Of a DNA stretch of 64,000 nucleotides, positions 1 through 64,000 are shown one piece after another. The notes beneath the pieces were generated by a model that did no database searches, was not told the DNA's origin, and saw only the letters and a list, made by a program, of their open reading frames with translations. The stretch is from Rhodospirillaceae bacterium (GTDB lineage Bacteria > Pseudomonadota > Alphaproteobacteria > MPNO01 > UBA2964), in contig PAPV01000004.1 of assembly GCA_002709075.1 (NCBI GenBank), forward strand, positions 62,001 through 126,000, in the 5' to 3' direction. Position numbers and translations under genes: made by a program. Numbering within the stretch: the first letter of the stretch is position 1; every line of letters begins with the position of its first letter.

Positions 1-381
1 GCAAAATTTACCGCACACTGGTTAATCACAGGCTTACCCTTAATATTTGCTGTTCCAATCATTGGCCTGATATATGATATACCAATTAAGGTGTTTTCAC
101 TACTATTAATCAGCATGGGTATTGGAACTCCCATTCTGAGCTTAATCGGCGGTCTGGGAGCAGCGTTAGTACTCGGTGCGAGGCGTGGCGGAGTGTTATT
201 AGCTCTAATTGTATTACCTCTGTTAGTTCCAGTGCTAATTTTTGGAACTGCAGCTGCGGACGCTGTGTTTTTAGGTTTCTCTCCAAAACCTCCGCTCTTA
301 CTGCTCTCCGCGATGCTTCTTGCCGCTCTGGCAATTGCGCCTTCCATCACAACACTAGCAATACGAAGGGCACTAGAATAA
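1..381 (+). CDS. ccmB: Heme exporter protein CcmB, C-terminal part
   Basis: The reading frame is open from the first base of the window and ends with TAA at 379-381, so only the last 126 residues are visible and the true start lies upstream. It is hydrophobic throughout, with the CcmB signatures HWLITGLPL near the start and RRGGVLLALIVLPLLVPVL in the middle. CcmB is the membrane subunit of the CcmAB transporter, which with CcmC and CcmD releases holo-CcmE for cytochrome c maturation. Seven further ccm genes follow on the same strand, which confirms the call. A 113-bp gap separates it from ccmC, so ccmC may have its own promoter. The upstream neighbour is expected to be ccmA, but it is outside the window. 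Confidence 0.93.
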   Translation, partial: AKFTAHWLITGLPLIFAVPIIGLIYDIPIKVFSLLLISMGIGTPILSLIGGLGAALVLGARRGGVLLALIVLPLLVPVLIFGTAAADAVFLGFSPKPPLLLLSAMLLAALAIAPSITTLAIRRALE

Positions 382-494
382 TACTAGCATTCTTGTAATT
401 ATTGCTGAGAAAATAAATTATTTTTTAGACCTATTGAGAGAATTCCCAAAATTAGAATAGTCGTCGAGGGATTTAGAAATCGAGATCAGAGACC

Positions 495-1223
495 ATGTTC
501 AATTTTCTTGCTAATCCTGCCCGGTTCAACCAAGTTACCGACCGGCTTATGCCTGCAACTGCTGGGCTGGCCGGCTTGTTTTTATCAATTGGAATAATAT
601 CTGCACTTATTATTTCTCCACCAGATTATCAACAAGGTGATACTGTTCGTATAATGTATGTCCACGTCCCTAGTGCTTGGATGGCATTATTTATATATTC
701 TTTTATAGCGATAACCAGTGCCATTGGTCTTATTTGGAGACATCCTTTCGCACACTTATCTGCTCAGGCTGCCGCCCCTATCGGCATAACATTCACAATA
801 CTATGCCTTACAACTGGATCACTTTGGGGTAAGCCGATGTGGGGTGCTTGGTGGGTATGGGATGCACGCCTTACATCTGTTCTTTTTTTATTTTTCCTCT
901 ATTTAGGTTTTATGGCATTAAACAAAGCATTCGACGATCCTTCTCGGGGAGAAAAATCAGCCGCAATTTTGGCATTAGTCGGATTTATTAATGTACCGGT
1001 TATTAAGTTTTCTGTTGATTGGTGGAATACTCTCCACCAACCAGCTAGCTTGCTCCGAGCCGACGGGCCAGCGATACATTCATCAATGCTTACTCCACTT
1101 TTTCTGATGGCACTTGGTTTTATATTTGTTGCAGTCTGTGTGTTGGTTACACGAATAAAAGTTTTGTTACTTAAACGCCGTATTCGTTTAATGAGGATAA
1201 ATGGAGGAAAACTGAGGTCGTGA
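495..1223 (+). CDS. ccmC: Heme exporter protein CcmC
   Basis: This is a 242-residue integral membrane protein with about six hydrophobic segments. It carries the tryptophan-rich WWD motif (WGAWWVWDARLT, residues 116-127) that faces the periplasm and holds heme. Two histidines in conserved settings, His57 in VHVPSAW and His181 in LHQPAS, match the axial heme ligands known for the family. CcmC loads heme covalently onto CcmE together with CcmD. The ATG at 495 follows a 113-bp non-coding gap after ccmB. The stop at 1221-1223 lies just before ccmD. Length and motifs are normal for the family. Confidence 0.97.
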   Translation: MFNFLANPARFNQVTDRLMPATAGLAGLFLSIGIISALIISPPDYQQGDTVRIMYVHVPSAWMALFIYSFIAITSAIGLIWRHPFAHLSAQAAAPIGITFTILCLTTGSLWGKPMWGAWWVWDARLTSVLFLFFLYLGFMALNKAFDDPSRGEKSAAILALVGFINVPVIKFSVDWWNTLHQPASLLRADGPAIHSSMLTPLFLMALGFIFVAVCVLVTRIKVLLLKRRIRLMRINGGKLRS

Positions 1224-1249
1224 TAGAAGTGGTTGTGGAATTCATAATT

Positions 1250-1414
1250 ATGGGAGGACATGCTTACTACATTTGGCCTGCATATATTATAGCAACTGTT
1301 GGAATTTTGGGTCTTTGGTTTTTTAGTATTAGGGAATTAAAGTATCAAAAACAGATTCTAGCCAACCTGAAAGAGGATATTTCCCAAAAAACACAACAGA
1401 GAAAATGCAATTAA
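1250..1414 (+). CDS. ccmD: Heme exporter protein CcmD
   Basis: This is a 54-residue protein with one membrane segment, beginning MGGHAYYIWPAY, which closely matches the usual CcmD N-terminus, and ending in a charged cytoplasmic tail. CcmD is a small adaptor that helps the CcmABC complex release holo-CcmE. An in-frame GTG at 1220 overlaps the ccmC stop and would add ten residues. I prefer the ATG at 1250 because family members begin with MGG. The 3' end overlaps the start of ccmE by 10 bp, which suggests translational coupling. Confidence 0.9.
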   Translation: MGGHAYYIWPAYIIATVGILGLWFFSIRELKYQKQILANLKEDISQKTQQRKCN

Positions 1415-1857
1415 CAGGCAAGCAGCAAAGGCTCACTATAGTACTTCTTGGCCTTATTTTATGTTCTATCGCAACTGCAATGATATTAGCAGCCTTAAAG
1501 GACAGCGTTGTGTATTTCTACAGTCCAACCAATCTTCTTGAAAAACAGACCATTCCCGAAAGAAGGGTCCGCGTAGGCGGATTAGTTAAAAAAAATGAAC
1601 AAATCTATACAAAAACTGGAGTCGTAAACCTGTTTATTGTAACAGATAAGAAAAACGACATTACCGTAAGGTTCACCGGAATTCTTCCTGATTTATTCCG
1701 TGAAGGCCAAGGAGTGGTTGCGGAGGGCAAAATCGGACCAAATGGTGTTTTCTTTGCTGATGAAGTTTTAGCCAAACATGATGAAAATTATATGCCACCT
1801 GAGGTAGCAGAGACACTGCGTCGCTCGAGCAAATCAAAAACTGGAGAACCGCGATGA
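1405..1857 (+). CDS. ccmE: Cytochrome c-type biogenesis heme chaperone CcmE
   Basis: This is a 150-residue heme chaperone anchored by one N-terminal membrane helix (about residues 9-30), with a periplasmic OB-fold beta-barrel behind it. The heme-attachment histidine is His125 in the motif KHDENYMPP. Tyr129 of the same motif is the usual non-covalent ligand. CcmE receives heme from CcmC and hands it to the CcmF-CcmH ligase. It overlaps ccmD at its 5' end and ccmF by 4 bp at its 3' end. The length is typical of the alphaproteobacterial form. Confidence 0.97.
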   Translation: MQLTGKQQRLTIVLLGLILCSIATAMILAALKDSVVYFYSPTNLLEKQTIPERRVRVGGLVKKNEQIYTKTGVVNLFIVTDKKNDITVRFTGILPDLFREGQGVVAEGKIGPNGVFFADEVLAKHDENYMPPEVAETLRRSSKSKTGEPR

Positions 1858-3833
1858 TTGCGGAAACCGGACAGTTCACATTAGTTCTGGCGCTGATAGT
1901 TGCAATCGTGCAAGGAACTTTACCTCTTGCAGGGTCAGTGAAAAATAATATTCGACTCATGGCTCTTGGGAGTACATCAGCCACTTCGCTTTTCCTTTGC
2001 GTGCTTGTGAGCTTCGGATGTCTGATTCAAGCGTTTATTGTTTCTGACTTCTCTGTTTTCAACGTAGCCCAAAACTCACACACTCAAAAACCTTTATTAT
2101 ATAAGATAAGTGGTGTTTGGGGAAACCACGAGGGGTCAATGCTCCTTTGGGTAACAATTCTAACACTGTTTGGTGCGTCAGTCGCTGCATTTGGAAAAAA
2201 TTTGCCGGAGAGCCTTAAGGCAAGGGTTTTATCAATTCAAGGCTTGATAAGTGCTTCATTCATATCTTTTATCTTATTCACATCCAACCCTTTCCTTCGT
2301 CTTGATCCTGCCCCTGTTGAAGGACAAGGACTTAATCCAATATTGCAAGATCCGGGTCTCGCATTTCATCCACCTTTTCTTTACATTGGATACGTAGGAT
2401 TCTCGATTGTATTTTCATTTGCAGTCGCAGCGCTCATAGAGGGGCGTATTGATCCTGCCTGGGCGAGGTGGGTGAGGCCGTGGACCCTTGCTGCATGGTG
2501 TTCCCTAACAATTGGGATAGCTTTGGGAAGCTGGTGGGCATATTACGAGCTCGGGTGGGGCGGATGGTGGTTCTGGGATCCTGTTGAGAACGCTTCCCTA
2601 ATACCATGGCTTATCGGAACGGCACTACTTCACTCGGCAATCGTAGTTGAAAAACGTGATGCATTAAAAAGCTGGACTATTCTTTTAGCCATTTTAACAT
2701 TTTCGATGTCTTTACTAGGAACTTTCCTCGTTCGATCAGGAATTCTGACATCTGTTCATACCTTTGCAACAGATCCGGAAAGAGGTGTTTTTATTCTATT
2801 GTTGTTAATTTTAATATCGGGCAGCGCCCTCATACTTTATGCTCTTCGTGCATCTTTAATTCTTCCTGGAGGGGTGTTCTCTCCCATCTCACGTGAAGCG
2901 GCACTAATTTTTAATAATCTGTTGCTAACGACCGGGGCAGCGGTTGTCCTGCTAGGAACCCTCTACCCATTACTTTTAGACGCCTTATATGGAGCAAAAG
3001 TATCAGTTGGACCCCCATTTTATAATGCAACATTCTTACCCATTATGGCACCCGTCCTCGTAGCATGTGTAATCGGGTCGATGCTACGCTGGAAACGCGC
3101 CGACCTAGCTGGTGTTTTAGGACGATTAAAGGTGGCGACATTAACAGCCCTGTTGGTTGTATTAACAATAATTTGGGCAACTGGTTCCGGTGACGTTCTT
3201 GTCGCTTTAGCATTAGGCGTCTCCGCGTGGATAATCATTGGCACCATGGTTCAGGTTTCCGAGCGGATAAATTTATTTAAATTTCCATTATCCAAATCAC
3301 TTAGTCGTGCAAGGAATCTACCTCGTGCTTTCTGGGGCATGGTGATTTCTCATTCGGCACTCGGAATATTAGTAATCGGTATTACAATTTCTTCTGCATG
3401 GAGAGTAGAATTCATAAAATTGATGAAGGCAGGGGATACAGTTTCCGCTGGTGGTTACACATTGACATTCGCCGGGACACTACCCATCGTCGGACCCAAT
3501 TATACTGGTATTCAGGGTCAATTTAGGGTTGAACGTAATGGCAAAGAAATAACCGTTTTGCTGCCTGAAAAACGTAGTTATCCCGCTGAGAGAAACCGAA
3601 CTACCGAAGCTGGCATCCTCTCCACAATCAGTGGAGACTTATACACTGTCTTGGGAGAAATGTCAGAAAACGGAGAGTGGAGCACACGAATCTATTTTAA
3701 CCCCATGATTAATTGGATTTGGATAGGAGCAATTCTGATGGCATTTGGGGGACTGATTTCCCTTACTGATAGGCGTTTGCATATCAGACTGTTAGAGAAA
3801 TTTTCTAAAGAAGCTAACGGGAATGCTGCCTAA
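1854..3833 (+). CDS. ccmF: Cytochrome c heme lyase subunit CcmF
   Basis: This is a 659-residue polytopic membrane protein of the CcmF/CycK family. It has the WWD heme-handling motif GWGGWWFWDPVENAS and many hydrophobic helices, with a larger soluble loop before the final helix. CcmF is the core of the heme lyase that attaches heme to CXXCH motifs of apocytochrome c, working with CcmH and CcmI. The ATG overlaps the ccmE stop by 4 bp, and the 3' end overlaps or abuts ccmG depending on which ccmG start is used. Length and motif placement are normal for the family. Confidence 0.97.
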   Translation: MIAETGQFTLVLALIVAIVQGTLPLAGSVKNNIRLMALGSTSATSLFLCVLVSFGCLIQAFIVSDFSVFNVAQNSHTQKPLLYKISGVWGNHEGSMLLWVTILTLFGASVAAFGKNLPESLKARVLSIQGLISASFISFILFTSNPFLRLDPAPVEGQGLNPILQDPGLAFHPPFLYIGYVGFSIVFSFAVAALIEGRIDPAWARWVRPWTLAAWCSLTIGIALGSWWAYYELGWGGWWFWDPVENASLIPWLIGTALLHSAIVVEKRDALKSWTILLAILTFSMSLLGTFLVRSGILTSVHTFATDPERGVFILLLLILISGSALILYALRASLILPGGVFSPISREAALIFNNLLLTTGAAVVLLGTLYPLLLDALYGAKVSVGPPFYNATFLPIMAPVLVACVIGSMLRWKRADLAGVLGRLKVATLTALLVVLTIIWATGSGDVLVALALGVSAWIIIGTMVQVSERINLFKFPLSKSLSRARNLPRAFWGMVISHSALGILVIGITISSAWRVEFIKLMKAGDTVSAGGYTLTFAGTLPIVGPNYTGIQGQFRVERNGKEITVLLPEKRSYPAERNRTTEAGILSTISGDLYTVLGEMSENGEWSTRIYFNPMINWIWIGAILMAFGGLISLTDRRLHIRLLEKFSKEANGNAA

Positions 3834-4377
3834 CATGCGCAATGCTGTTATCATCCCAATTTGCACACTTTTATCACTTGTGGGCATTTTTGGACTGTAT
3901 TTGTGGCAGATAGGAACAGGACAAAAATCTCTCAACCATTTACCTTCAACTCTTATAAATAAACCAGCACCAAGATTTAACCTACCTCCTATTAATAGAG
4001 GTGGAAAAGGTTTCTCAACCAAAATGCTACGTGGCAATGTTAGCTTGGTTAATATTTGGGCAAGCTGGTGTATTCCATGCAGAGTTGAACACCCATATTT
4101 AATGAAGTTGGCTCAGGATGGGTTTTCTATTTATGGCATTAACTACAAAGATGATCCTAAAAATGCCAATACATTTTTAAAAGTTCTTGGAAACCCTTAT
4201 CGTGCGGTGGGAGCTGACCATTCCGGTCTCACGTCTATTGATTGGGGAGTTTATGGTTATCCAGAAACTTTTATTGTCGACTCAAATGGATATATTCGTT
4301 ACCGGCATGTTGGTCCACTTAGCGAAACAGATCTCTCAAATACAATTCAACCTATTTTGAAAAGATTAGAAAATTGA
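3823..4377 (+). CDS. ccmG: Thiol:disulfide interchange protein CcmG/DsbE
   Basis: This is a 184-residue membrane-anchored periplasmic thioredoxin. An N-terminal helix (about residues 8-29) is followed by a thioredoxin fold with the active site WCIPC (Cys83, Cys86). CcmG keeps the cysteines of apocytochrome c reduced before heme attachment. The ATG at 3823 overlaps the ccmF end by 11 bp. A second in-frame ATG at 3835, one base after the ccmF stop, is equally plausible and would remove four residues. The stop overlaps the TTG start of ccmH. The conserved GVYGYPETF segment upstream of the cis-proline loop supports the DsbE subfamily. Confidence 0.95.
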   Translation: MLPNMRNAVIIPICTLLSLVGIFGLYLWQIGTGQKSLNHLPSTLINKPAPRFNLPPINRGGKGFSTKMLRGNVSLVNIWASWCIPCRVEHPYLMKLAQDGFSIYGINYKDDPKNANTFLKVLGNPYRAVGADHSGLTSIDWGVYGYPETFIVDSNGYIRYRHVGPLSETDLSNTIQPILKRLEN

Positions 4378-4832
4378 ACCGTTTATTTATTCTTTTCACC
4401 GCATTAATTTTATGTTCTCCAACTATTAAAGCTGTTGAACCAGAAGAGGTGTTGCGAGACCCTAAACTAGAAGAACGGGCCCGAGCATTAAGTAAAGGCC
4501 TGCGATGTCTTGTTTGTCAAAACCAATCAATTGACGATTCTGATGCAAATCTGGCTCGCGACCTTCGCATTCTTGTTCGTGAAAAATTAAAATCCGGGGA
4601 CAGTGATGAAGAAATAATAAAATATGTTGTATCGCGTTATGGTGACTTTGTTTTATTGAAGCCACCACTGAATAAGTCCACTTTTATTTTGTGGATGGGC
4701 CCGGTAATAATATTTATTTTTGGCCTAATCATGGTTTTATTTTACATGATGCGCATGCGCCATGCAAAAAAAGCCATTCCTCTTACCGAGGAGGAAAAAA
4801 ATAGATTAACCTCTATAAGAGAATTAAGATGA
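4374..4832 (+). CDS. ccmH: Cytochrome c-type biogenesis protein CcmH
   Basis: This is a 152-residue periplasmic protein with a signal-like N-terminus, a conserved LRCLVCQNQSI segment with the redox pair Cys45/Cys48, and a C-terminal membrane anchor (about residues 104-126). CcmH resolves disulfides between CcmG and apocytochrome c and presents the peptide to CcmF. The start is a TTG that overlaps the ccmG TGA by 4 bp. No ATG occurs before the mature region, so TTG is the best start. Here CcmH and CcmI are separate proteins, unlike the fused E. coli form. Confidence 0.95.
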   Translation: MNRLFILFTALILCSPTIKAVEPEEVLRDPKLEERARALSKGLRCLVCQNQSIDDSDANLARDLRILVREKLKSGDSDEEIIKYVVSRYGDFVLLKPPLNKSTFILWMGPVIIFIFGLIMVLFYMMRMRHAKKAIPLTEEEKNRLTSIRELR

Positions 4833-5674
4833 TTGTAGTGTGGATCTCTTTTTTTACCATTTCTGCTGCAATAACGGCATTAACCATAATGCCGCTTTTC
4901 TGGTCCCGATTTTCCAAAACCAAAACACCTAATTCATTCCATAAAAAGATATATGTTGACCAATTAGAAGAATTGAAAAGCGATTTTGAGGAAGGTTTGA
5001 TTGAGAGGGAGGATGCAGAAACCAGTAAAGCCGAGATATCTCGTAGATTACTACTGGAATATGAGAAAGATCCATCACAGTCTTTTGGAGGTGAAAAAAA
5101 AACAGACAAACTTATTCTAGGTTATTTAGCCGTTGCAATTCCCATCGCTGCTCTAGGCATTTACTTGATTATTGGTTCGCCACATCTTCCAGCGCTTCCA
5201 GTAGCGGAAAGAAACTCAGTTACCGATTGGCAAAAAATTGCAGAAAAAAATCTGATCATGCTTAAAGAAATACTAAGCAAAAAACCCAATAATTTACAAA
5301 TTTGGCAACTTTATGCTCAGACCTTTTTCTCCCTCAAGCGTTATGAAGAGGCTGCTGAAGCTTATCGCCAAGCCATTTCACTAACACCAGGGTCTGCGAA
5401 TCTACATGCAGCTCTAGCAGAAGCATTAATAAAATCAAAAAAGGGCGTAGTTTCCCCTGCAGCTAGCATGGCCCTTGCTAATTCCCTAAAAATTGACCCA
5501 GACAATTTTCGGGCACGGTATTATGCTGGTTTAGCAGCTGCGCAAGCAGGCAACCTAAAAAAGGCCAGACTAACATGGTTATCGCTTCTGTTGGAGTCTC
5601 CACAAGACGCACCTTGGATGTCATCATTGCAAAAGAAAATCGACGAACTCGACTCTAAATTAATTTTACAATAA
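4829..5674 (+). CDS. ccmI: Cytochrome c-type biogenesis protein CcmI
   Basis: This is a 281-residue protein. It has an N-terminal membrane helix, a cytoplasmic loop with a leucine-zipper-like acidic stretch (about residues 35-80), a second membrane helix near residues 95-118, and a periplasmic TPR domain (about 130-280) with repeats such as LYAQTFFSLKRYEEAAEAYRQ. CcmI captures apocytochrome c C-termini and delivers them to CcmH-CcmF. It overlaps ccmH by 4 bp and is the last ccm gene here. The 81 bp downstream contain no clear terminator. Confidence 0.93.
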   Translation: MIVVWISFFTISAAITALTIMPLFWSRFSKTKTPNSFHKKIYVDQLEELKSDFEEGLIEREDAETSKAEISRRLLLEYEKDPSQSFGGEKKTDKLILGYLAVAIPIAALGIYLIIGSPHLPALPVAERNSVTDWQKIAEKNLIMLKEILSKKPNNLQIWQLYAQTFFSLKRYEEAAEAYRQAISLTPGSANLHAALAEALIKSKKGVVSPAASMALANSLKIDPDNFRARYYAGLAAAQAGNLKKARLTWLSLLLESPQDAPWMSSLQKKIDELDSKLILQ

Positions 5675-5755
5675 TAAATTAAGATTAATATGATATGCTG
5701 TAATGAATTGCTTCTATCATAAAACGCTAGAGATTTTTTAAGAAAATAATCAGAA

Positions 5756-6721
5756 ATGTTTTTTAAAGGCAGAAGAAAAAAAGATTTACCACTTACACAC
5801 AAAATTGTATCTTCCACTCTTTTTGCGTCTCTATTTGTGCCTCTCACTTGCGCAGGGACAACTCCTTTATATGATTTTGACCGATTTTTTGTCGAGCCGC
5901 ATCCTTTTTTAGAAATAACTGAATTTTATAAAACCCAATCTATGGTATCTAACTATCGGCCACAACTTGTTTCCAATCAACTCCAGTTGATCCCCAGTTT
6001 CCAAGAGAGGATTGTAAATGCTAAGCCAGGATCAATCAAAATACCGGACACAAAACGGCGGTCGGATGTAAAATCAGCGTTCCTAAATCATCATAAGATT
6101 CTGAAAGTGAATGATTTTTACGGAGCAATAAATGTAATTGGTTCCTATAGTTCAATACAAAATCCGAATATAGCCAACACTGGATCCCTAAAAGTAAACA
6201 ATGGTAAAGATACTGTGGTCAGTTTGGGATTTGCGGTAGGACGTGACTGGAATAATTCATCAGGGATACCCTTGCGCAGTGAAATGGAATATCACTACCG
6301 TGTCCGAATGGATTTTGATAGTCGTGACACCAAAAGCAGTGGAACTCCAGGTTATGAGAATGACCTGCATTCTCATGCCATACTATTTAATGTTTATTAC
6401 GACTGGGATTTTACTCCGCGGTATACGTTTTACGGTGGGGGCGGAGTTGGGGCAGCGCAAAATGCGTCTTCAGTTGACCGAGTAAACCTCAGTACAGGAA
6501 CAAAAACGTCACGTTCGGATCAAAAATCAGGAATTGCATGGAACGTGGGTTTTGGCATTCTTCTCAAAATCCGGCCCCCATCTAATTGGGTTTATGATTT
6601 GCGTTACCGCTACATTGACCTAGGAAAAGTTTCAAGTGGGCCCCATATTGAAAACGAGATAATTACGGCAAAGAAATACTTCTCGCATGATTTAATAATT
6701 GGTGCGGTATATAAATTTTAG
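5756..6721 (+). CDS. Outer-membrane beta-barrel protein, OmpA/opacity-like fold
   Basis: This is a 321-residue protein with a positively charged N-terminus and a hydrophobic stretch ending in a plausible signal-peptidase site around residues 30-36. The second half shows alternating aromatic strands (NVYYDWDFTPRYTFYGGGG, then RYRYIDLGKV). It ends in phenylalanine (VYKF), the usual recognition signal for the BAM complex. These are hallmarks of small alphaproteobacterial outer-membrane barrels. Residues 40-115 form an extra N-terminal region without an assigned fold. Ligand and physiological role are unknown. It follows ccmI by 81 bp and is probably transcribed separately. Confidence 0.75.
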   Translation: MFFKGRRKKDLPLTHKIVSSTLFASLFVPLTCAGTTPLYDFDRFFVEPHPFLEITEFYKTQSMVSNYRPQLVSNQLQLIPSFQERIVNAKPGSIKIPDTKRRSDVKSAFLNHHKILKVNDFYGAINVIGSYSSIQNPNIANTGSLKVNNGKDTVVSLGFAVGRDWNNSSGIPLRSEMEYHYRVRMDFDSRDTKSSGTPGYENDLHSHAILFNVYYDWDFTPRYTFYGGGGVGAAQNASSVDRVNLSTGTKTSRSDQKSGIAWNVGFGILLKIRPPSNWVYDLRYRYIDLGKVSSGPHIENEIITAKKYFSHDLIIGAVYKF

Positions 6722-6859
6722 TCGCAGTAATTGTACAAAAAATTGCTGAACCCATAGCAGCCAGATTAATTCGATTTTACATTGGTTACGATGTTTCAAA
6801 ATTATCTAGATTAAACGTTGCGAGCCCAAAAATTCCAAAAGTTTGGTATAAATCAATAT

Positions 6860-8095
6860 CTAATTTATGTTATTTTTAGATCCCTTCTTAACCTTCCGAA
6901 GGGCGAGCACAGCGTTCAATCCCCCAAAAGCGAAAGAATTCGAAATTGCTGCACGTATTTTAGTTTTGCGCGCTGTGTTTGGTGTATAATCCAGATCGCA
7001 TTCTTTGTCAGGCTCAGTGAAGTTTATGGTTGGCGGCACAATACCATAAAAAACTGCTAATGCTGTCACCGCACATTCTATAGCCCCTGCTGCACCCAAA
7101 GCATGCCCATGCATAGATTTTGTTGACGAGACCGAGACTTTTTTTGCACTCTCACCAAGACTTTTATGTAATGCCATAGTCTCTGTAATATCATTCAATT
7201 TTGTAGCCGTACCATGTGCATTTACGTAATCAATATCTTCCGGCTCAAGACCAGCTTCTCTCAACGCTTCATTTATTGCTCTCGCAGCTCCATCAACCGA
7301 CGGCTCTACAATATTACTGGCATCAGCACTCATTCCCACTCCAGCGAGTTCGGCATAAATCTTTGCACCGCGGGCTTGTGCATTTTCCAAGCTCTCCAAA
7401 ACAAACATAGCAGCGCCTTCACCCAACACCATCCCTCGTCTATCAGCAGAAAATGGGTTGCAGGTATCTGGAGCCATAACTCTGAGTGCTTCCCAACCTT
7501 TCATCGTGCCAAAAGTTATACAAGCCTCGGTTCCACCGGTTAATGCTATCTCTGTTACACCAGAACGGATTAAATTTAGGGCCTGCCCAATCGCATGGCT
7601 TCCCGATGCACACGCACTGGCTATCGCATAAGCTGGACCGCGAATTCCAAGGTCCATTGTAACATGACTTACCGCGGAATTTATCATAAGACGAGGAATA
7701 GTGAATGGATGCAAACGTCTCGTACCCTCAGAGTAAATTTTCCGATAATTGTCGTCCTGTGTATTCTGCCCACCAGCACCTGTACCGATTATAACAGCAG
7801 TTTTTAATGAGATTTCATCAGAAATTGTAACACCGGAGTCTGAAACAGCCTCCCGAGCAGCAACAACAGCGAATTGGGAAAATCTATCGAGAAGGGAGTA
7901 CTGGGACTTTGAGAAATGGTCAGAACCATGAAAATTCTTTACTTCTGCTCCTACTTTTATATTTAGCTTTTCAGTATCGAATTGTTCAATGTTCCCAACA
8001 CCACTCTCGCCCTCAACCAAGCAATGCCAAAATTCATCTTTGGTATTTCCTACTGAGGTTACTACACCTATTCCTGTTATTACTACTTGGCGCAT
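6860..8095 (-). CDS. Beta-ketoacyl-ACP synthase II-type (FabF family)
   Basis: This is a 411-residue condensing enzyme with the complete Cys-His-His triad: Cys162 in SACASGSHAIG, His294 in NAHGTATK and His331 in MHGHALGAAG. The family elongates acyl-ACP with malonyl-ACP. The length and the GTGAGGQ loop fit the FabF branch rather than FabB or FabH. It is third in a minus-strand set: LpxD homologue, acyl carrier protein, then this gene, with gaps of 63 and 41 bp. That context differs from the usual acpP-fabF housekeeping pair, so it may serve a special acyl chain such as a lipid A fatty acid. I leave the symbol blank because paralogues are common. Confidence 0.92.
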   Translation of the reverse strand: MRQVVITGIGVVTSVGNTKDEFWHCLVEGESGVGNIEQFDTEKLNIKVGAEVKNFHGSDHFSKSQYSLLDRFSQFAVVAAREAVSDSGVTISDEISLKTAVIIGTGAGGQNTQDDNYRKIYSEGTRRLHPFTIPRLMINSAVSHVTMDLGIRGPAYAIASACASGSHAIGQALNLIRSGVTEIALTGGTEACITFGTMKGWEALRVMAPDTCNPFSADRRGMVLGEGAAMFVLESLENAQARGAKIYAELAGVGMSADASNIVEPSVDGAARAINEALREAGLEPEDIDYVNAHGTATKLNDITETMALHKSLGESAKKVSVSSTKSMHGHALGAAGAIECAVTALAVFYGIVPPTINFTEPDKECDLDYTPNTARKTKIRAAISNSFAFGGLNAVLALRKVKKGSKNNIN

Positions 8096-8136
8096 AAAAT
8101 TTCCTGAATTTAAGAACGAGAATTTTCTTTTTTATA

Positions 8137-8397
8137 TTATTCCTTAAAGCCGTTTTGTTCTTCTATAATGCTTGAAACTTGAAACACAATATCTTCTACA
8201 TTCTTAAACTTACCGACTTCATTTGCATTGTAAGGAATTGAAACGTCAAATTCTTCCTCCAGTTGAAAGACCAATTCTACAAATTCTAGTGATTCGATCT
8301 CAATATCTGTCAAGTTCGTCTCTAGTGTAATTTTCTCTCGATCTACGGGGGAAAAAGAAGCAATTATTTCAATAATTTTTTCTTGTGTGTCAGACAA
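8137..8397 (-). CDS. Acyl carrier protein (possibly a specialised, AcpXL-like one)
   Basis: This is an 86-residue acidic protein with the acyl-carrier fold. The phosphopantetheine site is Ser36 in the motif IESLEFVEL, where the canonical DSL is ESL. The following helix, FQLEEEFDVSIP, is the conserved recognition helix II region. The divergent ESL motif and the position between an LpxD homologue and a FabF homologue suggest a dedicated carrier rather than the housekeeping AcpP. Rhizobial AcpXL, which carries very-long-chain acids for lipid A, is a possible parallel, but this is inferred only from context and loose resemblance. Confidence 0.88.
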   Translation of the reverse strand: MSDTQEKIIEIIASFSPVDREKITLETNLTDIEIESLEFVELVFQLEEEFDVSIPYNANEVGKFKNVEDIVFQVSSIIEEQNGFKE

Positions 8398-8460
8398 TTT
8401 CTAATACTCCATACACTCTCTATTCTAAAAAAAACCGCATTCTGGGCGAAAAGTAGCTCG

Positions 8461-9570
8461 TTAATCTTTATTTTTGTTATTTTCTAGAATACTTAACCGA
8501 TTTTTTACTGCTTTTAAGTCTTCCATAAATGACCCAAGACGCCTTATTGTTGCTATTTCTTGAAACGCTGCCGCTTTGTCGCGTGCTGGGTATCCAGCAA
8601 CAACAGATCTAGGCTTTAAGCTTCGCCCAACACCAGACTTGCCCGCTACAACACTATCACTTCCGATGGTTACATGATCAGACACACCTGCTTGTCCTGC
8701 CAACACAACACGGTCACCTATAATAGAACTACCTGCAACACCAACTTGTCCACAAAGCATACAATTTTCTCCAACAACCACGTTGTGAGCGATATGGACT
8801 TGATTATCAAGTTTAGAGTTTTTTCCAATTCGTGTAGCAGAAATTGTGCCACGATCAATGGTTACATTAGCTCCAATTTCAACATTATCTTCAACAATCA
8901 CAGTACCAAGAGAATGAATTCTAACAATTTGAGAATTGATAGAGTTTACTTGCCCACTTGCCTTGGCAGACTCTACACTCCCTGGATTGGGTGTAACATA
9001 ACTAAAACCGTCCGATCCAATTACACTATTTGGCTGACAAATTACACCATCGCCTATCTTCACCCTCTCTCCAATACGCACACCAGAATATACAAGGCAA
9101 CTCTCTCCGATACTCGCATCAGCACTCAAAGTTACATTATCCAATATTACAGTGTTAGCACCTACACGAACTCCGGGCCCAATGCACGTCATAGGACCTA
9201 TTGACGCCTTATCGCTAATTTCTGCTGTTTCATCGACAAATGCATTTGGATGAATTCCTGTAAAGAAGTGTGGGGCACTAGAAAATATGTCAATTAATTT
9301 CGCCATCGCGTACCGTGACCTTTCAACGACCAAATATCCACGTTGCGGCCCTACAGCAGATTGTGCTGAGGCGACCACCGCAGCTATTGCCGTTGTTTCT
9401 GTTAATAACTCAAGAAAACGTCTTTCCGTAGCGAGCGCTAAATCACTTTCCTTTTCAGCTTCCGCCGGATGGACAAGCCGAGATATTTCGATTTTCCCAT
9501 CCCCGATTAATCGAGCACCTATTTTTTCAGCCAGTTCAGACAAAGATATAGAAATGTGATTTTGATTCAC
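8461..9570 (-). CDS. lpxD: UDP-3-O-acylglucosamine N-acyltransferase LpxD
   Basis: This is a 369-residue protein. An N-terminal uridine-binding domain (about residues 1-105, with [15 protein letters not shown]) is followed by a left-handed beta-helix of hexapeptide repeats (about 106-335) and a C-terminal helical arm. The catalytic histidine is His262 in HIAHNVVVG. LpxD adds the N-linked 3-hydroxyacyl chain to UDP-3-O-acylglucosamine in lipid A synthesis, using acyl-ACP as donor. It sits upstream of an ACP and a FabF homologue rather than in the common bamA-lpxD-fabZ-lpxA cluster. It could therefore be the only lpxD moved elsewhere, or a second copy with a different chain preference. Confidence 0.9.
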
Positions 9571-9674
9571 TGCATTAATCCTACTACATATTTTTAGCGA
9601 AAGTGATAGCGGTTAGGGCTATCATGCCAGTACTCCGTTAAAAAGTCTTTTCTTTTAAACATAAGCTCATCCGG

Positions 9675-9750
9675 TGGTGGAGCCGAGGGGAGTTGAACCC
9701 CTGACCTCAGCATTGCGAACGCTGCGCTCTCCCAACTGAGCTACGGCCCC
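9675..9750 (-). tRNA. tRNA-Ala(CGC)
   Basis: On the minus strand these 76 bases fold as a complete cloverleaf with encoded CCA. The acceptor arms GGGGCCG and CGGCTCC pair over all 7 positions with one G-U. The D-stem is GCTC/GAGC, the anticodon stem CAGCG/TGCTG, the anticodon loop TTCGCAA and the T-loop TTCAACT. The anticodon CGC reads GCG alanine codons. Confidence 0.96.
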
Positions 9751-10080
9751 CCTCCAGAGAGTTTGTCAATCTGCTTTTTCGAGAGGGGCTTTGTCAAGTT
9801 AAGGTTTTCACTATGCATGAATCTTAATGTCAACTTCTTACATACTGTTAGTTTCTCAAATTAGCGGTTGTCATTGCAATGATTTTTTTAATTCACTTAC
9901 ATCTCTGTTGCATGCTTTGCGCAAATAAGTTCATAATCTTCAATAAACTATGTGGCCAATTTTTATAAGTGAGATAACATAGTAAAGCATGGTTAAATCG
10001 GTGCACCAGCAAAGATAGTCTTTACAGTTTAATTTTGTAATTTATCTTCTACCATTATATTAAATGATCATAGGCAGATT
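9751..10080. other. Intergenic region between tRNA-Ala and yggT
   Basis: These 330 bp hold no open frame of note, no second tRNA and no strong hairpin with a T-run. The tRNA-Ala promoter should lie at its left side on the minus strand and the yggT-folD promoter at its right side on the plus strand. I cannot place either confidently. Confidence 0.5.
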
Positions 10081-10380
10081 ATGATAGTCATAGATCCCTT
10101 ATTACGCATACTTATAATTGCAATCGATCTCTACATCTGGTTGATCATTGTCGGAGCAATTTTAAGTTGGCTAGTAGCGTTTAACATTTTAAATACTTCA
10201 AATCAGCTAATATATTTAATCTTAGACTTTCTACACCGGGTAACAGAACCTGCACTACGACCTATACAGCGCTTTCTTCCTAACTTTGGGGGTATAGATA
10301 TTTCACCTGTTATTTTAATTCTCGGTTTAATTTTCTTACAGATGGTAATAGGAAATTTACAGCGCGCGCTTCCAGTTTAG
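10081..10380 (+). CDS. YggT family membrane protein
   Basis: This is a 99-residue protein with two long hydrophobic segments (about residues 8-40 and 70-95). Between them lies the conserved loop TEPALRPIQRFLPNFGGIDIS, which is the YggT signature. YggT proteins are small inner-membrane proteins linked to division-site organisation or osmotic stress in some bacteria, and their biochemical role is not settled. It ends 3 bp before folD and is probably cotranscribed with it. Confidence 0.9.
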   Translation: MIVIDPLLRILIIAIDLYIWLIIVGAILSWLVAFNILNTSNQLIYLILDFLHRVTEPALRPIQRFLPNFGGIDISPVILILGLIFLQMVIGNLQRALPV

Positions 10381-10383
10381 ATC

Positions 10384-11274
10384 ATGAATATGAAAGCAAA
10401 TATAATTGACGGAAAGGCTATCGCAAACAATTTACGTAATGACATCACCCTCCGGGTAGCGGAAATAAAAAAAAAATATAATCGTATCCCTTGTCTAGCC
10501 ACAATAATAGTAGGCAAGGATCCTGCGAGCCAAATCTACGTAAAAAGCAAGGAAAAGAGAGCCTCTGAATGCGGAATCGACACTGTTGGTTACAAACTGC
10601 CCGTTGATGTTACGGAAGCGAATTTGCTCTCTATAATACACAAACTAAATAATGACTATTCAATAAATGGTATTCTTGTTCAATTACCTTTGCCCAGTCA
10701 TATAGACACCTCAAGAATAATTTCTGGGATTTCTGCGACTAAAGACGTTGATGGATTCCATCCATTTAACGTTGGGGCTTTAGCTAGTGGTCATCCTAAT
10801 CTTGTCCCATGCACGCCTCTGGGTTGTAAATTAATATTGAAGAAAACTTTGACAAATTTATCTGGCTTGAATGCAGTGGTCGTAGGACGTTCGACAATTG
10901 TTGGAAAACCAATCGCTAACTTGCTACTCGCTGAAAACTGTACGGTTACTATCACTCACTCTTTTACTCAAAACCTTCCAATTTTCTGCAAAGAGGCAGA
11001 TATTCTTATAGCCGCCGTTGGCCAACCCGAATTTATAAAAGGAGATTGGATTAAACCCGGTGCAACGGTAATCGACGTAGGAATCAATAGAAAATCAAAA
11101 ATAAGCAACGGTAAAAAAAACGCAATAGTGGGTGATGTTAATTTTGTTGAAGCTGCAGATAAAGCCGGAGCAATCACTCCTGTACCTGGAGGGGTTGGTC
11201 CCATGACTATTGCTTGCCTACTTCAAAACACTTTATCAGCATTCATTAGCCAAAATAGTTTTGAAACAATCTAA
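10384..11274 (+). CDS. folD: Bifunctional methylenetetrahydrofolate dehydrogenase/cyclohydrolase FolD
   Basis: This is a 296-residue protein of normal length for FolD. The conserved YVKSKEKRASECGI segment (about residues 50-65) carries the catalytic lysine and the upstream tyrosine. GRSTIVGKPIANLL forms the NADP-binding loop, and the C-terminal PGGVGPMTIACLL is the family signature. The enzyme interconverts 5,10-methylene-THF and 10-formyl-THF in one-carbon metabolism. Two start codons lie 6 bp apart (10384 and 10390), and either is possible. It follows yggT by 3 bp and faces a convergent monooxygenase gene. Confidence 0.96.
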   Translation: MNMKANIIDGKAIANNLRNDITLRVAEIKKKYNRIPCLATIIVGKDPASQIYVKSKEKRASECGIDTVGYKLPVDVTEANLLSIIHKLNNDYSINGILVQLPLPSHIDTSRIISGISATKDVDGFHPFNVGALASGHPNLVPCTPLGCKLILKKTLTNLSGLNAVVVGRSTIVGKPIANLLLAENCTVTITHSFTQNLPIFCKEADILIAAVGQPEFIKGDWIKPGATVIDVGINRKSKISNGKKNAIVGDVNFVEAADKAGAITPVPGGVGPMTIACLLQNTLSAFISQNSFETI

Positions 11275-11332
11275 AAGACTCTCTTTTTTAACTCAAACAC
11301 TTTGAACTGAAGAACTATTATATACTATTCAC

Positions 11333-12553
11333 TTACTGAATTGCAGCTGCTTCACGAACACTGTTAATAAGTGATGTACGAAGGATAAATTCTTTAGCTA
11401 ATAGTGGATCGTCTGCGGTTCTTCGTAGCTGATCATGATTTTTTTCTCTGATTGCTAAATCTTTTTCAGCTAAAACACGTTTATTGCGGATTGTTTGGGC
11501 TTGCACAGTCTCTAAAGCGATGTGACGCCGTTGACGTTCATAGCGCTCTAAAGACTCAAGTTCAGATTCACCACGAAAGATACTTGAGAGTTTTTCGCCT
11601 AGATTTATAGCATCATGGATGCCGCTATTCATCCCCATGCCGCCAATAGGACTATTAACGTGTGCCGCATCACCAGCAATTATTGCTCGCCCTCCTAGAA
11701 AACGGGAGGCTACCCTTTGGTGTACTGTATAAAGATTACAACCAATAATTTTATAGTCTTGTTTTGCAGGTAAGAAAGCCTGCAAACGCCCTTGAAGTGC
11801 ATTTTCCGATGTTAGTGAAGAATCTTCAGCATCTGGGTCAGCAGGGAAATGAACCCGCCAGACTTCCGGTGGCCCTTTCCAATGAAACACATTTGACCAC
11901 TCATCAGGGTCAGATACATAATTACGATCGGTAAATCCATCTCTTGTAAAATCGTATGCTACAATAATATTAAGAACTCGGTCGGGGTATGTGAATCCTT
12001 CAAAGTCTATACCCAGGCCCTTGCGCACAACACTTCTACCGCCGTCGGTTCCAACAATAAACGAAGAATGAATCTGCTCTTCCTCTCCTGCAGAATTTCT
12101 TACAGTGGCCATAATTTTATCTTCGGTTTGACTAAAATTTAACAGGGTGGTTTCCATACGAACATTACAATTTTCATGACTTTTTGCCATGATCATTGCT
12201 TCTTCTATGACTTTGATTCTTTCACACTGTAGAACAAAAGGAAAACGCGTCTCCTCTGAAATCACTGAATGGTCAAATTCTGCAATTAATCGGTTATTTT
12301 TTCTCTCACGATATTGAAATTTTGGGGCGATCAAACCACGCGGCTCTAACTTTTCATATAATCCAATCTCATCAAACATCTCAAGAGTGGCAGCATGATT
12401 GCTGCCAGCACGGGGAATCTGATCCAGAAAATTTTCATCAGATAAGCATTCAAGGAGAGTAACATTTATACCCTCTTTTAGCAGTTTCAACGTCAGACAT
12501 AACCCAACAGGACCAGCCCCCGCGATTAGAACACCCTTATTTTGTTTCTGCAT
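11333..12553 (-). CDS. FAD-dependent aromatic-ring monooxygenase (class A, PheA/UbiH-like)
   Basis: This is a 406-residue flavoprotein. The N-terminal Rossmann motif GAGPVGLCLTLKLL (residues 12-25) binds FAD. A central GTDGGRSVVRKGLG corresponds to the conserved DG motif, and GDAAHVNSPIGGMGMNSGIHD is the C-terminal flavin-ribityl motif. These three elements define class A flavin monooxygenases that hydroxylate phenolic or related substrates with NAD(P)H and O2. It overlaps the upstream VOC gene by 17 bp, so the two are translationally coupled and probably act on one substrate. The C-terminal thioredoxin-like domain of full PheA enzymes is missing. The substrate cannot be assigned. Confidence 0.87.
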   Translation of the reverse strand: MQKQNKGVLIAGAGPVGLCLTLKLLKEGINVTLLECLSDENFLDQIPRAGSNHAATLEMFDEIGLYEKLEPRGLIAPKFQYRERKNNRLIAEFDHSVISEETRFPFVLQCERIKVIEEAMIMAKSHENCNVRMETTLLNFSQTEDKIMATVRNSAGEEEQIHSSFIVGTDGGRSVVRKGLGIDFEGFTYPDRVLNIIVAYDFTRDGFTDRNYVSDPDEWSNVFHWKGPPEVWRVHFPADPDAEDSSLTSENALQGRLQAFLPAKQDYKIIGCNLYTVHQRVASRFLGGRAIIAGDAAHVNSPIGGMGMNSGIHDAINLGEKLSSIFRGESELESLERYERQRRHIALETVQAQTIRNKRVLAEKDLAIREKNHDQLRRTADDPLLAKEFILRTSLINSVREAAAIQ

Positions 12554-12950
12554 CCGTTAACTCATCGTTTTTTGATATAGGTTTAACATCCTTCACTGCC
12601 CCAGCCCAACCGGTGTGAGTGACGTCAAATACTTGTCCTGCAGGGGTTTTGAATTTTGCCTCATAAAATGAATTTGGTGATTTAGGACGTCCAGTCAGAT
12701 AAGAACCACCAGCCGATTTTATTCGATCCTCAGCGGAGTTAAGATCGTCCACCCATATTCCAAAATGGGCAATACCGAGTGCTTCGTCTGGGTGCTCCTG
12801 TTTAAGAAGTGCGATGTTCATAGTGCCATCGGAAACGTATAGACCCCTTCTTGCAGTACCTACAATTTCCATATCGAATGCCTCTTTGAAAAAATTTCCT
12901 GCCTCTTCAGGATTTTTAACTATTATAGCTATGTGGCGAAGTTTTGACAT
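12537..12950 (-). CDS. VOC (glyoxalase/bleomycin resistance/dioxygenase) family protein
   Basis: This is a 137-residue protein with the beta-alpha-beta-beta-beta repeat of the vicinal oxygen chelate fold. A metal-ligand-type histidine occurs in LRHIAIIV near residue 6, and another in IAHFGIWVDD near residue 82. The final strand GQVFDVTHTGW lacks the usual glutamate ligand at the expected place, so metal binding may differ. VOC enzymes include extradiol dioxygenases, epimerases and glyoxalases. Coupling to the flavin monooxygenase downstream suggests ring hydroxylation followed by isomerisation or cleavage. The exact reaction is unknown. Confidence 0.8.
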   Translation of the reverse strand: MSKLRHIAIIVKNPEEAGNFFKEAFDMEIVGTARRGLYVSDGTMNIALLKQEHPDEALGIAHFGIWVDDLNSAEDRIKSAGGSYLTGRPKSPNSFYEAKFKTPAGQVFDVTHTGWAGAVKDVKPISKNDELTDAETK

Positions 12951-13117
12951 TGAGCCCCTCTGTCATTGTAAAGGTTAGTATTCAATACTAGCGTATTACA
13001 TAGTGCCTTGAGCATGATTCTGTTGGATTCTAATTTTATCGAATACCAAAATATTTTTTTTAATCACATAAAATCTCGTATGTCATTACAAGTATCAAAC
13101 TCAACCATTCTATCACC

Positions 13118-13999
13118 TTACATTCCGTTGCGCACCTCGCGTTGCGTAATTATTAAAACCGCAACAAAAATTATACTAGCACCCACCCAAGTCCAAAAAT
13201 CTGAGTATTCATTGAATAATAACCACCCAAAAATAGATGCGATCGGAAGGCGAAGAAAATCCACCGGACCTAACATGCTTGCATCCGCAACCCTCATTCC
13301 ACGAGCAAGAAAAACATGAGCAAGGGTGCCAGTTGCACCTATCGCCAAAATCCACGTTAAATGGGATAAGTTAGGCCAAACCCAATCTGGCCAACAAACC
13401 ATTAACGCCCCGAATGCCATGACTCCATTCATATAAAGTATCATTACCGACCCGCTTACGCGGGTGGCAAATTTCTTAGTAAGAAGTTGCACCGTCGCGT
13501 TAGACAAGGCTGATATTAATACAGCTAAAATAAGCGGATTGAATGTTGAATCACCTGGACGAATAATTATCAATGCACCAATAAACCCGACCAAAACAGC
13601 GCACCAACGGGGAGTTCCAACAGGCTCACGCAACAACAGGGCCGCACCGATCACAACAAATAGTGGGTGCGTAAACTGCACTGCAACAACATCACTTATC
13701 GACAAACCAGTTAACGCAATGAACCAACCAGTAACCCCACAGAGTGCAACAAATCCGCGCAACAAAATGAAACGCCATTCTGAGGGGACAAGTATTTTTG
13801 GTGCGCGGCTTACTGTAATACATAACCAAGGTAGCAATACGAAAAGCCCCGCAGCTGCACGAAAGAAAACCAGTTGTGGTCCTTCAAATCCTGCAAAGCT
13901 CAATTGTCTCACACAAGCCATCATTGCACACATACACGTGGTCTGCGCCAACATCCATAAAAGTCCTTGAATTGCTTTTTTTCTTGGCACTTTTGTCAA
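13118..13999 (-). CDS. DMT superfamily transporter, EamA domain pair
   Basis: This is a 293-residue membrane protein with about ten hydrophobic segments arranged as two EamA repeats. Typical signs are the RxxxGLxVLLPWL segment in repeat 1 and the PVDFLRLPIASIFGWLLFNE segment in repeat 2. EamA/RhaT-type proteins move metabolites such as amino acids or nucleosides, often outward. The substrate is not predictable. Its start overlaps the stop of the next upstream EamA gene (13996-14865) by 4 bp, and the two proteins share PVDFxRL and FWTWVGA motifs, so they look like a tandem duplication that could form a heterodimer. Confidence 0.85.
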   Translation of the reverse strand: MTKVPRKKAIQGLLWMLAQTTCMCAMMACVRQLSFAGFEGPQLVFFRAAAGLFVLLPWLCITVSRAPKILVPSEWRFILLRGFVALCGVTGWFIALTGLSISDVVAVQFTHPLFVVIGAALLLREPVGTPRWCAVLVGFIGALIIIRPGDSTFNPLILAVLISALSNATVQLLTKKFATRVSGSVMILYMNGVMAFGALMVCWPDWVWPNLSHLTWILAIGATGTLAHVFLARGMRVADASMLGPVDFLRLPIASIFGWLLFNEYSDFWTWVGASIIFVAVLIITQREVRNGM

Positions 14000-14865
14000 A
14001 AACTTTTACCGTTATTCTTTTGATTCGCAGACCAAGTATTATACCAAGCTGCTAGAAAAATAATTGTCGCACCCACCCAAGTCCAAAAATCTGAAACCTG
14101 ACCAAATATTATGTATCCAGCTAAACCGGAAAACACTAAACGCATAAAATCAACTGGTGCCAGTGCACTTGCCTCTGCAAACTGATATGCGCGCATAAGA
14201 AAAATATGGGACGTCGTGCCGAAAATTCCTACTACCACTATCCAGACACAATCTGTTAATGTAGGCGTTGTCCACCAAAACACCGAACAGATTCCGATTG
14301 GCACAAGTATCATTGCATTCATGAAAAATGTTGTAGCTTCTGGACCTTCTGTATTGGCAAATGAGCGGCTGATTGTATGGTTTCCGGCGTATAACGCTGC
14401 AGAAATCAAAACAAATAATGTCGCTATGCTAAATTCATTTAAACCCGGCCGCATGATTACTAAAACCCCAGTAAAACCAACAACTGTTGCAACCAAACGG
14501 GCAATGATCACTTTTTCGCCAAGAAGCAACCAAGCAAAAACGACCAGAAAAAGCGGCAAAGTAAAATGTAATGCAATGGCATCAGCAAGCGGTAAACGGG
14601 AGATAGCCGCAAACCAAAAGACCATGCCAACACCCATCAAAAAACTACGTAAAAGATGTAAATTAGCTTTATTTGTCTTGAGGCCTCTTACACCGACACG
14701 AAAAAGCCAAGGAATAAGAATCAAAATCCCAAAAAAAACTCTAAAGAATACAATTTCAACCGATGACATACCTTCATCGGAAAGTGCTCTCACGCCCACT
14801 CCAACACCGGAAAATGAAAATACCGACGCCAACATCCAAAGGCTACCTCGCAGGGTTGCAGACAT
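13996..14865 (-). CDS. DMT superfamily transporter, EamA domain pair
   Basis: This is a 289-residue membrane protein with about ten transmembrane segments and two EamA repeats. It resembles its downstream neighbour in layout and motifs (ALAPVDFMRLVFSGLAGY, VSDFWTWVGATIIFLA). The stop overlaps the start of that gene by 4 bp, so they form a two-gene operon. It lies 28 bp downstream of the argG stop on the same strand and may be read through from argG. The substrate is unknown. Small-metabolite export is the most common role in this family. Confidence 0.85.
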   Translation of the reverse strand: MSATLRGSLWMLASVFSFSGVGVGVRALSDEGMSSVEIVFFRVFFGILILIPWLFRVGVRGLKTNKANLHLLRSFLMGVGMVFWFAAISRLPLADAIALHFTLPLFLVVFAWLLLGEKVIIARLVATVVGFTGVLVIMRPGLNEFSIATLFVLISAALYAGNHTISRSFANTEGPEATTFFMNAMILVPIGICSVFWWTTPTLTDCVWIVVVGIFGTTSHIFLMRAYQFAEASALAPVDFMRLVFSGLAGYIIFGQVSDFWTWVGATIIFLAAWYNTWSANQKNNGKSF

Positions 14866-14893
14866 AATAAAGGACCTAGTCTAGTGTAACGGG

Positions 14894-16123
14894 TTATCTA
14901 TTGCGACGCCGCACTGCTTGTTGTAAGCGCAAGCGTAAAGCATTCAATTTTATAAACCCTTGTGCATCTCTCTGATCGTAAACATTATCTTTTTCGAAGG
15001 TCACGTGTTTTTCTGAATAAAGGCTGTCTGAAGATTTTCTTCCGATTAATTTAACATCTCCCTTGTACAACTTCACCTTCGCTATTCCATTAACGTTCTT
15101 CTGAGACTGGTCCACAGCTGCTTGAAGCATTTCACGTTCGGGAGAAAACCAAAAACCATTATAAATCAACTCAGCATAACGCGGCATAAGCTCGTCTTTC
15201 AGATGCGAAGCGCCTTTATCCAAAGTTATACTCTCGACCCCACGACGAGCAACGATTAGAATTGTACCCCCGGGGGTTTCATATATTCCCCTAGATTTCA
15301 TCCCCACATAGCGATTTTCAACTAAATCAAGCCGCCCGACACCATGTTTTCCACCAATCTGATTCAGACGGGCAAGAAGGGAGGCGGGTGAGAGATATTC
15401 ATTGTCAATTGCCACAGGATCACCTTGCTCAAACTGTATTTCGATAACTTGAGGTTTGTCAGGTGCGCTTTCCGGAGCAACTGTACGTGTGAACATCTTT
15501 TCATCTGGTTCAATCCATGGATCCTCTAGTGCTCGACCTTCGTAAGATATATGCAATAGGTTTGCGTCAGTGGAGTATGGAGGTTCATCCTCTTTGTCGC
15601 GTGGAATGTCGATTTGATGCTTGCGTGCGTAGTCCAGTAACTCCTGCCGACCGTTTAAAGACCACTCGCGCCAGGGCGCAATTACCTGGATTTCTGGGTT
15701 AAGTGCATAGTAGCCAAGCTCAAATCTCACCTGGTCATTACCCTTACCAGTAGCACCGTGGCTTACTGCATCTGCGCCAGTTTCTGCAGCAATTTCAATC
15801 TGACGCTTTGCTATTAAAGGCCTGGCAATTGAGGTGCCAAGCAAATAAACTCCCTCATATAATGCATTTGCCCTGAACATAGGAAAAACAAATTCGCGAA
15901 CGAATTCTTCTTTCAAATCTTCCACATATATCTCATTAACACCCGCCCCCTTTGCCTTGGCACGTGCTGGTTCAACTTCTTCTCCCTGGCCCAAATCAGC
16001 CGTAAAGGTTACGACTTCACAGTTATATTCTTCCTGCAACCAACGCAAAATAACAGAGGTGTCCAACCCCCCAGAATAAGCCAGCACAACCTTATGTATA
16101 TCCTTCTTCAATTGTGCACTCAT
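14894..16123 (-). CDS. argG: Argininosuccinate synthase
   Basis: This is a 409-residue enzyme of normal length. The ATP-binding P-loop AYSGGLDTS is at residues 15-23, and the conserved [14 protein letters not shown] segment binds citrulline and aspartate. The enzyme joins citrulline and aspartate using ATP in arginine biosynthesis. The ATG at 16123 begins [19 protein letters not shown], a usual N-terminus. The nearest minus-strand upstream gene is rlmN, whose stop lies 131 bp away, so argG probably has its own promoter in that gap. No other arginine genes are near. Confidence 0.97.
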
Positions 16124-16254
16124 TTATGAAACTCCACTTCAGTCACTTATAGACAATGATCATCAGTATATGCCAAGCATTTTGTGCGGCAAGCCAGATA
16201 GAGAATGCAAATGCTGTATATTGCGTCAGCCGGTAAAACTTGGTTTACAAGATA

Positions 16255-17397
16255 TTAATTTCGCGCACGAACTTTCCGTTCAGTGTCAGATTTAAGCTGA
16301 CCACAAGCGGCGTAAATATCCCGACCCCGAGGTCGTCGCACCGGCGAAGAATAACCCTCTGCATTTATTATTTGTGCAAATTTTTTAATTTGGTTTTCAT
16401 CAGAGCACTCATAAGGAGCGCCCGGCCAAGTATTGAAGGGAATAAGGTTTACCTTAGACGGAATACCCCTGATCAGCCTACAGAGTTCCTTTGCATCAGC
16501 TTCGCTATCATTTATACCTTTCAGCATAATATATTCAAAAGTAATGCGACGCGAATTATTGACGCCAGGGTAGGCACGACAAGCGTGTAACAATTCATCA
16601 ATGGGAAACTTACGATTCAATGGAACAATTTCATCCCGCAAATCATTGCGAACTGCATGCAACGAGACTGCTAAGTTTACTCCAATTTCTTCCCCACAGC
16701 GTTCCATTAGTGGCACATAACCGGCTGTTGAAAGAGTAATACGTCGCTTTGAAACAGCGATTCCTTCTGGATCCATTATTATACGTAACGCTCTCTTTAC
16801 ATTTTCGAAATTTAGAAGAGGCTCGCCCATTCCCATCATCACAATATTGGATAGTAGGTTTCGGCCCTCTGATGATGGCCATTCTCCATATGTATCGCGG
16901 GCCACTAGCATTTGCCCAACAATATCGGATGGAGTAAGATTGCGAACTAGAGGTTGCGTTCCAGTATTACAGAACTTACAGCTAAGAGCACAACCAACCT
17001 GTGACGATATACAAAGTGCACCTCGATCGTTTTCTGGTATGAAAACTGTTTCTATTTCTCCTCCACCAGGTGGGCCAAGCAACCACTTCCTTGTCTTATC
17101 AGAAGAAAGCTGTTCTCGAATAATACTAGGTCGTTGGATGTCAAAATACTGATCAAGCTCTTTCCGAACCGTTTTTGCCAAAGTCGTCATTTGTTCAAAA
17201 TGAGTAACACCACGATGGTAAATCCAGTGCCAAATTTGCTTGGCACGAAAATTTTCGTAGCCCAATGAACTAATTGCGTTTTCTAACTCTTCACGATTTA
17301 AGCCGATAAGGTTAACCTTTTTTTTGTTGACTGTGCTAATTTCAGTGTGCACAGTAACGCCATTATCTCTTGCCTTTGTTTTACACGGAAGCGACAT
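16255..17397 (-). CDS. rlmN: Dual-specificity 23S rRNA/tRNA adenine-C2 methyltransferase RlmN
   Basis: This is a 380-residue radical-SAM enzyme. The iron-sulfur motif is CALSCKFC (C-x3-C-x2-C), the conserved MGMGEPLLN follows, and the C-terminal methyl-carrying cysteine lies in YAACGQL. It methylates A2503 of 23S rRNA and A37 of some tRNAs. I place the start at the ATG at 17395-17397, 5 bp after the stop of the MFS gene. A longer frame opening at 17553 would overlap that gene by about 150 bp and adds residues unlike the family. The gene is closely spaced with the MFS gene and is probably cotranscribed. Confidence 0.95.
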
Positions 17398-17402
17398 ATA
17401 TT

Positions 17403-18728
17403 TTATTTTCCTGCTTGAACAGCTCGTCCTTTTAGGCTGACTGGAACAGCGGTAGGGGATAGTTTTAACCACAAAACCGCCAAAAAAACCGCAAAAATGA
17501 ACGGTGTAACTGCATAACATACTACATTCCAACCCATTACCGACTGGATCCAACCAGAAGCCCCTGAGAAAATAGCTACAACACCAAATACCATAAAGTC
17601 GTTAAACCCCTGAGCTCGCGAACGTTCAGACGGACGGTATGCATATGTCAACAAAGCAGTGCCACCAACAAATAAAAAATTCCAACCTATACCAACCATT
17701 ACATTCGCAATCCAAAAATGTTCTATGGTCCCGCCCAAAGCTCCAGTTGTTGCTGAAGTTGCACTTAACAAAAGCCCTACTAGTAATATATTTAACAATC
17801 CATATCTTGAAATAAGAGAACCAGTTATAAAACTTGGTGCAAACATTCCTACCATATGCCACTGTACAACAAACATTGCGTCAACCTCGTGATGACCAAA
17901 TTCTGATTTCATGGCAATAGGTGTTGCCGTCATCATAAGCACCATAATACCCCAGCCGATTGCTGCGCAAAGCACAGCTACAATAAAAATTGGCTGGGAT
18001 ATAATTGTACTTGTAGGCCTTGCTGGCTCGTCAAATTTTTCAGACTGCACCGGTTGGAAACGAATAGCCAATATTGTTAATATAAGAAATACGGGTATTA
18101 TAGAAAGCACCAAAAAGGTACCTGCAAACTGGTACGATGATCCAAATATATTCCCATTTAAATTTATATTACTCGAGCCAAATATGAGTGAAATTACAGA
18201 AGAAAACTTTTCACTTTCCATCCATTCATCAGCCAAATTATAGGTCCATTTCGAAATTTCGGGTCCAACAAACGCTGCCACTACACCACCACCAATAACT
18301 AATGAAATAGCTTTGCTTCTGAACTCAGGATTTGATACCTCTGCTGCAGCAAATCGGTAATGTTGGCTAGCAGCTGTAAATCCTCCAAAAAACAGAGCCG
18401 CACACGCGAAAAGCCAAAAAGAGCCTTGGAAGATGGATGCTGCTGCTAATAACGCTCCGACGAAACCAAATAAAGCACTGACGGCAAAACCGACTCTACG
18501 ACCGATTCTACGCATCATAAACGCAACAGGAATTGCAAAAACAGCTGTAGACACCCATTGAAATGCTTGAGGTAACGTAGCTATTGATTTATCATCCGCA
18601 AGCGTATAACCAACCAACGCTGCTACCGCCAATAAAACCCCGGTTGAGGTATTGAAAAGTGCTTGGCAAATTGCCAAGAGAAATACATTCCTTTTCATAT
18701 TCTTAGGTTCTAAAGTACCGTCAGTCAT
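17403..18728 (-). CDS. Major facilitator superfamily transporter
   Basis: This is a 441-residue membrane protein with about twelve hydrophobic helices in two halves and a hydrophilic centre near residues 215-240. The RRIGRRVGF loop between helices 2 and 3 fits the MFS A-motif region. The protein belongs to a family resembling YfkF/YceL-like exporters, but no substrate can be read from sequence. An ATG at 18728 begins a short polar N-terminus. It is followed 5 bp later by rlmN. The 110-bp upstream region contains a 17-bp inverted repeat (18796-18812) that could be a regulatory site. Confidence 0.85.
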
Positions 18729-18838
18729 GTATTTAAACCAAATAATGATAGGTTCATTTTAAATGAATTTAGCTAAAGCTTTTTTTATGTATGTTATCTT
18801 AAATTTTAAGATCCCATCAAAAATTAATAATCCCATAT

Positions 18839-19363
18839 TTATTTAATGCCGCATGCTTTTGCTGAAGCGCGATACGCTAAAGTAAAACCGATAAGAGAAT
18901 AGTAATCGGTCGTCAATGTACCGCGAGAGGACAGTCCCTTTATTACCAACTCGCGACCACTAAGCATCTCTCTCACTAATATTCGATCATCCTTTTTGTT
19001 GTTTGACCAAGCTGTACCTCCACTGGTAAATAATTTACGTTTTTGTCCATCAATTTCAGCCACTACAGCACTTTTACTCTTATAAATATATCCTGCTGTC
19101 ACCGACACTTCATCATAAATCTTTTCAGAGGGGCGATTAGTTACTTGTAAATAAGTTGGCCCACGACGGAGATATTTACCGGTTTTCTTCCTCGGTTCAG
19201 CATGGACGTAGCAAACCGAACGATTTTTAGATTTAATTATCCAAGCACTCCAGGTTTCTCCAATGTACAATTCTTTTGGTAAGGCCCTGAGTGCATCAGG
19301 CATCAGAAATAAACCGATCAGAAACGATAGGATGCTGCTTGAAAAACCAAATAAATTTCTCAT
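18839..19363 (-). CDS. Invasion-associated locus B (IalB) family secreted protein
   Basis: This is a 174-residue protein with a clear N-terminal signal peptide (hydrophobic residues 6-27, cleavage likely after ALRA near 28). The mature part has the IalB-like pattern: a W-x-A start (TWSAWIIKS), a cysteine in SVCYVHAEP, the block RGPTYLQVTNRP, and a late cysteine in SAKACGIK that probably forms a disulfide with the first. The family is widespread in free-living alphaproteobacteria, so the name does not imply virulence. The ATG abuts the TGA of the upstream SpoU gene with no gap. Role unknown, probably envelope-related. Confidence 0.85.
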   Translation of the reverse strand: MRNLFGFSSSILSFLIGLFLMPDALRALPKELYIGETWSAWIIKSKNRSVCYVHAEPRKKTGKYLRRGPTYLQVTNRPSEKIYDEVSVTAGYIYKSKSAVVAEIDGQKRKLFTSGGTAWSNNKKDDRILVREMLSGRELVIKGLSSRGTLTTDYYSLIGFTLAYRASAKACGIK

Positions 19364-19909
19364 TCAATTATTTCCTATTTTCTCATTTTGTTTTCTTTTC
19401 CGAGGGGGCCCAAAAAAAGGCTTTGGAACTGGTTCAATCGGCCCATTAGGAGAAGTAGGCCGCGCGCCAAATCGTCGACATGATAGCATTCGATCATACA
19501 TAATTACAGCACCCGCCGTTGCCACATTAAGTGAAAATTGTGTCGGAATTCTCACTATATGGTGACACAACTCCATTGTACCTAAAGACAAGCTACCGCG
19601 CTCCATTCCGAGGATATATGCTGCACATCTTGGGTGACAAAAACTTGGCAACTCGGTAGCCTCTTCGGTGATCTCTACACCAACAAGAACACACTCCCGT
19701 GGCAAATTAATGGTATTTATGTTATCAAACTCGTAAAATGGAATTTGATTCTTTGTGTTAGACGTGTCCGATTTTCTTATGTTTTCCTGGTAGTTTGCAG
19801 CGACGGTAAAAACAAAACTAGCCCCGAAAGCATGTGCGGAGCGATACAAATTACCTGCATTCATGGGCTTGCTTAGACCCTCAACACCGATGCCAAAATA
19901 ACCTCGCAT
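19364..19909 (-). CDS. SpoU/TrmH-family RNA 2'-O-methyltransferase
   Basis: This is a 181-residue protein with the SPOUT knot. Motif 1 begins at once as KPMNAGNLYRSAHAFGA, motif 2 is the AYILGMERGSLS loop, and motif 3 is IRIPTQF-like (VRIPTQFSLNVATAGAVIMYDRML). The family methylates ribose 2'-OH in tRNA or rRNA using SAM. It lacks the N-terminal substrate-binding domain of RlmB and has a basic, proline-rich tail. It directly abuts the downstream IalB gene. The RNA target cannot be assigned. Confidence 0.88.
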   Translation of the reverse strand: MRGYFGIGVEGLSKPMNAGNLYRSAHAFGASFVFTVAANYQENIRKSDTSNTKNQIPFYEFDNINTINLPRECVLVGVEITEEATELPSFCHPRCAAYILGMERGSLSLGTMELCHHIVRIPTQFSLNVATAGAVIMYDRMLSCRRFGARPTSPNGPIEPVPKPFFGPPRKRKQNEKIGNN

Positions 19910-20097
19910 AAATTTTTAGCCCAAATAACTGATCATCTATTTTTTACACAAAGATCTTTCCACTTTCGCTCTTGTACCGCAATGGCAAACCCTTGTCATT
20001 GTTTTTAGAAATGCGTATTTTGAATAAAGCAGAATGATTTATTCTATTGCTTTTCAGCTTAAAATTCCCCGTTGAAAAATAATTTTCTGCTAAGACA

Positions 20098-20856
20098 TCA
20101 ATTAATATTTGCAAGTTCACTTAAAGTTGGTCCTATTTCTTTTCGTAGAATCATATCGGCAAGTCCATCAAGAGGTGTTGCGTCTCGATTTATTATTGCC
20201 AAATAGGCGCCCTTTCTTTGTGCAAGCTTAACGAAACCTGCTGCGGGATACACCTGCAATGATGACCCGACAACCACAAAGCAGTTGCATGAAAGGGTTT
20301 CTTCCCGAGCCCGGCGCATGGGAACCTCTGGCATGGGTTGGCCAAATGAAATAGTACCGAGCTTAACTAAACCTCCACACTTACAACAATGAGGCAATTT
20401 TCCACGCCCCTTAAACTCCAACTTTATCGGTTCTAATTCATGACGCTGACCACAGTTCAGACAAATCGCGTAGGAGTTATTTCCGTGCAATTCTATGACC
20501 TTTTCATTTGGTGTCCCTGATGCTTGATGAAGAGCATCAATATTCTGGGTGATTACCGCAGAAATTTTTTTCTGACTCACTAGTTTTGTTATTGCATGGT
20601 GAGCCTCGTTCGGTTTTGCACTATCGATTTTATGTACATCCTGAAATTTCCTCTCCCAGGACACACGGCGTGCATCTTTTGACAAAAGAAATTCTTTATA
20701 CTGGATAGGCTTATATTTATTCCAAACACCCCTTGGACTCCGGAAATCAGGAATTCCTGAGTCAGTGCTTATTCCAGCACCTGTAAAAAAAACGCTAGGT
20801 TTGCTATCTTGAATAACTTGTTTTAGATCTTTTACCTTGCCAAAGTTATTTTTCAC
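20098..20856 (-). CDS. NAD-dependent protein deacylase, Sir2/CobB family
   Basis: This is a 252-residue sirtuin. The NAD-binding GAGISTDSGIPDFRS lies at residues 26-40, TQNIDALHQASG at 103-114, and the catalytic histidine is His124 in ELHGN. A structural zinc site is formed by Cys132, Cys135, Cys157 and Cys160. The enzyme removes acetyl or acyl groups from lysine using NAD. A possible partner is the acetyl-CoA synthetase at 60.6 kb, whose Lys607 motif is the classic substrate, but they are far apart. It stands alone, with 188 bp before the next gene. Confidence 0.93.
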   Translation of the reverse strand: MKNNFGKVKDLKQVIQDSKPSVFFTGAGISTDSGIPDFRSPRGVWNKYKPIQYKEFLLSKDARRVSWERKFQDVHKIDSAKPNEAHHAITKLVSQKKISAVITQNIDALHQASGTPNEKVIELHGNNSYAICLNCGQRHELEPIKLEFKGRGKLPHCCKCGGLVKLGTISFGQPMPEVPMRRAREETLSCNCFVVVGSSLQVYPAAGFVKLAQRKGAYLAIINRDATPLDGLADMILRKEIGPTLSELANIN

Positions 20857-20944
20857 AAAAAACTCATGTCGCTAACAATTTGACTACCGATAATATTAAG
20901 CTTTTGACACAGTTCCATCTACGCTAAATAGCGTATGGGTGTAT

Positions 20945-21799
20945 TCAACCAAGCATGCCGTATCCCTCTAATGTAAGTCTTCGCATTAACCTTGGTTCCT
21001 GACGCGGAAAATTTTTGCGCTTATGAATTGACGCATAATTGTCCCACATAACCAGGTCACCCTCGCACCATTTGTGCTCGAACACAATTGAAGGATCTTC
21101 TGATATAGTAAAAAGCTGTTCCAACACTTCTTCGTTCTCCTGTGGTTCCAGCCCTTCTATTTTAGCACTCATCAATCTACTGATGTAAAGAGCTTTCCTC
21201 CCTGTTACTGGATGAGTAACGAACAAAGGCTGTTCATACTTTAACATTCCAGAAATATCGGTCTTGTATATATCTATTCGTTCGCGTCGCTTGTAGTCAT
21301 GGAGTTGTAATACTTTTCGTCCTTCTAGTCTGGAACGAAGGTTTCTAGGAATGTTGTCATATGCTTTATACATGTTTGCGAAGCAGGTCTCACCCCCCCA
21401 GCTCGGAATAGTAACTGCGTATAATAATGTAGCCTTATGCGGATTTGGGTAGTAACTAGTATCATGGTGAAACCACATTTCCCCATCACCAAACGAACCA
21501 ATTGGCTCTCCTGTTTTTTTATCTTTAATATTAGTTACTAACATAAAAGGGGTATCGTATTTACCACCCGGTGTGCTTCCATTTGGCGATTTTTTACGTT
21601 CTCCAAGCGCTCCAAATTGCTTTGCAAAAAATACTTGGTCTTTTTCACTGAATTGTTGATTGCGGAAAACAATTACAACGTGTTCATGAAAAGCAGCTTC
21701 GATAACTTCCCTATCTCCACCACTCAATTTTTGATGCAGATCAACTCCACTTATTAACGCGCCACAAGCGTCAGAGAGTTTTTCAACACTAATCGACAT
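20945..21799 (-). CDS. TauD/TfdA-family 2-oxoglutarate-dependent dioxygenase
   Basis: This is a 284-residue Fe(II)/2-oxoglutarate oxygenase. The facial triad is His111 and Asp113 in FHHDTS and His259 in SIHKRKNF. Arg270 and Arg274 are placed to bind 2-oxoglutarate. TauD-like enzymes hydroxylate taurine, sulfonates, aryloxyalkanoates and similar small acids. The phrase WFHHDTSYYPNPHKATLLYAV is the core family region. No sulfonate transport genes are adjacent, so the substrate is unknown. A 133-bp gap separates it from a divergent EamA gene that could export or import a related compound. Confidence 0.9.
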   Translation of the reverse strand: MSISVEKLSDACGALISGVDLHQKLSGGDREVIEAAFHEHVVIVFRNQQFSEKDQVFFAKQFGALGERKKSPNGSTPGGKYDTPFMLVTNIKDKKTGEPIGSFGDGEMWFHHDTSYYPNPHKATLLYAVTIPSWGGETCFANMYKAYDNIPRNLRSRLEGRKVLQLHDYKRRERIDIYKTDISGMLKYEQPLFVTHPVTGRKALYISRLMSAKIEGLEPQENEEVLEQLFTISEDPSIVFEHKWCEGDLVMWDNYASIHKRKNFPRQEPRLMRRLTLEGYGMLG

Positions 21800-21932
21800 G
21801 GTCTTTCTCCATCTCCAATTGATCAGTTCTAATTCTAATCTATTCTTTGTTAATTATTATAGATTTAACTACCCTTATCTCCAATAGCTTTTATTCGCAA
21901 ATAATTAAACCTTCACTCACTGGTGCAAAATA

Positions 21933-22847
21933 ATGTTCAACGCTCTAATACAAACTTTACGAGCCGGCCTGTGGGACCGTCTAACACCAAATCTTCGGGG
22001 TATTTTCTGGTTTTCGATCGGCACTCTTTTATTTGCTACCGTAGATGTAGTAGTGAAATATTTAGGTCGCAGCTTTCACCCACTTGAGCTGGCATTTTTC
22101 CGTTATTTCGTTGGTACAATATTATTGCTACCGTTGTTCATAAGACACGGTATAGTTGGAATGAAAACTAGTGTTTTCGGACTCCATTTTCTTCGATTAA
22201 GCTTCGCTTACCTGGCACAACTGTGCATTTTCATTGCTGTGATATATTTGCCTTTGGCGGATGCGACAGCACTCAGTTTTTCAAAACCGCTTTTTACCAC
22301 TGTTGTTGCCATGATCATTTTGAGAGAAGTAGTTAGCAAAATTAGGTGGCTTGCAACTGGCGTAGGTTTTTTTGGCGTACTATTAATGATTCAACCCGGA
22401 ATAGGTGCCTTTAACCCTATTGCCTTATTCGCAATTCTATCTGCATTGTTTTTCGCATTAGGAAATGTGTTGATACGTATACTTGCTCGAACTGAACCAG
22501 CTACACGGATCTTATTTTATTATCACTCTGGAGGTCTTTTGGTAGGATTTATTACCGTTGTATGGGTGTGGAAAACTCCGGTAGGCGGCGAATGGGTACC
22601 TTTAATCCTAATTGGCATGCTCACAACCCTTGCGATGATTTGTTACGTAAAAGCATTTTCAGTTGGTGAGGCGAGTGCAATCGGCCCGACTGAATACGTT
22701 AGACTAATTTACGCTGCTACCTTCGGGTATTTTTTATTCAATGAATTACCAAATCTTTGGACTGTGATTGGCGCCCTGATAATTATAGGAACATCATTGT
22801 TAATTGCTCGCGAGGAATCTCAGTCCATTAAAAGAGAAACTCATTAA
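21933..22847 (+). CDS. DMT superfamily transporter, EamA domain pair
   Basis: This is a 304-residue membrane protein with about ten hydrophobic segments and a short basic N-terminus. EamA features include HPLELAFFRYFVG in repeat 1 and the SAIGPTEYVRLIYAATFGYFLFNELP segment in repeat 2. The substrate is unknown. The gene is divergent from the TauD-like dioxygenase, and its stop overlaps the stop of the next EamA gene by 4 bp in a tail-to-tail arrangement. The N-terminal pattern RGIFWF matches RGIFWM of that neighbour. Confidence 0.85.
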   Translation: MFNALIQTLRAGLWDRLTPNLRGIFWFSIGTLLFATVDVVVKYLGRSFHPLELAFFRYFVGTILLLPLFIRHGIVGMKTSVFGLHFLRLSFAYLAQLCIFIAVIYLPLADATALSFSKPLFTTVVAMIILREVVSKIRWLATGVGFFGVLLMIQPGIGAFNPIALFAILSALFFALGNVLIRILARTEPATRILFYYHSGGLLVGFITVVWVWKTPVGGEWVPLILIGMLTTLAMICYVKAFSVGEASAIGPTEYVRLIYAATFGYFLFNELPNLWTVIGALIIIGTSLLIAREESQSIKRETH

Positions 22848-23779
22848 GCCTTGGACTGTTTAGCATTTTTTTTGATTTCGCGCTGCTTTCGCAAGAAAGC
22901 CTCGCGCTGAGCAATGTAATACGTACTAGCAAATATAATCAGCGCACCAACTCCCGTCATCAAGTCTGGAACCTCTGAGAAAATGAATATACCCAAAACA
23001 ACCGCAAAAGGAAGTTTTGTAAAGTTAAATGGCATTACTACAGCGGCTTCCCCTGCTGCAACTGCCCTGGTTACACCCTGCACTGCCAGTAGGGAAAAAA
23101 TTCCTAGAGCCAATATCAACGGGATATGTTCCAAATGAATTGGATTCCAAGTGTAAATTGCTGGTCCGAGGCTTAAAAACATCATCCCCAGAAACACGTA
23201 TAACACGATTTTACTACTGCTATCCGTAACAGAGAGTGTTTTGGTAGTTACATTAACTAATGCGTATGCTGCGCTAGTGACTAACACCGCGAGCATCGAC
23301 CATGAAATTTCTATAAAGCCGGGTCTAATAATCACCATAGCTCCTATAAAACCTATTACCAATGCAGCTCCGCGACGTATTCCTACATATTCACCTAGAA
23401 TAACCGCAACGAAAAGGACCGTGAAGAGTGGCGTAGTGAACATTAACCCAGTCACAGTTTGGAGCTCTAGGTTTCCGAGAGCCCACATTAGTAAAATCAT
23501 ACCACCAAAATTTAATCCTGTTCTGATAGAATAGGTCCCGACCTTAGTGGTTGCCATTACGTGGATGCCGACTTTACATAACCAAGGCAAAAGTAACAGA
23601 ACACCAAGAGTTGATCTAAAAAAAACAATCTGAAAAGTTTCAAAACCTTCTTTTGAGAGATACCTAACACTGGCGTAGGTCGCAGCATAAAATGCTGAAG
23701 CGAACAACATCCAAAAAATTCCACGCGTATTCCCTGGTAATGCACTAAAGATCTTGATTGCTTTTTTGATTAAAGTCAT
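22844..23779 (-). CDS. DMT superfamily transporter, EamA domain pair
   Basis: This is a 311-residue membrane protein from the ATG at 23777-23779, with about ten transmembrane segments, two EamA repeats and a lysine-rich C-terminal tail. An upstream in-frame ATG at 23845 would add 22 polar residues unlike those of the neighbouring EamA genes. I prefer the shorter form because it matches the 21933-22847 protein in N-terminal length. The motif ETFQIVFFRSTLGVLLLLPWL is the family's repeat-1 region. The two genes converge with a 4-bp overlap of their stops. The substrate is unknown. Confidence 0.83.
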   Translation of the reverse strand: MTLIKKAIKIFSALPGNTRGIFWMLFASAFYAATYASVRYLSKEGFETFQIVFFRSTLGVLLLLPWLCKVGIHVMATTKVGTYSIRTGLNFGGMILLMWALGNLELQTVTGLMFTTPLFTVLFVAVILGEYVGIRRGAALVIGFIGAMVIIRPGFIEISWSMLAVLVTSAAYALVNVTTKTLSVTDSSSKIVLYVFLGMMFLSLGPAIYTWNPIHLEHIPLILALGIFSLLAVQGVTRAVAAGEAAVVMPFNFTKLPFAVVLGIFIFSEVPDLMTGVGALIIFASTYYIAQREAFLRKQREIKKNAKQSKA

Positions 23780-23949
23780 TGTTAATAGGCCTTGGGCTGA
23801 TGTATCAGCTGAATGAATTTGATTTAAATAGACATCAAGTTTCATAAACTGATTTACTAATTATAAAAATACTTCAACGAGATTGAAGTTTTTATATCTT
23901 CCGAATAAGAATTTTTTATCAATAAACAATTTCAGAGGTTCAACATACT

Positions 23950-24432
23950 TTAATCCGGCAAATTATCTGTATGCGAGACGTAATCTAAGGGCAAAGCAGT
24001 GGTAAATTTCAATTCTTCCATTGCAAAACTTGAACTGACATCTTGTAGATCAACTTCTTCTATCAATCGTTTGTAAAAATCATCATACGCTGCGATGTCA
24101 GGCACAACAACTCGAAGCAAATAATCTACATCCCCGCTCATTCGATAAAACTCTACGACCTCTGGAAACTGTTGTACAGCCTCAGAAAAACTCTCTGCCC
24201 AATTAGCATTATGATTACTAGTTCTTACTGATACAAATGCTGTTACACCAACATTAAGAGCTCTAGAGTCGAGAAGTGCAACACGTTTTCTAATAACCCC
24301 GGAAGCTTCGAGCCTTTGAATGCGGTTCCAGCAAGGCGAAGTTGAGAGAGACACTTTTGATGCTATCGCGCTAATTGACAAAGAGGCATCATTTTGTATG
24401 CAGCGCAAAATTTTTAAATCAATTTTATCCAT
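23950..24432 (-). CDS. Lrp/AsnC family transcriptional regulator
   Basis: This is a 160-residue regulator. An N-terminal winged helix-turn-helix (about residues 1-60, DLKILRCIQNDASLSISAIASKV, with the recognition helix near WNRIQRLEASG) is followed by the RAM/AsnC ligand domain (about 65-150). Lrp-type proteins bind amino acids and control amino-acid metabolism or export. It lies 170 bp upstream of a same-strand EamA gene, so amino-acid-responsive control of that exporter is a reasonable guess. The effector is unknown. Confidence 0.93.
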   Translation of the reverse strand: MDKIDLKILRCIQNDASLSISAIASKVSLSTSPCWNRIQRLEASGVIRKRVALLDSRALNVGVTAFVSVRTSNHNANWAESFSEAVQQFPEVVEFYRMSGDVDYLLRVVVPDIAAYDDFYKRLIEEVDLQDVSSSFAMEELKFTTALPLDYVSHTDNLPD

Positions 24433-24537
24433 AACAACACATTTTCCTCACTAAGCTCACACCATTTAATACCGAATAAAATATCACTACAAACAGCACA
24501 CATTAATACTTTTTTTCAACGTTATCCGCGTTTAACT

Positions 24538-25665
24538 TCATCCTAACAGAGTTAACACTCCGGAATACCCGTGGAGACTGTTATTGGATATTTCGCCATT
24601 TGCAAAGAATCCAATCAACGGTAAGTCGCCAAGAATTTTCTGAATGGTTTTTAACTCCACCGAACCTTTGCCAAAAAGATTAGGTCCACGGGCAACACAT
24701 GAAATATAAAAAGCTGCTTTTATCGGCACATCCATTCGGTTCTTTAAATCGGATACCATGCGTTTTAGATCAGAAATTGCACTAGCACCATCACGTCTAA
24801 CAAACATTACCATGTCGCCAACGTCTACAAAATCTCCGATCGCGACAGTACCATCATCAGGGGATACACCGACTAGATTTCGTACTAAGTAATCTCCGGT
24901 ATCACTTCCTCGGACAGGCAAAGCTGCATGGACATAACCCTGAGTCCGTCTCAGGTCATGTGCTAACAAATCTCCTATATCGTCGCGAAAAACCTCAAAA
25001 GCGGGACGTTTATCAAGGCTTTGGATTATATTTCCTTCAACTGAGGTAACCATGTGAAACCCTCCTATTGGAGTGCATCCTTGAGTAATCCCGGTACAAG
25101 CTTTGATTTCCGATCCAAATAAAATTCCTGATACGCCACCATCCGTTACTTCATCAACAACCTGCTCATGAGCACCTCGTGATGAAGTGATACCTCCCAC
25201 GAGAAAGCAGCCGGTTGATCCTTGTATCATAGCTAATGTTTTTTCAATATTTGGCACTCTTGGATCTGCATGCACAAGTCCAAGTGTGGGGTTTTTGTCT
25301 TTTGCCCAGTGCAAAAATTCTGGTTTTAATTCAATTGTATCTGGTTTTATTACTGGCAGTGTATGAAAACTATTGACGGGTAAATGCCCTACCATGACTG
25401 CCATAGCTGGAACATCGAATAACTCTTCCCCAGAAATACAAATACCAAAACCGAGTGTACCGACCCAGTTATGAATATTAGTTTTAGATCGAAGCAAATT
25501 AAAAATCGACCTGACGTCCTCATCTAAGCAGTCGGTCATATACAGGAAACCGACGTTAGTGCCCCTTGGCAAATCCCCGAGATTCTCCAAGCAGGTCCTT
25601 GTTAAATTTTCCCAATCACCGCCCGACGCATGAACAACATGAAAATCTGATGATAAAATTGTCAT
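24538..25665 (-). CDS. FIST-domain sensory protein
   Basis: This is a 375-residue protein with an N-terminal FIST domain (about residues 20-220) and a C-terminal FIST_C domain (about 225-365). The ending LIGFFANGEISNN is the classic FIST_C signature. FIST domains are proposed to sense small ligands such as amino acids, in signalling proteins or alone. No kinase or GGDEF domain is attached. Its start overlaps the stop of the upstream SGNH esterase by 4 bp, so the two are coexpressed. The ligand and partner are unknown. Confidence 0.87.
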   Translation of the reverse strand: MTILSSDFHVVHASGGDWENLTRTCLENLGDLPRGTNVGFLYMTDCLDEDVRSIFNLLRSKTNIHNWVGTLGFGICISGEELFDVPAMAVMVGHLPVNSFHTLPVIKPDTIELKPEFLHWAKDKNPTLGLVHADPRVPNIEKTLAMIQGSTGCFLVGGITSSRGAHEQVVDEVTDGGVSGILFGSEIKACTGITQGCTPIGGFHMVTSVEGNIIQSLDKRPAFEVFRDDIGDLLAHDLRRTQGYVHAALPVRGSDTGDYLVRNLVGVSPDDGTVAIGDFVDVGDMVMFVRRDGASAISDLKRMVSDLKNRMDVPIKAAFYISCVARGPNLFGKGSVELKTIQKILGDLPLIGFFANGEISNNSLHGYSGVLTLLG

Positions 25666-26309
25666 TTGTTTTTCCTTACACTCTCAATCAGCCTCGTTAC
25701 ATATGATACCATGTGATCAAGTATTACTCTGACCCCCTTTTTATTTGGGTGGATGCCATCCTTCTGATTGAGTTCTGGCACCGCCGCTACACCTTTGAGA
25801 AAAAACGGGAAAAACAAAATATCGTGTTTTTGTGCAAGAAACGGATATACTGCATTGAATTCAGCAGTGTAAAGAGGTCCAAAATTAGGGGGCGCACGCA
25901 TCCCAGCTAAGAGCACAGCTATGTTATTAACTCTCAAAACGGTTATAATTGCATCGAGATTTTTCCTTAAATCCTGTGAATCCAAACCCCGAAGCCCGTC
26001 GTTGGCACCAAGTGCTAGAATAACGGCATCAGGTTTGTCAGCCAAAGCCCAATTCAGTCTAGATCTTCCTCCAGCACTTGTATCACCAGAGACACCCCCG
26101 TTTAAAACTTCAACACTATAACCCATCATCTTTAGTTTTCTTTGAAGTTGAGACGGAAGCGCTTCCTCTGGCAAAAGCCCATAACCGGCAGTTAAACTAT
26201 CACCCAATATAAGTAATTTTAGTTTTTCAGCCCGAGCAGACAGGCAAAAACCACACTCAAAAAAAATACAAACACTCAAAAAAAATATTAAATATTTGCT
26301 TTTCAACAT
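25662..26309 (-). CDS. tesA: SGNH-hydrolase, arylesterase/acyl-CoA thioesterase I (TesA-like)
   Basis: This is a 215-residue secreted hydrolase with an N-terminal signal peptide (about residues 1-27). Catalytic blocks are GDSLTAGYG with Ser38, a glycine block near GGVSGD, GAND with Asn103, and DGIHPN with Asp184 and His187. The family is periplasmic TesA/arylesterase, active on acyl thioesters and short esters. It is divergent from a LolD/YbbA-type ABC gene pair, as tesA is from ybbA-ybbP in E. coli. It overlaps the downstream FIST gene by 4 bp. Confidence 0.92.
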   Translation of the reverse strand: MLKSKYLIFFLSVCIFFECGFCLSARAEKLKLLILGDSLTAGYGLLPEEALPSQLQRKLKMMGYSVEVLNGGVSGDTSAGGRSRLNWALADKPDAVILALGANDGLRGLDSQDLRKNLDAIITVLRVNNIAVLLAGMRAPPNFGPLYTAEFNAVYPFLAQKHDILFFPFFLKGVAAVPELNQKDGIHPNKKGVRVILDHMVSYVTRLIESVRKNK

Positions 26310-26372
26310 TGAGACCGCTTATCTCCTTATCGTCAGAAGTTGTTACTTAATGTTAACGTATAAATAAACTTT

Positions 26373-27059
26373 ATGGGGCACTTTTCCATGATTTCATTGC
26401 GAGATATACATCTTACACTTGATGGGCCAGGAGGCCCCGTGAATATCTTAAAAGGCATTAATTTAGAGATCCGCTCTGGAGAGACTGTCAGTGTAGTTGG
26501 ACCCTCTGGGTCTGGAAAAACCTCTATGATGATGGTAATTGCAGGACTTGAAAACGCCTCCTCTGGAACTGTGGAGGTTGACGGTGTGGTTTTGAACAAG
26601 AAAAGTGAAGATGATCTGGCGCTCTTTCGTCGCAATCGGATGGGCATTGTATTTCAAAATTTCCATTTGCTTCCAACAATGACTGCACTAGAAAACGTTG
26701 CAATGCCTGCTGAGTTAGCAGGAGTGAAAGACGCGGTAGGCAGGGCCCGTTCAGGTTTACAAGCTGTTGGGCTAGGAAATAGAATTCAACACTACCCAAG
26801 ACAATTATCAGGTGGCGAACAACAACGCGTCGCACTTGCAAGAGCTTTCCTAATTAATCCCAAAATTTTGTTGGCGGATGAACCTACCGGCAACTTAGAT
26901 ATTAACACTGGTAAGTTAGTCATCGATTTGCTTTTTAAACTTTCAACACAACAACAAGCGACATTAGTTCTTATTACACATGACCCCGTGATTGCAAAAA
27001 AATGTTCGCGTCAAATTCAAATCAAAGATGGTTCCATCAACAGGGATTGTGAAAAATAG
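26373..27059 (+). CDS. ABC transporter ATP-binding protein, YbbA/LolD type
   Basis: This is a 228-residue nucleotide-binding subunit of the MacB/LolD group. Walker A is GPSGSGKT at residues 43-50, the signature LSGGEQQR at 145-152, Walker B ILLADE at 165-170, and the switch histidine lies in LITHD. It pairs with the 843-residue permease that follows, whose GTG start overlaps this gene's stop. Divergence from a tesA homologue mirrors the E. coli ybbA-ybbP locus. These mechanotransmission-type transporters act on envelope lipids or lipoproteins, and the substrate here is unproven. Confidence 0.92.
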   Translation: MGHFSMISLRDIHLTLDGPGGPVNILKGINLEIRSGETVSVVGPSGSGKTSMMMVIAGLENASSGTVEVDGVVLNKKSEDDLALFRRNRMGIVFQNFHLLPTMTALENVAMPAELAGVKDAVGRARSGLQAVGLGNRIQHYPRQLSGGEQQRVALARAFLINPKILLADEPTGNLDINTGKLVIDLLFKLSTQQQATLVLITHDPVIAKKCSRQIQIKDGSINRDCEK

Positions 27060-29590
27060 TGACACAAAAATATTTTTGTCTTGCCTGCCGTATTGCTATT
27101 TGCGACATGAGAGGAAGTTTAAAGAGGTTTAGGATTTACATTTCATGCCTGGTGCTTGGGGTTGGATCAATAGCAATTATAAGTTCAATATCGCAAGCTG
27201 TCGTAAATGGTCTTTCCAAAGACGGGCAAAATTTGCTTGGTGGAGATGTATCCCTCAGTTTAGCCCATCGGATTATATCCGAAAAACAACATAGATGGCT
27301 CTCGCAATGGGGGTCTGTTTCCAACATTGTTACTATGCGATCCATGGCGAGAACAAACGCCGGAAAACGCACATTAATAAGCTTAAAAGCTGTAGATAAA
27401 ATGTATCCCCTCTACGGAAATGTAGACCTAACACCCAATATATCACTGGCCTCTCTATTTGGGTACCATAACGGGGCTTGGGGGGCAGCTGTTCATCCAA
27501 ATATTTTAACAAGACTTGGAATTGAAGTTGGTGATCAAATCACCATTGGCCAAAAATCCTTTCAAATCCGCGCTATTTTAAAAAAAGAGCCGGACCCCAT
27601 GAATGGCGTCAGGGCTATTACATTAGGACCAAGAATACTAATATCAACGAAGGGCTTGCATGCAACTGCATTGGTGAAAAAGGGTGCACAGATTACCTAC
27701 GAATACAGGCTGCGCCTACATAACGAAAAGAATTTAGAAATTTTTAAACAAGAACTAATCAGATTGTATCCAGATGCTGGATGGCGCATTAGATATAGAA
27801 CTGGTGCTACGGTTGGTTTAGACCGTTTCATCAGCCGAACCACACACTTCATGACTCTAGTTGCTCTAACCGCATTGCTGATTGGTGGCGTTGGAGTTGG
27901 AAATTCAGCCAGAGATTATTTAAAAAGCAAAACGGAGGTGATTGCGATACTCAAATGCCTCGGTGCTGACAGCAGATTGCTGTTCGTAATCTTTTTTCTA
28001 CAATTATTGATCATGGCTGCGATTGGAATATCAATTGGATTAATGGTAGGTATTTTTCTTCCGTTCTTTTTTTCGGCTACCTTATCTGAAATTATCTCGG
28101 TACCTTTAATAACTAGTATATACCCCTCCGCTATATTACTAGGAGGTTTTTTTGGTATGCTTACAACTGCAATCTTTTCCCTTTGGCCTCTTATCCTCGC
28201 ATGCAAAACAAAGCCGGGCTCTCTATTTCGTGCAGTGGGCGCAACCTACGACGCCCGTTTAGACAAAACATCCATTTGCTCACTTTCTATATTGATAGCC
28301 GCATTAATTACACTCACAGTCACTACCACTGAATACAAACAGATGGCTGTCTGGTTCATTCTCGGATCGGGCTTAACCTTTGCTATGTTTTACCTGGCCG
28401 GATTATTAGTAATGTGGGTATCTGAAAAATTCTCAAATAATGCCAGTTTGGTAATACGCCTCGCTTCAGCTAATTTGTGCCGCCCCGGTGCTCAAACCAA
28501 AAACGTAGTGTTGTCGATGGGAATGGGTTTGACCGTTATGATCGCGGTCGTAATTGTTGAAATAAACATCACCAAACAATTGGAAACTAATCTTCCCGAC
28601 CGTGCTCCGGATTACTATTTTATAGATATCCAAGCAAACCAAGTAGCAGCTTTTGAACGCACCGTTAAGACAGTTGAAGGATTTTTAGAATTAAACCGCG
28701 TTCCCATACTGCGTGGACGAATTATTAAAGTTAACGGTGTAAATGCTAGTAAAGTAAAAATAGCTCCAGAAAAAAGCTGGGTCTTACGTGGTGATCGAGG
28801 AATAACATGGGCAACACGCCCTCCGCTGAGAACGGAAATAGTAAATGGGAAATGGTGGCCCCTTAATTACAAAGGCCCACCATTAGTGAGTCTCGATGCA
28901 GCTGCCGCGGTAGCCATGGGGTTAAATGTAGGAGACACACTAACGGTTGACATTTTAGGCCGTCCTATCACCGCAAAAATAAGTTCACTCCGACGTATAG
29001 ACTGGGCAAATCTAGGTATAAATTTTGTTATGGTCTTCTCCCCGGGGCTGATTGAAAAAGCACCGCAAACACATATTGCAACAGTAAAATTGGATAGCAA
29101 CACCGCCGTTGATCTCGAAAATATTGTGACCAATCGGTTCCGAAATGTGACAGCTGTTAAAGTTCGCGATGTGTTGGATCAGATTACATCTGTGATTGAA
29201 AAAATTGGTAAGCTTATCAGGACAGCTGCAATAATTACCCTTTTTTCGGGCATACTAGTGCTTGGTGGAGCAATTTCGACCTCTGGTCGGCAGCGAATTT
29301 ATGATGCTGTGGTAATGAAAGTTTTCGGTGCACGCAGAAAGCAAGTAGTTTCAGTTTTTGCAATGGAGTATGGACTAATAGCTGGTGCAACGGGAGTTAT
29401 ATCTGCACTTATCGGTTCTGTAACCGGATGGAGTATTGTTACTCTAGTCATGAAAACTGCATGGATACCCGCTTTCTCTGCCGTAGCCTGGACTGTTGTT
29501 ATTGTAAGTTTGTTTGTTATATTTTTTGGGTTAGTCGGCACTTGGCATGCACTGAATTCGAAATCCAGACAAGTGCTACGAAATGAGTGA
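27059..29590 (+). CDS. ABC transporter permease, FtsX/YbbP family
   Basis: This is an 843-residue membrane protein. It has an N-terminal helix (about residues 28-50), a large periplasmic domain, three central helices of a first FtsX domain (about 265-385), two further central helices (about 405-460), a second periplasmic domain, and a final FtsX domain of three helices near the C-terminus. This ten-helix layout is that of YbbP/PA2983-like permeases. The GTG start overlaps the last base of the upstream ATPase stop codon, so translation is coupled. With the ATPase it probably forms a YbbAP-type exporter. The substrate is unknown. Confidence 0.9.
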   Translation: MTQKYFCLACRIAICDMRGSLKRFRIYISCLVLGVGSIAIISSISQAVVNGLSKDGQNLLGGDVSLSLAHRIISEKQHRWLSQWGSVSNIVTMRSMARTNAGKRTLISLKAVDKMYPLYGNVDLTPNISLASLFGYHNGAWGAAVHPNILTRLGIEVGDQITIGQKSFQIRAILKKEPDPMNGVRAITLGPRILISTKGLHATALVKKGAQITYEYRLRLHNEKNLEIFKQELIRLYPDAGWRIRYRTGATVGLDRFISRTTHFMTLVALTALLIGGVGVGNSARDYLKSKTEVIAILKCLGADSRLLFVIFFLQLLIMAAIGISIGLMVGIFLPFFFSATLSEIISVPLITSIYPSAILLGGFFGMLTTAIFSLWPLILACKTKPGSLFRAVGATYDARLDKTSICSLSILIAALITLTVTTTEYKQMAVWFILGSGLTFAMFYLAGLLVMWVSEKFSNNASLVIRLASANLCRPGAQTKNVVLSMGMGLTVMIAVVIVEINITKQLETNLPDRAPDYYFIDIQANQVAAFERTVKTVEGFLELNRVPILRGRIIKVNGVNASKVKIAPEKSWVLRGDRGITWATRPPLRTEIVNGKWWPLNYKGPPLVSLDAAAAVAMGLNVGDTLTVDILGRPITAKISSLRRIDWANLGINFVMVFSPGLIEKAPQTHIATVKLDSNTAVDLENIVTNRFRNVTAVKVRDVLDQITSVIEKIGKLIRTAAIITLFSGILVLGGAISTSGRQRIYDAVVMKVFGARRKQVVSVFAMEYGLIAGATGVISALIGSVTGWSIVTLVMKTAWIPAFSAVAWTVVIVSLFVIFFGLVGTWHALNSKSRQVLRNE

Positions 29591-29660
29591 CCTACTTGAT
29601 TTTTTTGAGCAACAGCATAATATCTATTACAACTAAGTAAACCAATTTAAGAGGCACAAT

Positions 29661-30416
29661 ATGGCTTTTGGCACTGAAAGAACTTCTTACCAGACACGTA
29701 CAGTTGACAATGCAGTGTTTGACGCAGATCTTCGTAAACACATGTTACGTGTCTACAATTACATGGCCTCTGGCGTCGCATTAACCGGCATTGTTGCTGC
29801 ACTAATCGCACAAATGGCTATTGTTACAAACAGCACTGGACAAATAATTGGATTGACTAGCTTTGGACAAACAATGTTTGCGTCTGGATTTAAATGGATA
29901 GTCATGTTGGCTCCCCTTGCTTTTATCCTAGTGTTGAGTTTTGGTCTTAACAGAATGCGTTCTTCTACTGCACAAGCGGTGTTTTGGTTGTTTGCAGCAA
30001 CGATGGGGGCATCTTTGTCAACAATATTTATTACATTCACGGGAGCTAGCGTTGCGAGGGTCTTTTTTATCACAGCGGCTGCTTTCGCAGGGTTAAGTCT
30101 TTACGGCTATACAACAAAAAAGGATTTATCTGGACTGGGCACTTTTTTGATCATGGGTTTAATCGGTATTATAATAGCCATGATTGTAAATATCTTCCTG
30201 GCTAGTTCGGCACTTCAATTTGCAATTTCAGTTATAGGCGTAATTGTGTTTGCTGGACTTACCGCTTATGACACACAAAATATCAAAAATGAATATGCTT
30301 CAAACTACGACGAGGAAACACAAGGGAAGCTCGCTATCTCTGGAGCTCTTCGGTTATACTTGGACTTCATTAACCTTTTTGTGATGCTCTTACAGTTGAT
30401 TGGTGATCGGCGTTAA
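29661..30416 (+). CDS. Bax inhibitor-1/YccA family membrane protein
   Basis: This is a 251-residue protein with a polar N-terminus of about 30 residues and seven hydrophobic segments. The conserved central block GYTTKKDLSGLGTFLIMGLIG and the C-terminal AYDTQNIK plus LYLDFINLF motifs define the YbhL branch of the BI-1 family. Family members are pH-sensitive calcium leak channels or protease modulators. Their role in alphaproteobacteria is unclear. The gene stands alone, with a strong hairpin terminator 65 bp downstream. Confidence 0.93.
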   Translation: MAFGTERTSYQTRTVDNAVFDADLRKHMLRVYNYMASGVALTGIVAALIAQMAIVTNSTGQIIGLTSFGQTMFASGFKWIVMLAPLAFILVLSFGLNRMRSSTAQAVFWLFAATMGASLSTIFITFTGASVARVFFITAAAFAGLSLYGYTTKKDLSGLGTFLIMGLIGIIIAMIVNIFLASSALQFAISVIGVIVFAGLTAYDTQNIKNEYASNYDEETQGKLAISGALRLYLDFINLFVMLLQLIGDRR

Positions 30417-30480
30417 CAGGTTTTCTTAGGAATAAAATAAGTAACCCTGCGGACTTACGCAGTGCCTTTTAAACTTAAAC

Positions 30481-30515
30481 AAAAAAATGTAGTTGAGTTC
30501 TAACTACATTTTTTT
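30481..30515 (+). terminator. Rho-independent terminator after the Bax-inhibitor gene
   Basis: A perfect 14-bp inverted repeat (arms 30481-30494 and 30502-30515, 7-base loop) has an A-run in the left arm and a T-run in the right arm. It lies between convergent genes and can work in both directions, ending the BI-1 transcript on the plus strand and the Rieske oxygenase transcript on the minus strand. Confidence 0.85.
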
Positions 30516-30556
30516 GTAAGTTAGGTATTTCAATGCAACTCCCAAAAATATCATTT

Positions 30557-31618
30557 TTATTCTGCTGCAGCAAAATACCCGGCCTCTCGAGCTAAAATTC
30601 TTTCCATGATCATTCGTGCTTGATTGCCGCCAGCGTCTTGATTGAAATCTTTTTGCGGTGGCAGAGAATTCTCAAAAGCAATTATATTTTCTTGCTGTTT
30701 CTTTATTACAAACAAATCCTCTTGGAATGCAGTCCATACCTGACGATATAAAAGCTCAGTTACGCTTGGATCATCAATAGCAAAATTATGGGCTTGAGCC
30801 CAAAAGTAATGTGTTTTGGTCTCAGTCTCAGGAGTTATTGCATTAAGATTACGCATTGATATTCCAGAAGACCTATCTCCATTAATGGATGCTGTTCCTG
30901 TCGGCGCACCACCAACATCAAGACGCACAAAAGCTGGAGGAGTATATTCAATGATTTGCCAACGATCGATTAATAAATCCGCTTCGAAGCCTCCTGCCCG
31001 TTGGAAGAAAGGAGGGGGTGGCGAATTAGGTATCCAGCGAGTAACGCGAACAAGATTTTCTTCTCGTTCAGTTTTAATCGGTTCTTTCGCTATTGCATTA
31101 GTTCCAAGTGTTGTAGGATGCACAAATTGCAAATGCGTCAGATCTAGTAAATTCTCAACAAGCAATTGGTAATTTCCATCGAGTTGTAGACGAGTACCTT
31201 TTGCACGCCACTCCGGGTCATCCATCCAGTGAAAATCCTCTATATCATCAGGGTTGGCAACTGATGGATCACCCATCCATATCCATATCCATTGGTATCT
31301 TTCTACAACCGGATAGGATTTTACTCCGGTTTCCGGTGGAATACGAGATTGACTCGGAATATGAATGCATGCTCCCGAGGGATCATAAATCAACCCGTGA
31401 TACAGACATTCCACATTGCTTCCCTTTAATACACCATCTGACAAGGGCATATGACGATGGCAACAACGATCTTCTAGAGCAACGGGAGAGCCATCCTCTT
31501 TGCGATAGAAAACAATTGGTTCTCCACAAATAGTGCGGCGGAAAAGCTCCTGACGTCGCACCTCATTATCCCATGCGGCTACATACCAGAAATTACGTGG
31601 AAACATTTCTTTCTCCAA
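30557..31618 (-). CDS. Rieske non-heme iron oxygenase alpha subunit, VanA-like
   Basis: This is a 353-residue oxygenase. The Rieske cluster ligands are Cys52, His54, Cys71 and His74 (CCHRH, then CLYHG). The mononuclear iron site follows as Asp159, His162 and His167 in DLTHLQFVHPT. Its length and motif spacing place it with vanillate O-demethylase and related ring or methoxy oxygenases. No reductase partner (VanB) is adjacent, so electrons must come from an unlinked reductase. The substrate is unknown. The gene is flanked by a bidirectional terminator and a 229-bp gap. Confidence 0.9.
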   Translation of the reverse strand: MEKEMFPRNFWYVAAWDNEVRRQELFRRTICGEPIVFYRKEDGSPVALEDRCCHRHMPLSDGVLKGSNVECLYHGLIYDPSGACIHIPSQSRIPPETGVKSYPVVERYQWIWIWMGDPSVANPDDIEDFHWMDDPEWRAKGTRLQLDGNYQLLVENLLDLTHLQFVHPTTLGTNAIAKEPIKTEREENLVRVTRWIPNSPPPPFFQRAGGFEADLLIDRWQIIEYTPPAFVRLDVGGAPTGTASINGDRSSGISMRNLNAITPETETKTHYFWAQAHNFAIDDPSVTELLYRQVWTAFQEDLFVIKKQQENIIAFENSLPPQKDFNQDAGGNQARMIMERILAREAGYFAAAE

Positions 31619-31847
31619 TTATATCCTAAATGGATCTTTTTCTTCATTGAAGCTTTGATTTAATGAAAAATCAAGTAGGATGTAAAATACTCTAAATAAT
31701 TTACTCTCACCAATTTTTAAAAATTTTAAGAACGGATTGATAAAACTTGCTCGCACACCAGCACGGACTACTAATTTTCGATCAGGCCAGAGGAAATGTG
31801 CTTCAGAGGGCAGTTACAACGATCAGTCAAATAAAGTGCAAATAATT

Positions 31848-32657
31848 TCATCCACTGTATTTCCAAAGATATTTGGGTGGAGTTGGACCTTTATTACGCT
31901 CTCCTTGTTGTGATTGTTCGTGAGAGTGGGCAAGAATGCCAACGGATCGCGACAGGCAAAATAATCCACGAGCAATGGTTGGCGTACAGCCAAGTTCAGC
32001 GAATATTACTGCAGTTGAACCGTCTATATTCATTGGAATAGGTTTGCCCTTTTGTTTTGCCAAAACCATCTCCACTGTCTGAGCTATTTTTTTAAAACGT
32101 CCGGAAATATCACCATTTATTATTGCTTGATCTACAAGCTCCATAAGTCGAGGAGAACGGGGGTCTTGTTTTTTATGAAATCGGTGTCCGAAGCCGGGTA
32201 CAAATCTTCCATTGACCAGAGTCCATTTATTTAGCCCATCAGTCACAGCGCAATTTAAATCCTCATCACCGTCCATCTGATCAGCTATGTTTCTATAAAG
32301 CTCCAACGCCTGTTGCCCCGCTCCGCCGTGAATATCCCCGAGCATATTTACGCCTGAAGCTAGCGCGTTATTAATACTAACTCCGCAACTGATTGCCATT
32401 CGCGCAGCAGCTACTGACGGCGCCTGCGGACCATGATCAACAGCGGAAACGAGAGCAGCCTCCAATAACCTCTCACGAAAACCATTTAAAGACTCACCTG
32501 TTATTATGAGCCAAATCATCTGGGTGAAACTGACTGTTCCAATCAATTTTTCAATTTCATGGCCCCGTATCGAGATCTTATTTGGTTCCATATCTATGAT
32601 TGATGTTTCCCACCAATCTCTTACATCTGATTTTGAACTTGGTCTCTTAGCTCTCAT
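31848..32657 (-). CDS. Citryl-CoA lyase-like citrate synthase-family protein
   Basis: This is a 269-residue protein, shorter than citrate synthase, but the three catalytic positions are present: His110 in DIHGGAG, His158 in PGFGHRFHKKQDPR and Asp212 in NIDGS. Short members of this family are named citryl-CoA lyases and cleave citryl-CoA or related acyl-CoAs to acetyl-CoA and an oxo-acid. The start overlaps the stop of the upstream CaiB-type CoA transferase by 4 bp. That suggests the transferase makes the CoA ester which this enzyme cleaves. The substrate could be citrate, citramalate or a methyl analogue. Confidence 0.83.
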   Translation of the reverse strand: MRAKRPSSKSDVRDWWETSIIDMEPNKISIRGHEIEKLIGTVSFTQMIWLIITGESLNGFRERLLEAALVSAVDHGPQAPSVAAARMAISCGVSINNALASGVNMLGDIHGGAGQQALELYRNIADQMDGDEDLNCAVTDGLNKWTLVNGRFVPGFGHRFHKKQDPRSPRLMELVDQAIINGDISGRFKKIAQTVEMVLAKQKGKPIPMNIDGSTAVIFAELGCTPTIARGLFCLSRSVGILAHSHEQSQQGERNKGPTPPKYLWKYSG

Positions 32658-33844
32658 ATCACACCGCTTCTTTTGAGTTCATTTAGCGCGGACAAGTCAA
32701 TACCTAGTTCTCCGAAAACCTTGGAGTTATCTTGCCCAAGTTCAGGTGGAGGAGTTTTGGTAAAAGGCGCCTTATTATTTATCTTAACGCCTGTACTGAC
32801 CGTCTTAAGATTGCGACCAATCCCAGGTACATTTTCAAATTCGGTGAGAAAACCGCTATCTGCAATAACCGGATGTTTAAGAATGTCTGGAACTTCCATA
32901 ACAACCCCCGCCGGCACACCACGCAGCGTTAGAGCTTCAGCCAAATCTGAAGCTCTAAACATAGAAATAGCGGACTCAATCTCTATGTTCAAAGCGGAAC
33001 GATTTTTTTTTCTATCCTCGCGAGTCAAATACTTAACATCTTCGAGCAAATCATCTCTTCCGATGTAGTTTGCCAGTATCCGCCATTGTTCTTCTTTGTT
33101 TGCAGCGATATTAATTTTAGCATCCTGTGCTTGAAAAGTTCCAGACGGGGCAGAGGTCGGGTTTTCGTTGCCTTGGGGTGTAGGTTTTTCTCCGGCAATT
33201 AGCCAATTCGATATCACCCAACCCATTGTTACTAATAATGACTCCAACATAGAAACATCAATGTAAGATGCCTCTTTTTTATTTAAGGCGGCACAGATTG
33301 CAAATGCTGCGGTCAATCCACTTATAGTGTCAGCTAAAGGATACCCCACACGCAATGGAGCTTGTCCTGCTGCTCCGTTGATTGACATCAAACCAGATAA
33401 ACCTTGAACAATCTGATCGTAGGCAGGCTTATTCGACCATGGACTATTCTGGCCAAACCCTGATATAGCGCAATATATCAATTTATTATTTTTAGTCTTT
33501 AAACTCTCCCAAGTAAGCCCCAGTCTTTTCATTACGCCGGGTCGAAAATTTTCTACTACTACGTCTGCAGTTGCGACGAGTTGAAAAAACAGGTTCTTGC
33601 CACGTGTGTCTTTTAGATTGATCGAGACAGATTTCTTTCCAGCATTTTGAGCTAAGAAGGATGCACCCATATCCTTTGAGTTTAGATCTGTATCAGCGCC
33701 TAATTGCCGCGCTAAATCACCGCGCCCAGGGGGTTCAATCTTGATGACCTCTGCACCAAAATATGCAAGTTGACTACAACAAAATGGTCCCGCAAGCACA
33801 TTAGTGAGATCAAGAACGCGCACTCCAGTAAGAAGGTCAGTCAT
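32654..33844 (-). CDS. CaiB/BaiF family CoA transferase
   Basis: This is a 396-residue class III CoA transferase. The N-terminal VLDLTNVLAGPFCCSQLAYFGAEVIKIEPP, the VENFRPGVMKRLGL block and the catalytic aspartate in KPAYDQIVQGLSG are all present. The enzyme moves CoA between carboxylic acids, often from succinyl-CoA. It overlaps the citryl-CoA-lyase-like gene by 4 bp and is probably its activating partner. A second CaiB-type gene lies 3.7 kb away in the adjacent catabolic cluster and is clearly a different paralogue. Confidence 0.9.
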   Translation of the reverse strand: MTDLLTGVRVLDLTNVLAGPFCCSQLAYFGAEVIKIEPPGRGDLARQLGADTDLNSKDMGASFLAQNAGKKSVSINLKDTRGKNLFFQLVATADVVVENFRPGVMKRLGLTWESLKTKNNKLIYCAISGFGQNSPWSNKPAYDQIVQGLSGLMSINGAAGQAPLRVGYPLADTISGLTAAFAICAALNKKEASYIDVSMLESLLVTMGWVISNWLIAGEKPTPQGNENPTSAPSGTFQAQDAKINIAANKEEQWRILANYIGRDDLLEDVKYLTREDRKKNRSALNIEIESAISMFRASDLAEALTLRGVPAGVVMEVPDILKHPVIADSGFLTEFENVPGIGRNLKTVSTGVKINNKAPFTKTPPPELGQDNSKVFGELGIDLSALNELKRSGVI

Positions 33845-34009
33845 GCCAATACCATCATAATACCAGTCACAATTTCTTTCTAGTTAACCAAAACATATAA
33901 GCACCCTTTGTGGGAAGGGCTTGGCTGGAGGTATATCTCGAATACTGACCACACACGAACCTAAGGGTTATGGCTTTGTATTTTTTATCTTAAAATTAAC
34001 ATAACGTTG

Positions 34010-34900
34010 TCAGCCATTATTTATTAACCAAGCAAGAATTAATGGAAGTGCAAGAGCACTAATAATAGTTGAAACATAATCCATTTCCGCTACATCAGTC
34101 GACTCACACTTGAAAATTATGGAAAATATGTAATTCAATATTATAACCGGAATTGTCGCTTGCAAAATCAAAATTGCCCGAGCCGTCATACTTAAGTGAA
34201 AAAGTTCAGCAACCAGAATTCCTAAAATAAAACCAACAAATAATTGTACAATGGAAACAATAACTGTCCGATAATGAAACTTTGACTCAATCCTCCCAAG
34301 AAAACTACCAGTAACTAAAAGCTGAAGCGGAATAGCTATTGCACCCAACAACCAAGTTGTATCAATTATCCATTTGGGCAAGCTAAAACCAGGCCATATC
34401 AGGAAAACTGCTACTATTATTGACCAGGTTACCGGTTCGCGGGAAAGCTTATCGAATGATAGGTTGCCTGCTGCAGTTGCCCCGCCCCCCCTATAAGTGC
34501 CGATCGTGGTAACTGTAAAAAACACTAACCCATATGCAAGCCCCTTTTCACCAAAGGAAAGTAAAGAAAGCGGAAGTCCTAAGCTACCAGTCAAGGAAAA
34601 TGTCATTACAGGAAGATAAGAACTAGAAAAAAATTTAAATAAGTGAACAAGAATTGCACTAATCACCCCTCCGATAAGTACAACTAATATTGAGGCTAGT
34701 ACAAATTTTTGTGTTTCATTTATATTAATTTCAATCCTTGAGAATATAGCTATAATTAAACAAGGAAGCCCGATTTTATTAACGAGGGTCGCAATTAGAT
34801 CTGTATCTAACGTCCGATTACTACGTGTCCAAAAAAAACCTATCGCTATCATTATATAAACAGGTAACATAATGGCGGCGAGTTGGGAAAATTGAACCAT
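34010..34900 (-). CDS. AEC family transporter
   Basis: This is a 296-residue membrane protein from the ATG at 34898-34900, with about ten hydrophobic helices of the auxin-efflux-carrier fold. The start shares one base with the TAA of the upstream AEC gene. A longer frame opening at 35053 runs inside that gene and is not used. A central segment, GLAYGLVFFTVTTIGTY, matches GLALGISMFVVSATANF in the tandem partner. AEC proteins export small organic acids such as malate or malonate. The tandem pair may arise from duplication. Confidence 0.82.
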   Translation of the reverse strand: MVQFSQLAAIMLPVYIMIAIGFFWTRSNRTLDTDLIATLVNKIGLPCLIIAIFSRIEININETQKFVLASILVVLIGGVISAILVHLFKFFSSSYLPVMTFSLTGSLGLPLSLLSFGEKGLAYGLVFFTVTTIGTYRGGGATAAGNLSFDKLSREPVTWSIIVAVFLIWPGFSLPKWIIDTTWLLGAIAIPLQLLVTGSFLGRIESKFHYRTVIVSIVQLFVGFILGILVAELFHLSMTARAILILQATIPVIILNYIFSIIFKCESTDVAEMDYVSTIISALALPLILAWLINNG

Positions 34901-35793
34901 TAGGTAAATCCATGAATTGCAACGTAGATTATTATTGGTAATGTTGCGAGCGAGAGAATAGTGGACGCTACCACTACCCCTGCAACCTCGTCTTCTTTTC
35001 TTCCAAATCGAGCAGCAATTATATAGTTTAACACTGCAGAGGGCATAGCGCACTGCAAAATAAGAACGCCACGGGCGGCAGCGCTTAGGTCAAAAGCCCA
35101 TGCCAGCACCAACCCAGCACAAAATCCAAATCCTATGCGAAAGCTGCCTAAATAAAGACTCTGGAAAACCTTGCGAACCTCTAATCGGGCGAGGGAGACA
35201 CCCAACGCGATAAGCATTAATGGAATAGACATTCCTCCGAGAATTCGAGTTGTATTTGAAAGCCAAGATGGCGGATCTACGCCAATGAATAAAAAATAAA
35301 GTGCAGCGAGCACAACGTAAATATGTGGGGCCAAAACGGTTTCCCTTAAAACGAGACGACGCGATGCAAATGAGATCCCTAAAAAGAAGTTTGCGGTTGC
35401 GGAGACAACAAACATACTGATGCCTAATGCGAGACCTTTCTCTCCAAATGCAAAAAAGCACAGGGGCAATCCCATATTGCCATTGTTTGCGAAAACCGTT
35501 GTCGGAAGGAAAGCACCAATTTCTATCCTCGATATTCGCAACAATAAGGTTGAAAAAAAAATATTTAATGCCACCGCAATAGAAAAAATCCCAGCCGCCG
35601 TAGCAAAATCACTTATCGAAACTTGCAGTCGAGTGAGGGTGGAAAAAATCAAGCATGGAACGGCAAAGTTTACTACAAGACCGCCGATCGTATTTGTATT
35701 AAATGGTCTTCCAGATCGGCCCCATACAAAACCAATTCCAGCCATAACAAACAGGGGGGCTATTATTGTCGCGATTTCTAAAAGAATAAACAC
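34900..35793 (-). CDS. AEC family transporter
   Basis: This is a 297-residue membrane protein with about ten helices. It has the family features IGFVWGRSGRPFNTNTIGGLVVNFAVPCLIFST near the N-terminus and NNGNMGLPLCFFAFGEKGLALG in the middle. It is the first gene of a tandem AEC pair and ends within the start codon of the second. It lies close to CoA transferase and acyl-CoA genes, so transport of an organic acid used in that pathway is plausible but unproven. Confidence 0.85.
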   Translation of the reverse strand: MFILLEIATIIAPLFVMAGIGFVWGRSGRPFNTNTIGGLVVNFAVPCLIFSTLTRLQVSISDFATAAGIFSIAVALNIFFSTLLLRISRIEIGAFLPTTVFANNGNMGLPLCFFAFGEKGLALGISMFVVSATANFFLGISFASRRLVLRETVLAPHIYVVLAALYFLFIGVDPPSWLSNTTRILGGMSIPLMLIALGVSLARLEVRKVFQSLYLGSFRIGFGFCAGLVLAWAFDLSAAARGVLILQCAMPSAVLNYIIAARFGRKEDEVAGVVVASTILSLATLPIIIYVAIHGFT

Positions 35794-36208
35794 AGAAACC
35801 TCAGGGAAAATTCCTTAAGATCATATCAGATTATTTGTTTTGTACTAAATTTACGTCTGTTAAAAATTTACAGCTTACAAGAAATATTTAGTCGCACAGT
35901 ATTAAAATTGATTTTTACAGAGAATGGTCTGTTTATTCAGAGCAAAATTTAAATAATTCTACACCTTTCACAAAAAATTAAACACTTGGAATCGTTTCGA
36001 GTGTGAGTGTACGTATGTTTTTTACCTTTTAAAATCGCAAACTAAGCATATTTGCTGTGGGGTAAATTTCTCGTCGGCACAATAAGTATTTTGGACAAAA
36101 AAGACATCTAGAGCGATTAATGTATAATAATTCTATTATCTAAAAATACTATTTTATTAAGATAAATGATTGGCGATATTTTAAACTTTGCAAAAGGACC
36201 TAAAGTTC
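35794..36208. other. Divergent intergenic region between AEC and adenosyltransferase genes
   Basis: These 415 AT-rich bp must hold divergent promoters for the AEC pair and for the adenosyltransferase. A TATAAT hexamer at 36123-36128 could be a -10 box for the latter, with only a weak -35 upstream. An imperfect inverted repeat with arms 35982-35988 and 35998-36004 is also present. I see no cobalamin-riboswitch core. Confidence 0.45.
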
Positions 36209-36787
36209 ATGGTTAAGCTTGATAAGATATACACTCGTGGTGGTGATGGTGGGCAAACGTCTTTAATAGATGGTAAACGAGTAGCAAAATACACTCCACG
36301 CCTCATGGCCATGGGCGATGTAGATGAAGCCAATGCTATATTAGGTCTGGCCAATACAGCGCTGGGCACAAAAAATAAACATCTCAAAAACCTTATTCGT
36401 AAAATTCAAAATGATCTCTGTGACCTAGGAGCGGATTTTGCATGCCCTGGAAGTAGTGCGAGTGATGGGAAATTGAGAATAAAAAAATATCAGGTTACAA
36501 GTATTGAGACTGAGATTGATTTTCTGAATTCAAAGCTAAAACCACTCGACTCTTTTATTCTTCCCGGTGGAGAGCGTTCCGCAGTTTGGCTTCATTTAGC
36601 TCGAACTGTTATACGTCGGGCAGAGAGATCAGCTGTTGAATTTTCAGAAAATGAGCCAGTGAATAAATTTGCCTTAGCTTACCTAAACCGGTTATCCGAT
36701 CTCATGTTTGTGATGGCACGGCAGGCCAACAATCACGGACAATCAGATGAACTATGGGAACCAGGAAAATATGGAGGACCAAATTAA
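36209..36787 (+). CDS. ATP:cob(I)alamin adenosyltransferase, PduO type
   Basis: This is a 192-residue protein of the PduO/MMAB fold. The N-terminal YTRGGDGGQTSLIDG is the ATP-binding signature, and the late block TVIRRAERSAVEF contains the conserved arginine-glutamate pair. The enzyme makes adenosylcobalamin for mutases and related enzymes. The ATG at 36209 is preceded at 10 bases by AAAGGA (36193-36198). An in-frame TTG at 36188 would place that site inside the gene. It is convergent with the enoyl-CoA hydratase gene. No B12-dependent enzyme lies in the window. Confidence 0.93.
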   Translation: MVKLDKIYTRGGDGGQTSLIDGKRVAKYTPRLMAMGDVDEANAILGLANTALGTKNKHLKNLIRKIQNDLCDLGADFACPGSSASDGKLRIKKYQVTSIETEIDFLNSKLKPLDSFILPGGERSAVWLHLARTVIRRAERSAVEFSENEPVNKFALAYLNRLSDLMFVMARQANNHGQSDELWEPGKYGGPN

Positions 36788-36790
36788 ATA

Positions 36791-37519
36791 CTATTTTCTA
36801 GAGGACAAAACTACTGCCAACATATTTCCGGCGAGGTCGTTCGCATTCTGATAATCAACTTGTTTAGCCCGTTGTAAATATTTTTTACATGTAACAATAG
36901 ATGGGCGTTCATAATTAGAAATTCTGTTTAATAAACTTTCCATTGAAATTTCTAGTTGAGAAAGGGCAACCACATCACTTACTAAACCAATTGATACTGC
37001 ACGTTGTGCGTCTATGGTACTAGTAGAATAAACCATATGCATAAGGGCTTTCGGGGGAATTCGATCCAGATGTGCTAACATAGCGAGTGTTGGTGGTAAA
37101 TTAGCACGCATTTCCGGTGTTGAAAATTTTGCATTATCCGCGGCAATAGTTATGTCGCTGATTGCTGTAATGCCACAACCAAGACCTGTCACTTCCCCTT
37201 GAACGGCAGTAACCACCGGTACTTCAGAAGCGCGAATAGCTGCATAAACACTTAGCAAAGGTTCAACTAGTGCCTCGCGCATTTCAATTGCAGTTGATGG
37301 CTTTCCTTCCGGAGCGCCATGCGGATCACGACCCTTACAAAAATCACTTCCCTCTCCACGAACAGCTATGACATTGCAATTTGGATTTAAACCTGCTTCA
37401 GAAATAACATTTGCTATTTGCTCAGCAGCCTGCAATGTGAGCATGTTTCCATTATCTGGTCGGGTGAGAGTAAGCCTTCCAATCAATCCATCTTGCTCGA
37501 ATTTATAAATATTACTCAT
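36791..37519 (-). CDS. Enoyl-CoA hydratase/isomerase family protein
   Basis: This is a 242-residue crotonase-fold protein from the ATG at 37517-37519, which begins MSNIYKFEQDGLIGRLTL. An upstream in-frame start at 37591 would overlap the CoA transferase end and is less likely. The oxyanion-hole blocks are the AVRGEGSDFCKGRD segment and the VQGEVTGLGCGITAISDITIA segment. The usual catalytic glutamates are not obvious, so the reaction may be hydrolysis or isomerisation rather than simple hydration. It is the last gene of a minus-strand catabolic cluster, 10 bp after the CaiB-type gene. Confidence 0.87.
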   Translation of the reverse strand: MSNIYKFEQDGLIGRLTLTRPDNGNMLTLQAAEQIANVISEAGLNPNCNVIAVRGEGSDFCKGRDPHGAPEGKPSTAIEMREALVEPLLSVYAAIRASEVPVVTAVQGEVTGLGCGITAISDITIAADNAKFSTPEMRANLPPTLAMLAHLDRIPPKALMHMVYSTSTIDAQRAVSIGLVSDVVALSQLEISMESLLNRISNYERPSIVTCKKYLQRAKQVDYQNANDLAGNMLAVVLSSRK

Positions 37520-37529
37520 CAATCCCTTT

Positions 37530-38765
37530 CTATTTAACAAGATCAGCGGTTTCTGCCACGATACCATGTTTGCGCAAATCTTCGTATTCATTTACAGACA
37601 TGCCAAGTGTTTGAAGTATTACATCACGGGTATCCTCTCCCAATTTAGGCGGGTACCGATATTTGCCTTCTACCATCCCAGGAAATTTCAACGGGTTTCC
37701 AGCAACCCGAACCGTATCTCCTTTCGGATGTTCCAAAGGAAGAAGCATCTGCCTACTTATTACTTGTTCATCAGAGAAGGTATCTGACAGCTGATTTACT
37801 TCACCTACAGGAACACCATGCTTAAGTAACAATGGAACCCATTCCTTCGCCTCCTTCTTTGCAAAAGCAGACTCCAGAATGGGCCACAGTTCACTGCGAT
37901 TGGCAAACCGTTTATGATTTGTCAAAAATCGTTCATCCTTAATCAAACCCTCACAACCAAGTGCAACGCACATCCCTTTCCACATTCGCTCGGTATTAGC
38001 AGTGACAACTAACTCGGTTCCGTTTGCTGCAGGGAAAGAACGATATGTCGGAATTGAGTCGTGACTTCTTCCTTGACGCCCCGGGTTTTCACCTGAATGA
38101 AGATAGTAAGCCGCCTGATAGCTTGTCATTGCAACCTGACAGTCTAACATAGAAACATCTATAAACTTTCCCTTACCGGTATTTCTGCGCTCTTCAAAAG
38201 CCGCTAGGGCGCCTATTGTAGCATATAAACCAGCAGAGAGATCACCCAAAGGAATTCCGGCTCGAACGGAAGCCCCACCACGCTCCCCGGTCATACTCAT
38301 CCCTCCAGACATTGCCTGCACAATCATATCATACGCTGGTCGATCCCTATACGGTCCATTTTGCCCAAACCCACTTATTGACGCCCAAACAAGCCGAGGG
38401 TTACGGAAAGATAGTTCTTCCCAACCAAGACCAAGCCGATCTAAAACCCCAGGTCTAAAATTTTCAAAAATAAGATCACTGTCATCTGATAGGCGTTTTA
38501 CTATGTTCAAACCCTCCGGCTTTTTCATATCTATAACAATGGCTTTCTTACTTCGATTAATTGAGAGATAATAACAACTCTCATTTCCGATAAAATGCGG
38601 CGGTAAAGTGCGCGCCCAATCACCCGAGGTAGACTCAATCTTAATAACTTCTGCCCCCAAATCACCAAGTATTTGAGTTGCGAATGGTCCTGCTAAGAAC
38701 TGAGTAAAATCAAGCACTCTTATGCCATTAAGTGGCCCTACTCGACAATTCTCATGCTTTATCAT
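37530..38765 (-). CDS. CaiB/BaiF family CoA transferase
   Basis: This is a 411-residue class III CoA transferase with VLDFTQFLAGPFATQILGDLGAEVIKIES at the N-terminus, FENFRPGVLDRLGLG, and the catalytic aspartate in RPAYDMIVQAMSG. Its start overlaps the stop of the molybdenum hydroxylase gene by 4 bp. In this cluster it is the likely step that activates a carboxylic acid to its CoA ester before ring or chain attack. It is only moderately similar to the CaiB protein at 32654-33844. Confidence 0.92.
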   Translation of the reverse strand: MIKHENCRVGPLNGIRVLDFTQFLAGPFATQILGDLGAEVIKIESTSGDWARTLPPHFIGNESCYYLSINRSKKAIVIDMKKPEGLNIVKRLSDDSDLIFENFRPGVLDRLGLGWEELSFRNPRLVWASISGFGQNGPYRDRPAYDMIVQAMSGGMSMTGERGGASVRAGIPLGDLSAGLYATIGALAAFEERRNTGKGKFIDVSMLDCQVAMTSYQAAYYLHSGENPGRQGRSHDSIPTYRSFPAANGTELVVTANTERMWKGMCVALGCEGLIKDERFLTNHKRFANRSELWPILESAFAKKEAKEWVPLLLKHGVPVGEVNQLSDTFSDEQVISRQMLLPLEHPKGDTVRVAGNPLKFPGMVEGKYRYPPKLGEDTRDVILQTLGMSVNEYEDLRKHGIVAETADLVK

Positions 38766-41095
38766 GATGCTCGACTTTTGGCTATTTCTGACACTAAATG
38801 ATCCGGTCTAATGGGAATATTCGTTAAGTGAATATTGAATGGTGTTAAAGCGTTTTCCACCGCTGATAAAATAGTTGCTGCTGCTGGAATGGTGCCACCC
38901 TCCCCTGCTCCTTTTACTCCAAGTGGGTTCAGAGGGGAGGGCGATTCAATGTGAATACATTCTGCATTTGGTACATTCTCTGCTGCAGGCAATATATATT
39001 CACCAAAGTTTGTTGTGAGCGGCATAGCCTCATCATCAAAATAAAGAGCCTCATACAGTGCGTTACCAACCCCATGAGCTAATCCACCTTGGACTTGGCC
39101 GTCAACTATCAAAGGGTTGATCAAGTTTCCTGCATCGTGGCTAATTACATAACGCAATATATCAATTTTACCCGTTTCAATATCAACTTCTACCTCTGCA
39201 ACATGACAGCCATTACAATATGCTGATTGTGAAGGAGAAAAATAATTTGTTGCTTCGAGACCAGGTTCTATATCTTTAGGTAGAGCAAAGCCAGGCGAAC
39301 CGGCTACCTTATGAGCAAGCTCCGCCAAACTCATTGATAATTCATTTACTCCTTTTACAAATACTTTTCCGGCGTCAATTTCAATGTCCTCAACTGCAGC
39401 CTCCAATAAATGTGACGCAGCCTTAATAGCCTTTTGCCGCACCTCAAGAGCAGAGAGATGCACAGAAGGCATGGCATTTGCGGCGATTCGGCTTGCGAAA
39501 GTTCCAACTCCATGAGCTATTCTGGATGTATCGGCTAGCACAACTTCTACATCATCTACTCCGACACCAAATTTTTCTGCAGCGATTTGTGCCATGGTGG
39601 TTTTATGTCCTTGCCCCTGCGGCGCAGCGCCCGACATCACGAAAATTTTACCACTCGGACCAATGCGCACAGTCGCCCCTTCAAAAGGACCGAGCCCGGT
39701 GCCCTCTACATAATTACCAATACCAATACCAATATAACGACCTTCTGATAAGGCTGCTTCCTGCCTTAATTGAAAGCCAGAATAGTCTATTCTTTCCAGG
39801 GCCTCCGACTGGGCCCGCAGATAATCCCCAGAATCATAGGTAACAGGTTTTCCATCACGAAATACCAATCCTACTTTATACGGCATCCATTCTGTTGGAA
39901 TAAGATTCCGACGCCGCAATTCTGCCGCATCCAGGCCAAGTGCTTTAGCACCTTTATCCATCAACCTTTCCATTGTTAGAACTGCCTGGGGACGACCTGC
40001 ACCTCGAACAGGAGTTACGTGGATTTTATTTGTGAAACCAACAGTCGTCTCCATTCTGTAATTTGGCAATATATAAGGACCCGGAACTGTAGTTGCAGAA
40101 ATGAGCGGCGACACAATACCCCAAGGGATATACGACCCTGTATCATGAATCATTGTTCCTCTCACACCCGTAAGCTTTCCATCCCCATCAAATGCAGCCT
40201 CCACATCCCAATATTGATCCCGTTCCTGACTTGCACACAAAAAATGTTCGCGCCTGTCCTCAACCCATTTTACTGGACGATTCAATTTGCGGGCAGCGAA
40301 AGGAATTACAGCCTCCTCACTATAAAACATTGCTTTGGGTCCAAACCCACCACCAACATCAGGAGCAATTACATCAATTTCATTTTCATCCCAACCCAAT
40401 ACACCTATTATACACCTCTTTACTTGATGTGGTGTTTGGGTGGATGACCAAATTTGAGTTCGACCCTCATCAGAATTATGCACTGCTAATACGCCGCGTG
40501 CTTCCATCGAATGGCCTCCGCCTCGATGATGCTTTATAGTTTCTGATACGATGCAATGCGCGGTTGAAAATGCAGAATCAACATCTCCATACTCACTTTT
40601 GAAGAATGCTGCTACATTATCTGGAGAATTTTCATGCGCAGTGGCAGCACCCATTTGCAAGCTATCTTTTACATCGGAAGCTGCAGGCAAAGGCTGCCAA
40701 TCAACACTCACTAAAGCTGCAGCATCTTCAGCGATATGTCGAGTTTCTGCTATCACAACTGCTACTGCCTGCCCACAAAAAGTGGTTTCATTTTTTGCAA
40801 GCAAATGAGGCATCAAAGGCTGTTTGATCGCAGGGTTGGGCAACAAAAGTATTAAGGTATTATCTTGAACATCTGATGGAAAATCACAAAGTGTTAAAAC
40901 TACGTGCACTCCAGGTAACTTTTCCGCTGATTCTTTTTCGATTGTTGTAAATTTAGCATGTGCGAACGGACTGCGGACAAAAACTGCATGCAGGCAATCA
41001 TCCAACAAAATATCATCGGTGTACTCACCACGACCGGTTAGTAGAAGTGGATCTTCAAGACGCTTAACTCGCGCTCCAAACAATTTAGCACCCAT
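38762..41095 (-). CDS. Xanthine dehydrogenase/CO dehydrogenase-type molybdenum hydroxylase, large subunit
   Basis: This is a 777-residue protein with the two-domain molybdopterin-binding layout of CoxL/XdhB-like large subunits. The cofactor loop is GGGFGPK (residues 248-254). The active-site loop is VRGAGR (363-368), the form-II type, not the AYXCSFR loop of true aerobic CO dehydrogenase. The catalytic glutamate lies in GAGEGG near residue 740. Such enzymes hydroxylate N-heterocycles, aldehydes or furoyl-CoA-like rings. The usual FAD and iron-sulfur subunit genes are not beside it, which is unusual. It overlaps the CoA transferase by 4 bp. Confidence 0.9.
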   Translation of the reverse strand: MGAKLFGARVKRLEDPLLLTGRGEYTDDILLDDCLHAVFVRSPFAHAKFTTIEKESAEKLPGVHVVLTLCDFPSDVQDNTLILLLPNPAIKQPLMPHLLAKNETTFCGQAVAVVIAETRHIAEDAAALVSVDWQPLPAASDVKDSLQMGAATAHENSPDNVAAFFKSEYGDVDSAFSTAHCIVSETIKHHRGGGHSMEARGVLAVHNSDEGRTQIWSSTQTPHQVKRCIIGVLGWDENEIDVIAPDVGGGFGPKAMFYSEEAVIPFAARKLNRPVKWVEDRREHFLCASQERDQYWDVEAAFDGDGKLTGVRGTMIHDTGSYIPWGIVSPLISATTVPGPYILPNYRMETTVGFTNKIHVTPVRGAGRPQAVLTMERLMDKGAKALGLDAAELRRRNLIPTEWMPYKVGLVFRDGKPVTYDSGDYLRAQSEALERIDYSGFQLRQEAALSEGRYIGIGIGNYVEGTGLGPFEGATVRIGPSGKIFVMSGAAPQGQGHKTTMAQIAAEKFGVGVDDVEVVLADTSRIAHGVGTFASRIAANAMPSVHLSALEVRQKAIKAASHLLEAAVEDIEIDAGKVFVKGVNELSMSLAELAHKVAGSPGFALPKDIEPGLEATNYFSPSQSAYCNGCHVAEVEVDIETGKIDILRYVISHDAGNLINPLIVDGQVQGGLAHGVGNALYEALYFDDEAMPLTTNFGEYILPAAENVPNAECIHIESPSPLNPLGVKGAGEGGTIPAAATILSAVENALTPFNIHLTNIPIRPDHLVSEIAKSRAS

Positions 41096-41109
41096 AACCC
41101 GCCGGTCTC

Positions 41110-42252
41110 CTAACGCGCAAAAAGATGAATGGAGCAGACACCATGATCAAATCCAGAGATTCCGCCTCCAGTGCAATGCGTCATACCAACCTTCGCGCCC
41201 TCTACCTGACGGCTGCCACAATGTCCTCTAAGCTGTCGCACAACCTCAACAATTTGTGCAACGCCAGTTGCTCCAATCGGGTGGCCTTTGGACAGCAATC
41301 CTCCTGACGGATTCACAGGTATTTTTCCACCAACAAATGTCTCTTCTTGATCGATCATGCGTCCTGCTTCACCTTTGTTACAAAAACCAAGCGCTTCGTA
41401 GTATAACAACTCGGCAATAGAAAAAGCATCATGAACCTCTGCTAGATCAATATCTGAGGGGCCTATACCTGATTCTTCATAAAGCTGAGCCGCACCGCGC
41501 AGTGTAATTTCGGGCGAAGTCATATCACGAAATCCGGTCATATATTTTCCTGAATTAATTTCTGAACCTATGACTCGAATAGGCACACCACCGTAATGTG
41601 CCAACTTATCTGCCGCGCAAATCACAACTGCTGCCGCTCCATCTCCAGATGGACAACAATGAAATAGTCGCAACGGGTCTGCTACAAGCCTTGAACTTTT
41701 TACCGCCTCGACTGTAGTTGTCTCACGCATTTGCGCATCTGGATTATACTGTCCGTGCGCCCGCGCTTTCACTGAGACTTTAGCCAAATGATTTTCAGTA
41801 AGCCCATATTCATGCATATAACGTTGAGCTCGCATTGCATAGAGTGCCGGCATCACCAATCCATGGGCAACCTCAAAATCCTCTTTTTCAAGGGGTAAAG
41901 TACCTCCGCCAAACTTAGTAAGTTTTTCTACACCTATTACTAACACCACGTCATAGATCCCCGCTGCAACGGATATCCACGCTTCACGAAATGCAGTAGA
42001 TGAGCTTGAACATGCATTTTCAATGTTGACTATCGGCAATCCTGTAATTCCAAGTGTCTTGAGAATTCTTTGTCCGGACATCATACCGCCAAGCGCTGTG
42101 CCGCAATAAGCTGCCCCAATATCTCTCTTTGGCACATTTGCATCCTCGAGAGCTGCCTTAACCGCAGGCCAGGCTATTTCCGCGAGCGTTCTCTGAGGAT
42201 ATTTCCCAAATGGAACCATCCCAGCACCAATAATTCCAACCTCACGCATCAA
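41110..42252 (-). CDS. Thiolase-like protein (SCP2/lipid-transfer thiolase type)
   Basis: This is a 380-residue thiolase-fold protein. The nucleophile Cys81 lies in IENACSSSSTAF, and the C-terminal blocks are SKGHPIGATGVAQI and HCTGGGISGFDHG. This branch often works as a complex with DUF35 OB-fold proteins, in thiolysis or retro-aldol cleavage of acyl-CoAs. The stop of the upstream DUF35 gene overlaps its start by 4 bp, which fits such a complex. Two adjacent ATG codons (42252 and 42249) are possible starts. Confidence 0.88.
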   Translation of the reverse strand: MMREVGIIGAGMVPFGKYPQRTLAEIAWPAVKAALEDANVPKRDIGAAYCGTALGGMMSGQRILKTLGITGLPIVNIENACSSSSTAFREAWISVAAGIYDVVLVIGVEKLTKFGGGTLPLEKEDFEVAHGLVMPALYAMRAQRYMHEYGLTENHLAKVSVKARAHGQYNPDAQMRETTTVEAVKSSRLVADPLRLFHCCPSGDGAAAVVICAADKLAHYGGVPIRVIGSEINSGKYMTGFRDMTSPEITLRGAAQLYEESGIGPSDIDLAEVHDAFSIAELLYYEALGFCNKGEAGRMIDQEETFVGGKIPVNPSGGLLSKGHPIGATGVAQIVEVVRQLRGHCGSRQVEGAKVGMTHCTGGGISGFDHGVCSIHLFAR

Positions 42253-42695
42253 TTTTCTCCTGTCATACTTGGAACAAAAGAATAGCTTTCAATTGATTTC
42301 CCATCGGGATCGAGTCCCATAGTAACCTTACAAACCGAAACAGGCATATCAAAGGAGAGTATTTCAGGATCAACATTTACTATATGAGCAAATACCCTCA
42401 CACCCTCTGGCATATCAACATAACCAGCTATATACGGTGTGATCCAATTTTTTGGAGCGGCATGAACAACAGACCAAGAATACAGAGTTCCTTTTTCCGA
42501 TAATTCGAAAAATTTAATACTTTCTGACATACACTCCGGGCAAACTTCGGTAGGTGGGAAAACGCGCTGCCCGCAATCTCTGCACTCAGTTGCAACGAGG
42601 CGTATTGTTCCATCAGGATTTTCTATCATCGCCTCATCTGCGATACTCAACACTTTTTTCAAATCTTCAGTAGGGATCACTAATACCTCTCTCAA
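42249..42695 (-). CDS. DUF35/OB-fold zinc-ribbon protein, thiolase partner
   Basis: This is a 148-residue protein. A zinc ribbon (CRDCG, then CPECM, residues about 47-66) precedes a C-terminal OB-fold domain (about 70-140) with the typical LYSWSVVHAAP strand. DUF35 proteins bind thiolases or condensing enzymes and help shuttle acyl-CoA. The 4-bp overlap with the thiolase gene downstream strongly suggests a subunit pair. It lies 112 bp after the UbiD gene on the same strand. Confidence 0.9.
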   Translation of the reverse strand: MREVLVIPTEDLKKVLSIADEAMIENPDGTIRLVATECRDCGQRVFPPTEVCPECMSESIKFFELSEKGTLYSWSVVHAAPKNWITPYIAGYVDMPEGVRVFAHIVNVDPEILSFDMPVSVCKVTMGLDPDGKSIESYSFVPSMTGEN

Positions 42696-42807
42696 CTTTT
42701 TATTTTTTGCGTTTTTAAAAGAATTGTTGCTTCCAAATCTGCACCTTGGATTCTATAAATTATTCGGTCACCTTCAAAAATCCTACTTGTTTTGCACGCA
42801 GTGTTCC

Positions 42808-44337
42808 TTAATCCCATTCTTCCACCCAATCACCAAAACCATATCCAAACCAAGGGGTCTGAGGCCGCAGCGGGGGCAAACAAAGATCATGCCACAGTTT
42901 TTTCGCTTTCACCATATACTCTTTTTTAGGTAAAGCTAAAGGTGACATATTCCCTTTGAGTGTAGCGTCGATGAGGATCGATGCGTCCTCGCCTCCTCCT
43001 CTCTCAAGAGCGGGCCCATGGCCTCTATCTCGGTGCAACAATTTATGGGTATCAAGAGCGGGATTTGATCGGCAAGAAAGCGCCCAAAGGACTGCATCTA
43101 TATTTTCTGGATCAATATCATCATTAACAGCAATAACGTATTTTCCTACCGCGGAATCAACAGCAGAGGCGCCATACATTGCTCTCCAAATTTCAGTTGA
43201 CGGTATCTCCCGTTTAAAAACAAGAAAAACAACACGCCGAATATTAGTTAACGGCTCATGCATAGAAACTGCCTTAAGGCCTTTAATTCCAAGTCTATCT
43301 TGCAAATGATTTAAATATTTTGGTTCCATTGCAACACGCTTAATGACACTTGACTCAGATGGAGTAACTTGACTGATTATGGAGCTCATAATTGCATTAT
43401 GACGGTGGGTTATTGCCGTAACATTGATGATGAAATTATATTCTTCTAAATTAATATGACCGTGGCTTTCTCCAAATGGTCCTTCTGGTTCCATCAAATT
43501 GATATCAACTAATCCCTCTATGACGAACTCTGCGTCAGCCGGAACCATTAGGTTAGACATAATAGCTTTTTTAACCCTAATTGGTGCTCCAACCAATGCA
43601 CCTGCTACAGCTATCTCATCAGTTTCAGCCTTTATTTTTTGTGGGCTTACATAAGAAATTGCTGGCGGGCACCCAATAACCATGGCAATTGGCATAGGCT
43701 GTCCTAGTCTACGGTATTTTAGCCAGTGATGGTGCGCGCCCTGACGAAGGTTGGAAAAGAGCTTAAGACCAATTCGATCTGATCCCTTCAGGGCTCCACG
43801 ATAAGTTCCAATATTCTGTATACCGGAGTCAGGATCGACCGTTATACAGCTAGTGGAAGTTAAGTAGGGGGCAGAGTCAAAACCAGGGGTCGAAATGGGT
43901 ACTGGCAGAGAGTCTAGACCTCTAAACTCCCCCAATATATCACTGCCAGTTAACACGATTTCATCACAAGGGGCTTCATCCACTCTCACAGGGGCAATAG
44001 GATTTTCTAATGCATGTTTCCAATGACTACCTATGGACTCAATAGGAACGCCCATACCAGTGCTATAAATCTTTTTTGACGCTGCGAGCACCCCCACAGC
44101 CAAGGGGAAGTCGTACGATCTTCCGTTCGAGTCAGCCACATTTGTAAATAGGAATGCTTTGCGTTCTGTTTCTGGAATTCCCCCACGAAACTGCCAACGC
44201 ACTAGTGGCATTAACTCGGTATCCTTATTTACAGAGTGATCTATGCGAATTAAAAGTCCTGCTTCATCCAGGACAGACAAATGATCATGCAAATCTGGAT
44301 AACCCTTGCCATTAAATTCATTTATGTGATTTATCAT
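42808..44337 (-). CDS. UbiD-family prenylated-FMN-dependent decarboxylase
   Basis: This is a 509-residue member of the UbiD family. It has the central block IGTYRGALKG with the conserved arginine, the EGPFGESHGHINLEEYN block with the catalytic glutamate, and the acidic VNDDIDPEN. These enzymes add or remove a carboxyl group on aromatic or unsaturated acids using prenylated FMN made by UbiX, which is not in the window. It heads a minus-strand cluster of DUF35, thiolase, molybdenum hydroxylase, CoA transferase and hydratase genes. Ubiquinone synthesis is unlikely in this setting, and catabolism of a carboxylated ring is more plausible. Confidence 0.88.
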   Translation of the reverse strand: MINHINEFNGKGYPDLHDHLSVLDEAGLLIRIDHSVNKDTELMPLVRWQFRGGIPETERKAFLFTNVADSNGRSYDFPLAVGVLAASKKIYSTGMGVPIESIGSHWKHALENPIAPVRVDEAPCDEIVLTGSDILGEFRGLDSLPVPISTPGFDSAPYLTSTSCITVDPDSGIQNIGTYRGALKGSDRIGLKLFSNLRQGAHHHWLKYRRLGQPMPIAMVIGCPPAISYVSPQKIKAETDEIAVAGALVGAPIRVKKAIMSNLMVPADAEFVIEGLVDINLMEPEGPFGESHGHINLEEYNFIINVTAITHRHNAIMSSIISQVTPSESSVIKRVAMEPKYLNHLQDRLGIKGLKAVSMHEPLTNIRRVVFLVFKREIPSTEIWRAMYGASAVDSAVGKYVIAVNDDIDPENIDAVLWALSCRSNPALDTHKLLHRDRGHGPALERGGGEDASILIDATLKGNMSPLALPKKEYMVKAKKLWHDLCLPPLRPQTPWFGYGFGDWVEEWD

Positions 44338-44468
44338 TTATGCACTTAAACATACTCTAAAGCTATTCTCAATAATGCTTTGTACCGAATTCATGTGCAT
44401 TTATTGACATAACTTTTGTTAGTACTTGTCAAATGAATACTTTTTTTTATAGCCTTTGGAAAACAATC

Positions 44469-45587
44469 ATGAGCAAAGACACAACTATACCACCACTTTT
44501 CACACCTTTTTCCTTGCGTGAAATAACATTCAAAAATCGGATAATGATGTCGCCTATGTGCATGTATTCTGCAAAAGATCTAGACGGGACGCCCAATGAA
44601 TTCCATATCGCTCATTTAGGGGCCCGTGCACTAGGGGGCGCTGGTCTTATATGTACCGAGATGACGCAAATATCTCCAAACGGCCGCATTTCGCTTGGAG
44701 ATGCGGGGATATGGGACGACAAGCACATAGAACCATGGAAGCGCGTTGTTGATTTTGTTCACCAAAACTCTGAGGCTAAAATTGCGCTACAACTGGGGCA
44801 TGCCGGCCGGAAAGGTTGTAATCCTCTTAGCTGGGAAAGAACTAATCCCCTGCCAAATCATCTCCATTGGGAAATGCTTGCACCCAGCGCTATACCCTTC
44901 GGCCCAGACACCAATGCTCCGCGAGAAATGAACGAAGCCGATATGGCTTCAATAAAAGATGCATTTGTTTCTGCAGCCAAACGTGCTGACAAAGCCGGTT
45001 TTGACATGATAGAGCTACATTGTGGGCATGGATATCTGTTGTCTTCATTTATATCACCGCTTTCAAATCATCGCGATGATATTTATGGTGGTTCAATTGA
45101 GAATCGCATGAAATTTCCCTTGGAGATCTATCAAGCAGTGCGCACCATTTGGCCAGAAAAAAAACCAATATCGGCCCGTATCTCTGCGGTAGACTGGGTA
45201 AAGGGGGGAAATGAAATTAAGGATGCAATAACCATTGCTGCAATGTTTAATGATGTCGGATTAGATATACTTGACGTATCTTCAGGCAATGTTACTCATG
45301 AAAAACGACCCCCATTGACAGGTCTTTTTCAAACGCCACTGTCTGAAACCATAAGAAATAATATTGATATTCCGACAATTACAGTTGGTAACATTACCAC
45401 TGGAAAGCAAGCTAACGAAATCATTTCAGAAAGTTGCGCCGATATTTGTGCAATAGGAAAAGGACATCTGTATGATCCATTTTGGTCTCATCATGCCGCA
45501 AGAGAATTGGGCTATACTGAGCCCTGGCCAAAACAATATTTAGCAGCAAATAATTTCAGAGAAAATAATGACAGGATGACCCAATGA
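44469..45587 (+). CDS. NADH:flavin oxidoreductase/OYE family (YqjM-like)
   Basis: This is a 372-residue TIM-barrel flavoenzyme. SPMCMYSA near the N-terminus is the YqjM-class signature. The pairs QLGHAGRK and ELHCGHGYLLSSFISPLSN carry the substrate-binding histidines and FMN contacts. It reduces activated alkenes such as 2-enals, enones or nitro compounds. I prefer the ATG at 44469, with GGA about nine bases upstream. An in-frame ATG at 44433 adds 12 residues. It is divergent from the UbiD cluster with 131 bp between, and may share its regulation. Confidence 0.92.
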   Translation: MSKDTTIPPLFTPFSLREITFKNRIMMSPMCMYSAKDLDGTPNEFHIAHLGARALGGAGLICTEMTQISPNGRISLGDAGIWDDKHIEPWKRVVDFVHQNSEAKIALQLGHAGRKGCNPLSWERTNPLPNHLHWEMLAPSAIPFGPDTNAPREMNEADMASIKDAFVSAAKRADKAGFDMIELHCGHGYLLSSFISPLSNHRDDIYGGSIENRMKFPLEIYQAVRTIWPEKKPISARISAVDWVKGGNEIKDAITIAAMFNDVGLDILDVSSGNVTHEKRPPLTGLFQTPLSETIRNNIDIPTITVGNITTGKQANEIISESCADICAIGKGHLYDPFWSHHAARELGYTEPWPKQYLAANNFRENNDRMTQ

Positions 45588-45645
45588 AAAAACCCAGTAA
45601 AGTGTTTTGCGAATACCAACCAGGTGAATTCAAAAATCGATTTGT

Positions 45646-46533
45646 TTATCTCTTCGATACTTGAACCAAGTCCGCCTCTCTCCGCCATATATATAACCCG
45701 CAAGACACAACGACAGCTATACCTACCAAGGTCCAATTATTTGGGAATTGATTAAAAATTACATGACCGAGAATTGCCGCAAAAATTACTTGGGAATAAA
45801 GAAACGGCGAAACAACTGAAGCAGGAGCAATTTCTAAACCACGAATCAACAAATAATGACCAATTCCATACGAACCACCAAGTGCCACCATATACAGCCA
45901 ACCAAGCAAATCAGGCATGGTCCAAAAGAATGGAACGGCCAAAGATGTTACCCCAACTCCAATTGCAGATGTCCAGAATAAACTAGTATTAGCGTGATCA
46001 GTTTTAGATGCTATCCTGGTTAGAACTTGGTACAATGCATAACAAAATGCAGAGCCCAAGGGTAAAAAAACTTGCCAGATAACAGTATCCGTTCCCGGGC
46101 GAATTATGAACATTACGCCTCCAAAACCAACTACTATGGCCAACCAACGACGGAATTCAACAGTTTCTCCTAACAAGGGTATCGAAAATGCAGTTACCAA
46201 AAGAGGGGCAACAAAGACAATTGCTATTGCGTCAGCAAGTGGCAGAAATTTTAAGGCGAAAAAGAAGCATGCTGTGGCAATAAGCATCAAAAATGATCTT
46301 CCTACGTGCAACAAAGGGCGCGTCGATCTAGCCTGCGCCAAAATATTGCCGCTAGAAAGAAACAAACACGTAAAGACGAAGTGAAAAAAATATCTCGCCC
46401 AGACAATTTGGGTGGTGCCATAAGCTTCGTGCAGTAACTTTACCAACGCTTCACCCACAACAAAAAATGCCAATCCTGCGACAAACAAAACTATTCCTTT
46501 GCGACTATTTTGCTTTCGCTCTATTTGATCCAT
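45646..46533 (-). CDS. DMT superfamily transporter, EamA domain pair
   Basis: This is a 295-residue membrane protein with about ten helices and two EamA repeats. Repeat 1 contains TTQIVWARYFFHFVF, and repeat 2 contains the segment ASVVSPFLYSQVIFAAILGHVIFNQFPNNWT. The WARYFFH block differs from the FFR block of the other four DMT genes here, so it belongs to another subgroup. The substrate is unknown. It converges with the OYE gene. Confidence 0.85.
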   Translation of the reverse strand: MDQIERKQNSRKGIVLFVAGLAFFVVGEALVKLLHEAYGTTQIVWARYFFHFVFTCLFLSSGNILAQARSTRPLLHVGRSFLMLIATACFFFALKFLPLADAIAIVFVAPLLVTAFSIPLLGETVEFRRWLAIVVGFGGVMFIIRPGTDTVIWQVFLPLGSAFCYALYQVLTRIASKTDHANTSLFWTSAIGVGVTSLAVPFFWTMPDLLGWLYMVALGGSYGIGHYLLIRGLEIAPASVVSPFLYSQVIFAAILGHVIFNQFPNNWTLVGIAVVVSCGLYIWRREADLVQVSKR

Positions 46534-46822
46534 ACACTTTCCTTGAGAGTTTTAACTCGATGACATGTTGCTGGTTATAGCGAACACTTTAAATTTTCCA
46601 CCTTTTTTACGGAGGCATTTGTATTGTACTTTTGCATTAAACTATTGGGAAATCATCTTTCTGGCACAAAACCAGGCTCTAAATATGATACCCTTGCGGT
46701 TTATTACTATAAAGTTAAAGCTTTTTTCACTTAATCGTACAGTACCTATTGCCATAAGATACGTGTTCCATCAATTTTGCCAGAATACTTTGAGAGTTTT
46801 TGATTGAACTCTCAGCGCCGCT

Positions 46823-47011
46823 TTAACCACAACGATTGCAACGAATTTGTTTAAAAATTTGATCTAAGTTTCCATCTGTTTGCGCAAAATCTAAGAGACA
46901 TCGCATAGTCTTTGATAGATCTGGGAGGTTATATTGGCCCTGCACATTTTCGAGAAAATCTCTGGAGTCGCTGTTGATCTCAAATTCTATTTTTATTTTT
47001 TCGGCAGACAT
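46823..47011 (-). CDS. Small conserved-looking protein with C-terminal CxxC
   Basis: This is a 62-residue soluble acidic protein ending RCNRCG, which puts a CNRC-type cysteine pair at the C-terminus. A strong ribosome-binding site, AAGGAGAG, precedes the ATG by about eight bases, so the gene is probably real. It contains a segment LPDLSKTMRCLLDFA that looks like a short helix-turn-helix or ribbon-helix-helix-type unit, but I do not recognise a named family. Similar short alphaproteobacterial proteins with a terminal cysteine pair may exist. Function unknown. Confidence 0.6.
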   Translation of the reverse strand: MSAEKIKIEFEINSDSRDFLENVQGQYNLPDLSKTMRCLLDFAQTDGNLDQIFKQIRCNRCG

Positions 47012-47639
47012 AACTCTCTCCTTGTTACTTATTTAATTCATGTTTCCTAGCTATTCTTTAACTTTTTAATACTTTGTACTTGCTACGATCAAATTATCAC
47101 ATCCATGGAATTAACAAAAAACCCCAAAAATATTTAAACCGTTGGATTAAATAACCGAATTATACTTACATGCTTTTTGCCGAGTCCTCTATTCAAAAAA
47201 TCAAAACACACTAAATATGCTCCACTATAAAATTCATGACCTTCAATATTGATTTCATTGAATGATAGGCTACTTGGAGTAACTATTTAAAAGATTTTGT
47301 TTTTTTTCGATGCAAAAATTTTAATCGATTCCAATAATATACAATAAAGGAACTGGGGTCGATACATCCTTTGGAGGGCTTTATTAACATCACCAAGCAT
47401 AAAACGAGGACGATAATGTGAAATATAATTATGAAGTTTTCCATCGATCATAGACTCGAAGTTTATCGCGACTTGACTTAAGAGGTAGGGCGAAAATTAA
47501 AAAACTCCAAGCTGTTTATTTGTAATATCAAAAATATTTTTCCCCCAACAAATTTATTATTTCAAATTAATTGCCACAGATTTTTGTTCAAGTGAAGCAA
47601 GCACATTTACTCTGGGTCCTTAAAAACTAATGTCTCAAG
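47012..47639. other. AT-rich gene-poor spacer
   Basis: These 628 bp have no open frame above about 60 codons, no tRNA and no obvious repeat. The DNA is very AT-rich. It must hold the promoter for the 62-residue gene at its left edge, and it may be remnant DNA of the accessory region. Confidence 0.5.
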
Positions 47640-48584
47640 TTAATTTTTTTTCGATTTTTCAAAGAACCTTATCACGGTATCAACAACCATATTAAGGTAT
47701 TTTCTATTCTTTCCTTTTCCCGCTTCCTTCGTGAAACATCTCTTTTTTATGAGATCCCGCGAAGCTACGGTACCATCTGCAAAAACCATAGTGCCATCTG
47801 TTTTTTTTATGACCGGATTATATCTACATCCATTCACAGCAACACCATTTACAAGTTCCCCATTTGAGCTGAAGAAGTGATTTGCTCCTTTTATGGTAAC
47901 AAACTGCAAACTTCCTCCTGAAGCCTCTATAAGTGAGCCCAAGAATTTGCATGGTTCTATATAATAATGGCTCTCAGCCCCTTTGATAATCATAATTGGA
48001 AAATGTACTTTAATTGGCTCTGATATTATGTTGCAACCTGGTTCTGCAGCTGCAATTGCACGCCACTGATTTGACTTGTAGTCTACTCTACCATCAAGAG
48101 ATTTTAAAACTTGACGCGCTCCATAACTAAAACCAGTGTAAAAAATGTTATCCGCATCGAATCGTTCATCCTTTTCCAATAATTCTTTTAAATCAATCGC
48201 ATATTGAAAAGCGTTTGGAAAACGACTTTTCTGTGAAGGTCTCAATGCAGTTTTAAAAAACGCATCAATTGCAATCACAGCAAAGCCGCGTTTTGTTCCC
48301 TCGCTAATAACACGTGACGAATATTCATCCGTCTTACCCCCAGTATCCAAGAAATTTATGCCATCCCTGGTGCTACCATGCTGAGTAATAATAACAGGAT
48401 ATTTATCTTTATTTTGTTTTGGGATTGCCACCAACGCGATAACTGGCTTAGAAAAACCACGGCTATCACTTTCAAAATTTATTACTTCGATTATGTAGTT
48501 AGAATTTCCGTTTGAAGAAGCCAAACATAAAATTACAAAACTAGTAAAAAATAAAAAAATTAACTTACACAAAATTAAATACAT
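47640..48584 (-). CDS. Secreted alpha/beta-hydrolase, dienelactone hydrolase/acyl-peptidase-like
   Basis: This is a 314-residue protein with an N-terminal signal peptide (hydrophobic residues 4-22). The alpha/beta-hydrolase core has the nucleophile elbow GFSYG, an oxyanion strand QHGST and a late histidine in KGANHFF. The extended C-terminal segment (about residues 250-314) has two cysteines that could pair. It probably cleaves an ester or peptide in the periplasm. The substrate is unknown. It is an isolated gene in a gene-poor, AT-rich zone next to the mobile element, so lateral acquisition is plausible. Confidence 0.72.
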   Translation of the reverse strand: MYLILCKLIFLFFTSFVILCLASSNGNSNYIIEVINFESDSRGFSKPVIALVAIPKQNKDKYPVIITQHGSTRDGINFLDTGGKTDEYSSRVISEGTKRGFAVIAIDAFFKTALRPSQKSRFPNAFQYAIDLKELLEKDERFDADNIFYTGFSYGARQVLKSLDGRVDYKSNQWRAIAAAEPGCNIISEPIKVHFPIMIIKGAESHYYIEPCKFLGSLIEASGGSLQFVTIKGANHFFSSNGELVNGVAVNGCRYNPVIKKTDGTMVFADGTVASRDLIKKRCFTKEAGKGKNRKYLNMVVDTVIRFFEKSKKN

Positions 48585-49032
48585 TTAAATTCGAGGGGCA
48601 AACATTAATTTCTTGCTAACTGTAATTAATTATATCCACTTTTATGATAAAGCGAGTAAAAAGTGTAGATAGAAACTAAATTTACACGAAAAGTAATTGC
48701 TTCGATTTTAAAAGGCCTATGAATTAAAGTTATTTTGTTGATTGGAATCTGCACATTCATGGGCTAAAGAATTCAATTAAAATCTGAGACATACCTAAGC
48801 ATTTGTTCTCTCTAGGACTTCCACTCCCTTTTGAGACAATTCGCATAATCCACTAGCCTTTAGATATAAGCAGCCCTTTGAGTTCATAGCGAACTCTTAG
48901 GAACTATACTGAGTGCATACAGAGCAAACAACAAAATGGCTTGGCACTCTAACCTTCACACAAATTTAGCTTTAGTCTGCATTATATTTAAATTTTGGTT
49001 TGCCCTTAACAATTTTTTTTGGAAGAGAAAAA
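48585..49032. other. AT-rich spacer left of the mobile element
   Basis: There is no credible gene in these 448 bp. A short perfect hairpin (arms 48880-48885 and 48891-48896) lacks a T-run. The promoter for the secreted hydrolase should lie near 48590-48640 on the minus strand. Confidence 0.5.
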
Positions 49033-49093
49033 TGGTGCCGCTAATCTGACTTGAACAGATGACCCCATCATTACGAATAGTCTACTCCACCAA
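49033..49093 (-). pseudogene. tRNA-Thr(CGT)-like remnant, left end of element
   Basis: On the minus strand this resembles a tRNA with anticodon loop TTCGTAA. The 3' part is well kept: the T-arm ATCTG/CAGAT around a TTCAAGT loop, the acceptor strand TAGCGGC, and ACCA. The 5' part is decayed, with no usable D-arm or acceptor strand. The nine bases ATTACGAAT (49070-49078, plus strand) are shared with the intact tRNA-Thr at 49934-50009 and with the remnant at 51376-51414. It looks like one end of a tRNA-targeted insertion. Confidence 0.65.
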
Positions 49094-49135
49094 ATAAACA
49101 TTTTAAAACAGTGACTTATAAAAGCCTAAATGCCC

Positions 49136-49153
49136 ACGTAAATTATACGTAAA
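49136..49153 (+). repeat. Left paired ACGTAAA repeat, possible integrase arm site
   Basis: Two copies of ACGTAAA (49136-49142 and 49147-49153) are spaced 11 bp start to start. An 18-bp copy with 16 identical positions and the same orientation lies at 51290-51307. The spacing of about one helical turn and the position about 60 bp inside the left core fit arm-type sites. Confidence 0.6.
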
Positions 49154-49173
49154 ATAATTTTTGGGGAAAATTA

Positions 49174-49195
49174 ATGTTTGTACGAGTACAAACAT
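49174..49195. repeat. 22-bp palindrome with 2-bp centre, possible recombinase crossover or operator site
   Basis: The arms ATGTTTGTAC and GTACAAACAT are perfectly complementary over 10 bp around the central dinucleotide GA. Serine recombinases cut with a 2-bp stagger at the centre of such sites. It lies about 150 bp upstream of the serine recombinase gene. An operator function is the alternative. Confidence 0.55.
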
Positions 49196-49342
49196 AACGT
49201 CAAATCACCTAAATCGAAGCGTTATCTCAGGGTTACTGAAAATAAGTGACGAAAACTCGTTATTTTCCCTAGTCACAGACATCCGATTGAGCCAATATTC
49301 CAGGGTAAAATCTGGGATAAGTGTCTGAAAGGATTGGGAAAA

Positions 49343-49918
49343 ATGAAGGTAGCTGTCTATGTACGAGTATCTACAAATCATCAAAGTGATGAGGCTCAGT
49401 ACGAGGAATTAGAGCAACTTTGTCAGCGTTCTGATTGGGAAATTGTCTCGGTTTATAGGGAGACGATTAGTGGAACCAAAGGAACGAATGAAAGGGAACA
49501 GCTTAAAAGAATGCTCCGTGACGCTCGGCTTCGTAGGTTTGAGAAGGTTGTAGTATGGAGCGTGGATAGGCTCGGGCGTTCTATGAAGCACCTCGTTACC
49601 GTGTTGGCTGAGCTAAAAGATATCGGTGTAAATGTTTTTAGTTTCAAACAAGGAATAGATACCCAGACGCCGATGGGCGCTATGCTGTTCCAGTTTGTGG
49701 GGATATTCGCCGAGTTTGAGAATGAGATGAGGAAGGAACGTCAGGCTATTGGTATAGAAAAGGCTAAATCCAAAGGTGTCTACAAAGGTGGTAAACCCAC
49801 CCCATCAGCCAAGTTAGACGAAATAAAAAGATTACGCTCTGAGGGTGTTTCTATCTCTAAGATTTGTAAGGCTGTTAGTGTCTCACCTCACACAGTCTAC
49901 AAGGCTTTATCAGTCTAA
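49343..49918 (+). CDS. Serine recombinase, resolvase/invertase family
   Basis: This is a 191-residue site-specific recombinase. The N-terminal catalytic domain has YVRVST, with the nucleophile serine at about residue 10, then the conserved WSVDRLGRS block (active-site arginines) and the long dimerisation helix with FEFENEMRKERQ-like sequence (IFAEFENEM). A short C-terminal helix-turn-helix (SEGVSISKICKAVSVSPHTVYKAL) binds DNA. The ATG at 49343 follows AAAGGA by nine bases. An in-frame TTG at 49334 is less likely. The gene ends 15 bp from the tRNA-Thr, which is on the other strand. A 22-bp palindrome upstream may be its target. Confidence 0.93.
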   Translation: MKVAVYVRVSTNHQSDEAQYEELEQLCQRSDWEIVSVYRETISGTKGTNEREQLKRMLRDARLRRFEKVVVWSVDRLGRSMKHLVTVLAELKDIGVNVFSFKQGIDTQTPMGAMLFQFVGIFAEFENEMRKERQAIGIEKAKSKGVYKGGKPTPSAKLDEIKRLRSEGVSISKICKAVSVSPHTVYKALSV

Positions 49919-49933
49919 ACATTAGAAAAAGAG

Positions 49934-50009
49934 TGGTGCCACATCGGTGACTCGAACACCGTACCTCAGCATTACGAATGCTGCGCTCTACCGGATGAGC
50001 TAATGTGGC
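49934..50009 (-). tRNA. tRNA-Thr(CGT)
   Basis: These 76 bases on the minus strand form a full cloverleaf. The acceptor arms GCCACAT and ATGTGGC pair at all 7 positions, followed by encoded ACCA. The D-stem is GCTC/GAGC, the anticodon stem CAGCA/TGCTG, the loop TTCGTAA with anticodon CGT, and the T-stem CGGTG/CACCG. It lies between a serine recombinase and a broken tyrosine integrase. Confidence 0.95.
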
Positions 50010-50034
50010 AACACACCATCTTCCTAATCCAAAA

Positions 50035-51262
50035 TTACGATTTTATAAAGTCAAAAATCGAAGAACCGGATTGACGTTTTTGTGTCTTCGTTAGCTCGCG
50101 AGCTTGAGCCAAGGTTGATGTGTGACCGTAGTATTTCTCTATCATTTCCACGCTGTTTCCATGTTCTGAGCCAATACGTAATGGTTCACACCCTCATAAA
50201 TTCTGAAGGTCGCGTAGGTATGTCTGAGTGAGTAGAGGGTGCGACGATTACCATCTCTATCAAACTCAACATCACAATGTTTTATGAGCGAGGCGAAGCC
50301 TTTTTTGAAACTACCGATGGGCGAGCCATCGGGGTGACAAAAGATAAAACTTTCCTCCGGTGGGTTTTCTCCCAAGTCATCAACGCGCAGCTGGCGAATG
50401 CGATCTAAGTAAGTTCTTACTTCCGAGGTGCGAGCGATAACCTCTCTAACACCAGTTTTCCCATCAACTCGGAAACCTATTACTGGTTTCCCATCCTGTT
50501 CGCCGACTTAAAAATATCGCGCCATTGTAAATTACGAGCCTCCCCCACCCTAATACCTGTATTAGCGAGTATGAGAACGTAGTTCCAAAGCAATACTCTA
50601 TCTCGGCGAACCCTTGAGTGTTCAGCTTGATTTACCCAATGGCGAGCGTTCCGAGTAAGCCGTTCATAAGCTGTTCTATCAAACGCTGGGCGAGCTTTCG
50701 TTTTAAGTGGAACTTTTTTGAAATCTGGGATGGCTTTGATGTACTTCCTACTTGAAGCCCATTTTAGAAATCTTCTTATCTCTCCCCCTTCACTATTAAG
50801 TGTTGAGGAAGCTAACTTTCGCCCATAGCGTTCGGCTTTTTTGCGCTCCTCGAAATAATCCTCGATGAGTGCGGTATCAATCGCATCCATATTTTTGTTA
50901 CCGACGAAAGCGTTGAAGTGTTTCCCAATAGTGACTTGAGTATTTTCAAATCGACTATGGCTGGCTTGAGATTTGAGATATTCAGAAATTACAGTTTTAG
51001 CTTGGCGAGATTTTACGTTCTCACCCATACGATGCCGAAATTTAAGGTCATCCCTCAACTCTTTAGCAAAAGCATAAGCATCATCGCGGTTTGAGGTTCG
51101 TGCTGAACGAATAACATACCCAGCAGTTCTGGGAGCTAGGATGCGAGCTTGATAAGTGGGAACCTTATTATCGCGGCGACGATAAATGGCTATTTCACCG
51201 TCATCAAAACTCTCAAAATCTATGTATGACTGTGTCGCCGTCGCCATCGCCATAATCCACAA
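50035..51262 (-). pseudogene. Tyrosine-type integrase broken by two frameshifts
   Basis: Three frames together rebuild a phage-type integrase of about 408 residues. Part 1 (from 51262 or 51253, ending with a stop at 50480) has the SAM-like core-binding domain and box I, with the catalytic arginine in NTGIRVGEARNLQW. A single-base loss near 50508-50514 (within TTTTTAAG on the minus strand) shifts the frame. Part 2 carries the box II SLRHTYATF. A second single-base loss near 50161 shifts again into the third part, which restores MIEKYYGHTS with the nucleophile tyrosine and ends at 50035. It abuts the tRNA-Thr 5' end by 25 bp. The gene is inactive as read, unless the shifts are sequencing errors. 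Confidence 0.85.
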
Positions 51263-51289
51263 TATTCAATATGGTAGGATGATATCTCC

Positions 51290-51307
51290 ACGTAAACGAT
51301 ACGTAAA
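51290..51307 (+). repeat. Right paired ACGTAAA repeat, possible integrase arm site
   Basis: ACGTAAA occurs at 51290-51296 and 51301-51307, with the same 11-bp periodicity and orientation as the pair at 49136-49153. It lies between the integrase start and the right core at 51376, so it could also mediate autoregulation of the integrase promoter. Confidence 0.6.
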
Positions 51308-51375
51308 GCCCAATAATTAGGTAGAAAATGCTATAAAATATCGGAAAACATGGGTTTTTAAGCGAGGAGCTTACT

Positions 51376-51414
51376 ATTACGAATGTGATGCTCTACCCAC
51401 TGAGCTAAACTGGC
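51376..51414 (-). pseudogene. 5' half of a tRNA-Thr(CGT)-like gene, right end of element
   Basis: On the minus strand this starts GCCAGTT and continues TAGCTCAGTGGGTAGAGC into an anticodon loop TTCGTAA. It aligns with the 5' half of the intact tRNA-Thr over the acceptor start, D-arm and anticodon loop. The 3' half is missing beyond the ATTACGAAT core (51376-51384). This is the expected remnant at one end of an insertion in the anticodon loop. Confidence 0.65.
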
Positions 51415-52010
51415 CGATACTTTTTCCCGTGTATTATAACACATTAAAATATTCAAGATTCTTAGTTTCAGGTCGCCCTAACCAATACACACATCCCTTT
51501 GTTAGCCTCTGAAAATACCAAAACCCATTTCGATAAGCGTTTGTGATGGCAGAAAGAATTTAATACGTAGGAAATGCACTACAAACTTAGCTTTAACAGC
51601 CAATGTTTATATCCTATAAATGGCACTAATGAGTTGATAGAAGAAATCTTGATTAAGTTGGGGGACTAAAAAATAAACTAAATATTTTACATAAACAGGA
51701 TTGCCATGAATGGCTATTATTAACATAAGTTTTTCCAATCGCCCGTTTGAACTCATAGCATTTAATTAATATTTCATAGTGGGAATTTTGTGGCCATTAG
51801 TGTAAAAAGTCTAATTGCGGATTTACTTATAGATAAATAATACCTCTTATTACGATAGAAAAAATTTGGATGATATACTCCTAAAAACTGAAATTTATTA
51901 AAGTTATTAACTTCAAAGTCTGTTGTAGCGCAGATTGATTGATTTACACATTATAAATTAAAATCACATAAAATTGTTTTAGTAACGAAAATCCTGAGAG
52001 GAATTCAGCT
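51415..52010. other. AT-rich spacer right of the mobile element
   Basis: These 596 bp have no credible gene or RNA. They should hold the promoter of the MORN-repeat gene at their right side. A small hairpin around GCCAT/ATGGC near 51703-51714 has no T-run. Confidence 0.5.
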
Positions 52011-52034
52011 ATCGCTAAGATATTTTTTTTAACC

Positions 52035-52910
52035 TTGACTTCAATTATTCTTTTTTTAGGTAGTGGAGGCAGCGGGCACACCTTACCCAAATGCAAAGGA
52101 AGTCCAATTATGCAAGGAACTCATACATTATTTTGGACAAACTGCTATGGGGTATATAAGTTTGCGAATGGTGGAAGATATGAGGGTGATTTTCAACAAG
52201 GCAAATTTCATGGCAATGGTCTATTAGTTTTCAAGAGCGGGGGTAAGTACAGCGGAGAGTTCAAAAAGAATCATTTTGATGGCAAAGGCAATTACACATC
52301 CGCAAGTGATAACAAATATGTGGGTTATTTCAGGAAAAATAGGTTTCATGGAAATGGCACTGAAACTTGGGCTAATGGAGATAAATACTTGGGCAATTTT
52401 CACAACGGCACGGCTCACGGAGAAGGGACATATATTTGGCAAAACGGAAATAAATATGAAGGCGGATATGAAAACGGAAAATTTCATGGGAATGGCACAT
52501 TTATAATTGGAAACCGGCAGTATACTGGAAATTGGCAACAAAATATTTTAATGGGAAAAATGGGATTGAGATTCCACAAAAAAATGAAATATCACGATAC
52601 AAAAAATAAAAATTTTCATCGATGGGCGTTGGGGGAACTATTTTTTAAAGGCCTTAGAATACCAGTTGACCGTGAGAAGGGTCTAAAATGGTATCGCGTG
52701 GCAGCAGACTCAGGATATGAAAAGGCAAAAAAGACACTCAAAAATATCAGATCCCAGTTAGAGCCTAAGGCTATTGCAAAGTGTATGTTTGTTAACGTTA
52801 AAAAGATTTCGGGTCCAGAAACGAAAGAAATTGTTCTTGATTATTGCCGTAGTTTTGTGCGGCAATATTCTCTGGAACAATTAGTTCTCCAAGATAATAA
52901 CAGATCCTAG
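52035..52910 (+). CDS. MORN-repeat and Sel1-repeat protein, probably exported
   Basis: This is a protein of about 291 residues with about five MORN repeats (residues about 45-170, pattern Y-x-G-x-F-x(4)-H/F-G-x-G, for example YEGDFQQGKFHGNG). A Sel1-like repeat follows (about 205-240, LKWYRVAADSGYEKAKK), then a C-terminal region with two cysteines. MORN repeats bind lipids or scaffold proteins. The only in-frame conventional start near the 5' end is TTG 52035 without a ribosome site. Eight codons upstream, an ATC at 52011 has GAGAGGA eight bases before it and would give a proper signal peptide, so the real start may be this rare codon. Role unknown. Confidence 0.78.
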   Translation: MTSIILFLGSGGSGHTLPKCKGSPIMQGTHTLFWTNCYGVYKFANGGRYEGDFQQGKFHGNGLLVFKSGGKYSGEFKKNHFDGKGNYTSASDNKYVGYFRKNRFHGNGTETWANGDKYLGNFHNGTAHGEGTYIWQNGNKYEGGYENGKFHGNGTFIIGNRQYTGNWQQNILMGKMGLRFHKKMKYHDTKNKNFHRWALGELFFKGLRIPVDREKGLKWYRVAADSGYEKAKKTLKNIRSQLEPKAIAKCMFVNVKKISGPETKEIVLDYCRSFVRQYSLEQLVLQDNNRS

Positions 52911-53004
52911 GAAACAATCGAATAACTCGTTGAGTTTTACACTAGTTTATCAGTAAATATAATAGAGATAATCTTAAAATAAAAAATTGTTCGGATGATC
53001 AATC

Positions 53005-54393
53005 CTAAGCCTCGAAAGAAGATGTGTTTTTTATCTTACTACTCTCTTCATCTACAAAATCATTTTTGAATTTTGAAATTGCGAATCGTTTTTCAACAAT
53101 CTGTGAATTTTCTTGAGTACCCCAATCAATTGTACCAAGCGCGCCGCATGAAACACAATCTGGCGAAAAAACTCCAAAATTTCTATTACATTCATTACAA
53201 TACCAACCCGGTCCAGATACTGCTTCTTCAGCGCGGCGTAGCCATTGATTAGCGGCAGCAACATCTTTTTTTTCTTGTTCTTCAAGAAGCGCAAACAGTC
53301 TGCAAACCTCGACCGTCTCTCCATCCTGCAAGCATAATTTTAATTTAGACCTTGCACTCCCCCACAATCCAGCTTCGATCATCACGTTGGCAAGAGACAG
53401 TAAAGTTTGCGTGTGGTTTGGGTTGTAGGTCCCAAGTTTTTCAAACCGCAATACTTTTTCAACCAAACTTCCCTCCGGCAAAACACGACCGTAAATTTCG
53501 GCTAGTTTGGGGTGAGGATATGTTGGCCATTTCTTCTCTATAAGTGTCGCAGCTTTTCCAGTTTTTCCTTCTTTCTCAAAAACAGCTACTTTTGCAATTA
53601 TTGCGGGCAACCAATCGGGGGCAAGCCTGTAAGCTTTATTTGTGGCAATAAAGGCCTCTTTGGTATTAATTTGAGCTACTGCATTCGATGCTGTCAAAAG
53701 TGCCAGTGCTGCCCGACGGCGTTTGACTATTTTCTTATTTATGGAATTGGCTTTCGCCATTTTTTCAAGAACAAAACCAGCAGAATGCCATTGTCGGTCC
53801 GCCACATACAAATCATAGAGAGTGTTCAGTATCCAAGCTGTTTTAGGTTGCAAGCGAAATGCGCGCTCAGCGAGTTTAATTGCCTCCGGACGGTTACCGT
53901 CACGCTCTGCTTGTATAAGAAGCCCTCGCAACCCTAAAAAAGATGTTTCTTTGCGCTCTAGCATCATCTGAAAATATTGCTTGGCGGCACCTTGATCACC
54001 GTTTAATTGGGCCGTCTGCGCAGACAGAAGCAAAGTTAATGGGGGGTCATCCAACAGTACACCGGTCCGCCTCACTTGCCGCTGCGCCTCTTTTGAGTCG
54101 CCCGCTGCTACAGCAACCATTCCACGTGTTAGAGCCCGGTACCCCCTTTTTACTCGTGCTTTTTTGTGCAGGTCAATAATAGTCGATGGAGTTGAGACCA
54201 ATCCGCGCCAGACGCGATAAAAAAGCACTGAAATCAATGCGAATATCACAAACATAGTCAGTAAAAGAGCCGCAGAAGAAATCATTCGCCAGTTTTGCCA
54301 TTCAATAACAACTTGGCCCTCTATATTTGCAACCTGAATTGAAACGAAGACGAATATCCCCGCAACAAGAAAAAATCTAAGCATTTTAATCAT
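53005..54393 (-). CDS. hemY: HemY-like membrane protein with TPR domain
   Basis: This is a 462-residue protein with two N-terminal membrane helices (about residues 5-22 and 38-62) and a cytoplasmic helical TPR region (about 90-400). A C-terminal zinc ribbon (WYCNEC, then CVSCG, about 405-430) is typical of the alphaproteobacterial form. HemY of the hemCDXY group is not protoporphyrinogen oxidase. It is a membrane TPR protein linked to heme synthesis by gene order only. It overlaps hemX by 4 bp and ends the four-gene heme cluster. Confidence 0.88.
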   Translation of the reverse strand: MIKMLRFFLVAGIFVFVSIQVANIEGQVVIEWQNWRMISSAALLLTMFVIFALISVLFYRVWRGLVSTPSTIIDLHKKARVKRGYRALTRGMVAVAAGDSKEAQRQVRRTGVLLDDPPLTLLLSAQTAQLNGDQGAAKQYFQMMLERKETSFLGLRGLLIQAERDGNRPEAIKLAERAFRLQPKTAWILNTLYDLYVADRQWHSAGFVLEKMAKANSINKKIVKRRRAALALLTASNAVAQINTKEAFIATNKAYRLAPDWLPAIIAKVAVFEKEGKTGKAATLIEKKWPTYPHPKLAEIYGRVLPEGSLVEKVLRFEKLGTYNPNHTQTLLSLANVMIEAGLWGSARSKLKLCLQDGETVEVCRLFALLEEQEKKDVAAANQWLRRAEEAVSGPGWYCNECNRNFGVFSPDCVSCGALGTIDWGTQENSQIVEKRFAISKFKNDFVDEESSKIKNTSSFEA

Positions 54394-55703
54394 CCGCCGG
54401 GTCGCATGCCAGAAATTGAAAGTAATATCATTTGCGCTTCTTTGAGGCCTTTATTTATACTTGCCCTCGCTCGAGCACGCGATAGCCAAAACGCGGCTAT
54501 GTTTTTGATCTTTCCGGAGAATCCCTCAACAACTGTTATTGCGGAATTTAGATTTCCATTCGATAAAAAGATTTCAACCTGATCTATTGGTGACAAAAAC
54601 CGGTTTTTTGCTTCTAAATTAGTGCTTTTTCTTCTGATGGTAATCAATGTAGATATTTTTTCAATTGTAGCCGATATCCAGCCATCAGGTTCAGCTATGG
54701 ATGAACTTTGGGAGATTTTATCGGCAACACTCGAGAATTCTTGTCTCAATAAATTGAGCGTGGGAGCTCCATTTTTCATAAATGGCCGCATCATATTAAG
54801 AGCTAATGTGAGATCTCGGTCATTAGCTGCTAACGTCGACACTGCGGCCCATTCCTCCTGAAAACCTTTTCCAGTGGTTGCCGCCGCCTTGAGTTGTACA
54901 AACGCCAACATTAGAATGCCCGCACTATTTAATTTGTCTAGTGTCTGAGGCGATCGTGTCTCTTGGGTTTCCTCTATCCTAATTCGGTTTTGAAGCGCCG
55001 CGACAGTCTTTGAAAGCTGTTCGTTCTCAGCTTCTAAAACCTTTAATCTTTTATTTATTTCTTCACTCAAATATAACCTGCCTGGCGTAAAATTTTTTCG
55101 ATTTAGGTTCTTTTTCGCCAATTCTTCTAATCTTTGCAGCCGAATTTTTATTTCTGGTATGCCATACGAAAGACCTGCGTTGCTGAAAAGTGCAATCAAC
55201 TTTTCTTGCGCAAATTTTAAACGTTTTTGCTCCTTCGTAATCTGTTTAATTAATTTTTCATAATCATTACCAACAGCCAAATCAGCCAAACGTCTCTCGA
55301 TTGTAGTTAATTTGCTAGACTGATTAGAAAGGCTGTTCACATGCTTTCGAAATTCTTCATTGATCACATTATTATTAAATTCAACTGCCTCAATTTTTTC
55401 GCGCAATGTTGCAATATGAAGTTGGTTGGGATCTAACCTACCGACATCTAATATTTTAGAGACGGATGATTGTAATTGCTGTGGGAGAAAATTCTTCCAA
55501 AGAGGCCAGACGAACCAAATCGTAAATAACACACCCAAAAACAAGAAGATTGAATTGATTTTCTTAATATTAAAGTGGTGGGCACTAAACTTTTTCTCCG
55601 ACACTGTTTCTGACTTCAACACTTGCGGATCAGTCTGTTGAGAAAGAGCCGATTCTGTATTTTTTTGAGAATTTTTTGAGTCAGCTACGTCCTTATCTAT
55701 CAT
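54390..55703 (-). CDS. hemX: HemX/mitofilin-family membrane protein
   Basis: This is a 437-residue protein with a lysine-rich, disordered N-terminus, one membrane helix near residues 50-68 and a long coiled-coil region (about 90-260), followed by a helical C-terminal domain. This matches the mitofilin-like HemX proteins of alphaproteobacteria, related to mitochondrial Mic60. It may shape inner-membrane or contact sites. It lies between hemD and hemY in the same direction, overlapping hemY by 4 bp and spaced 15 bp from hemD. Confidence 0.85.
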   Translation of the reverse strand: MIDKDVADSKNSQKNTESALSQQTDPQVLKSETVSEKKFSAHHFNIKKINSIFLFLGVLFTIWFVWPLWKNFLPQQLQSSVSKILDVGRLDPNQLHIATLREKIEAVEFNNNVINEEFRKHVNSLSNQSSKLTTIERRLADLAVGNDYEKLIKQITKEQKRLKFAQEKLIALFSNAGLSYGIPEIKIRLQRLEELAKKNLNRKNFTPGRLYLSEEINKRLKVLEAENEQLSKTVAALQNRIRIEETQETRSPQTLDKLNSAGILMLAFVQLKAAATTGKGFQEEWAAVSTLAANDRDLTLALNMMRPFMKNGAPTLNLLRQEFSSVADKISQSSSIAEPDGWISATIEKISTLITIRRKSTNLEAKNRFLSPIDQVEIFLSNGNLNSAITVVEGFSGKIKNIAAFWLSRARARASINKGLKEAQMILLSISGMRPGG

Positions 55704-55718
55704 AATCCAATAAACTTT

Positions 55719-56471
55719 CTACAGTGGCAAAGCTTCTTTCAGGGCCTCAATCATAGCATCTGTCTGGGGGGCATCCGCCACAAGAATTTTTTTCCACACA
55801 TTAAAGGGTAGATTACTTGCCACAGAATCTGATAAACACAGTGCAATCATGTCACTGCAAAACCTCTCATAACCCTCCATTTTCATAAGGTTAACAAAAA
55901 TTTTTGCTGTTCGTGGGGAAAAAAATAAAATTATCTTTACTTCTCCGGTTTTAATTGCCTTGATAGCTCCTGAACAAAGCCGCGTCGCTGCTTCCGCCCG
56001 ATAAAGAATTTGTCGTTCAACTCTAAATCCATGCTTAAGAAGTACTTTTTCAACACTGCTTGTTACTGTTTCACCTGAAATATGTAAAATAAGTCCATCC
56101 TTAGGAGAATGTTTATTTACAATTTGGCCAATAAGCGATTCCGCATTTTGCTTTCCGATTGATATATTATTAAAATTAAAAATTTCAGCCACCCGTGCAG
56201 TTGCTTTTCCAACAGCGTAAACTGGTAAATTGCGTTCTGAATTTGCTTTACTAAAGGGGACAATTGCATTTGCACTGGTAAATACAATAGCCTGCACTGG
56301 AGACAAATTTAATCGTTTCGGGATAGGAATGATTTCGAGCAGGGGGCTTAAAAATACCTTGTAGCCGAGAAATTGTAATTTTCCAGCAAGCATCCTGCTT
56401 TGGTCTATGGGCCTAGTAATCACTACTCCTGGTCTAGAGGAGCTCTCAGATTTCATCAAAAAATCCTTCAC
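55719..56471 (-). CDS. hemD: Uroporphyrinogen-III synthase
   Basis: This is a 250-residue protein with the two-domain HemD fold. Its blocks are GVVITRPIDQS at the N-terminus, VFTSANAI near residue 65, the AVGKATARVAE motif near 90, and the C-terminal LFFSPRTAKIFVNLM. The family has few invariant residues, so gene context supports the call: it overlaps hemC by 26 bp and is followed by hemX and hemY. The enzyme closes hydroxymethylbilane to uroporphyrinogen III with inversion of ring D. Confidence 0.92.
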   Translation of the reverse strand: MKDFLMKSESSSRPGVVITRPIDQSRMLAGKLQFLGYKVFLSPLLEIIPIPKRLNLSPVQAIVFTSANAIVPFSKANSERNLPVYAVGKATARVAEIFNFNNISIGKQNAESLIGQIVNKHSPKDGLILHISGETVTSSVEKVLLKHGFRVERQILYRAEAATRLCSGAIKAIKTGEVKIILFFSPRTAKIFVNLMKMEGYERFCSDMIALCLSDSVASNLPFNVWKKILVADAPQTDAMIEALKEALPL

Positions 56472-57378
56472 CTGCCCCTCTGCGAAGTTGTCTTCCCACT
56501 TCCGCCCCTAGGGCATCTGGATCGAGAACACTACCAAATTTTTCAGCCGCAATCATCTCTGTACCATCCGGTCGAATAATCATGCCTCGCAAAGAAATCC
56601 GGTCCTTTTCCACGAGGGCACAACCGGCAATTGGTGTTTTACAAGAACCCCCTAGTTCTGAGAGAAAAGCTCGTTCTGTGGTTGCCATAATCCGCGTAGT
56701 TTCATCATCAATATCTTTAAGCGTTTGAATAGTTTCATGATCCGTCTCGCGACATTGAACACCAATAATACCCTGACAAACTGCAGGTAAAATATCATCA
56801 ATAGAAATAATTACTGACTTCAAATTTCGCATTCCAAGTCGGGCAATTCCCGCAGCTGCTAACAAAGTTGCGTCAAAATCTCCATTGATTACACGGTCTA
56901 TTCGAGTATTAACATTTCCGCGAATGGTCTCGATGATCAGGTCTGGACGAATACTTTTCAAAATTGCTTGCCGGCGCACTGAGGCTGAACCAACCCTTGC
57001 TCCGATGGGGAGATCCTCTATAGATTTAGCATTTCCAATCAGAACATCTCTGCAATCTGCTCGGGGTAGGTATGCAGCTATAATTAATCCATTTGGCGAT
57101 ACAATCGGCATATCCTTCATCGAGTGTACCGCAATATCAGCATCTCCTCGCAAAAGTGCTTGTTCTACTTCCTTAGTGAACAATCCTTTACCACCAATTT
57201 TTGAGAGATTACCGGTTTGCAACCGATCACCCTGCGTTCTATAAGTCTTAATAGTTATGTTTTTGACCAAATAATGTTTGTTTACTTTACTTATTAAATT
57301 TGCAGCTTCATTGGCCTGCGCGAGGGCGAGGGGACTGCCACGAGTTGCTATTCTTAGTTTCTTGTTTTTCTCGATCAT
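56446..57378 (-). CDS. hemC: Porphobilinogen deaminase (hydroxymethylbilane synthase)
   Basis: This is a 310-residue enzyme with RIATRGSPLALAQA near the N-terminus, the active-site blocks KDMPIVSP and GSASVRRQA, and the dipyrromethane-cofactor cysteine Cys246 in LGGSCKTPIAG. It polymerises four porphobilinogen units into hydroxymethylbilane. It is first in the hemC-hemD-hemX-hemY series and divergent from tsaD, with 81 bp between starts. The overlap with hemD implies coupled translation. Confidence 0.96.
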   Translation of the reverse strand: MIEKNKKLRIATRGSPLALAQANEAANLISKVNKHYLVKNITIKTYRTQGDRLQTGNLSKIGGKGLFTKEVEQALLRGDADIAVHSMKDMPIVSPNGLIIAAYLPRADCRDVLIGNAKSIEDLPIGARVGSASVRRQAILKSIRPDLIIETIRGNVNTRIDRVINGDFDATLLAAAGIARLGMRNLKSVIISIDDILPAVCQGIIGVQCRETDHETIQTLKDIDDETTRIMATTERAFLSELGGSCKTPIAGCALVEKDRISLRGMIIRPDGTEMIAAEKFGSVLDPDALGAEVGRQLRRGAGEGFFDEI

Positions 57379-57459
57379 CTAACACCTGTAGCGCGTATTT
57401 AAAAAATTAGCCAGCATAAGAAATGGGTACAACAATTTTTTCAGATAATGTAAAGTTTA

Positions 57460-58488
57460 ATGATGAATATTTTGGGCATAGAAACTAGTTGTGATGAAAC
57501 GGCAGCATCCATCGTAACTGAAAATAGAAAAATATTATCAAATGTTGTCAAATCACAAAATGAACATCACGCGCCTTATGGTGGGGTTGTGCCTGAAATC
57601 GCTGCGCGGGCGCATTTAGTAATTGTAGAGGCTGTAGTTAGGCAGGCCATAAAAGAAGCAAAATTAGATTTTAGTGATCTTGACGGTGTTGCTGCAACCT
57701 GCGGACCCGGGCTAATTGGTGGCGTGATCGTCGGATCAATGCTGGGAAAAGCAATATCTGCAGCCCGCAAAATACCTTTTGTAGCTGCAAATCATCTTGA
57801 AGGTCATGCTTTGACCGCCAGACTCACGCATAACATACAGTTTCCTTACCTTGTCCTTTTGTTATCTGGCGGGCATAGCCAATTTATTATTGTAGAGGAA
57901 GTTGGTGAATACCAAATAATTGGTAACACTATTGACGACGCTCTTGGAGAGGCATTTGACAAAGTTGCAAAGATGCTAGGGATTGGATTTCCAGGCGGTC
58001 CGGCAGTTGAGAAAATGGCTTCGTTTGGCTCTCCTGGCCGATTCAATCTTCCAAGGCCACTGAGGGGACGGGAAAACTCTGATTTTTCATTTTCTGGTTT
58101 GAAAACATCTGTTCGAAATAAAATAGAACAATCTAAAAATGGGACCTTTTCCGAAAAGGATATTCAAGATCTTTGTTCTGATTTCCAGTATGCGGTATCT
58201 GATGTAATAAAAGATCGGGTTCTCAATGCATTAAATATCTTTTCAAAAAAATATCCCAATTGTGAAAAATTAGTCTTGTGCGGCGGAGTAGCATCTAATC
58301 AGATGATACGTACGACTTTGGAGCAATCCGTCCAAACCCTAGGTGTCAATCTTGTTGCCCCCCCAATTAACCTATGTACTGATAATGGAGCGATGATTGC
58401 TTGGGTGGGCGTTGAACGGTTGAAGTTGGGACTTTCAAATACTTTAGATTTTAAACCACGTCCTCGCTGGTCTCTTGAGGAACTATAA
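57460..58488 (+). CDS. tsaD: tRNA N6-threonylcarbamoyladenosine synthase subunit TsaD
   Basis: This is a 342-residue ASKHA-fold enzyme. IETSCDETAASIV opens the N-terminus, the metal-binding histidines are His112 and His116 in NHLEGHAL, and the late metal ligand is in LCTDNGAMIAW near residue 316. TsaD makes the t6A37 modification of ANN-decoding tRNAs with TsaB, TsaC and TsaE. It is divergent from hemC and followed on the same strand by gpsA, as in many alphaproteobacteria. Either of two adjacent ATG codons may start the protein. Confidence 0.97.
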   Translation: MMNILGIETSCDETAASIVTENRKILSNVVKSQNEHHAPYGGVVPEIAARAHLVIVEAVVRQAIKEAKLDFSDLDGVAATCGPGLIGGVIVGSMLGKAISAARKIPFVAANHLEGHALTARLTHNIQFPYLVLLLSGGHSQFIIVEEVGEYQIIGNTIDDALGEAFDKVAKMLGIGFPGGPAVEKMASFGSPGRFNLPRPLRGRENSDFSFSGLKTSVRNKIEQSKNGTFSEKDIQDLCSDFQYAVSDVIKDRVLNALNIFSKKYPNCEKLVLCGGVASNQMIRTTLEQSVQTLGVNLVAPPINLCTDNGAMIAWVGVERLKLGLSNTLDFKPRPRWSLEEL

Positions 58489-58632
58489 AATCACTGATAA
58501 AAAATTAGCATTCCGTTTAACAGAACACCCTGCCCATTATAACAACTTGAATTTCCCTCTGAAGAAGATTTGCGTTAAGTTTATGAATTGTTTTCAGGTT
58601 AATTGAGGGAGCACTCATGCTGCTGCAGCCAA

Positions 58633-59640
58633 ATGTATATTGCTAAAATTGGAATCATCGGGGCAGGGGCTTGGGGAACAGCACTCGCGCAAGCAATTGC
58701 CAGCAAACGTCATAATACAATTGTATGGGCATTTGAAGAAGAAGTAGCGAATAATATTAATTTGCAAAATTCAAATCCTGACTACCTACCAGGCATAAAA
58801 TTAAGTGCTGGAATAAAAGCTACAACCGACATAAAAGAAGCGGCAAACTCTGATGTAGTGCTAATGGTTACACCAGCACAATTTATGAGAAGCGTTGCAG
58901 AAGCAATTGCCCCCGCACTTAGGCCACTCACGCCAATTGTAATTTGCTCAAAGGGAATAGAACAAGAAACCGGTCAATTAATGACAGAAATTGCCTCTAA
59001 TACGCTCATTAATCATCCAATAGCAATTTTGTCAGGGCCCACGTTTGCGGAAGAAGTTGCACGAGGATTACCAACCGCAGTTACATTGGCAACAAGCGAC
59101 AAAGTTGTTGGTAAAACATTAGTAGATGCCATAGGAACCCAAACCTTTCGTCCATATCTTAACCATGATGTAATCGGAGCAGAAATCGGAGGTGCTATCA
59201 AAAACGTTCTCGCTATTGCATGTGGAATTGCAGAAGGTAAACGTTTTGGTAATAATGGCCGAGCAGCACTAGTCACAAGAGGCCTCGCAGAGATGACGAG
59301 GTTATGTGTTGCAAAAGGCGGGCAGGCTCAAACTATAATGGGCCTTAGTGGAATTGGAGACCTTGCTCTTACCTGCACAAGCACTCAGTCGCGAAATTAC
59401 TCACTAGGAATCGAATTAGGGGAGGGACGCAAGCTTAGCGATATTATGGCTGGAAGAAAATCAGTAGCGGAAGGTGTATTTTCTGCCGCAGCTGTATCTG
59501 CGCTTGCATCAAAACTAAAAATTGACATGCCTATATCCGCTGGAATTAATGCAATTGTAAACCATGGAGAATCCGTCGAAAAAATTATCAGAGACCTGCT
59601 CTCCCGACCGTTTCGAATTGAGAGCGAGCACCTTCAATAA
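58633..59640 (+). CDS. gpsA: Glycerol-3-phosphate dehydrogenase [NAD(P)+]
   Basis: This is a 335-residue enzyme with the Rossmann motif IGAGAWGTALAQ at the N-terminus, the CSKGIE block, SGPTFAEEVARGLPTAV, and the catalytic lysine in EIGGAIKNVLAI. The enzyme makes sn-glycerol-3-phosphate for phospholipids. I place the start at the ATG at 58633. A GTG/ATG-type frame opening at 58603 adds ten unlikely residues (with three cysteines). It follows tsaD by 144 bp and precedes the EVE gene by 51 bp. Confidence 0.95.
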   Translation: MYIAKIGIIGAGAWGTALAQAIASKRHNTIVWAFEEEVANNINLQNSNPDYLPGIKLSAGIKATTDIKEAANSDVVLMVTPAQFMRSVAEAIAPALRPLTPIVICSKGIEQETGQLMTEIASNTLINHPIAILSGPTFAEEVARGLPTAVTLATSDKVVGKTLVDAIGTQTFRPYLNHDVIGAEIGGAIKNVLAIACGIAEGKRFGNNGRAALVTRGLAEMTRLCVAKGGQAQTIMGLSGIGDLALTCTSTQSRNYSLGIELGEGRKLSDIMAGRKSVAEGVFSAAAVSALASKLKIDMPISAGINAIVNHGESVEKIIRDLLSRPFRIESEHLQ

Positions 59641-59691
59641 TTTAGAAAATCATGTTTCCGTTAAAAAATAGTAACTTGTAAGGAAAAACCC

Positions 59692-60114
59692 ATGCAATAT
59701 TGGTTGTTTAAATCAGAACCTGGGGCCTGGTCATGGGATGACCAAGTAAAGGATGGCACAACTGAGTGGGACGGAGTCCGCAATCATCAGGCAAACAATA
59801 ATATGAAATCAATGTCAGTTGGGGATAAGGGCTTTTTCTATCATTCTGTGACAGAGAAAAAAATTGTAGGTGTAGTTGAAATCGTCAAAGAACATTACCC
59901 GGATTTTACCGATGAAACCGGGCGTTTTGGAATGGTAGATGTCAAATCACTATATCCAGTCAATTATCCGGTCACATTAGCCGAAATTAAAAAAGAGCCA
60001 GAGTTACAGAATTTTGCTTTAATAAAACAATCAAGATTGTCAGTTGTCCCCGTATCTGAGAATGAATGGAAAATTTTGTGTAAGCTTTGCGGAATTAGCC
60101 CTGCACAAAAATGA
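59692..60114 (+). CDS. EVE domain-containing protein
   Basis: This is a 140-residue single-domain protein with the EVE/PUA-like fold. The starting block YWLFKSEPGAWSWDD, the WDGVRNHQANNNMKSM loop and GDKGFFYHS are the diagnostic features. EVE domains read modified bases in DNA or RNA. Free-standing bacterial members are probably linked to RNA or DNA modification sensing. It overlaps the next small Rieske gene by 4 bp and follows gpsA. The bound ligand is unknown. Confidence 0.94.
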   Translation: MQYWLFKSEPGAWSWDDQVKDGTTEWDGVRNHQANNNMKSMSVGDKGFFYHSVTEKKIVGVVEIVKEHYPDFTDETGRFGMVDVKSLYPVNYPVTLAEIKKEPELQNFALIKQSRLSVVPVSENEWKILCKLCGISPAQK

Positions 60115-60476
60115 AAAACTTTAATGAGGAACTTAAGATTGAAGATCAGGGGGCGGGTACAATTCTTTGTGCATTGGATGACCTTAACAATCCTGGATCA
60201 AAAGGTTTCACAGTTGGTCAAAGACCGCGTCTTTTCGTAGTAAGAATAGGAAATTCTATTTTTGGTTATTTTAATATTTGTCCTCATCGAGGAACGCCTC
60301 TAGACTGGAAACCAAACATGTTTTTAACCAGGAATAGTGATTCCATCTTATGTGCCACTCACGGCGCATTGTTTACAATTGAAAAAGGAATGTGCATACA
60401 AGGTCCCTGTAAAGGAACGTTATTGTCTCCAATAAGAATAAAATTGGAAAATGGTCTTATAAAACTAATCGACTAA
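60111..60476 (+). CDS. Small Rieske [2Fe-2S] protein
   Basis: This is a 121-residue Rieske ferredoxin-type protein. Cluster ligands are in CPHRGTPLD and, after a slightly long loop, CATHGALF, giving Cys-x-His and Cys-x2-His. It has no oxygenase domain and no membrane helix. Such proteins carry electrons for oxygenases or nitrite-reductase-like partners. The EVE gene overlaps it by 4 bp, and acs follows after 141 bp. Its redox partner is unknown. Confidence 0.88.
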   Translation: MKNFNEELKIEDQGAGTILCALDDLNNPGSKGFTVGQRPRLFVVRIGNSIFGYFNICPHRGTPLDWKPNMFLTRNSDSILCATHGALFTIEKGMCIQGPCKGTLLSPIRIKLENGLIKLID

Positions 60477-60617
60477 GAGGTTGAATGTTCTAATATAAAA
60501 AACAATACCTCGGGTCTAAGACCTGCTAAATAACAATTCTTGCATCTTCACTTGGTATTTTTCATAATCCGCTTAAAACGGGTATGACTAGAATAGATTG
60601 TATTCAGGGGAAACAAA

Positions 60618-62549
60618 ATGGCTCAAGAAGAACAATATCCAGTTAATGCAAAATGGTCAGCAAATGCGTGGATTAATGAAGATAGTTATACGAAGATGTA
60701 TCAATCATCCATTGATGACCCAGTGGCGTTTTGGAAAGAACAAGGGAAACGCCTTACCTGGATAAAGTCTTACAAGAAAATAAAAGATGTATCATTTAAA
60801 AAGTCCGATCTTCATATTCGCTGGTTTTATGACGGGACTCTGAATGCATCCGCCAATTGTTTGGATAGGCATTTAACCACTCGCGGTGAGCAGACTGCTA
60901 TTATTTGGGAAGGTGACGAGCCTGGACAAAGTAAAAAAATTACTTATCGTCAGTTATATAAAAGTGTCTGCAAATGTGCAAATGCAATGACACACCTAGG
61001 TATTAAAAAGGGTGACCGGGTTACAATTTATCTGCCAATGATCCCGGAAATCGCTATATCGGTTCTTGCGTGTGCGCGAATCGGAGCAATTCATTCAGTT
61101 GTTTTCGGCGGTTTTTCTCCAGACGCGATTGCAGGTAGAATTAAAGATTGTGACTCAGAGTATGTAATAACTTCGGACGAAGGAATTCGAGGCGGAAAAA
61201 CAATACCGTTGAAGAACAATATGGACTCCGCGCTTAAAAAGTGCCCTGGTGTTAAAAAATGCATTGTAGTTAACAGAACAGGAGGACCAATTAGTTGGAT
61301 AGAAAATAGAGATGTATGGTGGCACGATTTACTCGACCAAGAACCTGAAGAGTTTCCGCCTGCAGAGATGAATGCTGAAGATCCACTCTTTATCCTTTAT
61401 ACTTCTGGTTCTACCGGAAAACCAAAAGGGGTTTTGCATACCACAGGTGGGTATATGGTATACGCCTCCATGACTCATCAATATATATTTGATTATCACG
61501 AAGGCGATATTTATTGGTGTACTGCGGATATTGGTTGGATCACAGGACATTCGTATATACTATATGGTCCATTAGCAAATGGTGCCACCACATTGATGTT
61601 TGAAGGGATACCAACCTACCCTAATGCATCACGTTTTTGGCAAATTTGCGACAAATATGATGTAAATATATTTTACACAGCACCCACTGCACTGCGTGCG
61701 CTAATGCGAGAGGGGGATAACCTGGTAAAATGCACTAAACGGTCCAAATTGCGTTTGCTTGGCACCGTCGGTGAACCTATAAATCCTGAAGCATGGAAAT
61801 GGTATTTTGATGTCGTTGGCGAGAAACAATGTCCAATAGTGGATACATGGTGGCAAACAGAAACGGGAGGCATAATGATCTCACCCTTACCGGGTGCAAC
61901 TGCTCTTAAGCCTGGATCGGCAACACGACCATTTTTTGGAATTAAACCAGAACTCTGCGAAAATGATGGGACGCTCGTAGTAGGTGCGGGCGTCGGCAAC
62001 TTATGTATTTCTGACTCATGGCCGGGTCAAATGCGCACAGTGTTTCGAGATCATAATCGTTTTTATGAAACATACTTTTCACAGTTTCCGGGAAAATATT
62101 TTTCTGGGGACGGATGTAGACGCGATGAACATGATTACTACTGGATTACGGGACGGGTAGATGACGTAATAAATGTTTCCGGACACCGAATCGGAACTGC
62201 AGAAGTAGAAAGTGCTTTAGTTGCTCACCACAAAGTGGCCGAAGCTGCTGTTGTTGGTTTTCCACATGAAATAAGGGGGCAAGGTATTTATGCTTTTGTG
62301 ACACTTATGAAAGATGATACCCCCTCTGCCGAGCTTAAAAAAGAGTTAGTCGAATGGGTTCGATCTCAGATAGGACCAATTGCCAGCCCAGACTATATTC
62401 AATGGGCTCCCGGCTTGCCAAAAACAAGATCGGGGAAAATAATGCGGCGAATACTCAGAAAAATAGCTGCAAACGAATTTGATGACTTAGGAGATATTAC
62501 AACGTTAGCAGATCCCTCAGTAGTGACAGACCTGAAAAATAGCAGATGA
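60618..62549 (+). CDS. acs: Acetyl-CoA synthetase
   Basis: This is a 643-residue ligase of normal length. The AMP-binding P-loop [11 protein letters not shown] is at residues 261-271, WWQTETGG follows, and the hinge and C-terminal block ends in [10 protein letters not shown] with the acetylatable Lys607. It converts acetate, ATP and CoA to acetyl-CoA. Acetylation of that lysine is the usual off switch and sirtuins reverse it. A sirtuin gene lies at 20.1 kb in this window. It has its own 141-bp upstream region and no clear terminator. Confidence 0.97.
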
Positions 62550-62579
62550 TTACCTTAATTTAAATACTTTCTTCTTTTT

Positions 62580-62750
62580 TCAAAAATCAATGCAGCGTCC
62601 GTTTTTTTCCCAATCCCCAAATCGAGTCGGATCTAGGCCCTCTCTCCCACCAACCTCCTTTGGAGCCGTACCGTTGTCATCTTTGGGGAGAGGAATTTTG
62701 AGTGTTTTTTCAGTCTGTCCAGTATCAGATTTTTGTTTATTGATTGCCAT
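62580..62750 (-). CDS. SdhAF4-like DUF1674 small protein
   Basis: This 56-residue frame has ATG at 62748-62750 and TGA at 62580-62582. The C-terminal block DPTRFGDWEKNGRCIDF is the DUF1674/SDHAF4 signature, and the rest is polar and probably disordered. In mitochondria and alphaproteobacteria the family helps assemble flavinylated succinate dehydrogenase subunit A. It lies between acs and rsmB, and DUF1674 next to rsmB is a recurrent alphaproteobacterial arrangement. Any open frame on the opposite strand here is a shadow. Confidence 0.9.
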   Translation of the reverse strand: MAINKQKSDTGQTEKTLKIPLPKDDNGTAPKEVGGREGLDPTRFGDWEKNGRCIDF

Positions 62751-63120
62751 AATTCACCTAATTTCTTTGACCAAATACTAAGAAGAAATGATTTTGGATC
62801 ATAAAAGTACCATTGGCTATGTAAAAACATCTTTCAATTGACTATATTCATATAAGGCCTTTTCGTATAAGCAAAGTTATCCGATTAGTTCAATAATTTA
62901 CTCTTTCTTAACAACTTAGCATACAACATTCTCTGCACAGTCTTGTTATGCAGATTTTTTCATATCAAAAAGATACGAGGGGGAACAGTTAAATGAACTT
63001 TACTTACTCCGGCTAAAATAGCCAAACTGTAAAAACACCACTTCTTCCCACGAAGGCCATTTACAATGTAGATTAAAATTTATCATACTTTTCAGCTTCC
63101 AGTCGAAACTCTGAATAATT
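62751..63120. other. Divergent intergenic region between SdhAF4-like gene and rsmB
   Basis: These 370 AT-rich bp hold no gene I can support. They must contain divergent promoters for the SdhAF4-like gene and rsmB, but no clear boxes or operator repeats stand out. Confidence 0.45.
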
Positions 63121-64000
63121 ATGAAAGAATATAGTCAAAAACAAGGTTTGAAGTCGCGGGAGGTCGCACTTGAAATATTTTCAGAGGTAACAAACAGCAG
63201 AACTACCTTTGATGAAGCAATGGCACGAAATTTAAAATTTCCCAATCTTGATTTAAAAGATCGTGCATTTGTTCACCTATTGGTCGCAGTGACTCTAAGG
63301 CACCGTGGCCAGCTAGATATGCTCGTGAAAGGTTATCTAAAACATGCTTTACCAAAACGTGCAAATTTAATAAACAACATCCTTCAACTTGGGGCCGCAC
63401 AACTCCTATTTCTAAAATCGCCACCGCATGCGGTTGTTGACACAGCAGTTCTGATGTGTCGAAAATTCCCCGGACAAAAAGGATTGGTAAATGCTATTCT
63501 TCGAAAGATTTCCCTAGTTGGAATAGAAAAGCTCAATGAGATTGACATAAAATTTAATACACCCAGGTGGCTTTGGGAAAATTGGCTACAACACTATGGT
63601 GAGAAAAACGCAAGAGAAATAGCAATCGCACATACAATTGAGCCCCCTCTCGATATAACAGTTATGAGCAACCCGGATTTTTGGGCCGAGAAACTAAAAG
63701 GAAATATTCAATCTGGAAATACTGTGCGGCTGAAAAAAAAGGGAGATATTACGCGGTTGCCGGGTTTTAAAGAGGGGAAATGGTGGGTTCAGGATTATGC
63801 AGCGTCCTTGCCCGCAAAAATCCTTTTATCCATGCTTCCTCAGAATGGAAAAGATTTAAAAATACTTGATTTATGCGCAGCCCCAGGAGGAAAAACTGCT
63901 CAACTTGCACTATCTGGGGCCATTGTTACTGCTGTTGATAAATCTTCGAAACGCATGCAAATTCTGAAAGATAATATGAAACGGTTAAATCTCTCTGTTG
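63121..64000 (+). CDS. rsmB: 16S rRNA m5C967 methyltransferase RsmB, N-terminal part
   Basis: The frame runs from the ATG at 63121 off the window end, giving 293 visible residues. The N-terminal part (about residues 1-145) is a NusB-like RNA-binding domain with LNFP-type helices and the block GLVNAILRKI. The start of the SAM-binding domain shows the motif LDLCAAPGGKTAQL near residue 260. The catalytic cysteines lie beyond the window. The upstream SdhAF4-like gene is divergent. Confidence 0.92.
   Translation, partial: MKEYSQKQGLKSREVALEIFSEVTNSRTTFDEAMARNLKFPNLDLKDRAFVHLLVAVTLRHRGQLDMLVKGYLKHALPKRANLINNILQLGAAQLLFLKSPPHAVVDTAVLMCRKFPGQKGLVNAILRKISLVGIEKLNEIDIKFNTPRWLWENWLQHYGEKNAREIAIAHTIEPPLDITVMSNPDFWAEKLKGNIQSGNTVRLKKKGDITRLPGFKEGKWWVQDYAASLPAKILLSMLPQNGKDLKILDLCAAPGGKTAQLALSGAIVTAVDKSSKRMQILKDNMKRLNLSV

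What the first reader, a model, noticed from the sequence alone, without database searches (positions are those of the whole stretch)
49070..51384. Minimal integrative element that may carry its own intact tRNA-Thr
Seen: three tRNA-Thr(CGT)-like sequences on one strand share ATTACGAAT at the anticodon loop (49070, 49971, 51376). The left one keeps mainly its 3' half, the right one only its 5' half, and the middle one is intact. Between the outer two lie a serine recombinase and a tyrosine integrase, and nothing else but the tRNA. Known: tyrosine integrases often use anticodon loops as crossover sites. Inference: one 2.3-kb element split a tRNA-Thr gene and supplies a complete replacement internally instead of restoring one end. 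Alternatively two small elements inserted in tandem. A recombinase pair with a tRNA as the only cargo would be an unusual architecture.
Basis: partly seen in the sequence, partly recalled or inferred. Interest (0 to 1): 0.68.

Follow-up and report, generated by a model that had tools for sequence, protein, structure and literature searches.

The report
Tiny element swaps host threonine tRNA
A 2.3-kb piece of mobile DNA cut this bacterium's only tRNA-Thr(CGT) gene in half and brought a complete foreign copy with it, so the cell now appears to rely on the invader's tRNA; the trick is known from a few phages, but here it is reduced to two recombinase genes and one tRNA.

Summary
Window 51376-51414 is the 5' half, and 49033-49078 the 3' half, of the native tRNA-Thr(CGT). 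In the four same-family genomes that could be compared over both flanks, a single intact copy sits just downstream of hemY at the same syntenic position. The intact middle tRNA (49934-50009) is the genome's only tRNA-Thr(CGT) found. It differs from the native gene in both halves and its own stems pair perfectly, so it arrived whole. One element rather than two is favoured: paired, 11-bp-spaced ACGTAAA repeats (candidate integrase arm sites) occur in the 64-kb window only at the two outer ends, and the outer junctions join into a dyad-symmetric attP. The crossover lies in the anticodon loop with a 9-bp core. The tyrosine integrase is broken by two frameshifts, so the element is probably immobile; the serine recombinase is intact. 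Related integrases show the same split-plus-whole-tRNA layout completely in two other genomes and partly in others. The mechanism matches tRNA-dependent lysogeny of mycobacteriophages (PMC10865867). New here is a non-phage, near-minimal, apparently captured version. Some related elements carry a group I intron in the replacement tRNA's anticodon loop, possibly hiding it from the integrase.

The parts
51376..51414 (-). Native tRNA-Thr(CGT) 5' half, cut at the anticodon loop
   Evidence: 32-34 of 39 identical to tRNA-Thr(CGT) of relatives; best match to the 5' consensus in 64 kb; lies downstream of hemY as in relatives
49033..49078 (-). Native tRNA-Thr(CGT) 3' half, decayed, CCA end kept
   Evidence: 34-37 of 45 identical to relatives' 3' halves
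49070..49078 (-). 9-bp att core ATTCGTAAT (3'-half junction)
   Evidence: identical at 51376-51384
51376..51384 (-). 9-bp att core ATTCGTAAT (5'-half junction)
   Evidence: joined element ends give GGAGtagACTATTCGTAATAGTaagCTCC, 7/10 dyad positions beyond the core; 200 of 20000 shuffles reach this
49934..50009 (-). Intact replacement tRNA-Thr(CGT) carried by the element
   Evidence: ARAGORN, Rfam RF00005 63.9 bits; acceptor stem 7/7 only with its own 3' half; nearest tRNA-Thr(CGT) in other families, 84%
49343..49918 (+). Small serine recombinase (resolvase/invertase type), intact reading frame (TTG start at 49334 also possible)
   Evidence: PF00239 3.3e-41 plus HTH_7; phrog_125 DNA invertase 2.1e-58
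50035..51262 (-). Tyrosine integrase, pseudogene with two frameshifts (near 50480-50513 and 50145-50193)
   Evidence: six-frame reading; PF00589 3.2e-08 on read-through; R233, K265, R343 and Y375 invariant in alignment A1
51288..51307 (-). Candidate arm-type site pair, two TTTACGT repeats 11 bp apart
   Evidence: 18/20 identical to 49134-49153; 0 of 2000 shuffles; the spaced pair occurs only at these two places in 64 kb
49134..49153 (-). Candidate arm-type site pair at the other end
53005..54393 (-). hemY-like gene, right syntenic flank (anchor of the empty-site comparison)
   Evidence: 34 of 41 genomes searched have it; tRNA-Thr(CGT) lies nearby in most
45646..46533 (-). EamA-type transporter gene, left syntenic flank
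   Evidence: 57-61% identical and in the same order in G004-G007

Best explanation
A single small integrative element, about 2.3 kb between the cores at 49070-49078 and 51376-51384. Its tyrosine integrase recombined a circular attP with the anticodon loop of the native tRNA-Thr(CGT) downstream of hemY. AttP and attB share only the 9-bp core ATTCGTAAT, so neither junction rebuilds a tRNA. The cell survives because the element carries a complete tRNA-Thr(CGT) of foreign type next to the integrase. Later the integrase gained two frameshifts and the native halves lost pairing, so the element is now probably fixed and the host has in effect exchanged its tRNA-Thr(CGT) gene. Shown by sequence: the split, the syntenic empty site, the foreign whole tRNA, the absence of another detectable tRNA-Thr(CGT), paired repeats at both ends, and the frameshifts. 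Inferred: the circular intermediate, arm-site function, expression and need of the carried tRNA, and fixation. The serine recombinase role is unresolved; the best guess is an accessory resolvase or invertase.
For: Empty site: G004-G007 carry one intact tRNA-Thr(CGT) between the same left genes (UbiD, NADH oxidoreductase, EamA and others) and hemY. Own genome: only the middle tRNA-Thr(CGT) is intact; the other Thr tRNAs found read TGT and GGT. Native halves match the order's tRNA better than the middle one does. Middle acceptor stem 7/7 within itself, 4-5/7 with native halves. Paired repeats at the outer ends only. The same 11-bp repeat spacing recurs in G237 and G403 with different motifs. Same layout for tRNA-Arg(CCT) in G403 (9.4 kb) and G237 (16.4 kb), where native halves still pair 7/7. 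L173: native tRNA-Thr(CGT) 5' half, integrase (42%), whole intron-bearing tRNA-Thr(CGT). Serine recombinase relatives lie near related integrases in G237, L175, L217, L180 and L117.
Against: The two native halves no longer pair well (acceptor 4/7), so their unity rests on similarity to relatives and synteny rather than complementarity. The same-genus genome G001 has a rearranged locus (intact tRNA and degenerate 3' half, both inverted relative to hemY), so the insertion history within the genus is unclear. No excision or circular form was observed. No close copy of the element was found, so the boundaries are inferred.
Confidence: 0.86

Rival explanations
1. Two small elements in tandem. An integrase-only element (1.4 kb) supplied a new 5' half, and a serine-recombinase element (0.9 kb) supplied a new 3' half, so the middle tRNA is a chimera of two attP halves.
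For: Related integrases do use one-half restoration: 31 loci have an intact tRNA directly upstream of the integrase, L101 and L110 keep a displaced 3' half, and L180 and L247 keep a displaced 5' half. L174 would fit a 1.4-kb integrase-only element as well.
Against: Paired arm-type repeats lie at the outer ends and not beside the middle tRNA, which starts less than 40 bp from the integrase stop. Acceptor and anticodon stems of the middle tRNA pair perfectly at positions where it differs from native. G403 and G237 show that three-piece elements exist. Serine recombinases are not known to use tRNA anticodon loops (own knowledge).
Confidence: 0.1
2. The outer pieces are ordinary tRNA pseudogenes from local duplication and decay, with recombinases inserted nearby by chance.
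For: The left remnant has weak tRNA-like sequence on its 5' side too (GGTGGAG), and G001 has a similar degenerate copy.
Against: Break at the anticodon loop on both sides, complementary halves, short identical cores, arm-type repeats inside both ends and the same pattern in other genomes.
Confidence: 0.04

Closest known systems
tRNA-dependent lysogeny (mycobacteriophages Fionnbharth, LeBron, Gaia; PMC10865867; Lj965 cited there)
   Same: Tyrosine integrase, attB in a host tRNA gene, short core (8-17 bp there, 9 bp here), host tRNA not rebuilt, same-isotype tRNA carried, paired arm-type sites around the core
   Different: Here no phage genes, 2.3 kb, a serine recombinase, decayed integrase; need for the carried tRNA not tested
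Sinorhizobium meliloti phage-related sequences that replace an inactivated tRNA gene (PMC11476347)
   Same: Native tRNA inactivated and replaced by an isoacceptor gene more like that of unrelated Alphaproteobacteria
   Different: Phage-related elements of 3.2-89 kb; anatomy of the att site not compared here
Classical tRNA-targeting genomic islands that rebuild the tRNA from one half (anticodon-loop crossover)
   Same: Same integrase family; crossover at the anticodon loop; related integrases mostly follow this mode (31 loci)
   Different: Here neither junction gives a whole tRNA
Tycheposons (as described in PMC10872708)
   Same: Tyrosine recombinase and a tRNA
   Different: Those are described as 4-200 kb cargo carriers with a tRNA at the border; here no cargo and the tRNA is internal

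Membership tests
tRNA-dependent lysogeny | Tyrosine integrase encoded by the element | tested here: met
   PF00589 3.2e-08 on read-through; homologous to intact integrases at 32-42%; now frameshifted
tRNA-dependent lysogeny | attB overlaps a host tRNA gene; attP/attB core too short to rebuild it | tested here: met
   9-bp core, both junctions without a whole tRNA
[quoted passage not shown]
   tRNA-Thr(CGT) 49934-50009, sole copy found in the genome
tRNA-dependent lysogeny | Element is a temperate phage | tested here: not met
   Only two recombinase genes and a tRNA between the cores; no match of the integrase in the phage collection, four mostly weak viral contigs
tRNA-dependent lysogeny | Carried tRNA required for recovery of integrants | not testable with these tools
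   Needs experiment
Half-restoring tRNA genomic island | One junction carries an intact tRNA made of host and element halves | tested here: not met
Tycheposon | Large cargo (4-200 kb) with a tRNA at the border | tested here: not met
   2.3 kb, internal tRNA; definition taken from PMC10872708

The most novel reading that the evidence does not exclude
Non-phage elements of Alpha- and Betaproteobacteria form a class that splits and replaces host tRNAs, and several hide their replacement tRNA from their own integrase with a self-splicing group I intron placed at the anticodon-loop crossover site. This window shows an intron-less, decayed end state, in which the host has been left with the alien tRNA.
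Probability: 0.35. Interest if true: 0.72.

Novelty: new variant of a known kind. Interest (0 to 1): 0.52.

Why it matters
It carries tRNA-dependent integration, described in actinobacterial phages in 2024, to a near-minimal non-phage element, and shows how a mobile element can permanently exchange a host tRNA gene. Related elements suggest the strategy recurs for tRNA-Thr, tRNA-Arg, tRNA-Leu and a CAT-anticodon tRNA. The group I introns found in some of the carried tRNAs suggest a testable reason why such introns sit in anticodon loops.

Tried and rejected
Single-protein scans of genome contigs and viral contigs with the integrase found nothing; an alignment query was needed. Most of the 27 genomes searched in the order hold no close integrase relative. 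Origin of the carried tRNA from the own tRNA-Thr(TGT) was rejected: that gene is GCCGGC...ATCTGATTTGTAATCAG, unlike the element's. Tycheposon membership rejected. Rfam at gathering threshold missed the G237 intron; relaxed searches gave E about 1e-9. The promoter/terminator scan gave no more sites than shuffles. ARAGORN on the joined native halves gives a 76-base tRNA shape but with a shifted anticodon, because the halves have decayed. L174 fits either model and is not counted as proof.

Full report
What is there. The three ATTACGAAT sites are real. On the minus strand the order is: native tRNA-Thr(CGT) 5' half (51414-51376), integrase (51262-50035), intact tRNA-Thr(CGT) (50009-49934), serine recombinase on the opposite strand (49343-49918), native 3' half (49078-49033). 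ARAGORN and Rfam see only the middle tRNA as intact. A sliding comparison over 64 kb and both strands puts the outer pieces clearly above background (25/30 against 20/30 for the 5' half; 27/37 against 21/37 for the 3' half).

Empty site. In this order the tRNA-Thr(CGT) gene usually sits just downstream of the hemY-like gene. In four genomes of the same family (G004-G007) the left-flank genes of the window (thiolase, UbiD, NADH oxidoreductase, EamA and others, as far as the fetched stretches reach), a single intact tRNA-Thr(CGT), and hemY/mitofilin occur in the same order, without the serine recombinase and without a close integrase relative at that place. The insertion is therefore a real difference between this genome and its relatives.

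Foreign whole tRNA. The 5' remnant matches relatives' 5' halves at 32-34 of 39, the 3' remnant at 34-37 of 45; the middle tRNA matches the remnants less well in both halves (30/39 and 32/45). It resembles tRNA-Thr(CGT) of other families best (84%, against 76-79% in the own family). Its acceptor stem pairs 7/7 with itself but only 4-5/7 with the native halves. It is the only tRNA-Thr(CGT) found in the 99.9%-complete genome; the other Thr tRNAs found have TGT and GGT anticodons.

One element, not two. Two TTTACGT repeats 11 bp apart occur at 51288-51307 and 49134-49153, and this spaced pair occurs nowhere else in the 64-kb window; none of 2000 shuffles gave such a match. These look like integrase arm-type sites. 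The element ends, joined, give GGAGtagACTATTCGTAATAGTaagCTCC, a dyad around the anticodon loop (7 of 10 positions beyond the core; 1% of shuffles). Both facts tie the outer cores to one attP. The G237 and G403 elements have end repeats of other sequence with the same 11-bp spacing.

State of the genes. The integrase has two frameshifts while R233, K265, R343 and Y375 remain. The serine recombinase frame is open and matches the resolvase/invertase class. No further gene is evident.

Relatives. The integrase family occurs in bacterial chromosomes (343 matching stretches in genome contigs), with no match in the phage collection and only four viral contigs. Of the loci classified, 31 have an intact tRNA directly upstream of the integrase, the classical arrangement (the script lists 32, of which L218 is set apart because a native 5' half precedes its tRNA; some loci are the same record fetched twice). 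The split-plus-whole layout is complete in G403 (5' half, whole tRNA-Arg(CCT), integrase, 3' half over 9.4 kb) and G237 (16.4 kb, serine recombinase abutting the integrase, whole tRNA-Arg(CCT) with intron); in both the native halves pair 7/7. L173 has the native tRNA-Thr(CGT) 5' half, integrase and a whole tRNA-Thr(CGT) with intron, then the contig ends. L218, L233 and L240 show a 5' half plus a separate whole tRNA; L174 is ambiguous. Serine recombinase relatives are near related integrases in G237, L117, L175 (62%), L217 (62%) and L180.

Introns. In G237, L173, L233 and L240 the whole carried tRNA is interrupted in the anticodon loop. G237 and L173 match the Rfam group I intron family at E about 1e-9, below the curated cut-off; L233 and L240 show the same core signature. 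That is 4 of 8 split-type loci (L174 counted) and none of 31 classical ones, although the two Polynucleobacter loci are not independent. A possible reason is that the intron removes the integrase target from the element's own tRNA gene. This is inference; no paper in the library held the terms together.

Known system. Guerrero-Bustamante and Hatfull 2024 (PMC10865867) define tRNA-dependent lysogeny by a tyrosine integrase, a core of about 10 bp, no tRNA reconstruction, and a phage tRNA of the same isotype. The window element meets each structural point but is not a phage, and dependence was not tested. PMC11476347 reports tRNA replacement by phage-related sequences in Sinorhizobium. I therefore call it a new variant that works like tRNA-dependent lysogeny.

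Limits. Native halves have decayed. G001, the only same-genus genome, has an inverted and rearranged locus with a 41-bp stretch like the element's integrase/tRNA spacer (33/41), so the insertion may be older than the species, or repeated. Circularisation, expression and need of the tRNA, and the serine recombinase role are untested.

Noticed in passing
L140:17962-18350 (G237), L173:11229-11516, L233:16100-16394, L240:15381-15669: Whole tRNAs interrupted by group I introns in the anticodon loop, inside or beside integrase loci that also hold a split native tRNA half.
   Followed up: partly
L044:17693-19050 (G001, same genus): Downstream of hemY a degenerate tRNA 3' half and an intact tRNA-Thr(CGT), both inverted relative to hemY; 41 bp beside the tRNA resemble the window element's integrase/tRNA spacer.
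   Followed up: partly
L262:7848-8650 (G001:C39): A decayed integrase relative (46% in its C-terminal part, several stops) lies directly upstream of tRNA-Thr(TGT), near tRNA-Tyr, tRNA-Gly and an EF-Tu gene.
   Followed up: no
window 52035-52910: A MORN-repeat-like gene on the + strand sits between hemY and the tRNA site, where G004-G007 have only about 200-300 bp.
   Followed up: no
window 49172-49189: Palindrome GTTTGTACGAGTACAAAC upstream of the serine recombinase, a possible binding or recombination site.
   Followed up: no
L244:4477-19094: Polynucleobacter locus with a tRNA-Phe 5' half, an integrase relative, an intact tRNA-Phe and a 3' half, possibly tandem half-restoring elements.
   Followed up: no
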